Assembly: GCF_016616235.1 (NCBI RefSeq)
Contig: NZ_CP067100.1
Coordinates: 1,175,001-1,239,000, forward strand
Source of the DNA: Bradyrhizobium diazoefficiens
GTDB taxonomy: Bacteria > Pseudomonadota > Alphaproteobacteria > Rhizobiales > Xanthobacteraceae
Direction: 5' to 3'
DNA length: 64,000 nt
The notes below the pieces were generated by a model, which did no database searches, was not told where the DNA came from, and saw only the letters and a program-made list of their open reading frames with translations. The translations under genes were made by a program, and so were the position numbers. Shown in pieces: positions 1-64,000 of this stretch (its first letter is position 1; the number at the start of each line of letters is the position of its first letter).

Positions 1-478
1 TGCCGCGCTCGGGGATGATCAGAATTGACGGTAACTCTCGTGTCCCGGACGCACTGCAACGTGCAGCGTTGCTGCGCAGAGCCGGGACCCAGAGAGCCGC
101 GGATTCGCGCATGCATGGGCCTCGGCTCTATGGGCCCCGGCTCTGCAGCGCATCGTCGAAGAGCCGCTGCGCTGCGTCCGGGGCACGAGAACGCAAGCCG
201 GTTGGCACCTGTCCTCAATATCTCGGCATCGTAGGGGTCGGCAAAGGTGTGCGGTCTTCGAGCTATGGCGGACAAGTCGCTTTGCTAACTTATGACAGCG
301 CGCCCTAACCAAAAGCCGGAGAGACATGTCCGGCGCTTTCGTCGTTTCATGGCTCGCGGTGCGCCGCAGCTCACGTCCGCGTCCGCATTATGAAGCTGTC
401 GTAGCTGAGCTTCGGCGAACGGCTTGCCAACAGGCGCGTCAAGGCCGGCGAGTTGACCGCGTCGTACTTGCCCGCCGC
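1..478. other. Intergenic stretch with a palindromic repeat
   Basis: No credible gene is visible in this left edge. Positions 40-190 hold a copy of the long palindromic repeat described separately. The remainder has only a short hairpin near 317-336 (GCCGGAgagacatgTCCGGC). Long open frames on the plus strand across this region and the next gene are shadows of the minus-strand oxidoreductase. Confidence 0.6.
40..190 (+). repeat. Palindromic intergenic repeat, family 1, copy A
   Basis: The unit begins GTGTCCCGGACGC, continues with GCAGAGCCGGGACCC, then runs through the mirror images GGGCCCCGGCTCTGC and GCGTCCGGGGCACGAG. The outer arms pair with each other and the inner arms pair with each other, so the unit can fold as a nested hairpin. 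Five further copies lie in this window. Confidence 0.85.
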
Positions 479-1792
479 TCAATGCTGCGCTGCGAACGCA
501 GCTTCCATCGCCTTGCGGGTCTTCACCGCCTCGTTGCCGGCATCGAATTCGACGTCGCTCCAGCGCACGACGTCACCGTGCGCGACGTCATGTCTGAGCT
601 TTACCCGATGCGCGAGGCCGATCGGCAGCGCGCCGGTCCTCAGGCTCGCGGCCGCCGGCACCAGCTTGCCCCACACCGTGTAGCCGCCTTCGCCATCCAG
701 CATCTCGCCGGCGCGCAACTCTCGCTTGGCGACAGCGGCGACATCGCCGCGGAAACCGTAGGGCTGGCCGGTCGGCTCGCCGCGCAGCGCGGCCGACAGG
801 ATGGAGATATTCAGCTCGAGCCCGATCAGATGATAAGGCTTGTACATCGCCGCGTATCGGCCGCTGGCGTCGGTCTTGAGGCCGTATTGCCTGAAGCAGT
901 CTGCGGCGTAGTCGTTCGGCGCCTCCAGCACGACATAGACGCCCCAGCGCAGGTCGCGAAACACCGGCCTGCCGTCGCGTTCGAGCGACGAGACGACCTC
1001 CACCACGCCCGACCGCTCCAGCACGCCGCCACGCTCGCGCGGCCGCATGATGTGCGGCAGGTCGTCGACGCCGCAGGGCGGAAACAGCAATCCCTCTGCA
1101 GGCACGTCGAGCCCGCAGGCATTCGCAATCGCCGCCATCTCGATCGCCGATTTGGTGCCGTCGAGGAACGAGTTGAACATCTGCGGATTCATGCCGGCCG
1201 ATTGCGCTTCGCCCGGGGTGAGGCCGTAATGCTGCCAGACGCCGTCAGGCGTGACGTCGTGGTAGGCCGGCAGGTATTTCGTGCCCTTGCCCGCGGCAAC
1301 CACGCGGAAGCCTGTGGCGCGGGCCCAGTCGACCATCTCCGCCGTCAGCGCCGGCTGGTCGCCATAGGCGAGCGAATAGACCACGCCGGCTTTCCGCGCT
1401 TCCTCGGCAAGCAGCGGGCCGGCCAGCACGTCGGCCTCGACATTGACCATCACGATGTGCTTGCCCGCCGCAATCGCGGCGCGCGCGTGGCGGATGCCGA
1501 TGGCGGGATTGCCGGTCGCTTCCACGACCACATCCATCGCGCCGCCGGCGATGGCGCGGGCGCCGTCATCGGTGAAGACGGTGGCGGCGATCCGCTCGTC
1601 GCTCCAGCCCACGGTGCGGCACGCCTCGCGCGCGCGATCTCGGTCGATGTCGACGATGATCGGCACCTCCAGCCCCGGCGTGTGCGGCACCTGCGCCAGA
1701 AACATCGAGCCGAATTTGCCGGCGCCGATCAGCGCGACCCGAACGGGCTTGCCGGCGGAGGCGCGGGCTTGCAGGAGGCGAAAGAGGTTCAT
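479..1792 (-). CDS. NAD(P)-dependent oxidoreductase with C-terminal SAF domain (COG4091, homoserine dehydrogenase-like)
   Basis: The 437-residue protein opens with a Rossmann nucleotide-binding motif (V-A-L-I-G-A-G-K-F-G, residues 19-28) and continues as a homoserine-dehydrogenase/Gfo-Idh-like dehydrogenase. The last 65 or so residues, from about 370, look like an SAF domain. Proteins of this type are annotated as predicted homoserine dehydrogenases or SAF oxidoreductases; the substrate is not known. It lies downstream of, and in the same direction as, the phytanoyl-CoA dioxygenase-like gene and the GntR regulator, with a palindromic repeat in the 149-bp gap. I infer one catabolic unit. No signal peptide, so cytosolic. 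Confidence 0.85.
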   Translation of the reverse strand: MNLFRLLQARASAGKPVRVALIGAGKFGSMFLAQVPHTPGLEVPIIVDIDRDRAREACRTVGWSDERIAATVFTDDGARAIAGGAMDVVVEATGNPAIGIRHARAAIAAGKHIVMVNVEADVLAGPLLAEEARKAGVVYSLAYGDQPALTAEMVDWARATGFRVVAAGKGTKYLPAYHDVTPDGVWQHYGLTPGEAQSAGMNPQMFNSFLDGTKSAIEMAAIANACGLDVPAEGLLFPPCGVDDLPHIMRPRERGGVLERSGVVEVVSSLERDGRPVFRDLRWGVYVVLEAPNDYAADCFRQYGLKTDASGRYAAMYKPYHLIGLELNISILSAALRGEPTGQPYGFRGDVAAVAKRELRAGEMLDGEGGYTVWGKLVPAAASLRTGALPIGLAHRVKLRHDVAHGDVVRWSDVEFDAGNEAVKTRKAMEAAFAAQH

Positions 1793-1807
1793 GAAGCTAC
1801 CCGTATC

Positions 1808-1935
1808 GTGTCCCGGACGCGGTGCAGCGTGAAACGCTGCTCCGCAGAGCCGGGACCCAGAGAAACTATCCGTGTGGCGTGGGCCCCGGCTCAGCAGCGC
1901 ACCGCTTGCGCGCTGCGCTGCGTCCGGGGCACGAG
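1808..1935 (+). repeat. Palindromic intergenic repeat, family 1, copy B
   Basis: Same nested palindrome as copy A, starting GTGTCCCGGACGC and ending CGTCCGGGGCACGAG. It fills almost the whole gap between the SAF oxidoreductase and the dioxygenase-like gene, so it would be part of their transcript if they are co-transcribed. Confidence 0.85.
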
Positions 1936-1941
1936 TCCTGT

Positions 1942-2742
1942 CTACTCCGCCGCCTGTCTTGACGCGCGGGCAAGCCGCAGCAGGGCATCATCATCCACCG
2001 TCTTGATCGGCGTAAAATCGCGGTGCGCAATATATTCCGGCCGTGTCGGGTTGCGGATGTGGTTCGAGACCGCATTCAAGGTCAGGTACACGATCTTGCG
2101 CGGGTAGGGCGTGATGTTGCCGCTCGAACCGTGCACGAGATTGCCGTGGAACATCAGCATGCCGCCGGGCTTGCCGGTGGGCGCCACGATGCCGCCCTGC
2201 TGGACCAGGCGCATCACCGTCTCCTCGTCCAGGGTCCACAGCGGATAGGACGTCGTCGAGAGGTCATGCGAGGCCTGGAGATCGCCGGCGTTCTGGCTGC
2301 GCGGCACCAGCATCAGGGGTCCGTTGATCGGCATCACCTCGTCGAGGAAGATCGCGATGTTCATCGCGCGCGGCTCCGGCATGCCGTCGTCGCGCTTCCA
2401 GGTGCCGTAATCCTGGTGCCACTGCCAGACGTCGCCGGTGAAGGCCGATTTCGCGTTGATCTTGAACTGGTGCATGTAGACCGGCTCGCCGAAGAGCTGC
2501 TCGACCGGCTCGATCATGCGCGGATGCTTACCCAGAATGCCGAAGGCCTCGTTGTAGAGATGTGCGGCAAAGGCGGTACGCGGCGCGCCGCTCTTCTCGC
2601 GCCAGACCTCCGGCCGGTTGGCGTCGTAGATGGCCACCGCCTCGCGGGCGAGCAGATCGACCTCCTCCTGGCTGAACAGCTCCGGCAGGAACAGCCAGCC
2701 CTCGCGGTGGAAGAACTCCAATTGCTCCTGGGACAGTTTCAT
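1942..2742 (-). CDS. Phytanoyl-CoA dioxygenase (PhyH) family protein
   Basis: This is a 266-residue Fe(II)/2-oxoglutarate-dependent oxygenase. The iron-binding H-x-D is visible at residues 109-111 (WQWHQDYGTW); a distal His lies in NLVHGSSGN and the likely 2-oxoglutarate-binding Arg in YPRKIVYL. I chose the ATG at 2742 (M-K-L-S-Q-E-Q) because GGAGG stands 7 bp upstream; the frame stays open to 2811 but that stretch is repeat sequence. PhyH enzymes hydroxylate varied small substrates, so the name does not imply phytanoyl-CoA. The neighbours (GntR/FCD regulator upstream, SAF dehydrogenase downstream) suggest hydroxylation followed by oxidation of an unidentified metabolite. Confidence 0.88.
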   Translation of the reverse strand: MKLSQEQLEFFHREGWLFLPELFSQEEVDLLAREAVAIYDANRPEVWREKSGAPRTAFAAHLYNEAFGILGKHPRMIEPVEQLFGEPVYMHQFKINAKSAFTGDVWQWHQDYGTWKRDDGMPEPRAMNIAIFLDEVMPINGPLMLVPRSQNAGDLQASHDLSTTSYPLWTLDEETVMRLVQQGGIVAPTGKPGGMLMFHGNLVHGSSGNITPYPRKIVYLTLNAVSNHIRNPTRPEYIAHRDFTPIKTVDDDALLRLARASRQAAE

Positions 2743-2773
2743 GGCTCGTCCTCCTTGGTTTGTTTTGTTTTTG

Positions 2774-2876
2774 TCATTCCGGGGCACGCGAAGCGTGAAC
2801 CCGGAATCCATTTCTCCTCGGTGTATGCCGTCCGATGGATTCCGGGTTCGATGCTGCGCATTGCCCCGGAATGACG
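2774..2876 (+). repeat. Palindromic intergenic repeat, family 3
   Basis: A second repeat type: GTCATTCCGGGGCACGCGAA, then GAACCCGGAATCCA, mirrored by TGGATTCCGGGTTC and GCCCCGGAATGACGGCG. The halves are inverted and can pair over most of the unit. It occupies the gap between the GntR regulator and the dioxygenase gene. Confidence 0.8.
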
Positions 2877-2881
2877 GCGGC

Positions 2882-3532
2882 CTACGCCGCCACTACGTCC
2901 GTTGCCCTCAATCTCTCCTCCGTCATCCGTCCCGCCGTCTGCGCATGCGCCAGCGCCGCGCGCTCGGCCGATTTTGCATCGCCTGCGAGAATGTGTTTCG
3001 CGATCTCGGCATGCTCCGCCCAGGCGCTGTCGCGATAATCGAGCTCCGACAGCACCGTCGCCATCGAGCGGCGCATATGCGGCCATTGCGGCGTGATCGT
3101 CTCCTCGATGACGGGATTGCCGGCGAGCTGATAGATGGCGCGGTGAAAGTCGACGTCGAGCGCAATCAGCTCGGCGAGCGCAGTCTTGCGGTCGATGCTC
3201 CGTCCGGCAGCGAGCGCCGCATTAAGCCGTGCGCGCCCCGGCGCGTCGGTTGCCACGCGCTCGGCGGCAAGCCTGGCTGCGAGCGCGTCGATGGCGCCGC
3301 GCACTTCGTAGAGCTGGCGGATGCGTGCGGGATCGAGCTGGGTGACTTCAAAGCCGCGCTTGCCGCTCTCAGCAACGAGCCCCTGCCGGTGCAACAGGTG
3401 CAGCGCATGCGACACCGGCTGGCGCGAGACGCCGAGCTTGTCGGCGAGCTCGTTCTGCCGGATGCGCTGGCCGGGCTGCAGCGTGCGATCGGAGATTGCC
3501 TCGAGGATCCTGGCGTAGACCTGGTCGATCAG
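2882..3532 (-). CDS. GntR-family transcriptional regulator (FadR/FCD type); start codon unresolved
   Basis: The open frame encodes an N-terminal winged helix (LIDQVYARILEAISD, then RIRQNELADKLGVSRQPVSH) and a C-terminal FCD ligand domain with its metal-binding His pattern (residues D-F-H-R-A near the middle). The frame is open from a TAG just beyond 3601, yet between that stop and the GTG at 3415, which lies inside the recognition helix, there is no ATG, GTG or TTG. Starting at 3415 would remove the DNA-binding domain. I give the end of the winged helix at a CTG (3532) as a provisional boundary. A perfect 20-bp palindrome overlaps the 5' end. Either a rare start codon is used or the 5' end is damaged. 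It probably controls the two genes downstream. Confidence 0.7.
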   Translation of the reverse strand: MIDQVYARILEAISDRTLQPGQRIRQNELADKLGVSRQPVSHALHLLHRQGLVAESGKRGFEVTQLDPARIRQLYEVRGAIDALAARLAAERVATDAPGRARLNAALAAGRSIDRKTALAELIALDVDFHRAIYQLAGNPVIEETITPQWPHMRRSMATVLSELDYRDSAWAEHAEIAKHILAGDAKSAERAALAHAQTAGRMTEERLRATDVVAA

Positions 3533-3577
3533 GTTCGGGAGCGGGTCGAGAGGATCACGCCGGCGGCTCCGAAGAGG

Positions 3578-3597
3578 GAATACGGAATTCCGTATTC
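3578..3597. promoter_or_regulatory. Perfect 20-bp palindrome, probable GntR operator
   Basis: GAATACGGAATTCCGTATTC reads the same on both strands. It lies at the 5' end of the GntR open frame, where an autoregulatory operator is expected; FCD-type regulators bind short inverted repeats of comparable size. Function is inferred from position and symmetry only. Confidence 0.6.
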
Positions 3598-3708
3598 GAA
3601 GCTATCGCGCGAGAGGCGGGGCGTCAATCGGGCCGTCGCTTGCTGGATAAGCCTTTGATTCTATTAGGGCAGTCTACTGTGCATGGGGTTGTTTTCGCGC
3701 AAATACCC

Positions 3709-4521
3709 TCACTCGGCCAAAAACCTGCTCACCACCTCGCCGAACTCCAGCGGCGCCTGCTCGAACATCCAGTGGCCGGCATTGGGGATCACCGCCGTCT
3801 TTGCGCCGGCGATGTGCCCGGCCAGCACGCGCCAAATCACCGACAGGCTGCCTGTGGTGGCGCCGCCGCCGATCAGCAGCGTCGGCGTCTTGATCGCCTG
3901 CGCATCGGCAAGCGTGTAGGACCGGCGCTGCTCGTCGAGCTGGCCGAGCAAGGTGAGCACGTTGTCGCGCAGCTGCTGCTTCGCCGCGGCCGGCACCCGT
4001 CGCCACGAGCCGTCGCCTTCGATGCCCTCGTAGAAGTTCTGTAGTGCGCCCTCGATGTCGCCGGCGCGGATCATCTCGACCGAGCGCGCCGTACGCGCGG
4101 CAAGCAGCGGATGCGCGCGCGTTCCCGCCGGGACCGGCAGGCTGGCATCGAGATCGCCGCCAGGCTCGGCCAGCACCAGCTTGCGCAACAGATCAGGCCG
4201 CGCCTGCGCGATGCGGAATGCGATATGGCCGCCGCGCGAATGGCCCATCAGATCGACCGGTGCCGGCTTGACTTGTTCAATGAAGGCGATCGCGTCGGAG
4301 ACGTGTTGTGCCATCTTGTAATCGTCGCCGGCGGCATCCCAATGTTCGGGAAAGAAGTGCCGCAGGCTGACCGAGATCACCCGATGCGTCTTCGACAGCG
4401 GGCCGAGCACCGAATACCAGGTGCGGAAATCCCCGAGCGTGCCATGCACGCAGACCAGCGGCGGGCCCTCGCCGACTTCGAGATAGGCCATGTCGTAACC
4501 GTTGACGCGAAAGCTCTGCAT
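3709..4521 (-). CDS. Alpha/beta hydrolase (tandem copy 2)
   Basis: The 270-residue protein has the fold's hallmarks: oxyanion-side HG motif (V-C-V-H-G-T, about residue 23-28), nucleophile elbow G-H-S-R-G-G with Ser95, and a C-terminal histidine in NAGHWMFEQAP near 248. It starts with MQSFRVNGYDMAYLEVGEG, closely matching the neighbouring hydrolase, whose stop codon is 2 bp upstream of this ATG. The pair is a tandem duplication in one operon. Substrate unknown; it could be an esterase, a C-C hydrolase or an epoxide-type hydrolase. No signal peptide. Confidence 0.85.
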   Translation of the reverse strand: MQSFRVNGYDMAYLEVGEGPPLVCVHGTLGDFRTWYSVLGPLSKTHRVISVSLRHFFPEHWDAAGDDYKMAQHVSDAIAFIEQVKPAPVDLMGHSRGGHIAFRIAQARPDLLRKLVLAEPGGDLDASLPVPAGTRAHPLLAARTARSVEMIRAGDIEGALQNFYEGIEGDGSWRRVPAAAKQQLRDNVLTLLGQLDEQRRSYTLADAQAIKTPTLLIGGGATTGSLSVIWRVLAGHIAGAKTAVIPNAGHWMFEQAPLEFGEVVSRFLAE

Positions 4522-4523
4522 GC

Positions 4524-5342
4524 TCAGCCCGCCAGAAAGTCCAGGACGACTTCGGAGTATTTCTGCGGCGCCTGCTCGAACATCGGATGGGTCGCGTTCG
4601 GGATGATCGCCGTCCTGGAATAGGGCACATGCGCCGCGAGTGCATGCAGCACCGTCGGCAGCAGGCCCTTGGTCCGCGCGCCCAGGATGAATAGCGTCGG
4701 CATCCTGATCTGCTCCGCATCCGCCTTCGAGAACGGCGGGCGGTTGTCGCGGACCTGGCCGATCAGCGTGTATGCGTTGTCGCGCAAGTTCTGCTTCACC
4801 ATCGCCGGCAGCCGCGGCCAGGTGCCGGCGCCCTCGAGCGTGTCGACGAACACGGCGAGCCCGCCGTCGACATCGCCGTCCCTGATCTTCTCGGCCGAGG
4901 CCGTGAACCGCGCCAGCAGCGGCGAGGGGCCGCCGGCATAATCGGGATCGAGGCTCGCATCGAGCTCGCCGCCGGGCTCGGCCAGGATCAGCCGCCGCAG
5001 CAGCTCCGGCCGCTGCTGTGCCACACGAAAGCAGATATGCCCGCCGCGGGAATGGCCCATCAAATCGACTGGGCCGAGATCGAGCTTCTCGATGAAGGCG
5101 ATCAAGTCGCTGACATGCTGGGCGATCGAATAGGTGTCACCGACGCCGTCCCAGCGCTCGGGGAAGAAGTGCCGCAGGCTGACGGCGATCACCCGGTGCC
5201 GCTGCGTCAGCGGGCCGAGCACGCAGCCCCAGACGCGGAAGTCGTTGAGCGAGCCGTGCACGCAGACCAGCGGCGGCCTGCCTCTGTCTTCGCCCACGTC
5301 GAGATAGGGCATGTCGTATCCGTTGACGTGAAGGCTTTGCAT
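4524..5342 (-). CDS. Alpha/beta hydrolase (tandem copy 1)
   Basis: A 272-residue paralogue of the next gene. It shows MQSLHVNGYDMPYLDVGEDR at the N-terminus, the G-H-S-R-G-G nucleophile elbow, and a C-terminal NATHPMFEQAP with the catalytic His. The frame stays open to 5405, but the ATG at 5342 aligns with the start of the paralogue, so I prefer it. The two proteins align almost end to end, including the unusual block SLRHFFPE(H/R)WD, and have diverged by many substitutions, pointing to an old duplication. Substrate unknown. Confidence 0.85.
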   Translation of the reverse strand: MQSLHVNGYDMPYLDVGEDRGRPPLVCVHGSLNDFRVWGCVLGPLTQRHRVIAVSLRHFFPERWDGVGDTYSIAQHVSDLIAFIEKLDLGPVDLMGHSRGGHICFRVAQQRPELLRRLILAEPGGELDASLDPDYAGGPSPLLARFTASAEKIRDGDVDGGLAVFVDTLEGAGTWPRLPAMVKQNLRDNAYTLIGQVRDNRPPFSKADAEQIRMPTLFILGARTKGLLPTVLHALAAHVPYSRTAIIPNATHPMFEQAPQKYSEVVLDFLAG

Positions 5343-5479
5343 TCGAGGCTCGCGGAAGGGGGCGGAACTCCTGTGCAAGATTCCCGGAAACCGGGTGGAT
5401 CGCAACTATTTCCAAGCCTAGATTTGGCGGGAGATGAAAGTGGGGGCCTGCTACCAGGAAGCAAGCCAGGAATTGGACC

Positions 5480-6022
5480 ATGACCGACCAGCATTTTGCC
5501 CTGTTCGACACCAGGATCGGCCTCTGCGCCATTGCCTGGGGCCCCCGCGGTATCAACGGCACGCAGCTGCCGATGGGCGGCGAGCAGAAGATCCGCACCC
5601 GCATCAGCCAGCGCCATCCTGACGCCACCGAGGCCGAGCCGACCCCTGAGGTGCAGCAGGCGATCGACCGCATCATCAGGCTGCTCGCGGGCGAGCCCGA
5701 TGACCTCACCGACATCCCCCTCGACCTCGACGGCGTGCCCGACTTCAACCGCGGCGTCTACGAGATCGCCCGCGCCATTCCGCCGGGCAAGACCATCACC
5801 TATGGCGACATCGCCAAGCAGCTCGGCGGCGTCCAGCTGTCCCGCGATGTCGGCCAGGCGCTCGGCCGCAACCCGTGCCCAATCGTCGTGCCCTGCCACC
5901 GCGTGCTGGCGGCCGGCAACAAGCCTGGCGGCTTCTCGGCGAACGGCGGCGTGGTGACCAAGCTGAAGATGCTGGAGATCGAAGGCGCCCTGGTGAACCA
6001 CACGCCGAGCCTGTTTGGTTGA
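5480..6022 (+). CDS. ogt: Methylated-DNA--protein-cysteine methyltransferase (O6-alkylguanine repair)
   Basis: This suicide repair protein moves methyl groups from O6-methylguanine in DNA to its own cysteine. The 180-residue sequence carries the active-site motif I-V-V-P-C-H-R-V with Cys139, preceded by the DNA-binding GQALGRNPCP and followed by the GGF loop (NKPGGFSANGG). The length matches the Ogt group; there is no Ada-type regulatory domain. It is divergent from the hydrolases to its left. The IS481 element begins only 4 bp past the TGA, so any natural terminator has been displaced. Confidence 0.92.
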   Translation: MTDQHFALFDTRIGLCAIAWGPRGINGTQLPMGGEQKIRTRISQRHPDATEAEPTPEVQQAIDRIIRLLAGEPDDLTDIPLDLDGVPDFNRGVYEIARAIPPGKTITYGDIAKQLGGVQLSRDVGQALGRNPCPIVVPCHRVLAAGNKPGGFSANGGVVTKLKMLEIEGALVNHTPSLFG

Positions 6023-6026
6023 TCGA

Positions 6027-7338
6027 TGTCCAGCGGATGGATGGGTAACAAAACAGACCGGATGGATAGGTAACAATCGTTCATGGTTTGGTCGGCTGCG
6101 GCGCTGCGCTAGCGCAGCGCCGCAGCCTGCGTGTTTTCTGGTCGATGATGCCGATCGGTATGTGGAAGAAGCGCACTTGCCATTGCCCATCGGCGGCCTC
6201 CTCGACGGCAACGGCCTCACCAATGAGAGCGCTGGAGATGTGAATGAGTTCGCCGCGCCACTTGATCTCGCCGTTGGAGCGGACCTGGCGCACCGCGGCT
6301 TCGGCTGGATAATCCGGCTCCGGAAGCCGCCTCGGCATCGCACGAGACGAAGGCTGATAGACGCTGGCAGGTGGGCGCTGGCCAAGTGACTCGTGCGGTC
6401 GTTCTTCGTTGTAGTCGCGCACGAATGCCGCGAAGCGACGAGCCTGCGCGGCCTGGGTCGGCGGCGGCGGCTGCATGGCCTCCAGAAGCGTGAGGTGAAA
6501 ACGCTCGTGGCGGCCGTTCTGCTGTGGATGGCCGGGATCAATCCGTTCATGGCGGATGCCAAGCTTGATCCACCATACCGACAGTGCCGTCAGGCCCGTG
6601 GTTCCGGTCGAGGCGAACGGCGAGCCGTTGTCGGAGCGGATGATCTGCGGCAAGCCGTACTCGCGAAACGCCCGCTCCAGCAGCGGTTGGCACTCGGCAT
6701 GTTGCGTGCTGCCCGTCGCCGCCAGGCTAATCAAATAGCGGCTGAAGCCATCGGTCACCGTGAACGGTTCAACGCGAGATCCGTCGCCCAGGCGGATCCA
6801 GCCCTTGTGATCGAGCGCCCATACATGGTTGGCATGCTGAGGCACCGTCAGTTGCCCCATGCGCGGCGGCGCACGCCGCCGGGTCCGACGGTTGCTCACC
6901 AGTCCCGCCCGTTTGAGAATCCCGCCCGCCGTCGAGGCCGACGGCCAATCGACGTCCCCTTGGCGAGCCTCAAGTTTGCTGACGATCTTGCGCGGTCCCC
7001 AGCTCGGCCGCTCAAGCCGCAGCCCCACAATCGCATCCACGATGTGCTGTGGTGTCGCCCGTCCATGAACCCGCGCGGCATGGGAGCGATCCGCCAGCCC
7101 GGCAGGTCCTTCCAACCGGTAGCGCTCCAGCCACTTATAACCGGTCTTGCGGCTAATCTCGTAGCGCTCGCAAAGCTCCGTCATCGTCCACAAGCCGGTT
7201 CGCTGATCCGAGATGAAGCGAACTCGTTCGTCCATTGTACAGCTCTCCCGCCAAGGCATCGGCTGATCCTCCCAGCCGACAGAGAACTGTCACCCATCCA
7301 TCCGGTCTACTCTGTTACCTATCTATCCGGTCTGGACA
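6027..7338. mobile_element. Insertion sequence of the IS481 family, apparently intact
   Basis: The element starts TGTCCAG at 6027 and ends CTGGACA at 7338, the TGT...ACA ends usual for this family. Each end carries two copies of a 16-bp motif close to GGATGGATGGGTAACA: 6035-6050 and 6060-6075 at the left, and inverted at 7289-7304 and 7313-7328 at the right. One complete transposase gene fills the interior. I find no convincing target duplication, only CG on both sides if the boundary is moved by one base. Confidence 0.85.
6081..7259 (-). CDS. IS481-family DDE transposase
   Basis: The 392-residue protein has an N-terminal helix-turn-helix (CERYEISRKTGYKWLERYR, about 30-48) and an rve-type catalytic core with D150 (HVWALDHKG), D210 (IIRSDNGSPF) and E252 (NGRHERFH). 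The reading frame is uninterrupted, so the element may be active. M-P-W-R-E-S-C-T-M-D-E-R at the N-terminus gives two possible starts; the second Met (7235) also fits. The last residues read through a low-similarity tail up to the left iterons. Confidence 0.93.
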   Translation of the reverse strand: MPWRESCTMDERVRFISDQRTGLWTMTELCERYEISRKTGYKWLERYRLEGPAGLADRSHAARVHGRATPQHIVDAIVGLRLERPSWGPRKIVSKLEARQGDVDWPSASTAGGILKRAGLVSNRRTRRRAPPRMGQLTVPQHANHVWALDHKGWIRLGDGSRVEPFTVTDGFSRYLISLAATGSTQHAECQPLLERAFREYGLPQIIRSDNGSPFASTGTTGLTALSVWWIKLGIRHERIDPGHPQQNGRHERFHLTLLEAMQPPPPTQAAQARRFAAFVRDYNEERPHESLGQRPPASVYQPSSRAMPRRLPEPDYPAEAAVRQVRSNGEIKWRGELIHISSALIGEAVAVEEAADGQWQVRFFHIPIGIIDQKTRRLRRCASAAPQPTKP

Positions 7339-7345
7339 TCGCTTC

Positions 7346-7374
7346 CTTACCCTCCCCTCCAGGGGGAGGGTAAG
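7346..7374. terminator. GC-rich hairpin from a short repeat, possible terminator
   Basis: CTTACCCTCCCC (7346-7357) pairs perfectly with GGGGAGGGTAAG (7363-7374) around a 5-base loop. The sequence matches the ends of repeat family 2. It stands 7 bp past the stop codon of the acyl-CoA ligase and could end its transcript, although no T-run follows. Confidence 0.45.
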
Positions 7375-7380
7375 AAACCG

Positions 7381-8925
7381 CTAAATCTTCGCCGCCGTCT
7401 TCGGCCAATACTTATCGCGCAGATGCCGCTTCACCAGCTTGCCGGTCGGCGTGCGTGGCAGCTCGGTTTCGAAATCGATCGAGCGCGGGCACTTGATCGC
7501 CGAGAGACGCGTCTTGCAGTAGGCGATCAGGTCGGCCTCGAGCGCCTTGCCGGCGCGCTTCATATCGTGCGGCTGCACCACCGCCTTCACTTCTTCGCCC
7601 ATCTCCTCGTTCGGCACGCCGAATACGGCGACGTCGGCGACGTCGGGGTGGGTGATGAGCACGTCCTCCGTCTCCTGCGGGTAGATGTTCACCCCGCCCG
7701 AGATAATCATGTAGGACTTGCGATCGGTGAGAAACAGGAAGCCGTCCTTGTCGAGATAGCCGACGTCGCCGAGGGTCGACCATCCCTTGGCGTTATAGGC
7801 CTTCTTCGTCTTCTCGGGATCGTTGTGATAGGTGAAGGCAGGCGCGTCGGCGAAGTAGACCGTACCGATCTCGCCAACCGGCTGCTCCTCGTCGTTCTCG
7901 TCGAGGATCTTGATCTTGCCGACCACGGCGCGGCCGACGCTGCCGCGATGTGCCAGCCATTCTTTCGAGTTGCAAACGGTGACGCCGTTGCCTTCCGAGC
8001 CCGCATAATATTCGATCAGGATCGGCCCCCACCATTCGATCATCTTTGCCTTGACGTCGACCGGGCAGGGGGCAGCGGCGTGGATCGCGCCCTTCAGCGT
8101 CGAAACATTGTACTTCGCGCGGACCTCGTCGGGCAGCTTCAGCATGCGCACGAACATGGTCGGCACGAGCTGAGACTGTGTGACCCGGTATTTCTCGACC
8201 AGCTTGAGGAACTCCTCAGCGTCGAAATGCTCCATGATGACGGAGGTGCCGCCGAGCACGATCGCCATCATGTTGAAGCGCAGCGGAGCTGCGTGGTAGA
8301 GCGGCGCCGGCGAGAGATAAATGCTCTCGTCGTTCATGCCGCACATGCCCGCGCAGAGCACGCGCAGGAACGCGTTCGGCTCGTCGATCGGCTTGCCTTC
8401 GAACGCCTTCTTGATGCCCTTGGGCCGGCCGGTGGTGCCCGACGAATACAGCATGTCGTAGCCGGCGACCTCGTCGGCGATCGGCGTCACCGGTTGCGCC
8501 GCTGCTTCCCTGTCGTAGGAGCGGAAGCCGGGCAGCGGCTCGTCGACCATGTAGAAGATCGGCTCGCCGGCGGCGTCCTTGACCAGATCCTTGATCTGGT
8601 CGGCGCATTTCGGTGTGGTGATGACGACCTTGGCGCCGCAATCGCCGATGATGTAGTCGATCTCGTCCTGCTTCAGATAGCGGCTGATCGCGGTGTAATA
8701 GAGCCCGCTCCGCTGTGCCGCCCAGCAGATCTCCATGAAGGCAAGCCGGTTTTCCATCAGCAGTGCGATATGGTCGCCGGCCTTCAGACCCAGCGAGCGG
8801 AACAGCTGTGCGCCCTGGTTGGAGAGCTCGTCGAGCTCGCGATAGGTGATCGCCTTGCCGGTGCCGGCCATCTGATAGGCGATCTTGTCGGGCGTGGTCT
8901 TCGCGTAGACGGACGGATGGGTCAT
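7381..8925 (-). CDS. Acyl-CoA synthetase (AMP-binding, FadD-like)
   Basis: The 514-residue enzyme activates a carboxylic acid to its CoA thioester through an acyl-adenylate. The AMP-binding P-loop is SSGTTGRPKG at 161-170; the adenine motif appears as YYAGSEGNG, the hinge and A8 motif as GDVGYLDKDGFLFLTDR, and the A10 lysine as PRTPTGKLVKRHLR near the C-terminus. It is transcribed with the thiolase upstream, 117 bp away, with a repeat in the gap. Divergent from the TetR regulator. As a second ligase in a locus that also has a feruloyl-CoA-synthase-like enzyme, it may take a different chain length or a ring-cleavage acid. Confidence 0.9.
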   Translation of the reverse strand: MTHPSVYAKTTPDKIAYQMAGTGKAITYRELDELSNQGAQLFRSLGLKAGDHIALLMENRLAFMEICWAAQRSGLYYTAISRYLKQDEIDYIIGDCGAKVVITTPKCADQIKDLVKDAAGEPIFYMVDEPLPGFRSYDREAAAQPVTPIADEVAGYDMLYSSGTTGRPKGIKKAFEGKPIDEPNAFLRVLCAGMCGMNDESIYLSPAPLYHAAPLRFNMMAIVLGGTSVIMEHFDAEEFLKLVEKYRVTQSQLVPTMFVRMLKLPDEVRAKYNVSTLKGAIHAAAPCPVDVKAKMIEWWGPILIEYYAGSEGNGVTVCNSKEWLAHRGSVGRAVVGKIKILDENDEEQPVGEIGTVYFADAPAFTYHNDPEKTKKAYNAKGWSTLGDVGYLDKDGFLFLTDRKSYMIISGGVNIYPQETEDVLITHPDVADVAVFGVPNEEMGEEVKAVVQPHDMKRAGKALEADLIAYCKTRLSAIKCPRSIDFETELPRTPTGKLVKRHLRDKYWPKTAAKI

Positions 8926-8937
8926 GGCGTTTCCTCA

Positions 8938-9036
8938 AAACGCGAATGGCGAGCAGCGAATGGCGAATAGGGAAGAAGGACAGCCCGCTCTTCGCCTACT
9001 CGCTATTCGCTACTCGCCACCCACTATTCGCTTTTG
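8938..9036. repeat. Inverted repeat, family 5 (GCGAATGGCGAGCAGCGAAT type)
   Basis: GCGAATGGCGAGCAGCGAAT with GGCGAATAGG at the left is mirrored by CTCGCTATTCGCTACTCGCC and ACTATTCGC at the right. The halves are imperfect inverted copies built from GCGAAT/ATTCGC words. It fills the gap between the thiolase and ligase genes. Confidence 0.6.
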
Positions 9037-9042
9037 TTTTTC

Positions 9043-10215
9043 TTACAGCCGCTCGACAATCGTCACGTTCGCCATGCCACCGCCTTCGCACATGGTCTGG
9101 AGGCCGTAGCGCTTGCCGCGCTGGTGCAGGGCGTGGAGCAGCGTCGTCATCAGCTTGGTGCCGGAGCCGCCGAGCGGATGGCCGAGCGCGATGGCGCCGC
9201 CATTGACGTTGAGATGCTCCGGATCGGCGCCGGTGGTCTTCAGCCACGCGGTCGGCACCGAGGCGAAGGCCTCGTTGACCTCGAACAGGTCGATGTCGTC
9301 GATCGTCATGCCGGCCTTCTCCAGTGCGCGCTTGGTGGCGTGCAGCGGCGCATCGAGCATGATCACGGGATCTCCGCCCATCATGGTCATGTGATGAATG
9401 CGCGCCAAGGGCTTGACGCCGAGCTGCTTGAGGCCGCGCTCGTTCACCACCATCACGCCCGAGGCGCCGTCGCAGATCTGGCTGGCGCTCGCCGCGGTGA
9501 GCTTGCCGTTCTCGGCGATCAGCTTGACGCCCTTGATGCCGTCGAGGGTGGCGTCGAAGCGGATGCCCTCGTCGATGTGGTGGGTATCCTTGCTGCCGTC
9601 GGCACGGGTGATCTCAAGCGGCACGATCTCCTTCTTGAAGTGGCCGGCTTGCGTCGCCGCGATCGCGCGCTGATGGCTCTGGAAGGAATATTCGTCGAGC
9701 TCGTCCTTCGACAGGCCGTACTTCTCGGCCATCATCTCGGCGCCGGTAAACTGGCTGAACACGATATTCGGGTAACGCTGCTCGATACCCGGGCTCTTGT
9801 AGTGACCAAAGCCGTTCTTGGCCGGAAGCTGCGAGGACAGGCCCATCGGCACGCGCGTCATCGACTCCACGCCGGCGGCGATCACCACGTCCATCGTGCC
9901 GGACATCACAGCTTGTGCGGCGAAGTGCAGCGCCTGCTGCGAGGAGCCGCACTGACGATCGATCGAGGTGCCCGGCACGCTCTCCGGCAGCTTCGACGCC
10001 ATGATCGCGTTGCGCGCGACGTTGTTGGACTGCTCGCCGACCTGCATCACGCAGCCCATGATCACGTCCTCGACCAGCGCAGGATCGACCTTGGTGCGAT
10101 CGACCAGCTCGTCCAACACCTTGGCGGCGAGATCCGCCGGATGCCAGCCGGCGAGCCGGCCCCCCTTGCGCCCGCCCGCAGTACGCGCAGCGGCGACGAT
10201 GTAAGCCTCGGCCAT
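9043..10215 (-). CDS. Thiolase (acetyl-CoA C-acyltransferase)
   Basis: This 390-residue enzyme cleaves 3-ketoacyl-CoA with CoA, the last step of each beta-oxidation round. The nucleophilic cysteine is C89 in the motif S-I-D-R-Q-C-G-S-S-Q. The GHPLGGSG block with the catalytic His and the C-terminal C-E-G-G-G-M-A-N with the second Cys are intact, and NEAFAS is present. Length is typical for degradative thiolases. It is the first gene of the leftward arm of the locus, divergent from the TetR gene across 155 bp, so it is probably controlled by that repressor. Confidence 0.93.
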   Translation of the reverse strand: MAEAYIVAAARTAGGRKGGRLAGWHPADLAAKVLDELVDRTKVDPALVEDVIMGCVMQVGEQSNNVARNAIMASKLPESVPGTSIDRQCGSSQQALHFAAQAVMSGTMDVVIAAGVESMTRVPMGLSSQLPAKNGFGHYKSPGIEQRYPNIVFSQFTGAEMMAEKYGLSKDELDEYSFQSHQRAIAATQAGHFKKEIVPLEITRADGSKDTHHIDEGIRFDATLDGIKGVKLIAENGKLTAASASQICDGASGVMVVNERGLKQLGVKPLARIHHMTMMGGDPVIMLDAPLHATKRALEKAGMTIDDIDLFEVNEAFASVPTAWLKTTGADPEHLNVNGGAIALGHPLGGSGTKLMTTLLHALHQRGKRYGLQTMCEGGGMANVTIVERL

Positions 10216-10282
10216 GCCGGTCTCTCCCTGAATTCTTGATTGGGTTTGGTTGTCGAAATGGATTTAAGGGGTGCGAACTCGT

Positions 10283-10302
10283 TTAGTCAATCGATCAATT
10301 AA
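10283..10302. promoter_or_regulatory. Candidate TetR operator in the divergent promoter region
   Basis: TTAGTCAATCGATCAATTAA matches its own reverse complement at 14 of 20 positions and is centred on ATCGAT. It lies in the AT-richer part of the 155-bp region between the thiolase gene and the TetR gene, where one site could control both directions. Assignment rests on position and partial symmetry only. Confidence 0.35.
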
Positions 10303-10370
10303 CTCTTGTGGGGAGGCGCTGCTTGGGCTTATCTGCGGACCGCTTCCAGGGGGCGAGAACAGGGATTTCC

Positions 10371-11030
10371 GTGACGACCAGCGTACCGAACAGGCTCCCC
10401 AGCGGAAAAAATTCCACGGCAGAGAAATTGCTCGTGGCCGCGAGCGAGCTGATGATCGAACGCTCCTCGATCGAGATCTCGCTCTCCGACATCGCCCAGA
10501 AGTCGGGCGCCAATGCCGCGCTGGTCAAATATCATTTCGGCAACAAGGACGGCCTCCTGCTGGCGCTGCTCGCGCGCGATGCCGCGACCGAGATGTCCAA
10601 TCTCGAATATCTGCTGGCGCAGCCGATCACCTCGACGGCGAAGCTGAAGCTGCATATCGCCGGCATCATCCGTGCCTATCACCGGTTCCCCTACATGAAC
10701 CGGCTGATCCATTATCTGCTGCATGAGAGCGTGGCCGGCTCCGCCGACGAAGTCTCGAAATTCTTTGTGGCGCCGCTGCTGGACTTTCATCGCCGCCTGC
10801 TTGCCGAAGGCGTGAGTCGCGGCGAGTTTCGCCAGACTGATCCGGTGCTGTTCTACACCAGCCTGATCGGCGCCTGCGACCATCTGTTCTTCGGCCGGCA
10901 CGCAATGTCCCGCGCGACCGGCGTCGGTCCGGTCACCGACGACGTCTGCCGGCAATACATCAAGCACATGGAAACGCTGATCTGCGGCGGCATCCTCGCG
11001 CAAGCCGGGGAAGCTGCCGCGGCCGGATAA
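10371..11030 (+). CDS. TetR/AcrR-family transcriptional regulator
   Basis: A 219-residue repressor with an N-terminal helix-turn-helix (EISLSDIAQKSGANAALVKYHF) followed by a TetR_C-type ligand domain with a K-Y-H-F-G-N-K-D junction typical of acyl-CoA-responsive members. The frame is open upstream to a GTG at 10308, but the GTG at 10371 (V-T-T-S-V-P-N) has an AGGGA-like ribosome site 6 bp before it and gives a normal N-terminus, so I chose it. It sits between the two arms of the beta-oxidation locus. A CoA-thioester intermediate is the likely inducer, by analogy with FadR- and KstR-like regulators. Confidence 0.85.
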   Translation: MTTSVPNRLPSGKNSTAEKLLVAASELMIERSSIEISLSDIAQKSGANAALVKYHFGNKDGLLLALLARDAATEMSNLEYLLAQPITSTAKLKLHIAGIIRAYHRFPYMNRLIHYLLHESVAGSADEVSKFFVAPLLDFHRRLLAEGVSRGEFRQTDPVLFYTSLIGACDHLFFGRHAMSRATGVGPVTDDVCRQYIKHMETLICGGILAQAGEAAAAG

Positions 11031-11083
11031 TCCGGCCATCACCCAAGTCTAGAGAAGAAACGCCCAAGGAAAGGTAGCCTGTC

Positions 11084-11842
11084 ATGGAATTGAAAGACGT
11101 AGCCGTTCTCATCACCGGCGGTGGGTCGGGCCTCGGCGAAGCCACCGCCCGCGCCATGGCGGCCAAGGGCGCCAGGATCGGCGTGATCGACCAGAACAAG
11201 GAGAACGCCGAGAAGGTCGCCACTGAAGTGAAAGGCGTCGCGCTCCATGCCGACGTCACCAGCGAGGAGCAGATCAAGGCGGCGATCGCGAAGGCGGAAG
11301 CCGCGCACGGCGTCGCCCGCGTGCTAATGAACTGCGCCGGTATCGGCGGCTCGCAGCGCATCGTCGGCCGCGACGGCGTCTATCCGTTGGAAAAGTTCGC
11401 GCGCATCATCAACGTCAATCTGATCGGCACCTTCAATTGCCTGCGCCTATTCGCCGAGCGCCTCGTCACGATCGAGCCGGTCGGCGAGGAGCGCGGCGTC
11501 ATCATCAACACCGCTTCGGTGGCCGCTTACGAAGGTCAGATCGGCCAGATCGCCTATTCGGCCTCGAAGGGCGGTGTCGTCGGTTTGACTTTGCCTGCTG
11601 CGCGCGACCTCGCGAGCCAGAAAATCCGCGTCAACACCATCGCGCCCGGCCTGTTCTTCACGCCGCTGCTGATGGGCCTGAACGAGGAAGCTCGCAAGAG
11701 CCTGGGCGCCCAGGTGCCGCACCCTTCGCGCCTCGGCGATGCCAGGGAATACGGTGCACTCGCCGTGCACATCGTCGAGAACGCCATGCTCAACGGCGAG
11801 ACCATCCGTCTCGACGGCGCCATCCGCATGGCGCCGCGGTAG
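11084..11842 (+). CDS. Short-chain dehydrogenase, probable 3-hydroxyacyl-CoA dehydrogenase (HSD10-like)
   Basis: The 252-residue SDR has the cofactor motif T-G-G-G-S-G-L-G at 11-18, N-A-type loop LMNCAGIGG, and the catalytic Y-x-x-x-K in IAYSASKGG. An acidic residue after the second strand (IGVIDQN) favours NAD. The overall pattern, including INTASVAAYEGQIGQ and the APGLF-TPLL segment, resembles type II 3-hydroxyacyl-CoA dehydrogenases. It would supply the oxidation step between the hydratase and the thiolase. The IS4-type element lies 31 bp past its stop codon and now separates it from the downstream hydratase. Confidence 0.88.
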   Translation: MELKDVAVLITGGGSGLGEATARAMAAKGARIGVIDQNKENAEKVATEVKGVALHADVTSEEQIKAAIAKAEAAHGVARVLMNCAGIGGSQRIVGRDGVYPLEKFARIINVNLIGTFNCLRLFAERLVTIEPVGEERGVIINTASVAAYEGQIGQIAYSASKGGVVGLTLPAARDLASQKIRVNTIAPGLFFTPLLMGLNEEARKSLGAQVPHPSRLGDAREYGALAVHIVENAMLNGETIRLDGAIRMAPR

Positions 11843-11856
11843 CGCGCTGCACTTCC

Positions 11857-11872
11857 TACCCTCCCCTGGAGG
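11857..11872 (+). repeat. Left fragment of repeat family 2, split by an IS
   Basis: TACCCTCCCCTGGAGG is the beginning of the long repeat that resumes at 13325. Joining the two pieces and removing one copy of CTGGAGG gives the same sequence as the uninterrupted copy at 61931. Confidence 0.8.
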
Positions 11873-13324
11873 GCTAAGGCGTGCACACTTCTCGGAGCCT
11901 CCAACCGAGAGCCATCTGCTCGAAGCGGTGCCAACCTCTTCGCATGGTGATGGGGCCGGGCGGCCGCTCGGAGGCGTAGCCGGTCCATCCTCCGAGCCGA
12001 GCAATGATCCATGCAAGCCAAGCGATGGAGTGCTCGGGATGAGGGTTCTTTTGCTTGACGGTTTTGCCTTCGAGCTTGACCTGCAAGGTTTTGAGTATCG
12101 GCAGCTGGTCCGCCGGCACTACGTCAGTGGCCGGACGGTCGACCGTGCCGTCGCGGGCGAGGACGAGTTGCATGATCTTGATAGCTGCCATCACCGCGAT
12201 GGCGGCGAGCTTGAACAGCGCCTCGGCCGCCTCGACCTGGCTGCTCTCGATGTCGAGCCCTTGGCTTTTGCTGGTGCGGAACAGCTGCTCGATGTGCCAG
12301 CGCTGACGGTACCAAGCGACAATCTGCAGCGCTTGCTCAACCGTCGTCACCGCATGAGTAGTAACAAGGCGCCAGTGGATCGGCTCTTCGACAGAGGGAT
12401 CGAGTTCCTTCACCTCTACCAAACGCAACGTCAATTGATGCGCCGCTTTCCGGTCGCTGCAGTTGGCCGGGCGCTTGATGGTCACCTCGCCAAAGCGCAG
12501 TGCGATCTTGGCCGTTCGGGCCGGACGGCCGGGCTGTGCCCGAACCTCCAAATCGAAGCGATGCTGGACCGGCCAGTTCTGGGCAATATCAAACAACCTT
12601 CCGCCACCCACCAAGGCGCGATCGCGACAGACGCGCGTGAGCAAATGGGTCCGAGCGTCAGGAATCCGGTCAAATTCTTCGTAAATGTCGCTCTCACGGT
12701 CGCCAATCACCGTGATCATCGCCGCCGCAGCAAGCGCACTCTTGGCGCCCGCAGCGCCCTTGATCCAACGATAGGACTCCTTCTCTTCGATCGGCTGGTT
12801 TCGGTAATCAGGCGATGCAGGCCCCCGGCGCGTCCAAATCTGCATCCCAGCGAGCCCGAGCAAGGCTCCGCTCCCGGCGTCAACTGCCAATACCGGATGC
12901 ACAAACAAGCCCGGGTCAATCCCGTTACCGGAAGGGCCAAGGCCCCGGACCCGGCCGGCATGCCTCGCATAGTTCAGTTCCGTCGTGTCCTGGATCGCAA
13001 GCGCATGCAGCCCTGCAACCCGCTCCGACAGCACCTCTGCGCCATGCCCGGCGATCTCATCCACTGTCACGCTCGGATTGTTCAGCCAGCGGCTGAACCC
13101 CACCCATTCGGCACGGCCATCGGCGGCTGCGCGCAGGTTCATCGTGACGCGTTCGACGGCGCGCTGCAACAACAGCGCCCCCTTTTGGCCAGTCGAACGT
13201 CACCAAAACGGCCGACTGACCAATCCATTCCTGCCTTCAATGCGGTTATCCTTCTTGCAAACCGCACCGCAAGGAATCAGACTCGATTCCCTCAAGGCAA
13301 GAAAAATCGTGTGCACGCCTTAGC
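11873..13324. mobile_element. Insertion sequence, IS4 family (Tn5-like group), with 7-bp target duplication
   Basis: Perfect 16-bp terminal inverted repeats GCTAAGGCGTGCACAC mark the ends of this 1452-bp element. CTGGAGG occurs directly outside both ends (11866-11872 and 13325-13331) and is the apparent target duplication. The family usually makes 9-12 bp duplications, so 7 is short; the G-rich target makes the exact boundary uncertain by two bases. The element carries one transposase gene, antisense to the surrounding operon. Confidence 0.9.
11874..13172 (-). CDS. IS4-family transposase (Tn5-like)
   Basis: The 432-residue protein carries the Tn5-type catalytic triad: first Asp in HALAIQDTTELNY, second Asp in VIGDRESDIYEEF, and Glu in the Y-R-E-K-like signature YRQRWHIEQLFRTSKS. 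The start given is a TTG; the frame is open only 10 codons further upstream to a TGA at about 13200. The N-terminal DNA-binding region is therefore shorter than in Tn5, where a conserved W and GD-x-R segment precede this point. Its stop codon overlaps the left inverted repeat. Confidence 0.88.
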   Translation of the reverse strand: MLQRAVERVTMNLRAAADGRAEWVGFSRWLNNPSVTVDEIAGHGAEVLSERVAGLHALAIQDTTELNYARHAGRVRGLGPSGNGIDPGLFVHPVLAVDAGSGALLGLAGMQIWTRRGPASPDYRNQPIEEKESYRWIKGAAGAKSALAAAAMITVIGDRESDIYEEFDRIPDARTHLLTRVCRDRALVGGGRLFDIAQNWPVQHRFDLEVRAQPGRPARTAKIALRFGEVTIKRPANCSDRKAAHQLTLRLVEVKELDPSVEEPIHWRLVTTHAVTTVEQALQIVAWYRQRWHIEQLFRTSKSQGLDIESSQVEAAEALFKLAAIAVMAAIKIMQLVLARDGTVDRPATDVVPADQLPILKTLQVKLEGKTVKQKNPHPEHSIAWLAWIIARLGGWTGYASERPPGPITMRRGWHRFEQMALGWRLREVCTP

Positions 13325-13477
13325 CTGGAGGGGGAGGGTCGATCGCGCGAAGCGCGAGCGGGGTGGGGTGATCTCTCCACACGGGCAGCATCTCAAGCAG
13401 AGAGACTGTCACCCCACCCCGTCTCACATTTCGCTGCGCTCAATGTGAGCCGACCCTCCCCCTCGAGGGGAGGGTGA
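13325..13477 (+). repeat. Right part of repeat family 2
   Basis: The unit runs from CTGGAGGGGGAGGGTCGAT through GCGAGCGGGGTGGGGTGAT and a central CTCTCCACACGGGCAG to the mirrored TCACCCCACCCCG and GACCCTCCCCCTCGAGGGGA. It is a long inverted repeat with GC-rich arms. An uninterrupted relative is at 61931-62090. Confidence 0.85.
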
Positions 13478-13506
13478 CTGACCGGCACCTGTAGCAGGAA
13501 CGCCCC

Positions 13507-14313
13507 ATGTCCCAACCGCTGCTGATCGAGCATGACGACGGCGTCGACCGGGTGACGCTCAATCGTCCTGACAGTCTCAACGCGCTCGATCCGGCGCTGA
13601 TCGATGCGCTCAACGTCTATTTCCAAGGCCTGCAGCGCAACCGCGACACGCGCGTCGTCGTGCTCAGGGGGGCCGGCAAGAATTTCTGCGCAGGCCTCGA
13701 CCTCAAGGCCGCGATGGCGCGGCGTGCCGGGCAGCAGGAGCCGTCCGGCGTCACGGAGTCGCTGGACTCGCAGCGGCGCATCGCCGACATCGTGATGCTG
13801 ATGCGGCGCTGTCCGCAACCAATCATCTCGCTGGTGCAGGGCGCGGCGGCCGGCGGCGGCTTTGCGCTGGCGCTGGCCTCCGACATTCGCATCGCGACCA
13901 GATCGGCACGGATGAACTGCGCCTTCATCAAGCTTGGTCTCGGCGGCTGCGACATCGGCACCAGCTACTTTCTGCCGCGGCTGGTCGGTGTCTCCGTCGC
14001 CTCCGAGCTGATCCTCACGGGACACTTCATCGGCGCCGAGCGCGCGTTCGCGGTCGGGCTCGTCTCCGAGGTCGTGGATGAAGACAAGCTCGATGCGGCG
14101 GCCGAGCCCTATGTCGATGCGATGATGACGGCCTCGCCCGTGGGGCTGCGGCTGTCAAAGGAATGTCTCAACATGAGCGTCGATGCCGGATCGCTGGAAG
14201 CCGTGATCGCGATGGAGGATCGCAACCAGGTCCTGTGCAGCCGCTCCGAGGAATTTTCGGAAGGCATCAGGGCCTTCCTTGAGAAGCGAAAGCCTGTCTA
14301 TATCAAGCGCTGA
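13507..14313 (+). CDS. Enoyl-CoA hydratase/isomerase (crotonase family)
   Basis: The 268-residue crotonase-fold protein shows the CoA/oxyanion-hole segments LRGAGKNFCAGLDLKA (about 57-72) and LVQGAAAGGGFALALASDI (about 112-130). Residue pattern at the active site (K-L-G-L-G-G-C-D) differs from classical hydratases, which have Glu at the first catalytic site, so a dienoyl-CoA isomerase role is possible. In this operon it would act on the product of the acyl-CoA dehydrogenases. Start ATG at 13507 lies 30 bp beyond the repeat. Confidence 0.88.
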   Translation: MSQPLLIEHDDGVDRVTLNRPDSLNALDPALIDALNVYFQGLQRNRDTRVVVLRGAGKNFCAGLDLKAAMARRAGQQEPSGVTESLDSQRRIADIVMLMRRCPQPIISLVQGAAAGGGFALALASDIRIATRSARMNCAFIKLGLGGCDIGTSYFLPRLVGVSVASELILTGHFIGAERAFAVGLVSEVVDEDKLDAAAEPYVDAMMTASPVGLRLSKECLNMSVDAGSLEAVIAMEDRNQVLCSRSEEFSEGIRAFLEKRKPVYIKR

Positions 14314-14356
14314 ACGACAAAGATCCGCAAAGGACAATAATTCCGGGAGACGCAAA

Positions 14357-16228
14357 ATGAGTGGAAGCGCGGTGGCGGTGATGTCAAAGCCCGCCTTTCG
14401 CAAGGTCGAATGGCTCGCACGGGACATCGATGTCGCGCGGCGCGCTGACGGCACGGTCGTGTTGAAGTCGCGCATTCCGCTGCAGGCTTACGAGACGCAC
14501 ATCCCGGCTTCGCTGGCGAAATGGGCCAGGGAAGCGCCCGAGCGCATCTGGCTCGCGCAGCGCGGCGGCCCGAACCGCGAATGGCGCAAGGTCTCCTACG
14601 GTGAAGCCAAGCGCATTGTCGATGCACTGACGCAGGCGCTGCTCGATCTCAAGCTGGACGGACGGCCGGTCGCCATCCTTTCCGGCAATTCGATCGAGCA
14701 CGCGTTGATGACGCAGGCGGCGATGCAGGCACGCGTTCCGGCAGCGCCGGTGTCGCCGGCCTACTCGCTGATGAGCCACGATCACGTCAAGCTGAAATAT
14801 TTGTTCGACCTGATCAAGCCGGCCGTGGTGATGGTGCAGGACGGCGCGACCTTCGAGAAGGCGCTGAAAGCGCTCGATCTCACCGGCGTCACCGTCGTTC
14901 ACGTCGTGCGGCCTTGCGAGGGCATCAAGAGCGTCAGCTTTGCCGAGCTCGCGGCAACGCCGGTGACAGCTGATGTCGATGCATCGATCGCGAAGATCAC
15001 GCCCGACACCGTCGGCAAGCTGCTGTTCACCTCGGGCTCCACCGGCATGCCTAAGGCCGTCATCAACACGCAACGCATGATGTGCGCCAATGCGGCGATG
15101 ATGATGCAGGTGCGGCCGCGTGTCCCGGGCGGACCGCTGCCCGTCGTGCTCGACTGGATGCCGTGGAATCACACCATGGGCGGCAATGCCGCGTTCCATC
15201 CCGTTCTGGTCGACGGCGGCACGCTCTACATCGACGACGGCCGGCCGATGCCGGGCCAGCTCGAGGAGACCATCAGAAACCTGCGCGAGATCTCGCCGAC
15301 TTATTACGCCAATGTGCCGGCCGGCTACGCCGCGCTCGCAGCGGCGATGGAGAAGGACGACGCGCTGTGCCGCTCGTTCTTCAGGAACCTGTCGATCATG
15401 GCCTATGGCGGTGCGCGGCTGCCGGATGATCTCTATGATCGCATGCAGGCTCTCGCCGTGAAGACCACCGGCGAGCGCATCGTGTTCTATACCGGCTGGG
15501 GCTCGACCGAGACCGCGCCGACCTCGACCGGCACCTATTGGGACACCGAGCGCGTCGGCCTGATCGGCCTGCCGTTCCCCGGCGTCGAACTGAAGATGGT
15601 GCCGTGCGGCTCGAAATATGAGCTGCGCCTGCGCGGCGTCAACGTCACGCCCGGCTATTTCGGTCAGCCTGATCTGACCAGGAAGATGTTCGACGAGGAG
15701 GGTTTTTACTGTATCGGCGACGCCGGCGTCTTCGTCGACGATGCCGATCCGGCGCAGGGCATCATCTTTGCCGGTCGTGTCGTCGAGGACTTCAAGCTCA
15801 CCACCGGCACCTTTGTGCATGTCGGGTCGCTCCGCACCGATGCGATCGCGGCTGCGACGCCTGTCGTGCATGATGCGTTGGTCGCAGGGCAGGACCGCGC
15901 CTTCATCGGCCTGCTTGCGTGGCCCAATTTGCACGCCTGCCGGCAGCTCGTCGGCAGTGCCGATCTCAGCTTCGAGGAGGCGGTGAGGCATCCTGAGGTG
16001 ATCGCCTGCTTCAAGCGTGGGTTAGAGGCCCACAACAAGGAATGCGGAGGCGCCAGCAGCCGCGTCATTTCGCGCGCAATGCTGATGGCCGAGCCGCCCT
16101 CGATCGACGGCAACGAGCTCACCGACAAGGGCTACATCAACCAGCGCGCCGGCCTGGAACGCCGTGGGGCGCTGGTGGAGCGGCTGTATGCCGACGAGCC
16201 GGATCAGGACGTCATCATTCTCAAGTAA
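14357..16228 (+). CDS. Feruloyl-CoA synthase-like acyl-CoA ligase
   Basis: A 623-residue AMP-forming ligase. It has the P-loop LFTSGSTGMPKAVINT, the substrate-pocket segment VLDWMPWNHTMGGNAAFH, the adenine motif FYTGWGSTETAP, and the FAGRVVEDFKLTTGTFVHVG block that is characteristic of the feruloyl-CoA synthase group rather than of fatty-acyl ligases. The ATG at 14357 follows GGGAGA; the frame is open upstream to 14279 but overlaps the hydratase. It probably activates a phenylpropanoid or other aryl-alkanoic acid. The presence of dehydrogenase, SDR and thiolase genes points to beta-oxidative, not retro-aldol, side-chain shortening. Confidence 0.87.
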   Translation: MSGSAVAVMSKPAFRKVEWLARDIDVARRADGTVVLKSRIPLQAYETHIPASLAKWAREAPERIWLAQRGGPNREWRKVSYGEAKRIVDALTQALLDLKLDGRPVAILSGNSIEHALMTQAAMQARVPAAPVSPAYSLMSHDHVKLKYLFDLIKPAVVMVQDGATFEKALKALDLTGVTVVHVVRPCEGIKSVSFAELAATPVTADVDASIAKITPDTVGKLLFTSGSTGMPKAVINTQRMMCANAAMMMQVRPRVPGGPLPVVLDWMPWNHTMGGNAAFHPVLVDGGTLYIDDGRPMPGQLEETIRNLREISPTYYANVPAGYAALAAAMEKDDALCRSFFRNLSIMAYGGARLPDDLYDRMQALAVKTTGERIVFYTGWGSTETAPTSTGTYWDTERVGLIGLPFPGVELKMVPCGSKYELRLRGVNVTPGYFGQPDLTRKMFDEEGFYCIGDAGVFVDDADPAQGIIFAGRVVEDFKLTTGTFVHVGSLRTDAIAAATPVVHDALVAGQDRAFIGLLAWPNLHACRQLVGSADLSFEEAVRHPEVIACFKRGLEAHNKECGGASSRVISRAMLMAEPPSIDGNELTDKGYINQRAGLERRGALVERLYADEPDQDVIILK

Positions 16229-16255
16229 TCAACATCATCAACACAGGTACGCGCC

Positions 16256-17383
16256 ATGAACTTCGATTTCTCCGACGACCAGAAGCAGCTCCGCGATCAG
16301 GCGCGCAAATTCCTCGCTGAAAAATGCTCGCCGAAGGCGGTGCGAATCGTGCTCGATGGCAAGACGCCGTACGACAAGGAACTGTGGAAGGGTCTCGCCG
16401 AGATGGGCTTTCTCGGCGTTGCGATCCCGGAAGAGTTTGGCGGCGCCGGGGCCGGCCATCTCGAGCTCTGCGTGATCGCGGAAGAGATGGGCCGGGCCAA
16501 TGCGCCGGTGCCGTTTTCCTCGACGGTGTATCTCGCCGCCGAGGCTTTGCTGATCGCCGGCAGCGAGGCACAAAAGAAGAAGTGGTTGCCGGCCATTGCC
16601 GCAGGCGAGGCGATCGGCACGTTGGCGCTGTTCGAGGGCAAGGGCAATCCGGCGCCGAAGAACGTGAAGCTGACGGCTGCGAGCGGCGTGCTCAATGGTG
16701 TCAAGAAGCCGGTCGCCGACGGGGCCATCGCCGACTTCGCTGTGGTTGCCGCGCGCACGGGATCGAGTGGGCGCGATAGCGATATCTCGCTGTTCCTGGC
16801 CGATCTCAAGGCCGGCGGCGTCGAGGTGAAAAGCCTCACCAATCTCGATCCGACCCGCGGGCAGGCCGAGGTCACGTTCAGGGATTGCAAGGCCGAGCCG
16901 CTCGGCCCCGCCGGCGAAGGCTGGAGCATTTTGACTCAAGTGCTGGATCGCGCCGCCGTGCTCTGCGCCTTCGAGCAGGTGGGCGGCGCCGACCGCGCGC
17001 TGGAGATGGGCCGCGACTACGCGCTCGACCGTATCGCCTTCGGCCGTCAGATCGGCTCGTTCCAGGCAGTGAAGCACATGCTGGCCGACATGTACGTGTC
17101 GGCGACGCTCGCGCGCTCCAACAGCTATTACGGCGCCTGGGCGCTTTCGACCAACGCGGCCGAATTGCCGGAAGCGGCTGCCGCTGCGCGCATCAGCGCG
17201 ACGCAGGCGTTCCAGCACTGCGCCAAGAACAATATCCAGGTTCACGGCGGCATGGGTTTTACCTGGGAGTTCGACTGCCACATGTACTATCGCCGCGCCA
17301 ACGCGATGGCGCTCGGTCTCGGCAGCCTGTCCTATTGGGAAGATCAGCTGATCGACCGGATGCGGAAGAAGAACGCGGCGTAA
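16256..17383 (+). CDS. Acyl-CoA dehydrogenase, small-subunit type (PimD/FadE-like)
   Basis: The 375-residue flavoprotein has the usual helical N-domain (MNFDFSDDQKQLRDQARKFL), a beta-domain and the FAD-binding C-domain with RIAFGRQIGSFQAVKH and QVHGGMGFTWEFD. The beta-domain is degenerate: the normal substrate motif is replaced by LALFEGKGNPAP. Such a chain usually pairs with a larger subunit in alpha-beta acyl-CoA dehydrogenases (pimeloyl-CoA and steroid systems). Two candidate large subunits follow directly. It starts 27 bp after the ligase stop, so co-transcription is likely. Confidence 0.88.
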   Translation: MNFDFSDDQKQLRDQARKFLAEKCSPKAVRIVLDGKTPYDKELWKGLAEMGFLGVAIPEEFGGAGAGHLELCVIAEEMGRANAPVPFSSTVYLAAEALLIAGSEAQKKKWLPAIAAGEAIGTLALFEGKGNPAPKNVKLTAASGVLNGVKKPVADGAIADFAVVAARTGSSGRDSDISLFLADLKAGGVEVKSLTNLDPTRGQAEVTFRDCKAEPLGPAGEGWSILTQVLDRAAVLCAFEQVGGADRALEMGRDYALDRIAFGRQIGSFQAVKHMLADMYVSATLARSNSYYGAWALSTNAAELPEAAAAARISATQAFQHCAKNNIQVHGGMGFTWEFDCHMYYRRANAMALGLGSLSYWEDQLIDRMRKKNAA

Positions 17384-17393
17384 TCCGCCGCTC

Positions 17394-17508
17394 GCGTCCC
17401 GGACGCGATGCGGCACGCGGTGCCGCTTCGCAGAGCCGGGACCCCAGGCCGCAATGGACCCCGGATCTGCAGCGCATCACTTCGTGCTGCGCAGCGTCCG
17501 GGGAACGA
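17394..17508 (+). repeat. Palindromic intergenic repeat, family 1, copy C
   Basis: GCGTCCCGGACGCG, GCAGAGCCGGGACCCC, then CCCCGGATCTGC and GCGTCCGGGGAACGA. Same orientation as copies A, B, D and E. It lies between two acyl-CoA dehydrogenase genes that read in the same direction. Confidence 0.85.
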
Positions 17509-17524
17509 ACCGAGAGATGAGACC

Positions 17525-18769
17525 ATGAACTTCGACGACACCCCGCAGGAAGCCGAATTCCGTAGCCAAGCTCGCGCCTGGATCGGCGCCAACGCACCCA
17601 AGCAATACGAGGATGAGCTGCGCAAATCCTCGCTCGGCCGGACCCAACTCAAGAACGCTGACATCCTCGGTGTGGCAAAGGCCTGGCAGAAAAAGAAGGC
17701 CGATGCCGGCTGGGCCTGCCTCCACTGGCCAAAAGAGTATGGCGGGCGCGGCGCCTCGCCGATCGAGCGCGTGATCTGGCAGCAGGAAGAGGGGCCGTTC
17801 GGCCAGTTGTCGCGCATGTTCATCATCGGCCATGGCATGTGCGGACCGACCATGATGGCGTTCGCGCGCGAGGAGCATAAGCGCAAATACCTGCCGCCGC
17901 TCGCCTCCGGCGAAAAGGTCTGGTGCCAGCTGTTCTCCGAGCCGGCCGGCGGCTCCGACGTCGCGGGCCTTCGCACCCGCGCGGAGAAGGACGGCGACGA
18001 CTGGATTATCAACGGCCAGAAGATCTGGACCTCGGGCGCGCATTACTCGGACTACGGCATTCTACTCACCCGGACTGATCCTGATGTGCCCAAGCACAAG
18101 GGGCTCACCATGTTCTTCCTGGACATGAAGAGCCCTGGCGTCGAGGTGCGGCCGATCAAGCAGGCAAGCGGGGCCTCCGACTTCAACGAGGTCTATTTCA
18201 CTGATGTCCGCATCCCCGACCATCAGCGCCTCGGAGAGGTCGGTGACGGCTGGAACGTCTCGCTGACCACGTTGATGAACGAGCGCAGCGCCATAGGCGC
18301 GGCCGTCTCAACCGGCTTTCCCGAACTGTTCGAATATTGCTCCAACCTGATGCTCGACGACGGCCCGGCGATCGAAGATCGTGCGGTGCGCTCGAAGCTC
18401 GCCAATTGGGCGGTGAAGGCGAGCGGGCTGAAATACACCAGCATGCGCGCGATCTCCGCGCTGTCGAGGGGCGAGCGTCCGGGTCCTGAGAATTCCATCG
18501 GCAAGCTGGTGGCCGGCTCGATGATCCAGGACGTTGCGACCTATGCGCTGGATCTCCAAGGCGCGGGCGGAGTGATCGGCGGCGAGGATGCCGAACTCGC
18601 AGGCCGTTTCCAGGCCATGCTGCTGCGTGCGCCAGGCACCCGCGTCGAAGGCGGCACCGACGAGATCATGCGCAACATCATCGCCGAGCGGGTGCTGCGC
18701 CTGCCCGGCGATATCCGTGTCGACAAGGACGTGCCGTTCAACAAGATCCCGACCAAGGGAAGAGGCTGA
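17525..18769 (+). CDS. Acyl-CoA dehydrogenase, large-subunit type (copy 1)
   Basis: The 414-residue protein has the substrate/flavin motif WCQLFSEPAGGSDVAGLRTR and the loop INGQKIWTSGAHYSDYG; the C-domain ends LPGDIRVDKDVPFNKIPTKG. I chose the ATG at 17525 (M-N-F-D-D-T-P-Q-E-A) because the paralogue starts identically and the upstream open frame is repeat sequence. It is a PimC-like large subunit that would pair with the small-subunit chain just upstream. Its closest relative is the next gene. Confidence 0.9.
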   Translation: MNFDDTPQEAEFRSQARAWIGANAPKQYEDELRKSSLGRTQLKNADILGVAKAWQKKKADAGWACLHWPKEYGGRGASPIERVIWQQEEGPFGQLSRMFIIGHGMCGPTMMAFAREEHKRKYLPPLASGEKVWCQLFSEPAGGSDVAGLRTRAEKDGDDWIINGQKIWTSGAHYSDYGILLTRTDPDVPKHKGLTMFFLDMKSPGVEVRPIKQASGASDFNEVYFTDVRIPDHQRLGEVGDGWNVSLTTLMNERSAIGAAVSTGFPELFEYCSNLMLDDGPAIEDRAVRSKLANWAVKASGLKYTSMRAISALSRGERPGPENSIGKLVAGSMIQDVATYALDLQGAGGVIGGEDAELAGRFQAMLLRAPGTRVEGGTDEIMRNIIAERVLRLPGDIRVDKDVPFNKIPTKGRG

Positions 18770-18771
18770 TC

Positions 18772-18882
18772 GTGTCCCGGACGCGATGCAGCGCGTAGCG
18801 CTGCTTCGCAGAGCCGGGACCACGCAAATAGGCCCGGGCTCTGCAGCGCACCGCTACGCGCTGCGCAGCGTCCGGGGCACGA
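18772..18882 (+). repeat. Palindromic intergenic repeat, family 1, copy D
   Basis: GTGTCCCGGACGCGATGCAG, then GCAGAGCCGGGACC, mirrored by GGCCCGGGCTCTGCAGCG and GCGTCCGGGGCACGAGAG. It fills the gap between the two large-subunit acyl-CoA dehydrogenase genes; its last bases are only about 18 bp from the next ATG. Confidence 0.85.
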
Positions 18883-18899
18883 GAGAGGAGAGTTCGAAA

Positions 18900-20144
18900 A
18901 TGAATTTCGACGATACCCCGCAGGAAGCCGCATTCCGCGAGACTGCGCGCAAATGGATCGAGGCCAATGCGCCGAAGGAGCTCCATGCCGAGCTGTCAAA
19001 ATCCTCGCTCGGTCGCATCCGCCTTGCCAATCACGACATCGTCGACGTCGGCAAGGCCTGGCAGAAGAAGAAGGCCGAAGGCGGCTGGGCCTGCCTGCAT
19101 TGGCCGAAGGAGTATGGCGGTCGCGGCGCGACGCCGATCGAGCGCGTGATCTGGCAGCAGGAAGAGGGCGTCTACGGCAAACTGACGCAGCCGTTCCAGA
19201 TCGGCGAGGGCATGTGCGGGCCGACCGTGATGGCTTTCGGCAGTGAGGACGCCAAGCGCCGCTATTTGCCGAAGCTCGCTTCGGGCGAGGAGATCTGGTG
19301 CCAGCTGTTCTCCGAGCCATCAGCCGGCTCCGACGTTGCGGGCCTGCGTACCCGCGCGGAGAAGAAGGGCGACAATTGGGTTGTCAACGGCCAGAAGATC
19401 TGGACCTCCGGCGCGCATTACTCCGACTATGGTCTTCTGATCGCGCGCACCGATCCGAACGTGCCCAAGCACAAGGGCCTCACCATGTTCTTCCTGGACA
19501 TGAAGAGCCCGGGCGTCGAGGTCCGTCCGATCAAGCAGGCCAACGGCATGCAGGAGTTCAACGAGGTCTATTTCACCGACGTCGTGATCCCGGACGGCCA
19601 GCGGCTCGGTGCCGTCGGCGAAGGCTGGAGCGTGTCGCTGACCACGCTGATGAACGAGCGCATGTCGATCGGCGCGCGGCTTGCGACCGGCGTGCCTGAA
19701 ATGTTCGAGTTCTGCTCGAATTTGATGCTGGAGGACGGGCTCGCCATCGACGATCCCGCCGTGCGCTCGAAGCTTGCAAGCTGGGCGGTGAAGTCGAGCG
19801 GGCTGAAATACACCAGCTACCGCGCGATTTCGGCGCTGTCGAAGGGCGAGCGGCCGGGGCCGGAGAACTCGATCGGCAAGCTCGTCTCGGGCATGATGCT
19901 TCAGGACATCGCGACCTACGCGATGGACCTGCAGGGCGCGGCCGGCGTTCTCACCGGCAGTGACGAGGAGACGGTGCAGGGCCAGTTCCAGCAGATGCTG
20001 CTGTCCTCGCCCTCGATGCGGATCGCCGGCGGCACCGACGAGATCTTGCGCAACATCATCGCCGAGCGTGTGCTGGGATTGCCGGGCGACATTCGCGTCG
20101 ACAAGGACGTGCCGTACAACAAGATTCCCACGAAGGGACGATGA
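18900..20144 (+). CDS. Acyl-CoA dehydrogenase, large-subunit type (copy 2)
   Basis: A 414-residue paralogue of the preceding gene with the same motifs (WCQLFSEPSAGSDVAGLRTR; WTSGAHYSDYG; ending PYNKIPTKGR). The ATG at 18900 follows GAGAGGAGAG. Differences cluster in the N-terminal third, in the stretch around YGKLTQPFQIGEGMCGPTV against FGQLSRMFIIGHGMCGPTM, and in the C-domain, where substrate or partner contacts are expected. Two large subunits with one small subunit suggests alternative heteromers with different chain or ring preferences. Confidence 0.9.
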   Translation: MNFDDTPQEAAFRETARKWIEANAPKELHAELSKSSLGRIRLANHDIVDVGKAWQKKKAEGGWACLHWPKEYGGRGATPIERVIWQQEEGVYGKLTQPFQIGEGMCGPTVMAFGSEDAKRRYLPKLASGEEIWCQLFSEPSAGSDVAGLRTRAEKKGDNWVVNGQKIWTSGAHYSDYGLLIARTDPNVPKHKGLTMFFLDMKSPGVEVRPIKQANGMQEFNEVYFTDVVIPDGQRLGAVGEGWSVSLTTLMNERMSIGARLATGVPEMFEFCSNLMLEDGLAIDDPAVRSKLASWAVKSSGLKYTSYRAISALSKGERPGPENSIGKLVSGMMLQDIATYAMDLQGAAGVLTGSDEETVQGQFQQMLLSSPSMRIAGGTDEILRNIIAERVLGLPGDIRVDKDVPYNKIPTKGR

Positions 20145-20152
20145 GAGGTTCG

Positions 20153-20283
20153 GTGTCCCGGACGCGGTGCGGCGCGAAGTGCCGCTCCGCGGAGCCGGGA
20201 ACCCAGGAGCCGCAATAGACAGGCCATAATGGGCCCCGGCTCTGCGCCGCATCAATTCGTGCTGCGTCGCGTCCGGGGCACGA
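20153..20283 (+). repeat. Palindromic intergenic repeat, family 1, copy E
   Basis: GTGTCCCGGACGCGG and GCGGAGCCGGGAACCC, mirrored by GGGCCCCGGCTCTGC and GCGTCCGGGGCACGA. It separates the last acyl-CoA dehydrogenase from the nitroreductase and keeps the orientation of the other copies in this operon. Confidence 0.85.
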
Positions 20284-20298
20284 AAGCGAGTCAAAGCC

Positions 20299-21012
20299 AT
20301 GGACGCCAAAGTGCCCAACGCCCGTCATTCCAACGAAGATCGCATCGGCGTGCTCGAAGAACTCCTCAACGAGCGCTACTCCGTCCGCGCCTTCCTCCCC
20401 AAGGAGGTCGACCGCGCGACCATCGAGCATGTGCTGACGACCGCGCAGCGCACCGCGTCCTGGTGCAACAGCCAGCCCTGGCAGGTCATCATCGCCAGCG
20501 GCGAGGCCGAGGAGCGCTTCCGCCAGCTGATCTACAAGGAGGCATCCAGCGGTCTCGGCGACGACTATGATTTCACTCCGCCGCGTGAATATGTCGGGGT
20601 GTATCTCGAGCGCCGCCGCGAGAGCGGTTTTCAGCTCTACAATACGCTCGGTATCGCCCGCGGCGACAGAAGCGCTTACGCAAAACAGGCGCTGGAGAAT
20701 TACAATTTCTTCGGCGCCCCGCACGTCGCCATCATCCACACCAACGAGCCGCTCGGCATCTATGGTGCGATCGATTGCGGGGCCTACGTCTCGAACTTCA
20801 TGCTGGCCGCGCAGGCGCTTGGGCTGGGCACCATTCCGCAGGCGGCGCTGGCGCGCCATTCCGGCCTAATTCGCCGCCACTTCAACTTAGCTGACGACCG
20901 CCGCGTCGTCTGCGGCATCTCGTTCGGCTATGCCGACCATGCCCACAAGGTCAACAGCTACCGCACCTCGCGCGCGAGCGTGGCGGACACGGTGACGTTC
21001 GTCGAGGACTGA
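20299..21012 (+). CDS. Nitroreductase family protein
   Basis: A 237-residue FMN-dependent oxidoreductase. The N-terminal RYSVRAFLPKEVDRATIEHV with R-x-S-x-R and the segment TASWCNSQPWQVIIASG form the flavin phosphate and ring contacts; the C-terminal part has the GIYGAIDCGAYVSNFMLAAQ and LGLGTIPQAAL blocks typical of the family. It is the last gene of the rightward arm of the beta-oxidation locus and is followed by a strong terminator. It may reduce an unsaturated CoA-thioester or quinone-like intermediate, but nothing in the sequence fixes the substrate. Confidence 0.85.
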   Translation: MDAKVPNARHSNEDRIGVLEELLNERYSVRAFLPKEVDRATIEHVLTTAQRTASWCNSQPWQVIIASGEAEERFRQLIYKEASSGLGDDYDFTPPREYVGVYLERRRESGFQLYNTLGIARGDRSAYAKQALENYNFFGAPHVAIIHTNEPLGIYGAIDCGAYVSNFMLAAQALGLGTIPQAALARHSGLIRRHFNLADDRRVVCGISFGYADHAHKVNSYRTSRASVADTVTFVED

Positions 21013-21040
21013 TCGAGCGAGGATCAGGTGCTCGCACGCA

Positions 21041-21074
21041 TACGAAGGCGGCCGCGTGAACGGCCGCCTTCGTA
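21041..21074. terminator. Bidirectional hairpin terminator
   Basis: TACGAAGGCGGCCG (21041-21054) pairs perfectly over 14 bp with CGGCCGCCTTCGTA (21061-21074) around a CGTGAA loop. It lies between the convergent nitroreductase and ecfG genes and can end both transcripts. No long T-run follows. Confidence 0.75.
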
Positions 21075-21102
21075 GCAGTCACTATCCGATTGACGCGGGC
21101 CG

Positions 21103-21651
21103 CTAGCCGCCGCTGCCGCCGATCACGGCCCGCACGGTCTCATCGGGGCCAAAATCCTCGGCGCCGTCGACATAGAGCAGCGCGGCGAGCTTCGAGCGCG
21201 CGCGATTGACGCGGCTCTTGATGGTGCCGACCGCGCAGCCGCAGATCGAAGCTGCGTCCTCATAGGAGAAGCCCGAGGCACCGACCAGGATCAACGCTTC
21301 GCGCTGGTCCTGCGGAAGCTTGTCGAGCGCGGTGCGGAACTCCTCGAACTCGAGATGCGCATTCTGCGACGGCTGCGTCTTCAGCGTTTTGGCGTAGTTG
21401 CCCTCGGCATCCTCGACCTCCCGCCGCCGCTTGCGATAGTCGGAGCGGAACAGGTTGCGGAGAATCGTGAACAGCCACGCCGGCAGATTGGAGCCCGGCT
21501 GGAACGAGTCGATGTTGGCGAGCGCACGCAACAGCGTCTCCTGCACCAAATCGTCGGCGCGGTCCGCGTTGCCGCTGAGCGAGATGGCGAACGCGCGCAG
21601 GCTGGGCACGGCGGCCAGGATGTCGTTACGAAGGGATTCCGTGAGAGGCAT
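21103..21651 (-). CDS. ecfG: General stress response ECF sigma factor EcfG
   Basis: The 182-residue sigma factor has region 2 (RADDLVQETLLRALANIDSF, with the core-binding helix) and region 4 (LPQDQREALILVGASGFSYE, then VGTIKSRVNRARSKL helix-turn-helix). Its place directly after nepR and divergent from phyR defines it as the alphaproteobacterial EcfG (ECF15) rather than another ECF sigma. It is held inactive by NepR until PhyR-P captures NepR, then transcribes genes with GGAAC-N16/17-CGTT promoters. The ATG overlaps the nepR stop codon (TAATG), so translation is probably coupled. Confidence 0.96.
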   Translation of the reverse strand: MPLTESLRNDILAAVPSLRAFAISLSGNADRADDLVQETLLRALANIDSFQPGSNLPAWLFTILRNLFRSDYRKRRREVEDAEGNYAKTLKTQPSQNAHLEFEEFRTALDKLPQDQREALILVGASGFSYEDAASICGCAVGTIKSRVNRARSKLAALLYVDGAEDFGPDETVRAVIGGSGG

Positions 21652-21881
21652 TAGTCCCTCCCATTGTTGTCGTTGGATCCCCCATCATTTCCCACTTGGG
21701 ATGTCGCTCCCGGCGCATCAAGCTTTTTGATGAGCTCCGCGAACCGGTCGGGAACTCCTTGCCGCACGACGTCATCGTACATGGCGCGGAGCTGATGCCC
21801 AATCCTGGATTGAATCTCCGGAGTGAGCCCTCCTTTGCCGGGGGTCGTGCTTTTGCTGGCTTGAGATTTGAGATCTTTCAT
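21651..21881 (-). CDS. nepR: Anti-sigma factor NepR
   Basis: The 76-residue protein contains the two conserved NepR helices in IQSRIGHQLRAMYDDVVRQG and PDRFAELIKKLD, with a charged disordered N-terminus. It binds EcfG under normal growth and is released when phosphorylated PhyR binds it. I chose the ATG at 21881 (M-K-D-L-K-S-Q-A-S-K), preceded by GGAACAGG; the frame is open far upstream but that part has no NepR character and covers the promoter region. The stop codon overlaps the ecfG start. Confidence 0.95.
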   Translation of the reverse strand: MKDLKSQASKSTTPGKGGLTPEIQSRIGHQLRAMYDDVVRQGVPDRFAELIKKLDAPGATSQVGNDGGSNDNNGRD

Positions 21882-21963
21882 GACCTGTTCCACGTTTCCC
21901 CGAGTTAAGTGACTGTAAAATCGAGAGGTTTTCTCAACCGGGAGCCGTTCCCTAGATAGGCAC

Positions 21964-21988
21964 AATGCGACGTGAGATAAAAAGTTCC
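21964..21988 (-). promoter_or_regulatory. Candidate EcfG promoter of nepR-ecfG
   Basis: Read on the minus strand: GGAAC, 16 bp, CATT. The -35 is a full match to the EcfG consensus and the -10 matches CGTT at three of four bases. It would start transcription about 90 bp before nepR, giving positive autoregulation as known for this system in related bacteria. Confidence 0.5.
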
Positions 21989-22007
21989 GCGCCTCTGCGG
22001 AACTTTT
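21980..22007. promoter_or_regulatory. Perfect inverted repeat carrying outward GGAAC boxes
   Basis: AAAAGTTCCGC (21980-21990), loop GCCTCT, GCGGAACTTTT (21997-22007). Each arm presents a GGAAC -35 element pointing away from the centre, one toward nepR-ecfG and one toward phyR. It also resembles a bidirectional terminator because of the A and T runs, so both roles are possible. Confidence 0.6.
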
Positions 22008-22023
22008 ATTGTCCTGATGCGTA
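21999..22023 (+). promoter_or_regulatory. Candidate EcfG promoter of phyR
   Basis: GGAAC at 21999-22003, 16 bp, CGTA at 22020-22023: a full -35 and three of four bases of the -10 of the EcfG consensus, in the correct orientation about 70 bp before phyR. Confidence 0.5.
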
Positions 22024-22099
22024 AACAGCCGAGCAGGGGAACCCGGGCCCCCCGCGTACCGCCGGACCCAAGGTTGGCCCGAAGATGAATGGAGTGGGG

Positions 22100-22906
22100 A
22101 TGTCCCGTTCACAGCTTGTCGCTGAACACTTGCCGTTGTTGCGCCGCTACGCACGCGCCCTGACGGGCAGCCAGGCCTCCGGTGACGCCTACGTCGCAGC
22201 CATGTTGGAAGCCATGCTGGGGGATCCGTCGGTGCTCGACGAAAGCCATGGACCGCGCGCCGGTCTGTTCCGGCTGTTCACCCAGATCTGGAATTCCGTT
22301 TCCGTCAACGACGATTCCGAGGTGACGACCTTGCCGATGCCGCCGGAGCGGCGGCTGTCGAACATCACACCTCTGCCGCGGCAGGCGTTCCTGCTGCTCT
22401 CGCTCGAGGGATTTTCGGAAGAGGAAGTCGGCTACATCCTCGGCACCGACGTCGCCGAGACGCGCCGGCTGGCCGACGCCGCCGGACGCGAGATGGCGGC
22501 CGAGATCGCCACCGACGTGCTGATCATCGAGGACGAGACTTTCATCGCCATGGACCTCGAAAGCTTGGTGAAAAATCTCGGCCACAACGTCGTCGGCGTC
22601 GCGCGCACCCATGCCGATGCGGTGGCGCTGGCCAAGAACAAGCGGCCGGGTCTGATCCTCGCCGACATCCAGCTTGCCGACGGCTCGTCGGGCCTGGATG
22701 CCGTCAACGAGCTGCTGCGCACCTTCGAGGTGCCGGTGGTGTTCATCACCGCCTACCCGGAGCGCTTCCTCACCGGCGAGCGTCCCGAGCCGGCGTTCCT
22801 GATCTCGAAGCCGTTCCAGCCCGCGATGGTGTCGGCGGTGGCAAGCCAGGCGCTGTTCTTCCAGCGCAACTCGCGCAACCGTACGCCCAAGGCGCCGGCG
22901 GCCTGA
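22100..22906 (+). CDS. phyR: Response regulator PhyR, anti-anti-sigma factor of the general stress response
   Basis: The 268-residue protein joins an EcfG-like sigma domain (residues 1 to about 130, LPLLRRYARALTGSQASGDA onward, lacking functional DNA-binding character) to a C-terminal receiver domain. The acidic pocket is E144-D145, the phosphoacceptor is D189 in LILADIQLADG, and the conserved Lys lies in LISKPFQP. Phosphorylation exposes the sigma-like domain, which takes NepR away from EcfG. The ATG at 22100 follows GGAGTGGGG; an in-frame ATG at 22085 would add five residues. No PhyK-type histidine kinase is encoded in this window. Confidence 0.97.
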   Translation: MSRSQLVAEHLPLLRRYARALTGSQASGDAYVAAMLEAMLGDPSVLDESHGPRAGLFRLFTQIWNSVSVNDDSEVTTLPMPPERRLSNITPLPRQAFLLLSLEGFSEEEVGYILGTDVAETRRLADAAGREMAAEIATDVLIIEDETFIAMDLESLVKNLGHNVVGVARTHADAVALAKNKRPGLILADIQLADGSSGLDAVNELLRTFEVPVVFITAYPERFLTGERPEPAFLISKPFQPAMVSAVASQALFFQRNSRNRTPKAPAA

Positions 22907-22930
22907 TAAGGCGCTGCGGCCAAGTGATTC

Positions 22931-22962
22931 ATCCGGCGTGCCGCAAGGTACGCCGGATTTTT
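22931..22962 (+). terminator. Rho-independent terminator after phyR
   Basis: ATCCGGCGT (22931-22939) pairs with ACGCCGGAT (22950-22958), followed by TTTT. It stands 25 bp past the phyR stop. Confidence 0.8.
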
Positions 22963-23043
22963 CATGGCCGCCTGCCCCGCGCTTGACGGCGATCGAATTC
23001 GCCGCTCATACCTCGTGCATTGATCCCAGCCGGAGACGTGCCC

Positions 23044-23649
23044 ATGGACATGGACCAGCAACTGCTCGATCGCCTCGCGATCCGCGACCTCGTCGAGAAC
23101 TGGGCGGTCTGGCGCGACGCCGGCGATTGGGAGCGCTTTGCGACGGTGTGGCACGATGAGGGCTGGATGTCCGCCACCTGGTTTCAGGGGCCGGCGCGGG
23201 ACTTCATGCGCGTCAGCCAGGAGGGTTTTGCCCGGGGCGTGCGCATCCTGCATTTCCTCGGCGGCACCAGCATCGATCTTTCAGGCGAGCGGGCGATCGC
23301 GCAGACCAAGATGACGATCTCGCAGCGCGCCTTGGTGCATGACGTGCTCTGCGACGTCGTCTGCACCGGACGCTTCTATGACTTTCTGGAGAAGCGGCAG
23401 GGGAAGTGGGGCATCGTCCGGCGCCAGCCGATCTATGAGAAGGACCGCATCGATCCGGTCGACCCCGCCGCAACGCTTCAACTCGACCAGAACGCGCTGG
23501 CCGCACTGCCCGAAGGCTACCGCCATCTCGCCTACATGCAAGAGCTGATCGGCTACAAGGTCAAGCGCGACATGCCGGGGCTGGTCGGGCCCGAGGTCCA
23601 GAAGCTCTATGGCGAGGGACGGGAGTGGTTGGCGGCGAAGGCGAACTGA
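23044..23649 (+). CDS. SnoaL-like / nuclear transport factor 2-fold protein
   Basis: A 201-residue protein with the SnoaL_4-type start DRLAIRDLVENWAVWRDAGDW (helix 1 and the conserved R-D/Y-W positions) and a cone-shaped alpha-beta fold predicted through VRILHFLGGTSIDLSGERAI. Relatives include ring-hydroxylating dioxygenase small-subunit-like proteins, dehydratases and ketosteroid-isomerase-like enzymes. The ATG at 23044 is preferred over 23020. It stands alone between phyR and a secreted protein gene, so context gives no hint to the substrate. Confidence 0.75.
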   Translation: MDMDQQLLDRLAIRDLVENWAVWRDAGDWERFATVWHDEGWMSATWFQGPARDFMRVSQEGFARGVRILHFLGGTSIDLSGERAIAQTKMTISQRALVHDVLCDVVCTGRFYDFLEKRQGKWGIVRRQPIYEKDRIDPVDPAATLQLDQNALAALPEGYRHLAYMQELIGYKVKRDMPGLVGPEVQKLYGEGREWLAAKAN

Positions 23650-23666
23650 ACCCCAGACAAAAGTAA

Positions 23667-23695
23667 GGCGCGACTGGCATCACCACAGTCGCGCC
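23667..23695. terminator. Hairpin after the SnoaL-like gene
   Basis: GGCGCGACTG (23667-23676) pairs perfectly with CAGTCGCGCC (23686-23695). It lies 18 bp past the stop codon. There is no T-run, so strength is uncertain. Confidence 0.55.
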
Positions 23696-23900
23696 CTACG
23701 TCACCGGCTTATGGGGCAGGGGGGAATAGCCGGCTGCTGAGACGACTCCCGGGCCCCAGAGTCGTTCCCGTCGGTTGCAAAATTTTTTGTGCCGCCTGAG
23801 GTGATTTGCGCACACGGTTAAGTGATCTTAACGACTGGGAAACTCCGATCCTCTCCTCGCGTTGTTCCCGCGATCGCCATGGGGCGAGGGATACTTAGCC

Positions 23901-24320
23901 ATGTCACAGATTCAAAAGATATTTTTGGCCGCCGTTGCGGTTGCCGCGACGTTGGGCGCTGTCCAGGTTGGCGCCGTACAACTCGCCCCCGGCCAGGATC
24001 TGGCCGACCGCTGGCAGGCGATCGCCGACAAGCCCGCCCACAACGTCAACCGCTCCGGCAAGTCCGATCGGCTCGCCGATATCAAGCCGGCCCCGGTTCC
24101 GACCCGCACCGTGTCGATGCGGCTGAACGATCTTGCCGATACCTCGGTGCTGCTACGGGTCCCTGCGGTCGTCGAGACCGGCAACGCCAAGCCGCCGGTG
24201 CTGCTCAAGGACAAGGACCAGAAGCAGGGCCGCCACAAGCCCGCGATCGCCTGCGAGCCGATGGTCAGCGCGCTGACCGAGGTCGCAAAGCTGCTCCAGC
24301 CCGGCCGCTGCGTGACCTGA
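23901..24320 (+). CDS. Hypothetical secreted protein
   Basis: The 139-residue product starts MSQIQKIFLAAVAVAATLGA, a hydrophobic N-terminal segment that fits a signal peptide or single membrane anchor, with a possible cleavage site near VGAVQLA. The mature part is rich in Lys, Pro and Asp and ends with two cysteines (IACEPMVSALTEV and GRC) that could form a disulfide. I recognise no domain. GGGCGAGGG stands upstream of the ATG. It lies just before htpG in the same direction, separated by 124 bp that carry a heat-shock-type promoter. Confidence 0.7.
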   Translation: MSQIQKIFLAAVAVAATLGAVQVGAVQLAPGQDLADRWQAIADKPAHNVNRSGKSDRLADIKPAPVPTRTVSMRLNDLADTSVLLRVPAVVETGNAKPPVLLKDKDQKQGRHKPAIACEPMVSALTEVAKLLQPGRCVT

Positions 24321-24379
24321 TCCGCATCGCCTTCATGCAAAGAGCCGCCTTCCCGCTGGAGGGCGACTTTGTGCGTCCA

Positions 24380-24407
24380 CTTGATCCCCTGTCCCATCGC
24401 GTTATAT
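24380..24407 (+). promoter_or_regulatory. Candidate RpoH (heat-shock) promoter of htpG
   Basis: CTTGAT at 24380-24385 and GTTATAT at 24401-24407, 15 bp apart, resemble the alphaproteobacterial sigma-32 pattern (CTTGA ... CYTATNT) at nearly all conserved bases. The site ends 37 bp before the htpG ATG, which fits the gene's expected heat regulation. Confidence 0.5.
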
Positions 24408-24444
24408 CCCGGCTTTCTCCACTTTTGATTGACCGGGTAAACGC

Positions 24445-26319
24445 ATGACGACGTCCGATACGGCCACGCATACGCAGCCTTTCCAAGCCGAGGTTTCCGA
24501 GCTGCTGCACCTCATGGTGCATTCTGTCTATTCCGAGACCGACATTTTTCTGCGCGAGCTCGTCTCCAACGCCTCGGATGCCTGCGACAAGCTGCGCTAT
24601 GAGGCGATCGAAAGTCCCGCTCTGCTGGGCGAGGGCGACGCGCTCAAGATCCGCATCATCCCGAGCAAGACGGCCGGAACGCTCACGATCGCCGACAACG
24701 GCATCGGCATGGAGCGGCAGGAGCTGATCGACCATCTCGGCACCATCGCCCGCTCCGGCACCAAGGCGTTCGTGTCGAAGCTGAAGGAGGCCAAGGACGG
24801 CCTCGGCCTGATCGGCCAGTTCGGCGTCGGCTTCTATTCCGCCTTCATGGTCGCCGAGAAGATCGTCGTGATCAGCCGCCGCGCCGGCGAGAGCGACGTC
24901 TGGACCTGGACGTCTTCCGGCGGCTCCGGCTTCGAGATCGCGCGGGCGAGCGAGGCGGAAGCGGCGCGTGTGGCGCGCGGTACCGAGATCGTCCTGCACC
25001 TGAAAGACGATGCCAAGAAATATCTCGAAACCTACGAGATCGAGCGTATCGTCGGAGCCTATTCCGATAACATCCTGTTCCCCATCGAGCTCGTGCCGGA
25101 AGAGGGCGAGTCGCGCCAGATCAATTCGGCGAGCGCGCTGTGGCAGCGCTCGAAATCCGAGCTGACGGCGGAAGACTACAAGAAGGCCTATCAGCAGATC
25201 GCGTCCGCCTTCGACGATCCCGCGATGACGCTGCACTACCGCGCCGAGGGCCGCTACTCCTATGCCGTGCTGCTGTTCGCGCCATCGGCAAAGCCGTTCG
25301 ATCTGTTCGAGCCGAACCGCAAAGGCCGGGTGAAGCTTTACGTCCGCCGCGTCTTCATCACCGACGATGCCGATCTGCTGCCAGGTTATCTGCGCTTCAT
25401 CCGCGGCGTCGTCGACAGCGAGGATCTTCCGCTCAACATCTCGCGCGAGATGCTTCAGAACAATCCGCAGCTCACGCAGATCCGCAAGGCAGTCGCGACC
25501 CGGGTCGTGTCCGAGCTGGAAGGCCTTGCCGACAAGGATCCGGAGAACTTTGCAAAGATCTGGGACGCCTTCGGCGCGGTGCTGAAGGAAGGCATCTACG
25601 AGGATTTCGAACGGCGCGAAAAGCTGCTGGCGCTGTCGCGCTTCACCACGACCTCGGGCGAGAAGCGGTCGCTGAAGCAGGTGATCGCCGATTTCAAGCC
25701 GAACCAGACCGAGATCTATTACCTCGTCGGCGACAGCATCGAGCGACTGAAGTCCAATCCGCGGCTGGAAGCTGCGACCGCGCGCGGTATCGAGGTGCTG
25801 CTGCTGTCCGATCCCGTCGACGCCTTCTGGACCTCGATGCCGGCGGAGTTCGACGGCAAGCCGCTGAAGTCGCTGAGCCAGGGCGATCTCAACCTCGACC
25901 TGATTCCGCGGCTCGACGCGGCGGACGAGGCGAAGAAGGACGAGCCGGAAGCGGATGAGGCCGCCACCATCGCGGTGATCAAGGCCGCGCTCGGCGAGCG
26001 CGTCAGCGACGTCAAGGCTTCGACCCGCCTGACCAGCTCCGCCTCCTGCCTCGTCGCCGACAGCCAGGGGCCGAGCCGCGAACTCGAGCGCATCCTGTCG
26101 CAACAGAACCGCGGCATGCGCACCAAGCCGATCCTCGAGATCAATCTGCGCCATCCGCTGGTGACGGCGATCACCAAGGCGCAAGCCGGCTCCGGTGTGG
26201 TCGACGATCTCAGCCTGCTCCTGCTCGAACAAGCGCAGATTCTGGACGGCGAACTGCCGGAGGATCCGGCGGCGTTCGCGGCAAGGCTGAACCGCCTGGT
26301 GCTGCAGGGATTGGGCTGA
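24445..26319 (+). CDS. htpG: Molecular chaperone HtpG (Hsp90)
   Basis: This cytosolic ATP-dependent chaperone has 624 residues, the normal bacterial length. The GHKL ATPase N-domain shows [26 protein letters not shown] and [15 protein letters not shown]; the middle domain has VRRVFITDD and the catalytic Arg region SREMLQNN; the C-terminal dimerisation domain is complete. It is monocistronic by position, with the convergent RND gene 57 bp beyond its stop. Confidence 0.97.
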
Positions 26320-26375
26320 CGGCTCTGCTCGTCTCCGCTGTCATTGCAATGACGGGGCCGGCGGAGCGGGCCTGA

Positions 26376-29300
26376 CTACTCCGCCGCATCCTTCTGCTCG
26401 TCACTCTCTTCTTCCGCCTCCGGCTTCTTCTCCATCCAGCGTGACAACAGGTTGGAGAAGCGGTCGAGGTAGAGATAGACCACCGGCGTCGTGAACAGCG
26501 TCAGTGCCTGGCTCACCAAGAGGCCGCCAACCATGGCATAGCCGAGCGGCTGACGGATCTCGGCGCCGGTGCCGGTTCCGAGCATCAAGGGGACGCCGCC
26601 GAGCAGTGCGGCCATCGTCGTCATCATGATCGGGCGGAAGCGCAGCAGCGCGGCCTGGCGGATCGACTGCTCCGGCGTCAAATGCTGCTCGCGCTCGGCG
26701 GCGATGGCGAAGTCCACCATCATGATGCCGTTCTTTTTGACGATCCCGATCAGCAGGATGACCCCGATCAGGGCGATGAGGCTGAAATCGAAACCGAAGA
26801 TCATCAGGATCGCGATCGCGCCGACGCCGGCCGACGGCAGCGTGGAGAGGATGGTCAGTGGATGGATGTAGCTCTCATAGAGCACGCCCAGCACGAGGTA
26901 GACCACGACCAGCGCGGCGAGGATCAGCATCGGCACCGTGCCGAGCGATTGCTGAAACGCCTGCGCGGTGCCCTGAAAACTCGTCGACAGCGTCGGCGGC
27001 GCGCCCATCGCGCCGACCGCGCGCAGCACCGCATCGGTGGCCTGTCCCAGCGCCACGTCCTCGGCAAGGTTGAAACTGATCGTCACCGCCGGAAACTGGC
27101 CCTGATGCGCGATCGCGAGCGGTCGCACCGGCACGTTGGTCCAGTTGCAGATCACCGAGAGCGGCACCTGGTCCCCGGTCAGCGGCGATTTGATGTAGAG
27201 CTTCTCCAGCGTCTCGAGCTGGCCTTGCAGTGCCGGCGTGATCTCGAGCACCACGTGATAGCTGTTGGTCTGGGTGAAATATTGCGCGACTTGGCGCTGG
27301 CCGAAGGCATCGTAGAGGGTGTCGTCGATCAGTTGCGGCTGAATGCCGTAGCGTGCCGCGGTGTCGCGATTGATCCTGAGCTGCAGCGTCGTGCCCTCGG
27401 TCTGCTGGTCGGTGGCGACGTCGCGCAGCTGCGGTAGGCTTCGCATGCCGGCCAGGATCTTCGGCGCCCACTCGTTCAGCTCCGCGAGATTGGCGTCCTG
27501 CAGCGTGAACTCGAACTGGGTCCGGGTGGCGCGCCCGCCGAGCCGCACGTCCTGCGAGGCCTGCATATAGAGGCGCGCGCCCTCGACCTTGGCGAGCTTC
27601 GGCCGCAGCCGTGCGATGATCTCTTGCGCGCTGGCGTCGCGGTCACCGATCGGCTTCAGCGTGACATACATGCGTCCCGAATTCAGCGCGGTGCCGCCGC
27701 CGCCGATGAACATCGCGATGGAATCGACGGCAGGGTCGGCCTGCACGATAGCATTGAGTTCTTCCTGCCGCCGCTTCATCTCGGCGAAGGAGATGTCCTG
27801 GGGCATTTCGGACACCGCGGTGAGGAAGCCGTTGTCCTGCTGCGGGAAGAAGCCCTTGGGGATCAGGATGAACAGCAGCGCCGAGAGCGCGACGGTGCCG
27901 AAGAAGATGAGCAGCGTGACCAAGCTGTGCCGCAGCGCGAGGTCCAGTCCGCGCTCGTAAGCGCCGAGCAGGCGCTCGAACATCCGCTCGCTCCACTGAT
28001 AGAACCGGCCGCGCCGCGCCTCGTGGTCGGCGCGCAGGAAGCGCGAGGCCATCATCGGCGTCAGGGTCAGCGACACCACGAGCGAGACGAAGATCGCCAT
28101 CGACAGCGTCACCGCGAATTCGCGGAACAGCCGGCCGATGATGCCGCCCATCAGCAGCAGCGGGATCAGCACCGCGACCAGCGAGATGCTGATCGAGACG
28201 ATGGTGAAGCCGATCTCGGCCGCACCCTTGTATGCCGCAGCGAGCGGGCTCTCGCCCCGCTCGACATAGCGCGTGATGTTCTCCAGCATCACGATGGCGT
28301 CGTCGACCACGAACCCGACCGCGATGGTCAGCGCCATCAGCGAGAGATTGTCCAGCGAATAACCGAACACCCACATCAGCGAGCAGGCCCCGAGCAGCGC
28401 CAGCGGCACCGTGATGCTCGGGATGATCGTGGCCCAGAAGCTGCGCAGGAAAATGAAGATCACCATCACCACCAGCGCAATCGTGATCATCAGTGTGATC
28501 TGCACGTCGTCGACCGCGGCGCGGATGGTGATGGTGCGGTCGCTGATGATCTTGATCTTGATCGCGGGCGGGATCGCCGCGATCAGGCGCGGCAGCTTCT
28601 CCTTGATGCGGTCGACCGTCTCGATGACGTTGGCGCCGGGCTGCTTGAAGATGACCAGGAACACGCCGCGCTTGCCGTCGGCCCAGGCCGCGGTCTTCAT
28701 GTCTTCCGGGCCGGAGACCGCCTCGCCGATGTCGCGGATCCGCAACGGCGCGCCGTTGCGGTAGGCGACGATGACGTCCTTCCAGTGCGCCGCCTCGAGC
28801 AACTGGTCGTTGGCGTAGATGGTGTAGGAGCGTCGGGTGCCGTCGATGTTGCCCTTCGGGCTGTCGGCAGTGGCGGTCGCGATCTGGCTGCGCACGTCCT
28901 CCAGCGACAATCCCTTGGCGACGAGCTTGGCCGGATCGACCTGGATGCGCACCGAGGGCTTTTGCTGGCCGCCGACGAACACCTGGGCGACGCCCGGGAT
29001 CTGGCTGATCTGCTGGGCGAGCTGGGCGTCGGTGCGGTCGCTGACCGTGGTCAGCGGCAGCGTGTCGGAGGTCGCCGATAGGATCATGATCGGCGAGTCC
29101 GCCGGGTTGACCTTGCGATAGGTCGGCGGCGAGGGCAGGTTCTTCGGCAGCTGTCCGCTTGCGGCGTTGATGGCGGCCTGCACGTCGTTGGCGGCGGCAT
29201 CGATCAGGCGGTTGAGATCGAACTGGATGGTGATCGACGCCGAGCCGAGCGAGCTCGTTGACGTCATCTGCGTGATGCCGGGGATCTGGGCGAGCTGGCG

Positions 29301-29510
29301 CTCGAGCGGCTGCGCCACGGAGGAGGCCATGGTCTCGGGGCTGCCGCCCGGCAGCGACGCGGACACCTGGATGGTGGGAAAGTCGACCTGGGGCAGCGGT
29401 GCAACCGGCAGCAGCGGATAGGCCACAAGGCCTACGAACAGGATGCCGGCCATCAGCAGCGAGGTGCCGATCGGATAGCGGATGAACGGGGACGAAAAGC
29501 TCTCTTGCAT
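26376..29510 (-). CDS. RND-family multidrug efflux pump, inner-membrane component (MdtB/MdtC-like)
   Basis: The 1044-residue protein has the standard RND plan: one N-terminal membrane helix, a periplasmic pore domain, a bundle of helices including the proton-relay motif VGFVVDDAIVMLENITRYVE, a second periplasmic domain, and five C-terminal helices (ILLIGIVKKNGIMMVDFAI). Sequence features such as PQVDFPTIQVSASLPG and TMASSVAQPLERQL place it in the HAE1 class near MdtC. A highly acidic cytosolic tail ends the protein. No periplasmic adaptor or outer-membrane factor gene is adjacent, so it must borrow partners encoded elsewhere. Confidence 0.93.
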   Translation of the reverse strand: MQESFSSPFIRYPIGTSLLMAGILFVGLVAYPLLPVAPLPQVDFPTIQVSASLPGGSPETMASSVAQPLERQLAQIPGITQMTSTSSLGSASITIQFDLNRLIDAAANDVQAAINAASGQLPKNLPSPPTYRKVNPADSPIMILSATSDTLPLTTVSDRTDAQLAQQISQIPGVAQVFVGGQQKPSVRIQVDPAKLVAKGLSLEDVRSQIATATADSPKGNIDGTRRSYTIYANDQLLEAAHWKDVIVAYRNGAPLRIRDIGEAVSGPEDMKTAAWADGKRGVFLVIFKQPGANVIETVDRIKEKLPRLIAAIPPAIKIKIISDRTITIRAAVDDVQITLMITIALVVMVIFIFLRSFWATIIPSITVPLALLGACSLMWVFGYSLDNLSLMALTIAVGFVVDDAIVMLENITRYVERGESPLAAAYKGAAEIGFTIVSISISLVAVLIPLLLMGGIIGRLFREFAVTLSMAIFVSLVVSLTLTPMMASRFLRADHEARRGRFYQWSERMFERLLGAYERGLDLALRHSLVTLLIFFGTVALSALLFILIPKGFFPQQDNGFLTAVSEMPQDISFAEMKRRQEELNAIVQADPAVDSIAMFIGGGGTALNSGRMYVTLKPIGDRDASAQEIIARLRPKLAKVEGARLYMQASQDVRLGGRATRTQFEFTLQDANLAELNEWAPKILAGMRSLPQLRDVATDQQTEGTTLQLRINRDTAARYGIQPQLIDDTLYDAFGQRQVAQYFTQTNSYHVVLEITPALQGQLETLEKLYIKSPLTGDQVPLSVICNWTNVPVRPLAIAHQGQFPAVTISFNLAEDVALGQATDAVLRAVGAMGAPPTLSTSFQGTAQAFQQSLGTVPMLILAALVVVYLVLGVLYESYIHPLTILSTLPSAGVGAIAILMIFGFDFSLIALIGVILLIGIVKKNGIMMVDFAIAAEREQHLTPEQSIRQAALLRFRPIMMTTMAALLGGVPLMLGTGTGAEIRQPLGYAMVGGLLVSQALTLFTTPVVYLYLDRFSNLLSRWMEKKPEAEEESDEQKDAAE

Positions 29511-29937
29511 GCCCTGAGCCCACGGATCGGCCAGCGCATCTTCCCCCCGCGCATGGCGGAGCCGCGCCCGGAGCGCCGAGCGCGAATGTGCGTTTCCTTC
29601 AGCCTATTTGTTTGTTGATCGCCCTGGAACGTCGTTGGTCCAGGGCCAGCATTGTGATCGGAAGACTAATCTGTTCGCTCTCGCGTGCGAACGGATTCCA
29701 GCGCCGGATGCTTGCGACCTTTGTCGGAGAGGAGCCGCAGCGAGTTATGCGTTCGTTGCAGGCGCGAAAACGTCGCGCGTTTCCGTTTTCACGCTGTTGC
29801 GGCGCTGTGTCCCATCCATTTCACCGCGTGTCACAAGCGGGGGAGGTATGAACAGGAACAATCGCTTCTTGCGCGCCGTTGTGCCATATCGAAATGACAT
29901 AACGAGTGCCGTTGCTACCGATTCGAGGAATTGTCCG
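29511..29937. other. 427-bp intergenic region with an EcfG-type promoter
   Basis: Between the divergent RND and DUF3551 genes. The only recognisable element is the EcfG promoter match at 29855-29880. A weakly conserved open frame that runs into the DUF3551 gene from 29608 has no coding character upstream of the signal peptide start. Confidence 0.6.
29855..29880 (+). promoter_or_regulatory. EcfG-consensus promoter of the first DUF3551 gene
   Basis: GGAAC at 29855-29859, 17 bp, CGTT at 29877-29880: a complete match to the general stress promoter. It lies 57 bp before the ATG and points the right way. Confidence 0.6.
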
Positions 29938-30216
29938 ATGCGCCTGCCGATTTTGACCCTGACCGCGATTGCCTCGCTGTTTGCTGCGGCGGATGCCGGC
30001 GCGCAAACCTACGATCCGCGCTATCCGGTGTGCATGCATGTCTATACGCCCGGCGGCTTCGGTGGCGGCGGCGGCGACTATTTCGACTGCTCCTTCACCT
30101 CGCTGCCGCAGTGCCGCGCCACGGCGTCGGGCCGCTCCGCAAGTTGCGACCTCAATCCCTATTACGCCTTCGATGAACCGCCGCCGCCGCGCCGGCGTCA
30201 CAAGAAGGTGCACTAG
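29938..30216 (+). CDS. DUF3551 family secreted protein (copy 1)
   Basis: The 92-residue product has a clear signal peptide (MRLPILTLTAIASLFAAADA, cleavage near AGAQ-TY). The mature part shows the DUF3551 pattern: YPVCMHVY, a glycine-rich turn, YFDCSFTSLPQCRATASGR, and CDLNPYYAF, with four cysteines positioned for two disulfides, then a basic Pro/Arg/His tail. These small proteins are abundant in Bradyrhizobium and have no known function. An EcfG promoter match upstream suggests stress induction. A paralogue follows 29 bp later. Confidence 0.85.
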   Translation: MRLPILTLTAIASLFAAADAGAQTYDPRYPVCMHVYTPGGFGGGGGDYFDCSFTSLPQCRATASGRSASCDLNPYYAFDEPPPPRRRHKKVH

Positions 30217-30245
30217 CGATCCAGGATGGGCGTGCAGGAGCACTC

Positions 30246-30515
30246 ATGCGATTCTCATTTGGCTTGATCATGACTGTCAGCGCATTGCTGGCGGCCGCGC
30301 CATCGCAGGCGCAGACGTTCGATCCGCGCTATCCCGTCTGCATGCACGTCTATTCCGGCGCGAATGGCGGCGGTGGGGAATGGTACGATTGCTCCTTCAT
30401 CTCGCTGGCGCAGTGCCGCGCCACAGCCTCCGGCCGACCCGCGACCTGCGATCTCAATCCGTATTATCCGGTCAACGTGCCGCCGCCGCGCCTGCGCCAC
30501 AGGCGAGGTGGCTAG
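30246..30515 (+). CDS. DUF3551 family secreted protein (copy 2)
   Basis: An 89-residue tandem paralogue. Signal peptide MRFSFGLIMTVSALLAAAPS, cleavage near SQAQ. The mature part repeats FDPRYPVCMHVY, YDCSFISLAQCRATASGR and CDLNPYYPV with all four cysteines kept, and has a shorter basic tail. The close spacing and common direction suggest transcription with copy 1 from the same stress promoter. Function unknown. Confidence 0.85.
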   Translation: MRFSFGLIMTVSALLAAAPSQAQTFDPRYPVCMHVYSGANGGGGEWYDCSFISLAQCRATASGRPATCDLNPYYPVNVPPPRLRHRRGG

Positions 30516-30525
30516 CGACCTGCCG

Positions 30526-30640
30526 CTACTCCTTCCCGATCCCCGACAGTTCGACCACCTTGCGCCAGCGGTCGGTCGCCGCGCTCAGCATGGTGCCGAA
30601 CTCGCCCGCATTGCCGGTGCAGCGGGATCGCGCCAGACCG
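30526..30640 (-). pseudogene. C-terminal remnant of a tripartite tricarboxylate transporter (Bug/TctC) binding protein
   Basis: Reading leftward from about 30640 to a TAG at 30526-30528 gives GNAGEFGTMLSAATDRWRKV followed by VELSGIGKE. The pattern F-x(2-3)-E/A-x-x-R-W-x-x-V-V-x-x-S-G-I is the standard C-terminus of Bug-type solute-binding proteins. The rest of the protein, about 290 residues, is missing: upstream sequence in this frame is unrelated and leads into the promoter of the next gene. This is a decayed fragment left by a deletion or rearrangement. Confidence 0.6.
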
Positions 30641-30773
30641 CACGCCGATCCCGTCGGCTTGGTAAAGGATGACTGGCGTTAATCACGCACTAACCGGCTT
30701 TTACCCTGTCTCTTAACACCTGGGCAGGGGGCGCGGGCTAAGCTGCCGGAACCAGCAGATACGTTCCGAAAGA

Positions 30774-32588
30774 ATGAACGGCATGACGACCGGCATTATC
30801 GAGCAACCAAAAGCCGCGCGTGCGCCTTCGGCTTCAAAGATCTGGCTGAAGGCCATCGAGCTCACGGCGCGGATCGAGACCTTGCCGGGCCGTCTGTTCG
30901 CAGATGTCATCGACGATTGGGCGCAGCGCCAGCCCGACCGCGTCGCACTGGTCGCAGACGAGACGACGCTCGACTACGATAGTCTGTCGAGACGGATCAA
31001 CCGCTACGCGCGCTGGGCGCGCTCGGTGGGCATCGCCAAGGGCGACACCGTCGCCCTGATCATGCCGAACGGCGTCGACTATGTCGCGGCCTGGCTCGGC
31101 ATCAGCCGGATCGGCGGCGTGGTGGCGCTGATCAACACCAGGCTGGTCGGACAGTCGCTCGCGCATTGCATCGACGTCGCAAAGCCTTCACACATCGTCG
31201 TCGCGCATGCGTTGGTAGAGATGCTGGAGGGCGCAACACCGCATTCGAAGACCCGCGCAAAAGTCTGGACCCTTGGCGATGCCGGCAGCGAGCGCGCGAT
31301 CGAGGTCGCGCTTGCAGTGCTTGACGATGCGCCGCTGTCGCCGGACGAGCATGGCGACGTCACCATCGACGACCGCGCGCTGCTGATCTACACCTCGGGC
31401 ACGACTGGGCTGCCGAAGGCGGCCAGCATCAGCCATCGCCGCATCCTCAACTGGGGTTTCTGGTTCGCCGGCCTCACCAGTGCCACGCCGCAGGACCGGC
31501 TCTATGACTGCCTGCCGCTGTTCCATTCGGTCGGCGGCATCGTCGCGCCGTGCAGCGTGCTGGCCGCCGGCGGCTCGGTGGTGATCGCGGAGAAATTCTC
31601 GGCCTCTAATTTCTGGCCCGACATCGTGCGGCACGACTGCACGCTGTTGCAGTATATCGGCGAGCTCTGCCGCTATCTGCTGAAGGCGCCGCCGTCGGAA
31701 TACGAGAACCGCCATCGGCTGCGGCTCATCTGCGGCAACGGCCTGCGCGGCGACATCTGGGAGGATTTCCAGGGGCGATTTGCCATTCCGCGCATCCTCG
31801 AATTCTATGCGGCCACCGAGGGCAATTTTTCGCTGTTCAACGTCGAGGGCCAGCCGGGCGCGATCGGCCGCATCCCGCCGCTGCTCGGGCATCGTTTCCC
31901 CGCCAGCCTTGTCAGGCTCGATCCCGACAGCGGCGCGCCGCTGCGCAATGAAGATGGCATCTGCATCGCCTGCGCCCGCGGCGAGGCCGGCGAAGCCATC
32001 GGCCGGATCGGCACGGCGGATGACGGCGGTGGACGCTTCGAGGGCTATACCGACGCCGGCGAGACCGAGAAGAAGATCCTGCGGGATGTCTTCGCCAAGG
32101 GCGATGCCTGGTTCCGCACCGGCGATCTGATGCGGCTCGACGACAAGGGTTTTTTCCATTTCGTCGATCGCATCGGCGACACTTTCCGCTGGAAGGGCGA
32201 GAATGTCGCGACCTCCGAGGTGAATGATGCCGTGCGCGATTTTTCCGGCGTCGTAGACGCCACCACCTATGGCGTCAGCATTCCCGGCACCGACGGGCGC
32301 GCCGGCATGAGCGCGATCGTCGTGAATGAGGGCTTCGATATCGCTGCATTCCCTGCGCATCTTGCGCAGCGCCTGCCGGCCTATGCCCGTCCCGTCTTCA
32401 TCCGCATCTCGCGCGAGCTCGATGCGACCGAGACCTTCAAGCAGAAAAAGGGTGAGCTGGCGCGGGAGGGATTTGATCCGGGCGCGATAAGCGATCCGCT
32501 GTTCATGCTCGACCCGACATCCGGTGCCTATGTCGCGCTCCATTCAGGGACGTTTACCAAAATTGTCGACGGCACGATCCGGCTCTAG
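30774..32588 (+). CDS. Long/very-long-chain acyl-CoA synthetase (FATP/FadD6-like)
   Basis: A 604-residue AMP-forming enzyme of the fatty-acid-transport-protein class. The P-loop is LIYTSGTTGLPKAASISH; the FATP signature appears as EFYAATEGNFSLFNVEGQPG and the adenylation hinge as HFVDRIGDTFRWKGENVATS. A basic, hydrophobic N-terminus (KIWLKAIELTARIE) precedes the domain. It activates long-chain fatty acids to CoA esters, and related proteins also aid uptake. It is separated by 145 bp from the acyl-carrier cassette, which has its own likely promoter, so co-regulation is uncertain. Confidence 0.9.
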   Translation: MNGMTTGIIEQPKAARAPSASKIWLKAIELTARIETLPGRLFADVIDDWAQRQPDRVALVADETTLDYDSLSRRINRYARWARSVGIAKGDTVALIMPNGVDYVAAWLGISRIGGVVALINTRLVGQSLAHCIDVAKPSHIVVAHALVEMLEGATPHSKTRAKVWTLGDAGSERAIEVALAVLDDAPLSPDEHGDVTIDDRALLIYTSGTTGLPKAASISHRRILNWGFWFAGLTSATPQDRLYDCLPLFHSVGGIVAPCSVLAAGGSVVIAEKFSASNFWPDIVRHDCTLLQYIGELCRYLLKAPPSEYENRHRLRLICGNGLRGDIWEDFQGRFAIPRILEFYAATEGNFSLFNVEGQPGAIGRIPPLLGHRFPASLVRLDPDSGAPLRNEDGICIACARGEAGEAIGRIGTADDGGGRFEGYTDAGETEKKILRDVFAKGDAWFRTGDLMRLDDKGFFHFVDRIGDTFRWKGENVATSEVNDAVRDFSGVVDATTYGVSIPGTDGRAGMSAIVVNEGFDIAAFPAHLAQRLPAYARPVFIRISRELDATETFKQKKGELAREGFDPGAISDPLFMLDPTSGAYVALHSGTFTKIVDGTIRL

Positions 32589-32733
32589 CGCCGCGGAAAT
32601 TCGAAAGATGTGTCCAATTTTATCTGAATTGTCCAAGAGGCCATTTACTTCTGTCGGGTAAACAGTTGGCCATGGGGAGGCGGTCATCAAGCGCCGCCGT
32701 AACTCTGGGATCAAAAACAAGAGCGAGCCAGCC

Positions 32734-32979
32734 ATGTCGGTACGGTCCAAGGTCATCGAAGCGATCCAGCAGATCGCCAAAGAGCAGCACGTGACGCTTC
32801 CCGCCCTCTCGGACGACCTGTCCCTGCACGAGACGGGCTTCGACTCGCTCGCCTTTGCCATTCTGGTGGCGCGCCTCGAGGACGAGACCGGCGTCGACCC
32901 CTTCACCATTTCAGAGGACGCAGCGTTCCCCGCGACTGTGGGCGATTTTGTGCGGGCCTACGAAAATGTCCCCGCGTGA
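32734..32979 (+). CDS. Acyl carrier protein-like protein
   Basis: The 81-residue protein is a small phosphopantetheine carrier: the attachment serine is S38 in the motif E-T-G-F-D-S-L-A-F-A. It is acidic, with four predicted helices, and is not the housekeeping AcpP, whose motif is GADSLD. Its 3' end overlaps the start of an adenylate-forming ligase by 14 bp, and an SDR reductase overlaps that in turn. I infer a dedicated carrier that is loaded by the ligase. Confidence 0.88.
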   Translation: MSVRSKVIEAIQQIAKEQHVTLPALSDDLSLHETGFDSLAFAILVARLEDETGVDPFTISEDAAFPATVGDFVRAYENVPA

Positions 32980-34348
32980 GATTTTTGCGCTCCGCGACCA
33001 TCTCGGCGCGGAGCTGACCGGCCGCACGCTGTCGGATGCGCACCACGTCGTGTCGCTGACCGATATCCTGTCGCAGACGGTCCTGGGCGGCCGCCTGCCC
33101 GAATTGTCCGGCCGTGCCGTGCTGCTCAAGCTGTCCGATCAGCTCCGCTCGGGCCTCGCCATGGTCGAGCTCGATGGCATCGCCCGTCGCATGCTGCTGT
33201 GCCCGCCCGATCTCAACCCGGCGCATCTCGATGCGCTGATCGCTGACGCCGGCATCGATGCGGTCGTCACCGACGAGCCCGGCCGCTGGACTGATGCCGG
33301 CGTGTCGCTCGTCGTCACCGCCCAATTGCCGCTTCAAGCCGCCACGCCGGCCAGGACCGAGCGCGCCACCGAATGGCTGATGCTGACCTCGGGCACCTCG
33401 GGCGTGCCGAAGATCGTCGGCCATACGCTGGAAGCACTCACCGGCGCCATCGTCGCCGAGGGTCCCGCGAAAGGCCCTCCGCCGGTGTGGGCGACGTTCT
33501 ATGACATTCGCCGTTATGGCGGCCTCCAGATATTCCTCCGCGCCATCCTCTCCGGCGGCTCCATGGTGCTTTCGGACCCGCGTGAGGCGCTCGCCGATCA
33601 CGTCGCGCGGCTGAACGCGCGCGGCGTCTCGCATATCTCAGGCACACCGTCGCATTGGCGCAAGCTGCTGATGAGCGGCGCAGCCGCACAGTTCGCCCCC
33701 CGTTATGTCCGCCTCTCCGGCGAGATCGCCGACCAGGCCGTGCTCGACGGCCTCAAGGCGGCGTTCCCGAACGCCTCGGTCGGCCATGCCTATGCCTCGA
33801 CCGAGGCCGGCGTCGGCTTCGCCGTCAACGACGGGCTCGAAGGCTTTCCGGCCGACTATCTCGGCAACCGCAATGGCGTCGAGATGAAGGTCGTCGATGG
33901 CTCGCTGCGCATCCGCTCGACACGTACGGCGCATGCCTATGTCGGCCCCAACGCCGCCGCGCTCACCGACGCCGACGGGTTCGTCGACAGCGGCGACATC
34001 GTCGAGCTCCGCGGCGACCGCTATTATTTCGTCGGCCGCCGCGGCGGCATCATCAATATCGGTGGTTTGAAGGTCCACCCCGAGGAAATCGAGGCGGTGA
34101 TCAACCGCCACCCCGGCGTGCGGATGTCGCGGGCCAAATCGCGCAAGAGCCCGATCACAGGCGGCATCGTCGTCGCCGACGTGATCCTCACTGAGGGCAC
34201 CGAACAGGCGCGCGTGAAGGAAATCCGCGACCAGATCCTCGATCAATGCCGCGCCCAGCTGGCGTCCCACAAGGTGCCCGCGGTGATCCGCTTCGTTGAG
34301 ACGCTTGACGTCACCCCGGCCGGCAAACTGGCGCGCACCGATGCATAA
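32966..34348 (+). CDS. Adenylate-forming acyl ligase (ANL superfamily), probable carrier-protein loader
   Basis: The 460-residue protein is short for the superfamily. It has the P-loop LMLTSGTSGVPKIVGHTLEA, the adenine motif GHAYASTEAGVGFAVNDG and the hinge VDSGDIVELRGDRYYFVGRR, then GGIINIGGLKVHPEEIEAV and the C-terminal lysine in VTPAGKLART. I start at the ATG at 32966, which overlaps the carrier gene by 14 bp; the frame is open further upstream only as a shadow of that gene. The stop overlaps the SDR by 8 bp. Translational coupling of all three supports a joint function: activate an acid, load it on the carrier, reduce it. Confidence 0.88.
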   Translation: MSPREIFALRDHLGAELTGRTLSDAHHVVSLTDILSQTVLGGRLPELSGRAVLLKLSDQLRSGLAMVELDGIARRMLLCPPDLNPAHLDALIADAGIDAVVTDEPGRWTDAGVSLVVTAQLPLQAATPARTERATEWLMLTSGTSGVPKIVGHTLEALTGAIVAEGPAKGPPPVWATFYDIRRYGGLQIFLRAILSGGSMVLSDPREALADHVARLNARGVSHISGTPSHWRKLLMSGAAAQFAPRYVRLSGEIADQAVLDGLKAAFPNASVGHAYASTEAGVGFAVNDGLEGFPADYLGNRNGVEMKVVDGSLRIRSTRTAHAYVGPNAAALTDADGFVDSGDIVELRGDRYYFVGRRGGIINIGGLKVHPEEIEAVINRHPGVRMSRAKSRKSPITGGIVVADVILTEGTEQARVKEIRDQILDQCRAQLASHKVPAVIRFVETLDVTPAGKLARTDA

Positions 34349-35063
34349 TGTCCTCGTCACCGGCGGCAGCCGCGGTATTGGCCTTGCGATCGGCAGGCGT
34401 CTCGCTGGCGCCGGCTTCAACGTGATCGCGGCGGCGCGGCGCGAGAGCGACGAGCTCAAAGCCGCGATCGCGACGTCCGAGGGCCGCCTGCATTTCCGTG
34501 CCTGCGATCTTGCGGTGATCGACGCAATCCCCGCCTTCGCAAAACTGGTGCGCGACGAGTTCGGCCCGATCTACGGCCTCGTCAACAATGCCGGCCTCGG
34601 CTCCGAAGGGCTGCTCGCCACCATGCGCAATTCGGAGATCGAGGCGCTGGTGCAACTCAATGTGCTGTCGCCGATCATCCTCACCAAATATGTCGCACGG
34701 CAGATGATGGCGGACGGCGCCGGTCGCATCGTCAACATCTCCTCTATCATCGCGACCACGGGCTACAATGGCCTGTCGGTCTATGGCGCGACCAAGGCCG
34801 CGGCCACCGGCTTCACCCGCTCGCTCGCGCGCGAGGTCGGCAAGCTCGGCATCACCGTGAATGCGATCGCACCGGGCTTCATCGACACCGAGCTCACGCA
34901 CAATCTCTCCGACGAAGGCCGCAAGCGCATTGCCGGCCGCAGCGCGCTGCGTCGCCTGCCCGAGACGGACGACGTCGCGCGCATGGTGGAATATCTGCTC
35001 GGCGAGGGCGGCCGCAACGTAACGGGCGCCGTTTTCACGATCGACGCGGGCAACACGGCGTAG
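34341..35063 (+). CDS. SDR-family oxidoreductase, FabG-like
   Basis: A 240-residue classical short-chain dehydrogenase: T-G-G-S-R-G-I-G at 8-15, NNAGLGSEG, catalytic Ser in IVNISSIIATTGYNG and Y-x-x-x-K in SVYGATKAAATGFTRSLARE. An Arg-Arg after the second strand (AAARRESDE) favours NADPH, as in 3-ketoacyl-ACP reductases. The ATG lies 8 bp inside the ligase gene. It would reduce a carrier-bound 3-keto group if the cassette works as a small fatty-acid/polyketide-like module, but no ketosynthase is encoded nearby. Confidence 0.9.
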   Translation: MHNVLVTGGSRGIGLAIGRRLAGAGFNVIAAARRESDELKAAIATSEGRLHFRACDLAVIDAIPAFAKLVRDEFGPIYGLVNNAGLGSEGLLATMRNSEIEALVQLNVLSPIILTKYVARQMMADGAGRIVNISSIIATTGYNGLSVYGATKAAATGFTRSLAREVGKLGITVNAIAPGFIDTELTHNLSDEGRKRIAGRSALRRLPETDDVARMVEYLLGEGGRNVTGAVFTIDAGNTA

Positions 35064-35189
35064 AAGGAACCGCGCTGCCCCGATTGCATTGATCCGGCGC
35101 AATGACATTCAGCCGGAAATGGTCGTAAGATGCCGCGCAATCGATTGGGTTACGTCAATCGATCTGTCCTAATCGACAGGGAGCCGTCC

Positions 35190-35399
35190 ATGACCACGCA
35201 AGACATGACCGCTTCGAATCACGGCCGAGCCGAGCAGCCGGGCGCGAAGCAGGACGACATCCATTGCCCGCCGATGGCGCAGCAGAATTCCGGCGGCCAC
35301 GGCCATGAAATGTATCCGCAGCAATTCGTGCGGCTTGTCGGCTGCCACGACGCGTCTCTCGAAGCATTGCGCAAGCGTGAGGACGAGAAGCTGCACTAG
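35190..35399 (+). CDS. Hypothetical small polar protein
   Basis: The 69-residue product (M-T-T-Q-D-M-T-A-S-N start) is very polar, without signal peptide or membrane segment. Its middle holds DDIHCPPMAQQNSGGHGHEM with two His in HGH, and a later V-G-C-H-D-A; the Cys and His could bind metal, but no known motif is complete. The ATG at 35190 follows GGGAGCC; an upstream ATG at 35130 is possible. No recognised family. Confidence 0.55.
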   Translation: MTTQDMTASNHGRAEQPGAKQDDIHCPPMAQQNSGGHGHEMYPQQFVRLVGCHDASLEALRKREDEKLH

Positions 35400-35616
35400 C
35401 CGGTCCCAGCACTCGCGGCGAGTGTTTCGACAAATCAATCCATTCGTGGGAAAAATCCAGGCGGCCTTCGGCGAGGCGGCAGATACTGCGCTCGTGCGCG
35501 GTCTTGTTGTCCGGATCATTTCAGCCAATGATCGGAACAAGGGACGTGGCCGGGCGAACCCGGATCGATCCAGCCTCGTACCTTCTCGGACGCGTCCTAA
35601 CATCCGGCATCACCCG

Positions 35617-36768
35617 ATGACATCAAGCGACTCCTTCTATGGCGGCATTCCCGTCTTCCGCGGCTTTACCAGCCTGATGGACCCCGCGCTCTATGCGCCG
35701 CTCCCGGATGACTGGAGCATCGGCGTCGCCGACATCGTGGACTCCACCAAGGCAATTGCCGGGCAGCGCTACAAGGCGGTCAACATGGCCGGAGCCGCCG
35801 TGATCGCGGCCGTGACCAATGCACTTGAGGGCCGCGAATTCCCCTTCGTATTCGGCGGCGACGGCGCGAGCTTTGCGGTCGCGCCGTCCGATCTCGAAGC
35901 CGCACGCGATGCCTTGGCGGCGACCGCGAGCTGGGTGCGGGAAGACCTCGATCTGAAGATGCGCGTCGCACTGGTGCCGGTCAGCGCCATCCGCGCGCAA
36001 GGCCTCGACGTGCGCATCGCGCGGTTCGGTCCGTCGGCGAATTTGTCCTATGCGATGTTCTCCGGCGGCGGGCTCGCATGGGCCGACGCCGCGATGAAGC
36101 GCGGCGAGTTCGCGGTCAATGAGGCACCTGCGGGCACGCAACCCGATCTCTCCGGCCTGTCCTGCCGCTTCGAGGTGATGCCGTCCGCGCGCGGTCTCAT
36201 CCTCTCGGTGCTGGTAATGCCGGCGCGCGGCGCCGACCCACACGCCTTCCGCCAGGTGATCGAAGACGTCATCCACCTCGTCGATAGCAGTCCAGATGGC
36301 GGCCGTCCCGTGCCACCACAAGGACCGCCGCTGAAATGGCCGCCACAGGGGCTGGATTACGAGGCCCGCACCAAGCGCGGTGGTCCGCTGCTTGCGCGCC
36401 GCGCCAGAGTGCTGGCCTCTACGCTGTTCGTCTATCTAATCATGCGTTTCGACCTCAAGGTCGGCGGCTTCGTGCCAAAAATCTACAAGCGCCAGGTGGT
36501 CGAGAATTCAGACTTCCGCAAATATGACGACGGCCTGCGCATGATCCTCGACTGCACGCCGCAGCTCGAACGCGCGCTGAGCGAGCGTCTCGCGACTGCG
36601 GCGCGCGACGGCATCGTGCGCTACGGTCTCTACCAGCAGGATGCCGCGATGATGACCTGCTTCACGCCCTCGGCGCTGCGCAGCGATCACGTCCATTTCA
36701 TCGACGGCGCAAGAGGCGGCTACGCCTCGGCGGCGACGGCACTGAAGGCGATGCTGGTGGCGAGTTAG
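35617..36768 (+). CDS. DUF3095 family protein (nucleotide-cyclase-like fold)
   Basis: The 383-residue protein shows the DUF3095 hallmarks: GFTSLMDPALYAPLPDDWSI, IGVADIVDSTKAIAGQRYKA and FPFVFGGDGASFAVAP. The last two resemble the first metal-binding Asp region (D-I-V-D-S-T) and the G-G-D-G turn of class III cyclases and GGDEF domains, which is why the family is regarded as cyclase-like; activity is unproven. The ATG at 35617 is chosen because the homologous region starts there. Its TAG overlaps the end of the convergent DUF2147 gene by 3 bp. Confidence 0.8.
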   Translation: MTSSDSFYGGIPVFRGFTSLMDPALYAPLPDDWSIGVADIVDSTKAIAGQRYKAVNMAGAAVIAAVTNALEGREFPFVFGGDGASFAVAPSDLEAARDALAATASWVREDLDLKMRVALVPVSAIRAQGLDVRIARFGPSANLSYAMFSGGGLAWADAAMKRGEFAVNEAPAGTQPDLSGLSCRFEVMPSARGLILSVLVMPARGADPHAFRQVIEDVIHLVDSSPDGGRPVPPQGPPLKWPPQGLDYEARTKRGGPLLARRARVLASTLFVYLIMRFDLKVGGFVPKIYKRQVVENSDFRKYDDGLRMILDCTPQLERALSERLATAARDGIVRYGLYQQDAAMMTCFTPSALRSDHVHFIDGARGGYASAATALKAMLVAS

Positions 36769-37205
36769 CGTCCCGCGCGCGTCCAGGTCTCGCCGCCGCA
36801 AAGCGCGCCGACGCAGCCTTCGACCCGAAGCGAATCCGCGCCCGTGAGCGCGACGCTGCTCGCATAGGTGCTGCCGTCGTCGGCATTGTAGATCTGGCCG
36901 GACCATTTGGCCGGACCTGACGGCTGCATGCCGTTGAACAAGGGCAGGCCGATCATCGGGCGCTTCGCGAGCGCGGGATTGGGATTCTTGCTGTCGGTGG
37001 CGGGCTGGCCGGTCGCGGTGTCCATGGGCTCGCGCAGCCAGACGATATGGCCGCAGATGCCGCTGCCGCATTTGCTGATTCTGACGCGCGCATCGCCCGC
37101 CTGGGTGAGCCAGGTCCCGCTTGCATCAATGCTCTGCGCATGGGCGACCATCGCGCCAAGCAGCGCAGCCAGGATGACTGAAGGAATCGCGAATCTGCTG
37201 AACAT
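36765..37205 (-). CDS. DUF2147 family secreted protein
   Basis: A 146-residue exported protein: signal peptide MFSRFAIPSVILAALLGAMV with cleavage near AHAQ-SI, then the DUF2147 core beginning GTWLTQAGDARVRISKCGSG and including ICGHIVWLREP and YNADDGSTYASSVALTG, ending with GCVGALCGGETWTR. Four cysteines may form two disulfides. The family folds as a lipocalin-like barrel; function unknown. I prefer the ATG at 37205 because it gives a normal signal peptide; an ATG at 37235 would add ten residues. Confidence 0.82.
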   Translation of the reverse strand: MFSRFAIPSVILAALLGAMVAHAQSIDASGTWLTQAGDARVRISKCGSGICGHIVWLREPMDTATGQPATDSKNPNPALAKRPMIGLPLFNGMQPSGPAKWSGQIYNADDGSTYASSVALTGADSLRVEGCVGALCGGETWTRAGR

Positions 37206-37298
37206 GAAGAGCCCCGAAAATGGAGGCGCCTCCATAGCAGCCCGGCAGGATAGTGCAACGCCGATGGAATCACATTCCTGAGCTTATCTGGCCTGCGC

Positions 37299-38684
37299 TC
37301 ATTTGCCCCAGCGTGCGAAAGCGACCGAGGCAGCCGTCGAGAGTCCGAACACCACCATGGCGCCGCCGACCAGCGCGAACAAGGTCCAGGCCGGCGCCTG
37401 CGCCGTCATCAGGCCGACGCCGCCGATCGCGACGATCAGAAGCCGCGCGGTGGAGGCCAGCACCGGGCCGCCAACGCGCGCGGCTCCTTGCGAGGAGAAG
37501 TATAGCGACACGCCCATGCCGAAGAACACGAAGGCGGGGCCCGCCCAGTGGAAATAGCTGTGCGCGGCGGCGGTGACGCCGGGATCACGCGTGAACAGCG
37601 ACACCCACAGCGCGGGATCGAGCGCGACGGCGAGGCCGATCAGGCCGACGGTCAGTCCGGAGGCTGCAGCCGCGGTCCAGGCCACGCGCCTTGCGCGCTT
37701 GATATGTCCGGCGCCCATCGCCATGCCGACCATCGGCACCGAGGCGATGCCGAAGGCGAAGGTGATCGGGATCAGCAGAAATTCCAGCCGCGAGCCGATG
37801 CCGTAGCCGGCCAGCATCTCGGTGCCGAAAGTTGCCAGTATTTTTGTGAAGATCAAAATGGTGAGCACGGTCTGGAGCGGCGACAGGCAGGCCACCGCGC
37901 CGACTTTGAGAATGTCCAGGAACATGGCGCGCTCGAAATCGAATGCGCGAAAATTCAGCGGCAGCCGGCTGCGGCCGGACAGGAGATACCAGAGGAAGAA
38001 GAAGGCGGCGCAGCTGAACGCGATCAGCTGGCCGGCGGCAACACCGGGCATGCCGAATTGCTTGACGCCGAACAGGCCGAGCCCGAGCGTGCCGCCGACC
38101 GCGATTTGGAGCACGCTCGCCCCGATCAGCGTCATCGAGGGCAGGCGCATGTCGCCGGTGCCGCGGATCACCGAAGCCAGCGTGTTGACGAGCCAGATCG
38201 CGACCGCGCCCGAGAACAGCACCTGCGAATAGCCGCAGGCCTCCTCGAGCACGCGCTCGCGCCCGCCAAGCAGCGTAAAGAACGAGCGCCCGAAGGCGAG
38301 CATCATCACCGTGAAGAACAGTCCGCCGGCAAGACCGATGATCGCGGCATGCAGCGCCAGCGTCGCCGCGCGGTCCCGATCCCCGGCGCCGAGCGCGCGG
38401 CTGATCGCGGACGAGACCCCGCCGCCCATCGCGCCCGCGCTCATCATCTGCGTCAGCATCGCGAACGGAAACACCAGGGCGATGGCGGCGAGCGGGAGGG
38501 TGCCGAGCCGGCCGATATAGGAGGTCTCGGCGATCGCAACCAGCGTGCTGCCGACCATCGCCACCATGTTGGGGATCGCAAGCCGCAGCAGCGTCGGCAG
38601 GATCGGTGCCGTCAGCAGGCTGGCAATGGGGGAGGCGACGGCGGCACGCGGCGGCGCGGCGTCTATAGGGGCGTCGATCGTCAT
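37299..38684 (-). CDS. MATE-family multidrug/cation antiporter
   Basis: The 461-residue protein is almost entirely hydrophobic with twelve predicted membrane helices in two similar halves, the MATE layout. Typical blocks are LRLAIPNMVAMVGSTLVAIA in helix 1 and YIGRLGTLPLAAIALVFPFA in helix 2, with a matching pattern after the central loop near PLNFRAFDFERAM. It exports cationic compounds in exchange for sodium or protons. No regulator is adjacent. Confidence 0.9.
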   Translation of the reverse strand: MTIDAPIDAAPPRAAVASPIASLLTAPILPTLLRLAIPNMVAMVGSTLVAIAETSYIGRLGTLPLAAIALVFPFAMLTQMMSAGAMGGGVSSAISRALGAGDRDRAATLALHAAIIGLAGGLFFTVMMLAFGRSFFTLLGGRERVLEEACGYSQVLFSGAVAIWLVNTLASVIRGTGDMRLPSMTLIGASVLQIAVGGTLGLGLFGVKQFGMPGVAAGQLIAFSCAAFFFLWYLLSGRSRLPLNFRAFDFERAMFLDILKVGAVACLSPLQTVLTILIFTKILATFGTEMLAGYGIGSRLEFLLIPITFAFGIASVPMVGMAMGAGHIKRARRVAWTAAAASGLTVGLIGLAVALDPALWVSLFTRDPGVTAAAHSYFHWAGPAFVFFGMGVSLYFSSQGAARVGGPVLASTARLLIVAIGGVGLMTAQAPAWTLFALVGGAMVVFGLSTAASVAFARWGK

Positions 38685-38765
38685 GTGTCACCGCGCGATA
38701 TGAGATGATGATCGACATACTATAGGATGGCCGGTGTCCGCGCCAGCCCTCCGTTCACGCAGGGC

Positions 38766-39293
38766 TCACCAGGGCAGCCCGCATAGGTCGATGGTGCCGA
38801 GCGTCGGCGCGCGGACGATGTTTAAGACATAGGGCGCCATGTACTCGAAGCGGATCCGCCCCTCCGGCTGCTCGCAATAGACCTCGCCCTTGAAGGGCAG
38901 CCAGTTGCGGGCCTCGTAGAACGCAAAATTGTGCGGCTCGCAGAACAGCAGCGCAAAGCGAACGGCCTCGTTGGCGCGCATGGTATGGATGGCCGCGTCG
39001 ATCGCCAAGGTCGCATAACCGCGGCGGCGGCGGTCCTCACGTGTAGCGACGCCGCCGATGCCGCCGACATGGACCTTCTGTCCGTTCCAGGTGATGGTAC
39101 GGAAATAGACGCCAACGTGGCAGACGAGGCCATCCTCCGGGGTCTCCAGCAGGACGCGGAGATGGGCATTGTCCCATTTGACGTGAGCCCAAGGCTTGCC
39201 CGCCACCATGTGCGGGCCCCAAACCGCCTGATGCAGCGGCTCTGCGATCGGCCACGAGGCATCCCCGTTCAGGATGTCGATTTCGATGCTCAT
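38766..39293 (-). CDS. GNAT-family N-acetyltransferase
   Basis: A 175-residue acyltransferase with the acetyl-CoA motif A in VHVGGIGGVATREDRRRRGY (the R-x-x-G-x-G/A pattern appears as R-R-R-R-G-Y) and motif B in LLFCEPHNFAFYEARNW. The N-terminal LHQAVWGPHMVAGKPWAHVK is not typical of the well-known subfamilies; the ILNGDASWP start and W-x-H segment are loosely reminiscent of NodA-type N-acyltransferases but too weak to claim. Substrate unknown. It is divergent from sodB. Confidence 0.82.
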   Translation of the reverse strand: MSIEIDILNGDASWPIAEPLHQAVWGPHMVAGKPWAHVKWDNAHLRVLLETPEDGLVCHVGVYFRTITWNGQKVHVGGIGGVATREDRRRRGYATLAIDAAIHTMRANEAVRFALLFCEPHNFAFYEARNWLPFKGEVYCEQPEGRIRFEYMAPYVLNIVRAPTLGTIDLCGLPW

Positions 39294-39478
39294 GGCGTGG
39301 TCCTTTGTAGCTCCGCTTCGCGGCGCATTCGTTCTGTCATAAGCGCTTCAATGGCAATGATATTTTGCGTCGAGCCGTCACGTCTGCAGCGAATGTCTGC
39401 GTGCTGCGTCGATTTTATGCAATCCGGCCCAGCGGTCGCATCACGCGTTTTCGCAAATTGGCGGTATTTAACGGCCGC

Positions 39479-39503
39479 GGAACCTTCTATAAGAGTGACC
39501 GTT
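39479..39503 (+). promoter_or_regulatory. EcfG-consensus promoter of sodB
   Basis: GGAAC at 39479-39483, exactly 16 bp, CGTT at 39500-39503: a complete match to the general stress sigma consensus, 35 bp before the sodB ATG and in the right direction. Confidence 0.7.
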
Positions 39504-39538
39504 AAGCCTCGTTCCCCATCAGTTGCGGACAACAAGCC

Positions 39539-40135
39539 ATGACCTTCACGCTGCCCCCACTCCCCTACGCCTATGACGCCCTTGGCCAGTACATGTCGAA
39601 GGAGACGCTGGAATATCATCACGACAAGCATCATCAGGCCTACGTCACCAACGGCAACAACGCGCTCAAGGGGACCGAATGGGAAGGCAAGTCCCTTGAG
39701 GAGATCGTCAAGGGCTCGTTCGGCAAGAACCCCGCGGTGTTCAACAATGCCGGCCAGCACTACAACCACATCCACTTCTGGAGCTGGATGAAGCCCAATG
39801 GCGGCGGCACCAAGCTGCCGGGCAAGCTCGAGAAGAAGATCAACGAGGACCTCGGCGGCTTCGAGAAGTTCAAGACCGACTTCCAGGCGGCCGGCGTCGG
39901 CCAGTTCGGCTCCGGCTGGTGCTGGCTCCAGGTCAAGAACGGCAAGCTCGAGATCTCCAAGACCCCAAACGGCGAGAATCCGCTGGTGCATGGCGCCACC
40001 CCGATCCTCGGCTGCGACGTCTGGGAGCACTCCTACTACATCGACTATCGCAACCGCCGTCCGGACTATCTGAAGGCGTTCGTCGAGAACCTCGTGAACT
40101 GGGAATACGTCGAGTCCCTGTTCGAGAAGGCCTGA
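39539..40135 (+). CDS. sodB: Superoxide dismutase, Fe/Mn type
   Basis: The 198-residue enzyme converts superoxide to peroxide and oxygen. The four metal ligands are visible: His in LEYHHDKHHQAYV, His in NAGQHYNHIHFW, and Asp and His in ILGCDVWEHSYYIDY. The AAGVGQFGSGWCWL segment and glutamine in NNAGQHYNH fit the iron class, but metal choice cannot be fixed from sequence alone. No signal peptide, so cytosolic. A perfect EcfG promoter precedes it and a terminator hairpin follows. Confidence 0.95.
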   Translation: MTFTLPPLPYAYDALGQYMSKETLEYHHDKHHQAYVTNGNNALKGTEWEGKSLEEIVKGSFGKNPAVFNNAGQHYNHIHFWSWMKPNGGGTKLPGKLEKKINEDLGGFEKFKTDFQAAGVGQFGSGWCWLQVKNGKLEISKTPNGENPLVHGATPILGCDVWEHSYYIDYRNRRPDYLKAFVENLVNWEYVESLFEKA

Positions 40136-40183
40136 ATCGTTACACATTCCGGGTTCGGCTTCGTCGCCGAGCGATGAATCGAA

Positions 40184-40209
40184 AAGGCGGCTGCTCAAGC
40201 GGCCGCCTT
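40184..40209 (+). terminator. Rho-independent-type hairpin after sodB
   Basis: AAGGCGGC (40184-40191) pairs with GCCGCCTT (40202-40209) and is followed by a pyrimidine-rich CTGCTGT. It lies about 48 bp past the sodB stop. Confidence 0.7.
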
Positions 40210-40256
40210 CTGCTGTGCGGAATTCACCGCTCCCCCGGGACGTGGACAAGCGTAAT

Positions 40257-40269
40257 GTTATAATATAAC
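40257..40269. promoter_or_regulatory. Zur box overlapping a TATAAT -10 element
   Basis: GTTATAATATAAC is a perfect 6-1-6 inverted repeat, preceded by AT, and equals the core of the zinc-uptake-regulator consensus (TGTTATAnTATAACA). TATAAT at 40259-40264 lies inside it, so Zur-Zn would block RNA polymerase. The first gene of the zinc operon starts only 10 bp further on. Confidence 0.85.
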
Positions 40270-40278
40270 GTCTGCGGC

Positions 40279-40497
40279 ATGGTTCCCGCCGCGTCCCCCG
40301 CCCATGAGCACGACCATACCCAAGGCCATTCGCACGGGCACGACCACACCCATGCCCATGTCCATGACGCGGCCTCGCCACATCCGGCCCAGGACGCGCC
40401 CTGGTCGATCCTGCGCATGACCATGGCCGCGCGCCTTGCGGCTGCTGCGGCCGTCTGCGCCGTGCTCTGGGCCATGGTCTTCCTGGCGATGAGGTGA
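40279..40497 (+). CDS. Small His-rich single-pass membrane protein of the zinc operon
   Basis: The 72-residue protein has an N-terminal half packed with eleven histidines (HEHDHTQGHSHGHDHTHAHV, then HD and a later HP) and a C-terminal hydrophobic helix (about 52-71, AARLAAAAAVCAVLWAMVFL). Arg residues flank the helix on its N-side, so the His-rich part should face the cytosol, as in tail-anchored proteins. First gene behind the Zur box; its TGA overlaps the possible GTG start of the ATPase gene. I infer a zinc buffer or donor at the importer. I know of no characterised homologue. Confidence 0.75.
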   Translation: MVPAASPAHEHDHTQGHSHGHDHTHAHVHDAASPHPAQDAPWSILRMTMAARLAAAAAVCAVLWAMVFLAMR

Positions 40498-40499
40498 CC

Positions 40500-41255
40500 A
40501 TGGCCGCGCTGCATTTTCACAACGTCACGCTCGGTTATGACCGCCATCCGGCCGTGCACCATCTCAACGGCGAGGTCGCATCCGGTGCACTGGTCGCTGT
40601 GATCGGGCCGAACGGCGCCGGCAAGTCGACGCTGCTGCGCGGCATCGTCGGCATCCTCAGGCCGCTGGACGGCAGCATCCATCTCGGCGGGCTCGATAGC
40701 CGCGACATCGCCTATCTGCCGCAGAGCGCGGAGATCGACCGCAGCTTTCCGATCTCGGTGTTCGATTTCGTCGGCACTGGGCTGTGGCGCGAGGCCGGCC
40801 TGTTCGGCGGCATCGGCAAGGCCGCGCGCGAAAAGATCCTCCGGGCGATTGCGTCCGTGGGCCTCAGCGGCTTCGAGAATCGTCCGATCGGCACGCTCTC
40901 GGGCGGGCAGATGCAGCGCGTGCTGTTCGCACGCGTGCTGCTCCAGGATGCGCGCCTGATCGTGCTCGACGAGCCCTTCAACGCCATCGACAGCAAGACC
41001 ATTGCCGATCTGCTCGCATTGGTAAGGCGCTGGCACGCCGAAGGCCGAACCGTGCTCGCCGCCCTGCACGACATGGAGATGGTGCGCAACCATTTCAGCG
41101 AGACTTTGGTGCTGGCGCGCGGCCCCGTGGCGTGGGGACCGACGGTGGAGGTGCTGACGCCGGAAAATCTGATGGTCGCGATGCGGATGTGCGAAGCGTT
41201 TGACGACAGCGCGGCGGCCTGCGCGGCCGATGACGCCAGCTCGCGGGCGGCTTGA
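40500..41255 (+). CDS. Zinc ABC transporter, ATP-binding protein (ZnuC/AztA-like)
   Basis: The 251-residue ATPase has Walker A in VIGPNGAGKSTLLRGIVG, the signature LSGGQMQRVLFARVLLQ, Walker B with LIVLDEPFNAID, and the switch His in LAALHDMEMVR. Its C-terminus carries a Cys (DDSAAACAADD) not usual in ZnuC. The ATG at 40500 was taken; a GTG at 40494 overlaps the preceding stop. It powers zinc import through the permease encoded 6 bp downstream. Confidence 0.92.
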   Translation: MAALHFHNVTLGYDRHPAVHHLNGEVASGALVAVIGPNGAGKSTLLRGIVGILRPLDGSIHLGGLDSRDIAYLPQSAEIDRSFPISVFDFVGTGLWREAGLFGGIGKAAREKILRAIASVGLSGFENRPIGTLSGGQMQRVLFARVLLQDARLIVLDEPFNAIDSKTIADLLALVRRWHAEGRTVLAALHDMEMVRNHFSETLVLARGPVAWGPTVEVLTPENLMVAMRMCEAFDDSAAACAADDASSRAA

Positions 41256-41261
41256 TATCCG

Positions 41262-42131
41262 ATGATCTATGACGCGTTGATCGGTCCGTTCACCGAATTC
41301 GAGTTCATGCGGCGCGCGCTCGCCGCCGTCATCGCGCTGGCGCTGGCCGGCGCGCCGATTGGCGTGTTCCTGATGCTGCGGCGGATGAGCCTCGTCGGCG
41401 ACGCCATGGCGCACGCGATCCTGCCCGGCGCCGCGGTGGGATTCCTGCTCTCGGGTCTCAACCTGTTCGCGATGACCGCCGGCGGCCTGATCGCCGGCTT
41501 TGCCGTTGCGATTCTTGCCGGCGTGGTCGCGCGCTCGACCGGGCTGAAGGAGGACGCCTCGCTCGCGACCTTCTATCTGGCCTCGCTGGCGCTCGGCGTC
41601 ACCATCGTCTCGATCAAGGGTACCAATGTCGACCTGCTCCACGTGCTGTTCGGCAACATCCTCGCGATGGACGACCAGACCTTGCTGGTGGTCGCCTTCA
41701 ATGCCACCGTAACGCTGCTGGTGCTCGCGGTGATCTATCGGCCGCTGGTGATCGAGAGCGTCGATCCCTTGTTTTTGCGGACCGTGAGCCGAGCGGGAGG
41801 ACCTGCGCATCTTGCCTTCCTCGCGCTGGTCGTGATCAACCTCGTCAATGGCTTTCAGGCGCTCGGAACGCTGCTCGCGGTGGGATTGATGATCCTCCCG
41901 GCCGGCATCGCGCGGTTCTGGTCGCGCGATCTGACGGTGATGATCTGCATCGCGGTCGTTGCCGCCGCCGTCTCGGGTTATGCCGGGCTGGTGCTGTCGT
42001 TCCAGACCCGCGTGCCGTCGGGCCCTGCGATCATCCTGGTCGCGACGGTGCTCTACATCGTCTCGGTGCTGTTCGGCCGTGTCGGCGGCGTCGTCAGGCA
42101 GCTGTTTCCCGGCCGGCATCTGGAAGCGTGA
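41262..42131 (+). CDS. Zinc ABC transporter, permease (ZnuB/AztB-like)
   Basis: The 289-residue membrane protein has eight or nine predicted helices. It shows the ABC-3 family features: MSLVGDAMAHAILPGAAVGF near residue 45, the coupling region with EDASLATFYLASLALGVTIV, and GFQALGTLLAVGLMILPAGIARF. The family moves zinc or manganese; the Zur box and GTPase context support zinc. Its end overlaps the binding-protein gene by 4 bp (ATGA-type). Confidence 0.92.
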   Translation: MIYDALIGPFTEFEFMRRALAAVIALALAGAPIGVFLMLRRMSLVGDAMAHAILPGAAVGFLLSGLNLFAMTAGGLIAGFAVAILAGVVARSTGLKEDASLATFYLASLALGVTIVSIKGTNVDLLHVLFGNILAMDDQTLLVVAFNATVTLLVLAVIYRPLVIESVDPLFLRTVSRAGGPAHLAFLALVVINLVNGFQALGTLLAVGLMILPAGIARFWSRDLTVMICIAVVAAAVSGYAGLVLSFQTRVPSGPAIILVATVLYIVSVLFGRVGGVVRQLFPGRHLEA

Positions 42132-42997
42132 CGATGCGCTTCCTTCTGCTCTCCGTCCTTCTGCTGATCGCTTCACCGCTGCATGCCGCCGAGCGGCTCA
42201 ACGTCGTCGCGAGTTTCTCCATCCTCGCCGATTTCGTCCGCAATGTCGGCGGTGACCGCATCGATCTGACCACGCTGGTCGGCGCCGACGGCGACGTCCA
42301 CGTCTACACGCCGGCGCCAGGCGATGCGAAGCGGATCGCGGCGGCGAAGCTCGTCATCGTCAACGGGCTCGGGCTCGAAGGCTGGCTGCCGCGTCTGGTG
42401 CAGTCTGCAGGCAGCAAGGCGCAGGTAGTCACCGTCAGCGACGGCATCGCGCCGCTGAAGCTCGGTTCGGCGGCCGATCCGCACGCCTGGCAGTCGGTCC
42501 CGAACGCAAAGATCTATGTGACTGACATCGCCAATGCGCTGGCCGCAGCGGACCCCGATAACGCCGAGTTCTTCCGCGACCACGCCAAGGCCTATCTGGA
42601 ACAGCTCGAAGCCCTCGACCGCGAGGTCCGCGAGGCCATTGGAAAAATCCCGCCCGAGCGGCGCAGGGTGATCTCGACCCACAACGCTTTCGGCTATTTT
42701 GCTGCCGAATACGGCGTCCAGTTCATCGCGCCCGTGGGCGTCTCCACCGAAACCGAGCCCAGCGCGCGGGACATCGCCGCGATCATCGGCCAGATCCGGG
42801 CCGCGAGGATCCCGGCCGTGTTCCTGGAAAATATCAGCGATGACCGGCTGATCCGGCGGATCGCGGCGGAGACCGGGGCAAGGGTCGGCGGGACCCTGAT
42901 TTCGGACGGTTTGACCGGCGAAAAGGGGCCCGCACCCACTTACATTGACATGGTCAGGCACAATATAAAGGCCCTGACCAGCGCGCTTGACCATTAG
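42128..42997 (+). CDS. Zinc ABC transporter, periplasmic binding protein (cluster A-I, AztC/ZnuA-like)
   Basis: The 289-residue protein begins with a signal peptide (MRFLLLSVLLLIASPLHAAE). Three candidate metal-binding histidines lie in DVHVYTPAPGD, ADPHAWQSV and VISTHNAFGYFAAEYG, and the usual fourth ligand, Asp, in LISDGL near the C-terminus. The His-rich loop of classical ZnuA is absent, which is the AztC pattern; in Paracoccus such loop-less proteins get zinc from a separate chaperone, AztD. No AztD-like secreted protein is seen here. Transport partner of the two preceding genes. Confidence 0.92.
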   Translation: MTMRFLLLSVLLLIASPLHAAERLNVVASFSILADFVRNVGGDRIDLTTLVGADGDVHVYTPAPGDAKRIAAAKLVIVNGLGLEGWLPRLVQSAGSKAQVVTVSDGIAPLKLGSAADPHAWQSVPNAKIYVTDIANALAAADPDNAEFFRDHAKAYLEQLEALDREVREAIGKIPPERRRVISTHNAFGYFAAEYGVQFIAPVGVSTETEPSARDIAAIIGQIRAARIPAVFLENISDDRLIRRIAAETGARVGGTLISDGLTGEKGPAPTYIDMVRHNIKALTSALDH

Positions 42998-43049
42998 GGC
43001 AGGGGCCACCCCGCCTCGCGTCGCGCGACCAGCCCGACCCGGAGTAGTT

Positions 43050-44105
43050 ATGTCTGAAGCGACCTCCCCAAAAATTCCCGTGACCGTCCTGACCGGCTAC
43101 CTCGGTGCCGGCAAGACCACGCTGCTCAACCGCATCCTGTCGGAAAACCACGGCAAGAAATACGCCGTCATCGTCAACGAATTCGGCGAGATCGGCATCG
43201 ACAACGACCTCATCATCGGCGCCGATGAGGAAGTGTTCGAGATGAACAACGGCTGCATCTGTTGCACCGTACGCGGCGACCTCGTCCGCATCATGGACGG
43301 ATTGATGAAGCGCAAGGGCAAGTTCGACGCCATCATCGTCGAGACCACCGGCCTTGCCGATCCGGCGCCGGTGGCGCAGACCTTCTTCGTCGACGAGGAC
43401 GTGCAGAAGAATGCGCGGCTCGACGCGGTGGTGACGGTTGCCGACGCCAAATGGCTGTCCGACCGGCTCAAGGATGCGCCCGAAGCCAAGAACCAGATCG
43501 CCTTTGCCGATGTCATCGTGCTGAACAAGACCGATCTCGTCACCAAGGGAGAGCTTGCCGAGGTCGAGGCGCGCATCCGCGGCATCAATCCCTATGCTAA
43601 GCTGCATCGCACCGAGCGCTGCTCGGTGGCGCTGGCCGACGTGCTCGACCGCGGCGCGTTCGACCTCGATCGCATCCTCGACATCGAGCCGGACTTCCTC
43701 GAAGCCGGCGATGATCATGACCACGATCATCACCACGATCACGACCATCATCACCACCATGATCACGGCCAAGGTCATGGTCATGGCCTGAAGCACTATC
43801 ACGACGAGGACATGCAGTCGCTCTCGCTCAAGACCGACAAGCCGCTCGATCCCAACGTGTTCATGCCCTGGCTGCAGAACCTGGTGCAGGTCGAGGGCGG
43901 CAAGATCCTGCGCTCCAAGGGCATTCTCGCCTTCCACGATGACGACGACCGCTATGTGTTCCAGGGCGTCCACATGATGCTGGAGGGCAACCACCAGCGG
44001 AAGTGGAAGGACGGCGAGCCGCGCGAGAGCCGCCTCGTCTTCATCGGCCGCGAATTGCCGGAAAAGGCCATTCGCGAGGGTTTTGAGAGCTGCATCGTCT
44101 CGTGA
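43050..44105 (+). CDS. COG0523/CobW-type GTPase, probable zinc metallochaperone (ZNG1-like)
   Basis: The 351-residue protein has the P-loop GYLGAGKTT at 16-24, the metal-binding CxCC motif as G-C-I-C-C (C69, C71, C72), the switch ETTGLADPAP and the guanine motif VLNKTD. A His-rich loop (about 212-245, with runs such as DHDHHHDHDHHHHHDHGQGH) sits before the CobW C-terminal domain, which ends near GFESCIVS. Zur-controlled members of this family deliver zinc to client enzymes when zinc is scarce. The last codon overlaps the WD40 gene start (TGATG). Confidence 0.93.
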   Translation: MSEATSPKIPVTVLTGYLGAGKTTLLNRILSENHGKKYAVIVNEFGEIGIDNDLIIGADEEVFEMNNGCICCTVRGDLVRIMDGLMKRKGKFDAIIVETTGLADPAPVAQTFFVDEDVQKNARLDAVVTVADAKWLSDRLKDAPEAKNQIAFADVIVLNKTDLVTKGELAEVEARIRGINPYAKLHRTERCSVALADVLDRGAFDLDRILDIEPDFLEAGDDHDHDHHHDHDHHHHHDHGQGHGHGLKHYHDEDMQSLSLKTDKPLDPNVFMPWLQNLVQVEGGKILRSKGILAFHDDDDRYVFQGVHMMLEGNHQRKWKDGEPRESRLVFIGRELPEKAIREGFESCIVS

Positions 44106-45124
44106 TGAAAGAGTTTACGCCGGCGCCAGAGTCCGCCTCGATCGTCTCCGTCACCGACCGCGTCAAGCCTGTTACGCTCAGCATGGGCGTGACCTCGGTG
44201 CATTTCCTGGCCGACCGCGCCGCATTCGTCGGCGGCGAGGAGAATGTCGCGTTCGTCGATAGCCAAGGCGAAATCACCACCGTCGCCGTGCACAGCGGCG
44301 GCATTCTCTCCACCGCCTCCGACGGCAAGCGCCTCGTCATGGGTGGCGACGACGGCAAGGTCGTGTCGCTCGATGCCAAGGGCGAGGTGACGCTGCTTGC
44401 GACCGACCCGAAGCGGCGCTGGATCGACGCGGTGGCGTTGCACGCCGACGGAGCCTTCGCCTGGTCGGCTGGTAAGACCGCGACGGTCAAGAGCGGCAAG
44501 GCCGAGGAGAAATCGCTCGATGTGCCCTCAACCGTCGGCGGCCTCGCCTTCGCGCCGAAGGGCCTGCGGCTTGCGATCGCCCATTACAATGGCGCGACGC
44601 TGTGGTTTCCGAATATGGAAGGCTCGGCCGAATTCCTGCCCTGGGCCGGCTCGCATCTCGGCGTCACCTTCAGCCCTGACAACAAATTCCTGGTCACCTC
44701 GATGCACGAGGCAGCCCTGCACGGCTGGCGGCTCGCCGACAACAAGCATATGCGCATGACCGGCTATCCCGGCCGGGTCCGCTCGATGTCCTGGAGCGCG
44801 GGCGGCAAGGGGCTGGCGACCTCGGGCGCCGACACCGTCATCGTCTGGCCATTCGGCAGCAAGGACGGCCCAATGGGCAAGGAGCCCGCGATGCTCGCGC
44901 CGCTGCAGGCGCGGGTGTCTGTCGTCGCATGCCATCCCAAGAACGACATTCTCGCCGCCGGCTACAGCGACGGCACCGTGCTGATGGTGCGACTGGAGGA
45001 CGGCGCCGAGATCCTGGTGCGCCGCAACGGCACCCCGCCCGTCTCCGCGCTCGCCTGGAACGCCAAGGGCACGCTGCTGGCCTTCGCTGATGAAAATGGG
45101 GATGGCGGCCTGCTGGAGCTTTAA
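44105..45124 (+). CDS. WD40-like beta-propeller protein of the zinc operon
   Basis: The 339-residue protein is built of weak WD40 repeats of about 40 residues, for example VTSVHFLADRAAFVGGEENV, LGVTFSPDNKFLVTSMHEAA and VRSMSWSAGGKGLATSGADT, enough for a seven-bladed propeller. It has no signal peptide and few His or Cys residues (some in AVHSGG, HADGAF, SHLG, MHEAALHG). It overlaps the GTPase gene by one base, so the two products are probably made in fixed ratio and may interact. The only propeller known in related zinc operons, AztD, is periplasmic; this one appears cytosolic. Confidence 0.85.
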   Translation: MKEFTPAPESASIVSVTDRVKPVTLSMGVTSVHFLADRAAFVGGEENVAFVDSQGEITTVAVHSGGILSTASDGKRLVMGGDDGKVVSLDAKGEVTLLATDPKRRWIDAVALHADGAFAWSAGKTATVKSGKAEEKSLDVPSTVGGLAFAPKGLRLAIAHYNGATLWFPNMEGSAEFLPWAGSHLGVTFSPDNKFLVTSMHEAALHGWRLADNKHMRMTGYPGRVRSMSWSAGGKGLATSGADTVIVWPFGSKDGPMGKEPAMLAPLQARVSVVACHPKNDILAAGYSDGTVLMVRLEDGAEILVRRNGTPPVSALAWNAKGTLLAFADENGDGGLLEL

Positions 45125-45154
45125 TCTGTCATCGTTCCGACCGTATAGGGGGCC

Positions 45155-45871
45155 ATGCGGTTTCTGACCACATTCCAGCTTGCCGACTTCGCGGACACGC
45201 TGATCAGCCTGCTCACGGCTTTCGTGCTGGGCACGCTGATCGGCGCCGAGCGGCAGTACCGGCAGCGCACCGCCGGCCTGCGCACCAACGTGCTGGTCGC
45301 GGTCGGCGCCGCTGCCTTTGTCGATCTCGCCATGCACCTGACCGGCGCTGACGGAGCGGTGCGGGTGATCTCCTACGTCGTCTCCGGCATCGGCTTCTTA
45401 GGGGCCGGCGTCATCATGAAGCAGGGTATGGACGTGCGCGGACTCAACACCGCGGCGACGCTGTGGGCCTCGGCCGCGGTCGGCTCCTGCGCAGGCGCCG
45501 ACATGGTCGCGCAGGCCGTTGCCCTGACCGTGTTCGTTATCGCCGGCAACACGCTGCTGCGTCCGCTGGTCAACGCCATCAACCGCGTCCCGCTGAACGA
45601 GAAGGCGTCGGAAGCGACCTACTATTTCAAGCTTGCGGTCGCCCCCGACGCCTTGCCCGACATGCGCGACCGTCTTGTCGACAAGCTCGAGGCCGCGCAA
45701 TATCTGGTGGCCGATGTCGAGGTCGCCGAGATCGGCGAGGACAATCTGGAAATCGTCGCAAAGCTGGTCGCAAGCGCGGTCGACCCGAACGAGCTCAACG
45801 CGGTGGCGACCGATCTCCAGCACCTCCCGGGCGTGCGCCACGCGACCTGGGAAGTCAGCACGACGGAGTGA
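45155..45871 (+). CDS. MgtC/SapB family membrane protein
   Basis: The 238-residue protein has an N-terminal MgtC domain with four or five helices, including the family motif TLIGAERQYRQRTAGLRTNV and the block GIGFLGAGVIMKQGMDVRGL NTAATLWAS split over helices 3 and 4, followed by a cytosolic ACT-like domain of about 80 residues. MgtC proteins inhibit F-type ATPase or affect magnesium homeostasis in low-magnesium conditions. It begins 30 bp after the WD40 gene with a G-rich ribosome site, so it may be part of the zinc operon. Why is unclear. Confidence 0.87.
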   Translation: MRFLTTFQLADFADTLISLLTAFVLGTLIGAERQYRQRTAGLRTNVLVAVGAAAFVDLAMHLTGADGAVRVISYVVSGIGFLGAGVIMKQGMDVRGLNTAATLWASAAVGSCAGADMVAQAVALTVFVIAGNTLLRPLVNAINRVPLNEKASEATYYFKLAVAPDALPDMRDRLVDKLEAAQYLVADVEVAEIGEDNLEIVAKLVASAVDPNELNAVATDLQHLPGVRHATWEVSTTE

Positions 45872-45918
45872 GCGCGGCGTTTTGGCGCGCAATAGCGGGT
45901 TCCCGCTTTCCCCGATAC

Positions 45919-45943
45919 GGAACCGCAGTCCGGCAATTTCGTT
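45919..45943 (+). promoter_or_regulatory. EcfG-consensus promoter of a small membrane protein gene
   Basis: GGAAC at 45919-45923, 16 bp, CGTT at 45940-45943. All nine consensus bases match; the ATG follows 28 bp later. The predicted transcript start is near 45950. Confidence 0.65.
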
Positions 45944-45971
45944 GGTCCCGCAGACAAAGGCGGTGATCGAC

Positions 45972-46304
45972 ATGCCCGGCCAAGATGACAAGCGCAGACT
46001 GAAGCTCGACCTGACAATCGCCTGTTCGCTGTTCGCTGCAGGCCTCGTGATATCGGTGATGTCGCTCGCCCAAATTCGCGCCGAGAGCCGGACGCAGCTG
46101 GCGCAGGCGACGCAGCCGCTGCAAGGCACGCCGTCCGACGAACAGAGCAAAACACCCGCGGAAGCCAAACCCGGAGGCGATCGGCCAACGACGCCGGCCC
46201 CGGAGCCCGCGCGCCCCGATCCGCAGACCCAGGGCGCGGCGACCAAGCCGGCATTGCCGCCGGCTCCGGCCGAGAAGATCGCGCCGCCAATCAAGGACAA
46301 GTAG
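45972..46304 (+). CDS. Hypothetical membrane-anchored Pro/Ala-rich protein, predicted stress-regulon member
   Basis: The 110-residue product has a short basic N-terminus (MPGQDDKRRLKLD), one membrane helix (about 14-36, LTIACSLFAAGLVISVMSLA) and a low-complexity tail rich in Pro, Thr, Ala and Lys (for example TPAPEPARPDPQTQ). The tail probably lies in the periplasm by the positive-inside rule. No domain is recognised. The gene's chief point of interest is a perfect EcfG promoter 28 bp upstream of the ATG. The frame is open to 45633 only as a shadow of mgtC. Confidence 0.65.
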   Translation: MPGQDDKRRLKLDLTIACSLFAAGLVISVMSLAQIRAESRTQLAQATQPLQGTPSDEQSKTPAEAKPGGDRPTTPAPEPARPDPQTQGAATKPALPPAPAEKIAPPIKDK

Positions 46305-46383
46305 CCGCGACGGCCGGCCTATTCTGACGCGACAACTGATGCCGACTTAATGATCTCGCCTCGGCGCGCGCCCCGGTCCGCCG

Positions 46384-47991
46384 CTAACGCACCGGGTCGT
46401 TCGGCAAGAGCGCCGCAAACGCCTGATCGAGCGCGGTATCGGCCTTCGCGAGCTTGTCGCGCTGGGCGGCAAGCCAGAGCTTGTCGGCATCTAGGCGCTG
46501 CTGAGCCAGCTTGAGCATGCGTGCAGTCTCCTCCGGCTGCGGACCGCCGACCCCCTTGGTGTGCGCCACGATCCATTCCGGTGACATCACCTCCCTGAAT
46601 TCGGCCTCGCTCATCGGGAAGGGCCTCGCCGGCATGTTGAATTTGGCAAGCGTCTTGGCGAAGAGGTCAGTCACTTCGCTGAACGGTATGGTCTTGGGCG
46701 TGAGATCCAGCGGCCGCGCATAGCTGACCATCTGTGAAGCGAAGCCATGCCCGACGCGGAACGGGATCTGGTGCGCCTGCAACAGTAGCTCGGCGAGGTT
46801 CATTGTCGAGGTCCAGTCGCTCTCCAGCTCTTCCTTGGCACGGGCCTTGTTGACCACGATCGCATCGAACACCCGGTCGGTCGCGGTGACCATCTTGATG
46901 GCACGCGGGAACAGGCCGATATCCTCGGACTGGGCCTTGGAATCGACCATGCCCGACGTGACGTTGTGAGCGCGGATCGATACCGCCCCCGACAGCCCCA
47001 CCACATCTGAAGCTGCAATCCTCGCCTGCATGATCAGACCCGGATTGCGCTTCTGTGGCATCGAGCTGCTGGTGTAGGTCGAGCCCTCCTGCAGCAAAAG
47101 CCACGGTCTCACCTCGGCGTATTGCGTATGCAGGTCCTGCATCATCACGCCGATGCGGATGGCGGCCGAATTGGCGATCGCGGTGGCCTCGAGCTGGTTG
47201 TCGAATGGGATCACCTGGTTGGCGTCCATCGAATTCTCGACGATGCCGTCAAAGCCGAGCAGTTGGGCGAGACGCGTGCGGTTCAGCGGCCAGATCGAGT
47301 CGGACATGACGCCAACGCCCATCGGGCTGAGGTTGAGTCGGCGATAGGCCTCGCTGATGCGCTGCTGGTCGCGTTCGAACGATTCCTCATAGGCCAGCAG
47401 GTAGTGACCATAGGTGATTGGTACCGCCTGCACGCCGTTGGTGTAGCCTGGCATCAATGCATCGAGATTGTCGGCCGCCTTGGCGAGCAGTTTGCCGCGC
47501 AAGCCGAGCAACGCTTCGGCAAAATCCAGCGTCTGGTTGCGTAATTTGGCAGCGCGATAGGTCGCGTACATGTCCTGACGGCTGCGCCCGGCGTGGATGA
47601 CGGAGGCCTCCTCGCCGACCTTGTCGGTCATGATCTTCTCGATCTGAAGGACGTCGCTCGGGCGCTTGCCGTCGGGCTCACGCGCCTGGCGGATCGTGTA
47701 GTCCACGCCCCCGGCGATCAACTGGCCGGTATTTTTCGGGAAGATGCCTTCCTCCACCAGCGTCACGGTGGAGGCCTTGTTGATCTTGTTGAGCCAGTAG
47801 AACTGGTCCTCTGCTGCGTCCGAATTGCTGGTCGATGGCTGCGCGGCGCTCGGGGCGTTGGCGCCGATCTTGGCGGCGTTTTCGTTGCATTCCTGCGTGG
47901 TCTTGCAGGGCAACTGACCGGTGTCCGCGGCCAAGGCGTGGGACGCGATCAGGAGGCTGACGCCTCCCGCGATGCAGGCGATATGATTCAT
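46384..47991 (-). CDS. Secreted argininosuccinate lyase-like protein of the fumarase/aspartase superfamily
   Basis: The 535-residue protein starts with a signal peptide (MNHIACIAGGVSLLIASHAL, cleavage near ALAADT), unusual for this cytosolic enzyme family. The body has the lyase signatures VIHAGRSRQDMYATYR (compare HTGRSRNDQ in argininosuccinate lyase) and EGSTYTSSSMPQKRNPGL (superfamily GSSxMPxKxNP, catalytic Ser loop). At the third conserved site, GYTHLQ of argininosuccinate lyase reads GYTNGVQ here, replacing the catalytic-region His with Asn. Cysteines in LPCKTTQEC may pair. It probably acts in the periplasm on a different amino-succinate or is not a lyase. Polyamine genes lie upstream in the same direction. 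Confidence 0.85.
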   Translation of the reverse strand: MNHIACIAGGVSLLIASHALAADTGQLPCKTTQECNENAAKIGANAPSAAQPSTSNSDAAEDQFYWLNKINKASTVTLVEEGIFPKNTGQLIAGGVDYTIRQAREPDGKRPSDVLQIEKIMTDKVGEEASVIHAGRSRQDMYATYRAAKLRNQTLDFAEALLGLRGKLLAKAADNLDALMPGYTNGVQAVPITYGHYLLAYEESFERDQQRISEAYRRLNLSPMGVGVMSDSIWPLNRTRLAQLLGFDGIVENSMDANQVIPFDNQLEATAIANSAAIRIGVMMQDLHTQYAEVRPWLLLQEGSTYTSSSMPQKRNPGLIMQARIAASDVVGLSGAVSIRAHNVTSGMVDSKAQSEDIGLFPRAIKMVTATDRVFDAIVVNKARAKEELESDWTSTMNLAELLLQAHQIPFRVGHGFASQMVSYARPLDLTPKTIPFSEVTDLFAKTLAKFNMPARPFPMSEAEFREVMSPEWIVAHTKGVGGPQPEETARMLKLAQQRLDADKLWLAAQRDKLAKADTALDQAFAALLPNDPVR

Positions 47992-48091
47992 GTGGACCTT
48001 CCGGTTGCCGTGCGACCGGGCGGCTGGTTAGCATCCGGGCGGCCGGAAGGCTATTAGCCTCCCGTTCGTTGCGGCTCGGACAGGTGCGCCC

Positions 48092-49534
48092 TCAGCGCAC
48101 CAGAATGTTCTTGAACTGCCAGGGATCGCTGGTGTCGATGTCCTCCGGGAACAGTCCGGGACGATCCGTCAGCGGCGTCCAGTCGGTATAAAAGCCCTTC
48201 ACCGGGCCGAGATAGGGCAGCTGGATTTCCAGCAGGCGATCGAAATCCATTTCGTCGGCTTCGACGATGCCTTCGTTCGGGTTTTCCAGCGCCCACACCA
48301 TGCCGCCGAGCACGGCGGAGGTCACCTGCAGGCCGGTGGCGTTCTGATAGGGCGCAAGCTTGCGGGTCTCTTCGATCGAGAGCTGCGAGCCGTACCAATA
48401 GGCGTTGTTGTCGTGGCCGAACAGCAGCACGCCGAGCTCGTCGATGCCGTCGACGATCTCGTTCTCGTCGAGGATGTGGTGCTTCTCCTGCATCTTCCCG
48501 GCGCGGCCGAACATTTCATGCAGCGACAGCACGGCATCGTCGGCCGGATGATAGGCGTAGTGGCAGGTCGGCCGGTAAACCGCCTTGCCCGATGCGTCGC
48601 GCACCGTGAAGTAGTCGGAGATCGAGATCGACTCGTTGTGGGTGACGAGGAAGCCATATTGCGCGCCGCGGGTCGGGCACCAGGTGCGCACGCGCGTGTT
48701 GGCGCCGGGCTGCATCAGATAGATGGCAGCGCCGCACCCGGCTTCGTGGGTCCGCGCATTCTCCGGCATCCATTTTTCATGGGTGCCCCAGCCGAGCTCC
48801 GACGGCTGAACGCCCTCGGACAGGAAACCTTCCACCGACCAGGTGTTGACGAAGACATCAGGCTCCTTCGGCGTCTTGGAGCGCTGGGTGTCGCGTTCGG
48901 CGATGTGGATGCCCTTGATGCCGGCCTGCCGCATAAGGTCCGCCCATTCGGCCTTGGTCTTCGGCCGGGGTGCATTGAGCTTGAGGTCGGCGGCAACATT
49001 GAGCAGCGCCTGCTTGACGAAGAAGGAGACCATGCCGGGGTTGGCGCCGCAGCAGGAGACGGCCGTGGTCGAGCCCGGAGGGCGCGCCCGCTTGGCGGCC
49101 AGCGTCACCTCGCGTAGCGCGTAGTTGGAGCGCGCTTCCGGACCCTTGGATTTGTCGAAGTAGAAGCCGAGCCAGGGCTCGTTGACGGTGTCGATGTAGA
49201 GCGCGCCGAGCTCGTTGCAGAGCTCCATGATGTCGGTCGAGCCGGTGTCGACCGAGAGATTGACGCAAAAGCCCTGGCCACCGCCTTCGGTCAGCAGCGG
49301 CGTCAGCAGCTCGCGATAATTATCCCTGGTCACGCCCTTCTGGATGAAGCGCACATTGTGCTTCTCGCAATGGGCCTTGCGACCCTCGTCCTTGGGATCG
49401 ATCACGGTGATGCGCGACTTGTCGTAATCGAGATGCCGCTCGATCATCGGCAAGGTGCCTTTGCCGATGGAGCCGAAGCCGACCATGACGATGGGACCGG
49501 TGATCTTCGCGTAGATCTGCGAGGGAGGGCTCAT
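48092..49534 (-). CDS. hss: Homospermidine synthase
   Basis: This 480-residue NAD-dependent enzyme makes sym-homospermidine from two putrescines, or from putrescine and spermidine. The Rossmann motif is PIVMVGFGSIGKGTLPMIER near the N-terminus. Long stretches such as VNTWSVEGFLSEGVQPSELG, THEKWMPENARTHEAGCG and RPTCHYAYHPADDAVLSLHE are typical of bacterial Hss. It lies two genes downstream of ornithine decarboxylase, which supplies putrescine. Homospermidine is a main polyamine of rhizobia. Confidence 0.96.
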   Translation of the reverse strand: MSPPSQIYAKITGPIVMVGFGSIGKGTLPMIERHLDYDKSRITVIDPKDEGRKAHCEKHNVRFIQKGVTRDNYRELLTPLLTEGGGQGFCVNLSVDTGSTDIMELCNELGALYIDTVNEPWLGFYFDKSKGPEARSNYALREVTLAAKRARPPGSTTAVSCCGANPGMVSFFVKQALLNVAADLKLNAPRPKTKAEWADLMRQAGIKGIHIAERDTQRSKTPKEPDVFVNTWSVEGFLSEGVQPSELGWGTHEKWMPENARTHEAGCGAAIYLMQPGANTRVRTWCPTRGAQYGFLVTHNESISISDYFTVRDASGKAVYRPTCHYAYHPADDAVLSLHEMFGRAGKMQEKHHILDENEIVDGIDELGVLLFGHDNNAYWYGSQLSIEETRKLAPYQNATGLQVTSAVLGGMVWALENPNEGIVEADEMDFDRLLEIQLPYLGPVKGFYTDWTPLTDRPGLFPEDIDTSDPWQFKNILVR

Positions 49535-49594
49535 GGGATAGATTCTCCGGAAAGTGCTGGCAGTGAAGGGGTGGATCAGGCGCTGCGGCGCTTT

Positions 49595-49984
49595 TCAGAT
49601 GCTGCGGCGCTTGGCGGTGACTTCGATCTCGACCTTCATCTCGGGCTTCGCGAGGGCGGTGACGACCAGCAACGTCGCCGCCGGCCTGATGTCGCCGAGG
49701 ACCTCGCCGCAGACGACGAAGTGGGCATCGATGTAGCTCGCGTCAGTGACGTAATAGGTCGCACGGACGATATCGGCCATCTCGAATCCGCCCTCCTTCA
49801 GGGCGGCTTCGATGGTCTTGAAGCAGTTGCGTGACTGGCTCGTGACATCGGCCGGCATTGTCATAGTCGTGTAGTCATAGCCGGTGGTTCCCGCGACGAA
49901 GGCGAAATCGCCGTCGATCACGGCGCGGCTGTAGCCGGCGGTCTTCTCGAAAGGGGAGCCGGTGGAGATCAGGCGACGGGACAT
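49595..49984 (-). CDS. RidA (YjgF/YER057c/UK114) family protein
   Basis: A 129-residue protein of the enamine/imine deaminase family. The key Arg is present in the block CGEVLGDIRPAATLLVVTAL, and the family's C-terminal E of KVEIEVTAKR is conserved. RidA proteins hydrolyse reactive enamines made by PLP enzymes. It lies between hss and the PLP-dependent ornithine decarboxylase, which makes a protective role in polyamine synthesis plausible. The start MSRRLISTGSPFEKTAGYSR is standard for the subfamily. Confidence 0.9.
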   Translation of the reverse strand: MSRRLISTGSPFEKTAGYSRAVIDGDFAFVAGTTGYDYTTMTMPADVTSQSRNCFKTIEAALKEGGFEMADIVRATYYVTDASYIDAHFVVCGEVLGDIRPAATLLVVTALAKPEMKVEIEVTAKRRSI

Positions 49985-50130
49985 GCGTTTGGGCTCGACT
50001 GAAAGGGGAATGTCGTGGGGTTAAAAGGCGTTTCCGGAGCCCGCGCAACCCCAAAGGAAGTGAGCTTGGCGCAGGCGCGGCTGGACGTTGCCGCTCACGC
50101 GGCTTGGGTCGTCGCCATCATGGCAATCCC

Positions 50131-50718
50131 TTAGGCCGCGTGCGCGTGGAGGGCGCGAACCGCCCTCCGTTTGGGCAGGGCCGCGCCGGTCGGGACGATC
50201 ATTCCCTCGGCGCCGTCGAGCGCGCCCTCGGTGAACTCGATCGCCAGCAGGCGGTCGCGCTCGAACGGCCCGGGCAGCGACAGCGCGCCGGTCTTGTCCG
50301 CCGAGAAGCCGAAGCGGGCGTAATAGGGCGCATCGCCGAGCAGGATCACGGCTTCATGCCCGCGTGCTCGGGCGGCGGCGAGCGCTTGATGCATCAGCGC
50401 GGCGCCGATCCCGAGCTCGCGACAGGCAGGGTCCACCGCCAGCGGTCCGAGGACCAGAGCGGGCCTGCCTCCAGCGCTGACGTGCCACAGCCGCACGGTT
50501 CCCACGAGCGTCCCCTCGCGCACGGCCGACAGGGCAAGGCCTGCGGCAGGTGCGCGCCCGTCGCGGAGGCGCTGGCAGGTGCGGCCGTGGCGGTTCTCGC
50601 CAAAGCAGGCATCGAGCAGCGCTTCACGCATCGCGACGTCGGCAGCACGTTCGCTGCGGATTGCGAACGGAGCGGCTTTCGAGTTGAGGGCGATTTGTGG
50701 CTTCCGAGGAGCAGTCAT
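50131..50718 (-). CDS. GNAT-family N-acetyltransferase (YhbS-like)
   Basis: The 195-residue protein has the YhbS-type pattern: substrate segment AFGENRHGRTCQRLRDG-like N-region, LVLGPLAVDPACRELGIGAA (motif A, with R-x-x-G-I-G), LMHQALAAARARGHEAVILL and GDAPYYARFGF (motif B, the conserved YYxRFGF). The substrate is unknown. It lies between ornithine decarboxylase and RidA in the same direction, so acetylation of a polyamine or related amine is a reasonable but untested idea. Confidence 0.87.
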   Translation of the reverse strand: MTAPRKPQIALNSKAAPFAIRSERAADVAMREALLDACFGENRHGRTCQRLRDGRAPAAGLALSAVREGTLVGTVRLWHVSAGGRPALVLGPLAVDPACRELGIGAALMHQALAAARARGHEAVILLGDAPYYARFGFSADKTGALSLPGPFERDRLLAIEFTEGALDGAEGMIVPTGAALPKRRAVRALHAHAA

Positions 50719-50845
50719 GGCGCGTCAGTCCCCGCTTGAGCCGGCGCGCGCGCGGCGCGCCGATCCAAGACGTCGTCAGATCGAAATGTCAGGGAGGAGC
50801 CGGCAAGCCGGCTCCGGGTTCGTCAGGCCTCAGAAGAGAGGCAGC

Positions 50846-51988
50846 TTAGATATGGTACGTCTTGAGCGGCGGGATGCCGTTGAACGCCACCGCCGAGTAG
50901 GTCGACGTATAGGCCCCGGTGCCTTCGATCAGCAGCTTGTCGCCGATCTCCAGCGTGACCGGAAGCGGATACGGGTTCTTCTCGTACAGCACGTCGGCGC
51001 TGTCGCAGGTCGGACCTGCGAGCACGCACGGGGTCATGTCTGCGCCGTCATGGGGGGTGCGGATGGCGTAGCGGATCGACTCGTCCATGGTCTCGGCGAG
51101 ACCGCCGAACTTGCCGATGTCCAGGTACACCCAGCGCACCTCGTCCTCGTCGCTCTTCTTCGAGATGAGCACGACCTCGGATTCGATGATGCCAGCGTTG
51201 CCCACCATGCCGCGGCCCGGCTCGATGATGGTCTCCGGAATCTGGTTGCCGAAGTGCTTGCGCAGCGCGCGGAAGATCGAGCGGCCGTAGGTCACGACCG
51301 GCGGCACGTCCTTCAGGTACTTGGTCGGGAAACCGCCGCCCATGTTGACCATGGACAGGTTGATGCCGCGCTCGGCGCAGTCGCGGAACACCTGCGAGGC
51401 CATCGCCAGCGCGCGGTCCCACGCCTTCACCTTGCGTTGCTGCGAGCCGACATGGAAGGAGATGCCGCACGGCTCCAGCCCGAGGCGCCTGGCGACGTCG
51501 AGCACCTCGACCGCCATCTCCGGGTCGCAGCCGAACTTGCGCGACAGCGGCCATTCGGCGCCGGCGCAATCATAGAGGATACGGCAGAACACCTTGGCGC
51601 CGGGAGCGGCACGGGCGACCTTCTCGACCTCGGCGGTGCAGTCGACCGCGAACAGGCGGATGCCGAGCGCGAAGGCGCGCGCGATGTCGCGCTCCTTCTT
51701 GATCGTGTTGCCGAAGGAGATGCGATCGGGCGTCGCTCCTGCGGCCAGCGCCATCTCGATCTCGGCGACCGTCGCGGTGTCGAAGCAGGAGCCCATCGAG
51801 GCCAGCAGGGACAACACTTCCGGCGCCGGATTGGCCTTGACGGCATAGAACACGCGGCTATCGGGCAGCGCCTTGGCGAAGCTCTGGTAATTGTCGCGCA
51901 CGACCTCGAGGTCGACGACGAGGCACGGCTCGGTGTCCCGGCCCTCGCTGCGGCGGTTGCGCAGGAATTCCTGAATACGTTCGGTCAT
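50846..51988 (-). CDS. Ornithine/lysine decarboxylase, fold type III PLP enzyme
   Basis: The 380-residue enzyme converts ornithine to putrescine. The PLP lysine is K51 in the motif F-Y-A-V-K-A-N-P-A-P. The phosphate-binding glycine loop appears as VNMGGGFPTKY, and the active-site Cys/Asp contributed across the dimer lies in LAGPTCDSADVLYEK. It belongs to the eukaryotic-like ornithine decarboxylase group common in alphaproteobacteria. It heads the polyamine gene set and is preceded by a long structured leader of the kind (speF motif) described for this gene in this class. Confidence 0.95.
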   Translation of the reverse strand: MTERIQEFLRNRRSEGRDTEPCLVVDLEVVRDNYQSFAKALPDSRVFYAVKANPAPEVLSLLASMGSCFDTATVAEIEMALAAGATPDRISFGNTIKKERDIARAFALGIRLFAVDCTAEVEKVARAAPGAKVFCRILYDCAGAEWPLSRKFGCDPEMAVEVLDVARRLGLEPCGISFHVGSQQRKVKAWDRALAMASQVFRDCAERGINLSMVNMGGGFPTKYLKDVPPVVTYGRSIFRALRKHFGNQIPETIIEPGRGMVGNAGIIESEVVLISKKSDEDEVRWVYLDIGKFGGLAETMDESIRYAIRTPHDGADMTPCVLAGPTCDSADVLYEKNPYPLPVTLEIGDKLLIEGTGAYTSTYSAVAFNGIPPLKTYHI

Positions 51989-52600
51989 AGCACTCTCCCA
52001 AACGGCCCAGCGACGGGGATCCGTTCAAAAAATTGCGTCGGATATGAGCACCCCGGCCGGATCGCGCGATGGAGGCGCGACGAAGCCACGAGACTCAAAC
52101 CAGACTGTGCTGCCGTGGATTGGTTGGGAATTTCCCGCCCGCACACCTGGCAATGAAGGACAAGCCTTTTCAGTAGCCCGCGCCGGCGTTGGACTGCCGG
52201 TAGAGACCAAAAAAGCCCGATCCGTCGTTGCTTTAAGTCGCGTCCCCCGTTGAGAGCGGGGTGCGCCGGTTCGCCTCCGGCTGCCAGTCACGGTTGCAAG
52301 AAGTGAAGTCACCTTCGACAAGGCACCTCTTGAGAGAGATGCTGGACGCTCCGGGTTTGCCTTCAGTCTTCCGGCGATGAGCCTTCCGACTTCCGCACTT
52401 CCGAAGAGCCCCTCGGCTTCTTCACCCCTTGGCGGCTGTCCGGCCTCTTGTCCGGATACCTACCGACTGACACACGACCACAGGCACGTGCGAAATTGGG
52501 CAAGAACGCACATAAGGGTTTTGAATCGCGATCGCAAGAATTTTTTTAGGCTGCGGACAGAATTGCCTAACATCCGCTTGCGCGGTGTTGCGCGAGCGAC
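51989..52600 (-). ncRNA. Long structured 5' leader of ornithine decarboxylase, candidate speF motif RNA
   Basis: About 600 bp before the decarboxylase hold no credible gene but many inverted repeats on the minus strand: TCCGGACAAGAGGCCGGA, GCCGGAGGCGAACCGGC, the GAAGTGCGGAAGTC / GGCTTCTTC region, and CCGCTCTCAACGGGGG followed 30 bp later by GGATCGGGCTTTTTTGG, which looks like a terminator or anti-terminator. The speF RNA motif is known upstream of ornithine decarboxylase genes in alphaproteobacteria. Assignment is by position and structure; I cannot check the covariance model. A 98-codon frame inside it (52321-52025, TTG start) looks non-coding. Confidence 0.5.
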
Positions 52601-52664
52601 GCGGAAGATGAATGCGCGTTAAGTTTTCTGTGTCGCGCGCGTGTCTCTCACGCGCGTGCGCGCG

Positions 52665-52919
52665 TCAGCCGCGCTTGGTGAAGGGCTCGACGCGCTGAGC
52701 TGCGCGGATGAAGGCGGTCATCACGAGCACGCCGAGCGCGAACAGCACGGCCTGGATTATGTGCGCGCCCTGGTCGCCGAGCCCGATCAGGATCGCGAGC
52801 GCCCAGCCGCCGGCGAAGGCCGCGCCGAACACCTCGGCGCCGATCAGGATCGCGGCGCTGATGACGGTGATGACGCTCGGCCAGACGATCCGGCGGGAAG
52901 ACGAGGAAGGCGCGTTCAT
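52665..52919 (-). CDS. Small integral membrane protein, unknown function
   Basis: The 84-residue protein has a Ser-rich, Arg-containing N-terminus (MNAPSSSSRRIVWPSV) and two predicted helices (about 13-40 with VITVISAAILIGAEVFGAAF, and about 50-70 with IIQAVLFALGVLVMTAFI), ending in a basic tail. The helical hairpin with both ends in the cytosol is the likely topology. No family is recognised. It stands alone between the polyamine leader and the divergent M3 peptidase. Confidence 0.65.
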   Translation of the reverse strand: MNAPSSSSRRIVWPSVITVISAAILIGAEVFGAAFAGGWALAILIGLGDQGAHIIQAVLFALGVLVMTAFIRAAQRVEPFTKRG

Positions 52920-53055
52920 GAGGCTTTAGGTCCGTGGCTTCGAGGGCCGCAATCTCCCCGAAAAGCCGGCCGGGAGCAAGGGCAAATGGCCCAAAAAAGC
53001 CCCATCGCGTGCTATAGCTGGCGGTAACAAATCAGCTCAGAAATCCGGACTTGTG

Positions 53056-55137
53056 ATGTCAGAACCCCGCCAGACTACGGACACCGAGACCAACCCGCTG
53101 CTGAAGGCCTGGGTGACGCCGTTCGCGACCCCGCCCTTCGACGAGATCAAGCCGGAGCACTTCCTCCCCGCCTTCGAGCAGGCCTTCGCCGATCACTCCG
53201 CCGAGATCGCCGCGATCACCAATGATCCGGCCGCGCCCGACTTCGCCAACACCATCACGGCGCTGGAGCGCTCGGGCAAGCTGCTGAGCAAGGTCGCGGC
53301 GGTGTTCTACGACCTCGTCTCGGCGCATTCCAATCCGGCCATCCTGGAGATCGACAAGGAGGTTTCCTTGCGGATGGCGCGGCACTGGAATCCGATCATG
53401 ATGAACGCCGTGCTGTTTGGCCGCATCGCCCATCTGCACGAGAACCGCGCCAATCTGGGTCTCAGCCCCGAGCAGCTCCGCCTGCTGGAGCGCACCTACA
53501 CCCGCTTCCACCGCTCCGGCGCCGGCCTCTCCGAAGAGGCCAAGGCGCGGATGGCGGAGATCAACGAGAAGCTCGCCCAGCTCGGCACCAGCTTCAGTCA
53601 TCACCTGCTCGGCGACGAGCAGGATTGGTTCATGGAGTTAGGTGAGGCCGACCGCCAGGGCCTGCCGGAGAGTTTCGTCGCCGCCGCCAAGGCTGCGGCA
53701 GAAGAGCGCGGCATGGCAGGCAAAGCCATTGTCACGCTGTCGCGCTCCTCGGTCGAGCCGTTCCTGAAGAGCTCGGCCCGGCGCGACCTCCGTGAGAAGG
53801 TCTACAAGGCTTTTACGGCGCGCGGCGACAACGGCAATGCCAACGACAACAACGCAACGATCGTCGAGATCCTGAAGCTGCGCGAAGAGAGTGCCAGGCT
53901 GTTGGGTTATCCGACCTTCGCCGCTTATCGGCTCGAGGATTCCATGGCCAAGACTCCGGAGGCTGTGCGCGGCCTTTTGGAGCGAGTCTGGAAGCCGGCG
54001 CGGGCGCGGGCGCTTGCCGACCGCGACGAGATGCAGGCGCTGATCACGGAAGAGGGCGGCAATTTCAAGCTCGCGCCCTGGGACTGGCGCTACTATGCCG
54101 AGAAGCTCCGGCTCCAGCGCGCCAATTTCGACGATGCCGCGATCAAGCCGTATCTCGCGCTCGACCACATGATCGCCGCCGCCTTCGACTGCGCCACCCG
54201 CCTGTTCGGCATCACCTTCGAGGAACGCAAGGATATCCCGGTCTGGCACCCCGACGTCCGGGTCTGGGAGGTGAAGGGCCCCGACGGCAAGCACAAGGCG
54301 CTGTTCTACGGTGACTACTATGCCCGGCCGTCGAAGCGCTCGGGCGCCTGGATGACCTCGCTGCGCGACCAGCAGAAGCTCGACGGCGAGATCGCGCCGC
54401 TCGTCATCAATGTCTGCAACTTCGCCAAGGGAGCCGATGGCGAGCCCTCGCTGCTCTCACCCGACGATGCCCGCACCCTGTTCCACGAGTTCGGCCACGG
54501 CCTCCACGGCATGCTCTCCAACGTGACCTATCCGTCCCTGTCGGGCACCTCGGTATTCACCGACTTCGTCGAGCTGCCCTCCCAGCTCTACGAGCATTGG
54601 CAGGAGCGGCCCGAGGTGCTGCAGCAGTTTGCCCGCCACTATCAAACCGGCGAACCGCTGCCGGACGAGCTGCTCCAGCGGTTCCTCGCCGCGCGAAAAT
54701 TCAACCAGGGCTTTGCCACGGTCGAGTTCGTCTCTTCGGCGCTGGTCGATCTCGAATTCCACACCCAGCCGGCCGCGGCCGCGCAGGATGTCCGCGCCTT
54801 CGAGCAGAAGGAACTCGCGAAGATCGGGATGCCCGAGGAGATCTCGCTGCGCCACCGTCCCACCCAGTTCGGCCACATCTTCTCCGGCGATCATTATGCC
54901 GCCGGCTATTACAGCTACATGTGGTCCGAGGTGATGGACGCCGACGCCTTCGGCGCGTTCGAGGAGGCCGGCAACATCTTCGATCCTGATGTGGCCAAGC
55001 GTCTGCACGACGACATCTACTCGACCGGTGGATCGGTCGATCCGGAAGCCGCCTATGAAGCCTTCCGCGGACGGCCGCCGGAGCCGGATGCGCTGCTGCG
55101 CCGTCGCGGCCTGCTCGACGACGCCGAGGCGGCCTGA
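53056..55137 (+). CDS. M3-family oligopeptidase (peptidyl-dipeptidase Dcp/oligopeptidase A-like)
   Basis: This 693-residue zinc metallopeptidase digests short peptides in the cytosol. The zinc motif HExxH is visible in TLFHEFGHGLHGMLSNVTY with the third ligand Glu in FVELPSQLYEHW. The C-terminal YYSYMWSEVMDADAF and RHRPTQFGHIFSGDHYAAGY give the substrate-binding Tyr and His. No signal peptide. The ATG at 53056 is preferred to the GTG one codon earlier. Its stop overlaps the DUF1007 gene start, hinting at read-through into the metal pair. Confidence 0.93.
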   Translation: MSEPRQTTDTETNPLLKAWVTPFATPPFDEIKPEHFLPAFEQAFADHSAEIAAITNDPAAPDFANTITALERSGKLLSKVAAVFYDLVSAHSNPAILEIDKEVSLRMARHWNPIMMNAVLFGRIAHLHENRANLGLSPEQLRLLERTYTRFHRSGAGLSEEAKARMAEINEKLAQLGTSFSHHLLGDEQDWFMELGEADRQGLPESFVAAAKAAAEERGMAGKAIVTLSRSSVEPFLKSSARRDLREKVYKAFTARGDNGNANDNNATIVEILKLREESARLLGYPTFAAYRLEDSMAKTPEAVRGLLERVWKPARARALADRDEMQALITEEGGNFKLAPWDWRYYAEKLRLQRANFDDAAIKPYLALDHMIAAAFDCATRLFGITFEERKDIPVWHPDVRVWEVKGPDGKHKALFYGDYYARPSKRSGAWMTSLRDQQKLDGEIAPLVINVCNFAKGADGEPSLLSPDDARTLFHEFGHGLHGMLSNVTYPSLSGTSVFTDFVELPSQLYEHWQERPEVLQQFARHYQTGEPLPDELLQRFLAARKFNQGFATVEFVSSALVDLEFHTQPAAAAQDVRAFEQKELAKIGMPEEISLRHRPTQFGHIFSGDHYAAGYYSYMWSEVMDADAFGAFEEAGNIFDPDVAKRLHDDIYSTGGSVDPEAAYEAFRGRPPEPDALLRRRGLLDDAEAA

Positions 55138-55775
55138 TGGGCATGCGCAGCCTGCTGGGATGGCTGCTCGCCGCTGTCCTCACGCTCGCGGCGGGTGCGG
55201 CGCGCGCGCATCCACATGTCTGGATCACCGCGACCAGCGAACTGCTCTATGCCGCCGACGGCACCGTCACCGGCGTTCGCCACGCCTGGACGTTTGACGA
55301 CATGTTCTCGGCCTATGCGGTGCAGGGGCTCGAGAGCAAGACCAAGGGGGCCTATACGCGCGAGGAGCTCGGGCCGCTGGCGCAGACCAATGTCGAGTCG
55401 CTGAAGGAGTACGCTTATTTCACCTTCGCAAAGGCAGACGGCAAGAAGGAGCGGTTCGAGGAGCCAGTCGACTACTTCCTCGACTACAAGGACACGGTGC
55501 TGACCCTGCACTTCACCTTGCCGCTGAAGAATCCGGTCAAGCCCAAGCAGCTGGTGCTCGAAGTGTTCGACCGCTCCTTCTTCATTGACTTCCAGATGGC
55601 CAAGGACAATCCGGTCAAGCTGGTCGGGGCGCCCGCCGGCTGCCAGATGAAGCTGGATCGCCCGAGTGACGGCGCCGCGACCGCGCAGAAGCTCAACGAA
55701 CAGACCTTCATGAGCGGCGAGAACACCAATTTCGGCATGATGTTCGCCAACAAGATCACGGTGGATTGCCCTTGA
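55137..55775 (+). CDS. DUF1007 family periplasmic protein, partner of a NicO-type metal exporter
   Basis: The 212-residue protein has a signal peptide (MGMRSLLGWLLAAVLTLAAG, cleavage near ARA-HPH) and the DUF1007 start HPHVWITATSELLYAADGTV. The mature N-terminus would be His-Pro-His, an arrangement suited to binding Cu, Ni or Zn through the amino terminus and His. DUF1007 genes are commonly found next to NicO/RcnA-like transporters, as here, where the two overlap by 10 bp. I infer a periplasmic metal-handling partner. The start overlaps the peptidase stop. Confidence 0.87.
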   Translation: MGMRSLLGWLLAAVLTLAAGAARAHPHVWITATSELLYAADGTVTGVRHAWTFDDMFSAYAVQGLESKTKGAYTREELGPLAQTNVESLKEYAYFTFAKADGKKERFEEPVDYFLDYKDTVLTLHFTLPLKNPVKPKQLVLEVFDRSFFIDFQMAKDNPVKLVGAPAGCQMKLDRPSDGAATAQKLNEQTFMSGENTNFGMMFANKITVDCP

Positions 55776-56866
55776 AGCCGCAACTCTCCCCGATCGCGCG
55801 CAGGCTCCTTGCCTGTGCCGCGGTTGTCGTTGCGCTCGGGGTCGCCGATGCCGCGCTGCACGATCTGCTCGCGCAGAATCCGTTCGGGGCGCCGCGGCCG
55901 GCGCAGGCGGCCGAGCCCGAGGCCGGCGGCATCGTCGGCTGGCTGCTGGCAAAGCAGTCGGAATTCTATCGGCAAATGTCGGCGACAATTCGCGCCGCCA
56001 AATCCGACGGCTCGGCGGTGTGGACGCTGCTGTTCATCTCGTTTGCGTATGGCATCTTCCATGCCGCCGGCCCCGGCCACGGCAAGGCGGTGATCGCCTC
56101 CTATCTCGTCGCCAATCGCGAGACTGCCCGGCGCGGCATTGCGCTGTCGTTCGCCTCCGCACTGATGCAGTCGCTGGTCGCGATCATGATCGTCGGCATC
56201 TCGGCCTGGGTGCTGAATGCGACGGCCAAGACCATGTGCAGGGCGGAAGGGGCCATCGAGATCGCGAGCTATGTCCTGATCGCGCTGTTCGGCTTGCGCC
56301 TCGTCTGGGTCAAGGGCGGCACCTTCATCCGCGCGCTCCAGGCCGCCCAGCCGGTGCCGGCGATCGTGGGCGTGCCGCATCAGCACGACCACGATCATCA
56401 TCACCACCATGACGCGCACGATCATCACGATCACGCTCATGCTAGTCGCGATCATGGGCATGACCACGTCCATGACGAGCATTGCGGCCACTCCCATGGC
56501 CCCACCCCGAGCGAACTCGCCGGTCCCGGCGGCTGGCGGCGCGGTTTCGCCGCGATCCTCACCGTCGGCATTCGCCCCTGCTCGGGCGCGATCCTGGTGC
56601 TGGTGTTCGCGCTGGCCCAGGGCCTGTTCTGGGCCGGCGTTGCCGCGACCTTCCTGATGGGCCTCGGCACCGCGATCACGGTCGCGGCCATCGCGGTCGT
56701 CGCCGTCTCTGCCAGGGGCATCGCGCAACGCCTCAGCGCCGGCCGCGACGGCGGCGGCGCGCTGTTCATGCGGGGCATCGAATTCGCTGCCGCCGGCCTT
56801 GTGCTGCTGTTCGGCGCGGGCCTGTTGTTCGGCTACATCGCGGCCGAACGCACGACGTGTTTTTGA
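55766..56866 (+). CDS. Nickel/cobalt exporter of the NicO/RcnA family
   Basis: The 366-residue membrane protein has six or seven helices with the family motifs FAYGIFHAAGPGHGKAVIAS (H-x-x-G-P-G-H-G-K) in an early helix and AILTVGIRPCSGAILVLVFA (R-P-C-S-G-A) in a later one. Between them lies a strongly His-rich cytosolic loop (about 207-250, for example HQHDHDHHHHHDAHDHHDHA). Such proteins export Ni, Co or related ions. The start is TTG (55766 or 55772), overlapping the DUF1007 gene. Confidence 0.92.
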   Translation: MPLKPQLSPIARRLLACAAVVVALGVADAALHDLLAQNPFGAPRPAQAAEPEAGGIVGWLLAKQSEFYRQMSATIRAAKSDGSAVWTLLFISFAYGIFHAAGPGHGKAVIASYLVANRETARRGIALSFASALMQSLVAIMIVGISAWVLNATAKTMCRAEGAIEIASYVLIALFGLRLVWVKGGTFIRALQAAQPVPAIVGVPHQHDHDHHHHHDAHDHHDHAHASRDHGHDHVHDEHCGHSHGPTPSELAGPGGWRRGFAAILTVGIRPCSGAILVLVFALAQGLFWAGVAATFLMGLGTAITVAAIAVVAVSARGIAQRLSAGRDGGGALFMRGIEFAAAGLVLLFGAGLLFGYIAAERTTCF

Positions 56867-56877
56867 GCTGAACTCTC

Positions 56878-57016
56878 GTGCCCCGGACGCAGCGCAGCGT
56901 CGCTTCGACCGTGCGCTGCAGAGCCGGGGCCCATCTCTCTACGTATTACAATGTAGCTTTCTGGGTCCGGGCTCTGCGGAGCAGCGCTAGGGCGCTGCAC
57001 CCCGTCCGGGACACGG
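56878..57016 (-). repeat. Palindromic intergenic repeat, family 1, copy F (inverted)
   Basis: Same unit in the opposite orientation: it starts GTGCCCCGGACGCAG and ends CGTCCGGGACACGG, with GCAGAGCCGGGGCCC and GGGTCCGGGCTCTGC inside. It lies between the convergent NicO and MAPEG genes. Confidence 0.85.
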
Positions 57017-57019
57017 CAC

Positions 57020-57418
57020 CTAAACCGGCAAAAACTGCTTCAGCGCTGGCATGAAGAAGATCGCCACATTGAGCGCAAAGCCAATGTTCCAGAGGATCGA
57101 GCGCAGCGTCGGGCGATTGCCGAGATAGGTCAGCACATAGGCGATCCGTACGATCAGGAACAGCACGGCGAGCTCGTCGATCAGGCGCTGCGGCGAATCC
57201 CGGAATTCGGCAAGCAGGACCGCGAAGGCAAAGAACGGGAAGGTCTCGATGCCGTTCTGGTGCGCGCCGAGCGCGCGGGCCCGGATCGGATCTTGGAAGA
57301 AGGCGGGATCGCGCGGATTGGCGTTGTCGAACTGGCGGATTGCCGTCAATTTGCCGCCCGCGAGCGTCAACAGATAGAGCAGCACCGCTCCGAACACGCA
57401 CCATTCACCAATCGTCAT
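57020..57418 (-). CDS. MAPEG family membrane protein
   Basis: The 132-residue protein has four predicted helices and the family core ARALGAHQNGIETFPFFAFA (R-A-x-x-A-H-x-N-x-x-E) plus VRIAYVLTYLGNRPTLRSIL (R-x-x-Y). MAPEG proteins are glutathione-dependent membrane enzymes in eukaryotes; the bacterial YecN-type members are uncharacterised. I chose the ATG at 57418 (M-T-I-G-E-W); the longer frame to 57481 adds a non-hydrophobic stretch and would overlap the hemH promoter. Confidence 0.85.
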   Translation of the reverse strand: MTIGEWCVFGAVLLYLLTLAGGKLTAIRQFDNANPRDPAFFQDPIRARALGAHQNGIETFPFFAFAVLLAEFRDSPQRLIDELAVLFLIVRIAYVLTYLGNRPTLRSILWNIGFALNVAIFFMPALKQFLPV

Positions 57419-57501
57419 GGCTTCGTCCCCCGCGTGGCGAAGCCTAGCGAAACCCGCCTCATCTTGACAAGTTCGGAGCAACGCGCGAACCCACGAGCGC
57501 C

Positions 57502-58539
57502 ATGACGAAGTTTGTCCCCATCAAGGCCGCGAAGCCAACCGCGCAAGCCGGCGCGCGACGTGTGGGCGTGCTCCTGGTCAATCTCGGCACGCCCGATACG
57601 GCGGACGAGCGGGGCGTGCGCGTCTACCTCAAGGAATTTCTCAGTGACCCCCGGGTCATCGAGGACCAGGGCCTGATCTGGCAGCTGGTGCTCAACGGCA
57701 TCATCCTGCGCAGCCGTCCGCGCACCAAGGCGCTCGACTACCGGAAGATCTGGAACAACGAGAAGAACGAGTCGCCGCTGAAGACCATCACGCGGTCGCA
57801 AGCCGACAAGCTCGCGGCCGCATTGTCTGACAGCGCGAATGCCGTGGTGGATTGGGCAATGCGCTATGGTAATCCCTCGATCAAAGCGGGAATTGATGCG
57901 CTGATCGCGAAGGGGTGCGACCGCATTCTCGCGGTCCCGCTTTATCCGCAATATTCCGCCTCGACCTCGGCGACCGTCTGCGACGAGGTGTTCCGCGTGC
58001 TCGCCGCCCTGCGCAACCAGCCGACGCTCCGGGTGACGCCGCCTTATTACGCGGACGAGGCCTATATCGAGGCGCTCGCCACCTCGATCGAGGCGCATCT
58101 GGCAACGCTGCCGTTCAAGCCCGAGCTGATCGTCGCCTCCTTCCACGGCATGCCGAAATCCTATGTCGAGAGGGGCGATCCCTATCAGAGCCACTGCATC
58201 GCCACCACCGAAGCGCTGCGCCGCCGGCTCGGCATGGATGCGACCAAGCTGCTGCTGACCTTCCAGTCGCGCTTCGGCAATGACGAGTGGCTGCAGCCCT
58301 ACACCGACAAGACCATCGAGCGGCTGGCGAAAGAAGGCGTGCGCCGCATCGCGGTGGTGACGCCTGGCTTCTCCGCCGACTGCCTGGAGACGCTGGAGGA
58401 GATCGCGCAGGAGAACGCCGAAATCTTCAAGCACAATGGCGGCGAGCAGTTTTCCGCGATCCCGTGTCTCAATGACAGCGTATCGGGCATGGACGTGATC
58501 CGCACCCTCGTGCTGCGCGAGCTTCAGGGCTGGATCTGA
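57502..58539 (+). CDS. hemH: Ferrochelatase
   Basis: This 345-residue enzyme inserts Fe(II) into protoporphyrin IX in the last step of heme synthesis. The catalytic His lies in IVASFHGMPKSYVERGDPY, and the opening VGVLLVNLGTPDTADE with the VPLYPQYSASTSATV block is diagnostic. The acidic partner lies in GFSADCLETLEEI. A TTGACA-like sequence at about 57464 could be the -35 of its promoter. The stop codon overlaps the start of the next gene, an ABC binding protein, without obvious functional link. Confidence 0.96.
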   Translation: MTKFVPIKAAKPTAQAGARRVGVLLVNLGTPDTADERGVRVYLKEFLSDPRVIEDQGLIWQLVLNGIILRSRPRTKALDYRKIWNNEKNESPLKTITRSQADKLAAALSDSANAVVDWAMRYGNPSIKAGIDALIAKGCDRILAVPLYPQYSASTSATVCDEVFRVLAALRNQPTLRVTPPYYADEAYIEALATSIEAHLATLPFKPELIVASFHGMPKSYVERGDPYQSHCIATTEALRRRLGMDATKLLLTFQSRFGNDEWLQPYTDKTIERLAKEGVRRIAVVTPGFSADCLETLEEIAQENAEIFKHNGGEQFSAIPCLNDSVSGMDVIRTLVLRELQGWI

Positions 58540-59528
58540 TGGTTCGCCCCATGAAACGCCGCGACTGCCTGGCGCTTCTTGGGATGATCGTCGCGCTGCC
58601 GGATTCCGTGCTGGCGCAGCAGCCGAGCGGGACGCGCCGGCTCGGCGTGCTCTCGGTGACGGCCGCGGAAGACGCGATCGGGCAGACCCGCAGCACGATC
58701 CTGGTCGAGGCGCTTGCCGCGCGTGGCTGGAAGGAGCACGACAACCTCAAGATCGACTGGCGCAGCGGGGCGGGCGATCGCGCCCGCATTGCGCGGTTCG
58801 CCGAAGAGCTGATCGTACTCAAGCCCGACGTCCTGCTCGCGGTCGGCACGCCCTCGGTGGAGGAGCTGCGCCAGCGCACCACGACGATCCCGGTCGTGTT
58901 CGCGGTCGTCACCGATCCGGTCAGCCAGGGCTTTGTCCAGAACCTCGCCCATCCCGGCGGCAACATCACCGGCTTCACTGACTACGATGGTCCCTTGGCG
59001 GGCAAATGGCTGGAGATGCTGACGCAGGTCTCGCCGAAAGTGTCCCGCGTCTTCGTCGTCTACAATCCCTCCACCGCGCCGTTCGCGCCGCTGATGCTGC
59101 GCACACTCGATGAGGCCGCGCGGACGCTGCACGTGACGGTCGAGGCAGCTCCCGTCCTCGATGCCGCCGCGATCGCAGCGCTGGCTTCGCGGAAAGACGG
59201 CGGCCTCCTGATCCTGCCGGACTTCTTCACCATGGCCAACCGCGCGCATCTGCTTGCGGCGATCACAGAAGCGCGTTTGCCGGCGGTGTTCTGGAGCCGC
59301 ACTTTCGTCGACGAGGGCGGGCTGATGTCCTACAGCACCGACAGCGCCGAACAGCTGCGCCGCGCCGCCGACTATGTCGATCGCATCCTGAAGGGCGCGC
59401 GGCCTGCCGACCTGCCGGTCCAGAACCCCACCAAGTTCGAGCTTGTAGTCAATCTCAAGACCGCGAAGGCGCTTGGCGTGACGCTTCCGTCAGGCCTGCT
59501 CGCAATCGCGAACGATGTCATCGAGTAG
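58539..59528 (+). CDS. ABC-type substrate-binding protein (PF04392/TrpX-like family)
   Basis: The 329-residue protein has a secretion signal beginning at the internal Met 58551 (MKRRDCLALLGMIVALPDSV, cleavage near LAQQ). The ABC_sub_bind pattern is clear: VVFAVVTDPVSQGFVQNLAH, PGGNITGFT and the C-terminus NLKTAKALGVTLPSGLLAIA. Hundreds of such proteins occur in Bradyrhizobium, mostly with unknown ligands and often without adjacent permease genes, as here. The ATG at 58539 overlaps the hemH stop (ATGA-type); starting at 58551 gives a more normal signal peptide. Confidence 0.88.
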   Translation: MVRPMKRRDCLALLGMIVALPDSVLAQQPSGTRRLGVLSVTAAEDAIGQTRSTILVEALAARGWKEHDNLKIDWRSGAGDRARIARFAEELIVLKPDVLLAVGTPSVEELRQRTTTIPVVFAVVTDPVSQGFVQNLAHPGGNITGFTDYDGPLAGKWLEMLTQVSPKVSRVFVVYNPSTAPFAPLMLRTLDEAARTLHVTVEAAPVLDAAAIAALASRKDGGLLILPDFFTMANRAHLLAAITEARLPAVFWSRTFVDEGGLMSYSTDSAEQLRRAADYVDRILKGARPADLPVQNPTKFELVVNLKTAKALGVTLPSGLLAIANDVIE

Positions 59529-59611
59529 GATGGGCGGCGGTTGGGGATCTTGAATTGTGCTAGCCTCGGGGGTGCACGGGGGCCACGCCCAGGTTTCGGA
59601 AATCATGCGCC

Positions 59612-60238
59612 ATGACTATCAACATTGATACCTATTACGATTTCAGATCGCCCTACGCCTATTTCGCCGATTACAGGGTCCGCAACGCCGGCTTCGGCTT
59701 GGCGACCACGGTAGAATGGGTCGGCCGTCCGGTTTTTATCGACGTGATTCTCAACCTCCAGTCTGGCCGCGAGCCATGGGCGCCTTATGTCGATACGCTC
59801 ATCCCTCCCAAGCGGGCCTATCTGATGGCGGACATCCGCCGGATGGCCAGGTTTTATGGGGTGCCATACAAGCCGCCGTGGAAGTGGCCCAATCGGCCAA
59901 ATCAAATTCCAGCGTTGTGCATTGCATCCTTGCTGTCGGGTCGCACCGAGCAGATTTTCCGGAGCACCATCTTCGATGGTCTATGGCATGAACAGCGAGA
60001 CATTTCCGATCCTGCGATCTTGAGGGAAGCCGTCGCCCGTGCCGGCGGTGATCCGGCAGTCGTGGAGCAAGCTGATGATCCCGGTGTTCGCGAGGCCTTA
60101 ACGAAGCGGACAGTCGAAGCTTATACAAACGGCGTGTTCGGGACTCCTACGTTCGTCTGGAATGGCGAGATCTTCTTTGGCGCGGATCGGCTCGATGTCC
60201 TGGCGTGGAGCGTTAACAGCGGGGCCGCCGAAGGGTAG
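59612..60238 (+). CDS. DsbA-family oxidoreductase, 2-hydroxychromene-2-carboxylate isomerase-like
   Basis: The 208-residue protein has a thioredoxin-like fold of the kappa-GST/HCCA-isomerase type: IDTYYDFRSPYAYFADYRV with Ser at the position that activates glutathione, and the cis-Pro loop in VFGTPTFVWNGEIFFGADRL. There is no CxxC, so it is not a disulfide catalyst. HCCA isomerases act in naphthalene-type ring degradation, but related proteins exist outside such pathways and no aromatic gene is adjacent. Slightly lower GC and AT-rich third positions relative to neighbours hint at a different history. Confidence 0.85.
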   Translation: MTINIDTYYDFRSPYAYFADYRVRNAGFGLATTVEWVGRPVFIDVILNLQSGREPWAPYVDTLIPPKRAYLMADIRRMARFYGVPYKPPWKWPNRPNQIPALCIASLLSGRTEQIFRSTIFDGLWHEQRDISDPAILREAVARAGGDPAVVEQADDPGVREALTKRTVEAYTNGVFGTPTFVWNGEIFFGADRLDVLAWSVNSGAAEG

Positions 60239-60460
60239 AGTTCAAAAAGGTAGTCGCGAAATCCTTAAGGTCCACCGCTAGGTCTGCGGCTGCGCGCTTT
60301 CAAGGTCGTCCCGCAAATACATAATCGTGACCATTCCCTCTCCGTACGTCTTGTGCAGAATCGCACCCGTGCCGACTTGAGTCGTGGCCGCTGAACCCTT
60401 GAGGTCGTGACCCCGACCAATGACAGCGCGGGAAAGGACCTTTCCCGTCTTGGAGGATAT

Positions 60461-61453
60461 ATGAGCGGTTTCGATATTTTCGCGATTGTTCTGGTATTGC
60501 TCGTCATCGTCACGCTGCTCGCCGGCGTCAAGACGGTGCCGCAGGGCTATGACTGGACCATCGAGCGGTTCGGCAAATACACGCAGACGCTGAGTCCCGG
60601 CCTCAACCTGATCGTGCCCTATTTCGATCGCGTCGGGCGCAAGATCAACATGATGGAGCAGGTGATCGACATTCCCGAGCAGGAGGTCATCACCAAGGAC
60701 AACGCCACCGTGACGGTGGACGGCGTCGCCTTCTACCAGGTGTTCGACGCCGCGAAGGCGAGCTATGAGGTCTCCAACCTCAACCAGGCGATCACGGTCC
60801 TGACCATGACCAATATCCGCTCGGTGATGGGCTCGATGGACCTCGACCAGGTGCTGTCGCATCGCGACGAGATCAACGAGCGCCTGTTGCGCGTCGTGGA
60901 CGCCGCGGTCTCGCCCTGGGGCGTCAAGGTCAACCGGATCGAGATCAAGGACATCGTGCCGCCGGCCGACCTCGTCGAGGCCATGGGCCGGCAGATGAAG
61001 GCCGAGCGCGTCAAGCGCGCCGACATTCTCGCTGCCGAGGGCCAGCGTCAGTCTGAGATCCTGCGCGCCGAAGGTGCCAAGCAGGGCCAGATCCTCCAGG
61101 CGGAAGGCCGCAAGGAAGCCGCCTTCCGCGACGCCGAGGCCCGCGAGCGCTCCGCCGAGGCCGAAGCCAAGGCGACACAGATGGTCAGCGATGCCATCGC
61201 CAAGGGCGACGTCGCGGCGCTGAACTATTTCATCGCCGACAAGTATATCAAGGCGTTCGGGCAATTGGCGGACTCGCCGAACCAGAAGGTGATCATGCTG
61301 CCGGTCGAAGCGATGAGCATGCTCGGCTCGCTCGCCGGTATCGGCGAGATCGCGAAAGCCACGTTCGGCGAGAGTGCTGCGTCGGCTGCTGCCGCCGCCC
61401 GCCGCGGCTCGGTCCCGACCGGGAGCACGCCGCCGGCCGTGCCCCCGCGGTGA
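60461..61453 (+). CDS. SPFH/stomatin-like membrane protein (QmcA-type)
   Basis: The 330-residue protein has one N-terminal helix ([20 protein letters not shown]), the SPFH domain ([20 protein letters not shown], then [19 protein letters not shown]), and a long alanine/glutamate coiled coil ([20 protein letters not shown] and following). The ATG at 60461 has GGAGG 9 bp upstream. SPFH proteins form large rings at the membrane and are linked to lipid microdomains and proteolysis. An NfeD-type partner gene follows 25 bp downstream, the usual pairing. Confidence 0.93.
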
Positions 61454-61478
61454 GTGGGTTGATCGAGGAGGTCGTGTC

Positions 61479-61922
61479 ATGACCGACATGTTGGTATCGC
61501 TCGGCACCTGGAATTGGCTGATCTTCGGCTTCATCCTGATGGCGCTGGAGACGATCGCGCCGGGCGTGTTCCTGTTCTGGCTCGGGCTTGCCGCGCTGCT
61601 GGTCGGCCTGATCTCGTTCGCCGTGGCAATGTCCTGGCAGATCCAGCTCGTGATGTTCGCGATCTTCGCCGCAGCCGCCGTACCGGTGTGGCGCCGGCTT
61701 GCCCGCCCGAAGCCGGACGCCAGCGCCAGCCCCTTCCTCAACAAGCGCACCGAGGCGCTGCTCGGCCGCGAGTTCACGCTGGAGAAGCCGATCATCGACG
61801 GCAGCGGCACGGTCCGCATCGGCGACACGGTGTGGCGCGTCGCCGGCCCCGATACGCCGGCAGGGACGCGGGTGAAGGTGGTGCAGGTCGAGGGCGCGAA
61901 TTTAACGGTCGCCGCGGCGTAG
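61479..61922 (+). CDS. NfeD family protein (short form)
   Basis: The 147-residue protein has two or three helices (LIFGFILMALETIAPGVFLF, then LGLAALLVGLISFAVAMSWQ) and a C-terminal OB-fold domain (GREFTLEKPIIDGSGTVRIG, DTVWRVAGPDTPAGTRVKVV). It lacks the protease domain of long NfeD proteins. The W-x-x-x-G motif of the OB fold is kept. It acts with the SPFH protein encoded upstream. The ribosome site GAGGAGG precedes the ATG. Confidence 0.92.
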   Translation: MTDMLVSLGTWNWLIFGFILMALETIAPGVFLFWLGLAALLVGLISFAVAMSWQIQLVMFAIFAAAAVPVWRRLARPKPDASASPFLNKRTEALLGREFTLEKPIIDGSGTVRIGDTVWRVAGPDTPAGTRVKVVQVEGANLTVAAA

Positions 61923-61930
61923 CTGCTCTT

Positions 61931-62090
61931 ACGCTCCCCTGGAGGGGGAGGGTCGATCGCGCGCAGCGCGAGCGGGTGGGGTGATCTCTCCACACGGGCA
62001 CCGTTCGAGGCGGAGAGACTGTCACCCCACCCCGCTACGCATTTCGCTCCGCTTCATGCGTAGCGACCCTCCCCCTCCAGGGGAGGGTAA
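61931..62090 (+). repeat. Palindromic intergenic repeat, family 2, uninterrupted copy
   Basis: From CTCCCCTGGAGGGGGAGGG through GCGAGCGGGTGGGGTGATC and a central CTCTCCACACGGGCAC to the mirrored TCACCCCACCCCGC and GACCCTCCCCCTCCAGGGGA. It shows the original state of the copy split by the IS at 11873-13324. It also can act as a terminator between nfeD and the convergent HxlR gene. Confidence 0.85.
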
Positions 62091-62097
62091 GGGGAAT

Positions 62098-62418
62098 TCA
62101 CCGCTTCCACCGCTCCGCAAACCGGTGCAGCGGCATGAAGGTCTCGGACAATTCCCGCCCCAGCGGCGTCAGCCCATAGCCGCCGCCGTCGCCCAGCTCC
62201 ACGAATCCCGCCTCGCGCAGCTCGGTCAACCGCGCCTGCAGCACCGTCGGTGAAGCTTCGTCGCAGGCGGTGCGCAGCGCGCGGGAGGTGAGGGGGGCGC
62301 CGCGCAGCTCCCATAATATCCGCAAGGTCCAGCGCCGGCCGAGCAGGTCGAGCAGCGCCATGATTGGGCGCCCGGTTCGCGAGCCGCGGACGTTCCCTGA
62401 TGCTGCCTTTTTCGCCAT
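62098..62418 (-). CDS. HxlR-family transcriptional regulator
   Basis: The 106-residue winged-helix protein shows the HxlR pattern: LLDLLGRRWTLRILWELRGA, then SRALRTACDEASPTVLQARL (recognition helix) and LREAGFVELGDGGGYGLTPL (wing). There is no conserved Cys near the N-terminus, so it is not of the thiol-sensing HypR type. It is divergent from the carboxymuconolactone decarboxylase-like gene across 72 bp that contain two inverted repeats, and probably represses that gene and itself. Confidence 0.9.
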   Translation of the reverse strand: MAKKAASGNVRGSRTGRPIMALLDLLGRRWTLRILWELRGAPLTSRALRTACDEASPTVLQARLTELREAGFVELGDGGGYGLTPLGRELSETFMPLHRFAERWKR

Positions 62419-62437
62419 CGCTGCCCTCTTGCGTCGT

Positions 62438-62454
62438 GCTACAGATAATGTAGC
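62438..62454. promoter_or_regulatory. Inverted repeat GCTACA-N5-TGTAGC, candidate HxlR operator 1
   Basis: A perfect 6-5-6 inverted repeat in the short divergent promoter region. It is 20 bp from the HxlR start codon. Confidence 0.55.
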
Positions 62455-62457
62455 GTA

Positions 62458-62478
62458 TTGCTATGATAAACGTAGCAA
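62458..62478. promoter_or_regulatory. Inverted repeat TTGCTA-N9-TAGCAA, candidate HxlR operator 2
   Basis: A perfect 6-9-6 inverted repeat that shares the GCTA/TAGC words with the neighbouring site and ends 13 bp before the decarboxylase-like ATG, where it would block transcription or sit at the start site. Confidence 0.5.
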
Positions 62479-62490
62479 TGGAAGCAGCCG

Positions 62491-63105
62491 ATGTCCCAGG
62501 CCACGCCGCGTATCGCCCCGCTCGAGGCGCCTTATCCCCCGGAGATCCAGCAACAATTCGACCGGATCATGCGCGGCGCGCCGCCGCTGATGCTGTTCCG
62601 GGTGATGGCGGGTCACGCCCGCGCCTGGGACAAGTTTCGTGCTGGCGGACTTCTTGACCCGGGTCCGCTCTCGCTGCGCCAGCGCGAGATCGTGATCGAT
62701 CGCACCTGTGCGCTGAACCGATGCGAATATGAATGGGGTGTGCATGTCGCGATCTTCGCCGGGCCGGCGCGGCTTACTGAGGAGGACGTGAGCGCGACCG
62801 TGCAGGGCGATGCGACGTCACCCTGCTGGTCGCCCGCCGAGCAGGCGCTGGTCGCCGCGGTCGATGCGCTGCATCACCGCGCGACGCTCGACGATGCGGA
62901 ATTTTCCGCGCTCTCGGCGCACTACGATGAGCCGCAGATTCTGGAGATCATGCTGCTGTGCGGCTTCTATCGCACGGTGTCGTATCTGGCGAACGGGCTG
63001 CGGCTGCCGCTGGAGGACAAGGCGGCGCGGTTTCCGCAGTCGACTCCCTCGCCCCGCTTACGGGGAGAGGGTTGGGGTGAGGGGGAGTCTCCGCGGGGGA
63101 GGTGA
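62491..63105 (+). CDS. Carboxymuconolactone decarboxylase (AhpD-like) family protein
   Basis: The 204-residue all-helical protein has the CMD core IVIDRTCALNRCEYEWGVHV (Cys, Cys, E-Y-E-W and His) and the second helix pair around QILEIMLLCGFYRTVSYLAN. The CxxxxC spacing differs from the redox CxxC of AhpD, so peroxidase activity is doubtful. Homologues in Bradyrhizobium are uncharacterised. The last 15 or so residues (SPRLRGEGWGEGE and on) are encoded by an intergenic repeat that has been taken into the frame, so the natural C-terminus probably lies near AARFPQS. Confidence 0.87.
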   Translation: MSQATPRIAPLEAPYPPEIQQQFDRIMRGAPPLMLFRVMAGHARAWDKFRAGGLLDPGPLSLRQREIVIDRTCALNRCEYEWGVHVAIFAGPARLTEEDVSATVQGDATSPCWSPAEQALVAAVDALHHRATLDDAEFSALSAHYDEPQILEIMLLCGFYRTVSYLANGLRLPLEDKAARFPQSTPSPRLRGEGWGEGESPRGR

Positions 63106-63192
63106 CAGTTGGACTCGCGGAGAGTCCCCTTCACCCGGAATCCGCGCGTGCCGCGCGCATTCCGGCCTCTCCCCGCAAGCGGGGAGAGGCGA
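63045..63192. repeat. Palindromic intergenic repeat, family 4
   Basis: CTCCCTCGCCCCGCTTACGG, GGAGAGGGTTGGGGTGAGGG and AGTCTCCGCGG are mirrored by GCGGAGAGTCCCCTTCACCC and GGCCTCTCCCCGCAAGCGGG. A long inverted repeat between the convergent carboxymuconolactone decarboxylase-like gene and kdsD; it overlaps the end of the former. Confidence 0.75.
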
Positions 63193-63196
63193 CGAG

Positions 63197-64000
63197 CTAC
63201 GCCACGCCCGCCCGCAGCAGATCGTGCAGATGCACGATGCCGACCACCTTGTCCGCCTCGGTCACCACCAGCGTCGTGATCTTGCGGGTGTTCAGCACCT
63301 CGATCATTTCGGTGGCAAGCATCGAGGGCGGCACGGTCTTCGGCTGTTTGGTCATGATGTCGTCGACCGATACGGTCAGCAGATCAGGCCGCATGTTGAT
63401 GTGGCGGCGCAGATCGCCGTCGGTGATGATGCCTGCGATGCCGCCGGCATCGTCGACGATGCAGACGCAGCCCAGGCCCTTGGCCGACATCTCGACCACC
63501 GCGTCCGACATCTTGGTGCCGAGCGGCTTGACCGGGATCTCGGCGCCGGTGCGCATGTAGTCGCGGACGAACTTGAGCATCGCACCAAGCTTGCCGCCGG
63601 GATGAAAATGCGCGAACTCCAGCGCGGTGAAGCCGCGTCCCTCGAGCAGCGCGATGGCGATGGCATCGCCGATCGCGACCTGCATCATCGTCGAGGTGGT
63701 CGGCGCCAGATTGTGCGGGCAGGCCTCGCGCGCCTTCGGCAGCTCGATCACGATGTCGGCGGCCTGCCCGAGCGAGGACGCAGCGTTCGACGTCACCGCG
63801 ATCATCGGGATCGCGAACCGCGCCGAATAGTTCACCAGGGTCTTCATCTCCGGCTGCTCGCCGGACCAGGACAGCGCCATGATGACGTCGTCCGCCGTGA
63901 TCATGCCGAGATCGCCATGGGCGGCTTCCGCGGTGTGGACGAAGAAGGCGGGCGTGCCGGTCGAGGCCAGGGTGGCCGCGATCTTGCGCGCCATGTGCCC
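63197..64000 (-). CDS. kdsD: Arabinose-5-phosphate isomerase KdsD (KpsF/GutQ family), 5' end cut by the window
   Basis: The visible 267 residues begin inside the SIS domain: the frame continues past 64000 with G-H before M-A-R-K-I-A-A-T, matching the family's GKSGHxARKIAATLASTG, so the start codon lies outside. The sugar-phosphate site shows ITADDVIMALSWSGEQPEMK and the catalytic His region in LPKAREACPHNLAPTTSTMM. Two CBS domains follow (about the last 120 residues, MSDAVVEMSAKGLGCVCIVD and DIMTKQPKTVPPSMLATEMI). The enzyme makes arabinose-5-phosphate for Kdo in lipopolysaccharide. Confidence 0.93.
   Translation of the reverse strand, partial: GHMARKIAATLASTGTPAFFVHTAEAAHGDLGMITADDVIMALSWSGEQPEMKTLVNYSARFAIPMIAVTSNAASSLGQAADIVIELPKAREACPHNLAPTTSTMMQVAIGDAIAIALLEGRGFTALEFAHFHPGGKLGAMLKFVRDYMRTGAEIPVKPLGTKMSDAVVEMSAKGLGCVCIVDDAGGIAGIITDGDLRRHINMRPDLLTVSVDDIMTKQPKTVPPSMLATEMIEVLNTRKITTLVVTEADKVVGIVHLHDLLRAGVA

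Follow-up and report, generated by a model that had tools for sequence, protein, structure and literature searches.

The WD40 protein encoded by a zinc operon of Bradyrhizobium diazoefficiens goes with the COG0523 GTPase of that operon and not with its zinc importer. Since the two proteins nearly always occur together, even where their genes are far apart, the WD40 protein probably works inside the cell as a partner of the GTPase. The operon occupies positions 40279-45124 on the + strand of the analyzed window (a stretch of 64,000 nucleotides from contig NZ_CP067100.1) and, according to the window ORFs and the Pfam and NCBIfam profiles, encodes a peptide, an AztABC-like importer, the GTPase and the WD40 protein (Table 1). 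A sequence-only reading of this DNA had described a zinc operon joining an importer, a His-rich peptide, the GTPase and a propeller, and this operon is confirmed as real, every gene being found and all on the + strand. The gene overlap between GTPase and WD40 protein reported there was found at the window locus (4 bases, ATGA) and is kept in 79 of the 80 close loci. These were the best 80 of 238 found, titled Bradyrhizobium (78), Bradyrhizobiaceae (1) and 'Frankia sp. RB7' (1). The start of the GTPase was taken as the ATG at 43050 and not as the mechanical TTG at 42987.

Table 1. Features of the zinc operon and its flanks, in window positions
Feature	Position	Strand	Basis
G+C-rich inverted repeat, candidate terminator, between superoxide dismutase gene and operon	40182-40211	.	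sequence
Zur-box-like palindrome TGTTATAATATAACG	40256-40270	+	shuffle test, genome search, close loci
Peptide of 72 aa with a His-rich N-terminal part and a single hydrophobic helix at the C-terminus	40279-40497	+	sequence
ABC transporter ATPase, AztA-like	40494-41255	+	PF00005; NCBIfam AztA 215.4 bits, cut-off 220
ABC transporter permease (ABC-3), AztB-like	41262-42131	+	PF00950; NCBIfam AztB 254.5 bits, cut-off 280
Zinc-type substrate-binding protein (ZnuA family), AztC-like	42128-42997	+	PF01297; NCBIfam AztC 302.2 bits, cut-off 350
COG0523 (CobW/G3E) GTPase, 351 aa, zinc metallochaperone/insertase candidate	43050-44105	+	PF02492, PF07683
His-rich loop inside GTPase	43710-43811	+	sequence
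WD40 protein, predicted eight-bladed propeller, 340 aa, no signal peptide	44102-45124	+	PF00400; AlphaFold2; fold matches
MgtC family protein, a neighbor in close relatives	45155-45871	+	PF02308, PF21770

Among the 150 genomes of the order sample, 49 encoded both proteins, two only the GTPase, none only the WD40 protein and 99 neither. The class sample (142 genomes) contained 18 genomes with both, none with the GTPase only, one with a distant WD40 match only and 123 with neither. Phi was 0.97 in both samples, shared ancestry being left in, whereas the control pair of GTPase and aztB reached 0.32 in the order sample and 0.38 in the class sample. In the phylum sample (249 genomes, GTPase at 340 bits or more), both proteins were encoded in 35 genomes, the GTPase alone in one and the WD40 protein alone in none. 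In the union of the order, class and phylum samples, the WD40 protein was present in 82 of the 84 genomes having the GTPase. The tight tie between the WD40 protein and the zinc GTPase that had been claimed from the sequence thus holds in other genomes, where a search for the pair had been proposed. The two genes were far apart on a single contig in G451 (45 kb), G409 (396 kb), G257 (1.3 Mb), G205 (2.2 Mb) and G160 (2.4 Mb), and in four genomes of the f158 family the GTPase gene remains behind aztABC with the WD40 gene elsewhere. The WD40 protein is not strictly required, because G183 and G170 keep the GTPase without it; no WD40 remnant was found near the GTPase gene in these two genomes.

The cut-off of 340 bits for GTPase orthologs was set after a gap in the scores was seen (341 versus 276 bits in the class sample, 341 versus 248 bits in the order sample). 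Eight genomes of the phylum sample, with a GTPase 45-49% identical (307-324 bits) and no WD40 match at E 1e-20, were left out; if they are counted in, the GTPase alone is found in 9 of 44 genomes there. Four genomes of the order sample gave weak WD40 matches that were not scored as positive: G179, G215, G281 and G145, where the match is split in two and contains a stop. The GTPase of G145 (244.5 bits) was likewise left out. The weak class match G125 is entered as WD40 only in the class table and lies outside the union counts of 82 and 84. Scoring in the phylum searches was limited to the best eight candidates of each genome.

Adjacency was counted by tblastn in 59 WD40 regions of other genera. 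In 45 of these, the GTPase gene preceded the WD40 gene by no more than 700 nt, in the same orientation; in four others the distance upstream was 0.9-1.9 kb. Eleven of the 59 regions had azt genes less than roughly 5 kb upstream of the pair and in its orientation, and two had them close by on the opposite strand. Where no azt operon was close, a Zur-type box (at most two mismatches) 5' of the GTPase gene was confined to the loci L188 and L206. The pair is mostly away from the importer and without a close Zur-type box; therefore, it may be active beyond zinc scarcity.

The zinc-scarcity operon of the window is very probably under Zur control, judging from a Zur-type box at its presumed promoter, recognized by its resemblance to the consensus. 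The exact sequence TGTTATANNATAAC had a single match in the 7.67 Mb genome, which is this box, and 100 shuffles of the window gave no match at up to two mismatches. A Zur-type site (0-2 mismatches) was located 5' of aztA in all 77 close loci having enough upstream sequence. The palindrome is similar to the Caulobacter Zur sites in the part of PMC4176598 considered here. Three FUR-family genes, the candidates for Zur, are present in this genome. A scan of the box region found no sigma-70 promoter. The inverted repeat further upstream was not called by the terminator scan, and it gave a sub-threshold match to CsrC (17.7 bits against a gathering threshold of 61, E 0.046). At the other end, the mgtC gene had been placed 30 bp downstream of the WD40 gene and was thought to extend the operon. 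The distance is correct. Of the 80 close loci (best 80 of 238), 52 share the spacing of 30 nt and 72 have the gene within 213 nt. However, none of the 59 WD40 regions of other genera had an mgtC gene near the WD40 gene, which gives no support to MgtC as an operon member outside near relatives, and it probably does not belong to the zinc module.

AztA, AztB and AztC were the best NCBIfam matches for the importer genes, all three under the equivalog cut-offs. The peptide encoded before aztA had no match in the Pfam or NCBIfam profiles. A similar helix ends an ORF adjoining aztA in all 18 loci from which a profile was built and in 21 of a further 23; relatives were called by this profile, as an earlier motif regex was too strict and missed 7 of the 18 loci. 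By its sequence, the 'His-rich peptide' is a member of a one-helix microprotein family adjoining aztA in many Alphaproteobacteria, and the His-rich part varies among these microproteins. An Arg precedes the helix, pointing to a cytosolic position of the His part of the peptide.

The GTPase displayed both CobW domains above the cut-offs (PF02492, 203.4 bits; PF07683, 95.7 bits). G16-T23 (GxxGxGKT, Walker A), C69-x-C71-C72 (CxCC) and N159-K160-x-D162 (NKxD) were conserved across 79 aligned sequences, window included. The number of His in residues 206-300 had a median of 17 and a range of 3-32 in 117 extracted homologs, duplicates included. Zinc as the substrate and the function of the GTPase are presumed from these families.

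With moderate confidence, we propose that the operon serves under zinc scarcity and that the WD40 protein is the cytosolic partner of the GTPase. Zinc would be imported via the AztABC-like importer, accompanied on the membrane by the one-helix, His-rich peptide, whose role and topology are putative. The GTPase, with its His-rich loop and CxCC metal site, would receive the zinc in the cytosol and, in a cycle dependent on GTP, pass it on to client proteins. The WD40 propeller would either dock clients to the GTPase or regulate the GTPase cycle, and would not carry zinc in the manner of AztD. Physical binding between GTPase and WD40 protein and the docking of clients are what we infer here, and a role of the propeller as scaffold or client receptor seems reasonable. 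More tentatively, the GTPase and the WD40 protein could be a two-part zinc-insertion machine independent of any importer, the propeller selecting its clients. In zinc operons this machine would be fed by the microprotein, which is unannotated, has one helix, is often His-rich and would act at the cytosolic side of AztB-type permeases.

The WD40 protein contains WD40 repeats forming a predicted propeller. The best AlphaFold2 model was an eight-bladed propeller (pLDDT 83.5, pTM 0.86), and the confidence of the five models disagrees (83.5, 65.4, 54.0, 46.4 and 45.0). The propeller had been described as signal-less, in agreement with an N-terminus that is not hydrophobic (best 12-residue hydrophobic mean in the first 40 residues of 1.38, versus 2.88 in the AztC-like protein). 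Means above 2.0 were found in 4 of 115 extracted WD40 homologs versus 24 of 28 AztC homologs. A cytosolic location of the WD40 protein is supported by these predictions.

His185, His207 and His278 were kept in 95-99% of 80 aligned WD40 sequences, and position 203 was Glu or Asp in all 80. These residues could join a metal site if the WD40 protein were not an adaptor and instead the main client (receiver) or a downstream effector of the GTPase, without a lasting complex; the same co-occurrence would then be expected. We regard this as unlikely. His185, Glu203 and Trp209 presumably are the structural tetrad positions of an ordinary blade, and His278-Pro we take to be a usual WD40 variant, so WD40 anatomy accounts for the conserved residues and only His207 is left unexplained. 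In addition, Pfam at E 0.01 gave only propeller families for this protein. A three-His zinc site on the propeller, although conceivable, is not supported.

Less probable still is that the pair is kept by descent and operon structure with no joint work. Nine of the 59 regions contained a relative of the window gene at 48092-49534, and seven a relative of that at 50846-51988, consistent with old synteny; neighbor clusters were obtained from a codon-position ORF score, as by length antisense ORFs won in G+C-rich regions. However, the co-occurrence holds where the GTPase and WD40 genes are far apart, and aztB, a neighbor in the same operon, co-occurs with the GTPase far less.

The propeller had also been proposed as a cytosolic counterpart of AztD. 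The cytosolic part of this proposal agrees with the N-terminus described above, while the AztD part does not stand. The AztD model NF038015 had no match in this genome at E 0.001, was above the cut-off in none of the 142 class genomes and gave three weak matches of 19-23 bits in other genomes. AztD was not named among the 60 listed of the 98 PDB sequence matches of the WD40 protein. It was also absent from the 50 fold matches listed (Foldseek, VIA-align), but both of these fold lists are limited and that absence proves nothing. In the part of PMC6689063 considered here, AztD has a signal sequence, the site-2 zinc ligands H99, H102 and D104 and a conserved disulfide. The WD40 protein lacks a hydrophobic N-terminus, a site-2-like (HGxHxD-like) motif and a second Cys. 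The AztC of Paracoccus carries a short flexible loop with three His that is required for transfer from AztD. In an alignment to 5w56, 16 loop residues are missing from the AztC-like protein of the window and the His loop is absent. Its description as the loop-less AztC type acting together with AztD was a mismatch, because even the short loop for transfer from AztD is missing. Given this absence and the matchless NF038015 search, the WD40 protein is not AztD, and an AztD-like role was rejected on these grounds and on the sequence of the propeller. Although both propellers are eight-bladed (the WD40 protein by prediction) and tied to Azt-type importers, and CobW-type genes are often near AztD homologs in the same part of PMC6689063, a cytosolic propeller that carries zinc and hands it over is very improbable, also because the WD40 gene tracks the GTPase rather than the importer.

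A COG0523 GTPase beside a WD40 protein is already in print and not new. In the part of Haas 2009 (PMC2770081) considered here, one sentence names WD40, znuABC and creatinase genes as cluster neighbors of the prokaryotic COG0523 genes of subfamily 5, and several of these clusters have predicted Zur sites; the word WD40 occurs once in the main text and the link to the GTPase was left without a test. The window GTPase likewise adjoins a WD40 protein and a znuABC-type importer, a likeness of neighborhood. No creatininase-family gene was seen beside the window pair; a creatininase-family cluster (PF02633, one member tested) was present in 5 of the 59 regions, and 'creatinase' in Haas 2009 is a different family name. 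These neighborhoods make creatininase-family proteins weak candidates for clients. Our analysis adds the co-occurrence, the unlinked genomes, the aztB control and the predicted fold. Client choice by COG0523 GTPases is a long-standing open question, and a WD40 protein co-occurring with one COG0523 clade in 82 of 84 genomes, even unlinked, gives a concrete handle on the clients. The recurrent microprotein beside aztA, unnamed in Pfam and NCBIfam, is a second testable piece.

The AztABCD system of Paracoccus denitrificans resembles the window in its AztA, AztB and AztC, the best NCBIfam matches (below cut-offs) of the window importer, in its eight-bladed AztD and in the Zur motif at the aztA promoter, given in the part of PMC5387054 considered here. 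It differs in that the window has no AztD match and no loop in the AztC-like protein, and in that the window propeller has no signal peptide and is tied to a GTPase. At E 0.001, a sequence comparison with the PDB gave a single relative of the GTPase, Escherichia coli YjiA, also a COG0523 protein. However, the window GTPase scores 225 on NCBIfam PRK11537, with a cut-off of 361, and comes with a WD40 partner. Eukaryotic ZNG1 zinc transferases, which transfer zinc to METAP1, are also COG0523 proteins. Most eukaryotic COG0523 proteins, human included, were put in subfamily 5 in the considered part of Haas 2009; ZNG1 is called a eukaryote-specific subfamily in PMC10642216, in which the word WD40 is absent. 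In the part of PMC8469502 considered here, eukaryotic DUF34 (NIF3) metal-chaperone candidates are fused to the WD40 protein Ciao1/Cia1, so that a metal-insertion candidate is coupled to a WD40 protein as in the window pair, whereas the protein family is another, a fusion replaces the gene pair and the link is to iron-sulfur. If the GTPase and the WD40 protein were the importer-independent zinc-insertion machine considered above, the pair would be a bacterial parallel to WD40-guided metal-cofactor targeting.

Co-occurrence was determined from whole-genome searches in which the COG0523 GTPase and the WD40 protein were each run over identical genomes. Both were present in 49 genomes of the order sample (n = 150), the GTPase alone in two, the WD40 protein alone in none and neither in 99. 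The class sample (n = 142) contained 18 genomes with both, one with only a distant WD40 match and 123 with neither, and the phylum sample (n = 249) contained 35 with both, one with the GTPase alone and 213 with neither. These samples overlap; in their union, the WD40 protein was present in 82 of the 84 GTPase genomes. As a control, aztB from the same operon was searched over the same order and class samples. With shared ancestry ignored, phi was 0.97 for GTPase and WD40 protein, compared with 0.32 (order) and 0.38 (class) for GTPase and aztB. Genomes without linkage between the two genes add weight to these values: the genes lie 45 kb, 396 kb, 1.3 Mb, 2.2 Mb and 2.4 Mb apart on one contig in five genomes and on separate contigs, where contig breaks are possible, in nine others. 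The co-occurrence makes it very likely that the GTPase and the WD40 protein work as partners. It puts the weight on the GTPase rather than on the importer, and the WD40 protein would act as an adaptor or regulator of the GTPase.

The GTPase without a WD40 gene was found in two genomes, G183 and G170, and no WD40 remnant was detected around the GTPase in either. The genus label of G183 is common to three genomes having both genes. Eight phylum genomes with a more distant GTPase (45-49% identity) gave no WD40 match at E 1e-20. In G170, the GTPase (locus L199) is located near znuABC-like matches and two more COG0523 matches. In family f158, aztABC is followed by the GTPase and the WD40 gene is not there.

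The host genome is a single contig of 7.67 Mb. Six genes between the superoxide dismutase and MgtC genes are separated by few-base gaps or overlaps, except for 52 bases ahead of the GTPase start, best placed at the ATG at 43050. The operon recognized from the sequence alone was right, all six genes reading on the + strand. AztA, AztB and AztC were the top NCBIfam models for the importer genes, every score being below its cut-off. The GTPase stop and WD40 start overlap as ATGA, an arrangement shared by 79 of 80 close loci (best 80 of 238 WD40 loci in named genomes; 90-95% identity to the window copy; 78 titled Bradyrhizobium).

Features flanking or belonging to the operon, in window positions
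Feature	Position	Strand	Remark
Superoxide dismutase gene	39539-40135		upstream flank of six-gene run
One-helix microprotein	40279-40497	+	immediately ahead of aztA; His-rich part varies
MgtC gene	45155-45871		downstream flank of six-gene run
Lyase-family protein	46384-47991	-	PF00206; signal peptide apparent by eye
Saccharopine-dehydrogenase-like gene	48092-49534	-	
Orn/Arg decarboxylase-family gene	50846-51988	-	
speF leader RNA	52044-52202	-	Rfam 55.3 bits; upstream of the decarboxylase-family and saccharopine-dehydrogenase-like genes

The search for the pair in other genera covered 59 WD40-bearing regions, drawn from 58 genomes. The GTPase was located at most 700 nt upstream of the WD40 gene on the same strand in 45 of the 59, and 0.9-1.9 kb upstream in four further regions. 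In 11/59 regions, azt genes preceded the pair on its own strand at a distance of no more than about 5 kb, in some cases with an intervening gene; in 2/59 they were nearby on the opposite strand. Most pairs were away from an importer and mostly no Zur-type box was found near them, therefore the function of the pair is not restricted to this operon type. At L112:5715-9748, GTPase, HAD hydrolase, WD40 and M20 peptidase genes form a one-strand row, which may point to a metallopeptidase as client.

The 15-base palindrome TGTTATAATATAACG stops 8 bases short of the first start codon of the operon and had zero matches in 100 shuffles of the window. The sequence TGTTATANNATAAC occurs exactly once genome-wide, as the box upstream of the operon. 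The box was found with 0-2 mismatches 5' of aztA in all 77 close loci having enough sequence. In other genera, it was present with at most three mismatches in the 900 bases preceding aztA in 13 of 17 close azt loci, which leave out L176, L190 and L199, three loci with a weak aztA match. Across 1.03 Mb, this threshold gave 28 sites in total, and one mononucleotide shuffle gave 12. In Caulobacter, promoters with Zur sites were shifted by Zur, and the window palindrome resembles those sites (PMC4176598). The host genome encodes three FUR-family genes; a sigma-70 scan reported no promoter. All four f158 genomes (L200-L203) carry a Zur-box-like site within the aztB 3' end, which could be chance coding conservation; only L202 among them has one upstream of aztA as well.

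A short ORF with a C-terminal single hydrophobic helix was found beside aztA in 18/18 azt loci (host genome among them), with Arg before the helix and Trp near its end; the ORFs were selected by helix and Trp, not by Arg. A His-rich ORF (10% cut) was present in 14 of the 18. A helix profile was applied to the best 30 of 34 class-sample aztB loci, 29 of them with aztA. Outside the profile set, 21 of 23 loci had a match at the start of aztA at E <=1, and 14 at E <=0.001; only two other places among 2002 ORFs matched. The microprotein immediately precedes aztA in the window and at 17 other loci, including L200-L203. Under the positive-inside rule, the His-rich end is predicted to face the cytosol. 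Pfam and NCBIfam models gave no match to the window peptide, and a literature search for such a one-helix peptide found nothing, which is weak evidence for novelty. The microprotein seems to be a regular companion of AztB-type permeases.

The saccharopine-dehydrogenase-like gene near the speF leader is presumably a homospermidine synthase. Relatives of the decarboxylase-family gene and of this gene occurred in 7 and 9 of the 59 regions, respectively, and these shared neighbours are probably old synteny. A creatininase-family cluster, assigned from one member tested (PF02633), was found in 5/59 regions, not in every case adjoining the pair; such proteins as clients are a lead only. The neighbour named in Haas 2009 is creatinase (PMC2770081).

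The sequence-only reading had likened the WD40 protein to a cytosolic counterpart of AztD. A search of the host genome with the AztD model gave no match, and the WD40 propeller has one Cys and lacks an AztD site-2-like motif. AztD-to-AztC transfer requires the AztC loop, and the AztC-like protein of the window is missing 16 residues of the loop-bearing stretch. The WD40 protein was rejected as AztD on all these points, and the model search, the motif and the loop do not bear out the cytosolic counterpart either. The loop pattern was readable in 21 of 28 extracted AztC-like proteins (7 unreadable; two rows are one genome); loop His residues were absent from the six of the window's genus, while of the other 15, 13 had 2-8 and two had none. 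The GTPase-WD40 pairing is already known, though barely. Within the COG0523/CobW/G3E and WD40 literature searched, it was stated only in Haas 2009 (PMC2770081), as far as the accessible text goes; a 2021 COG0523 review lay outside the search and may discuss it. The AztD paper links AztD to CobW genes (PMC6689063) and the DUF34 paper reports DUF34-Ciao1 fusions (PMC8469502).
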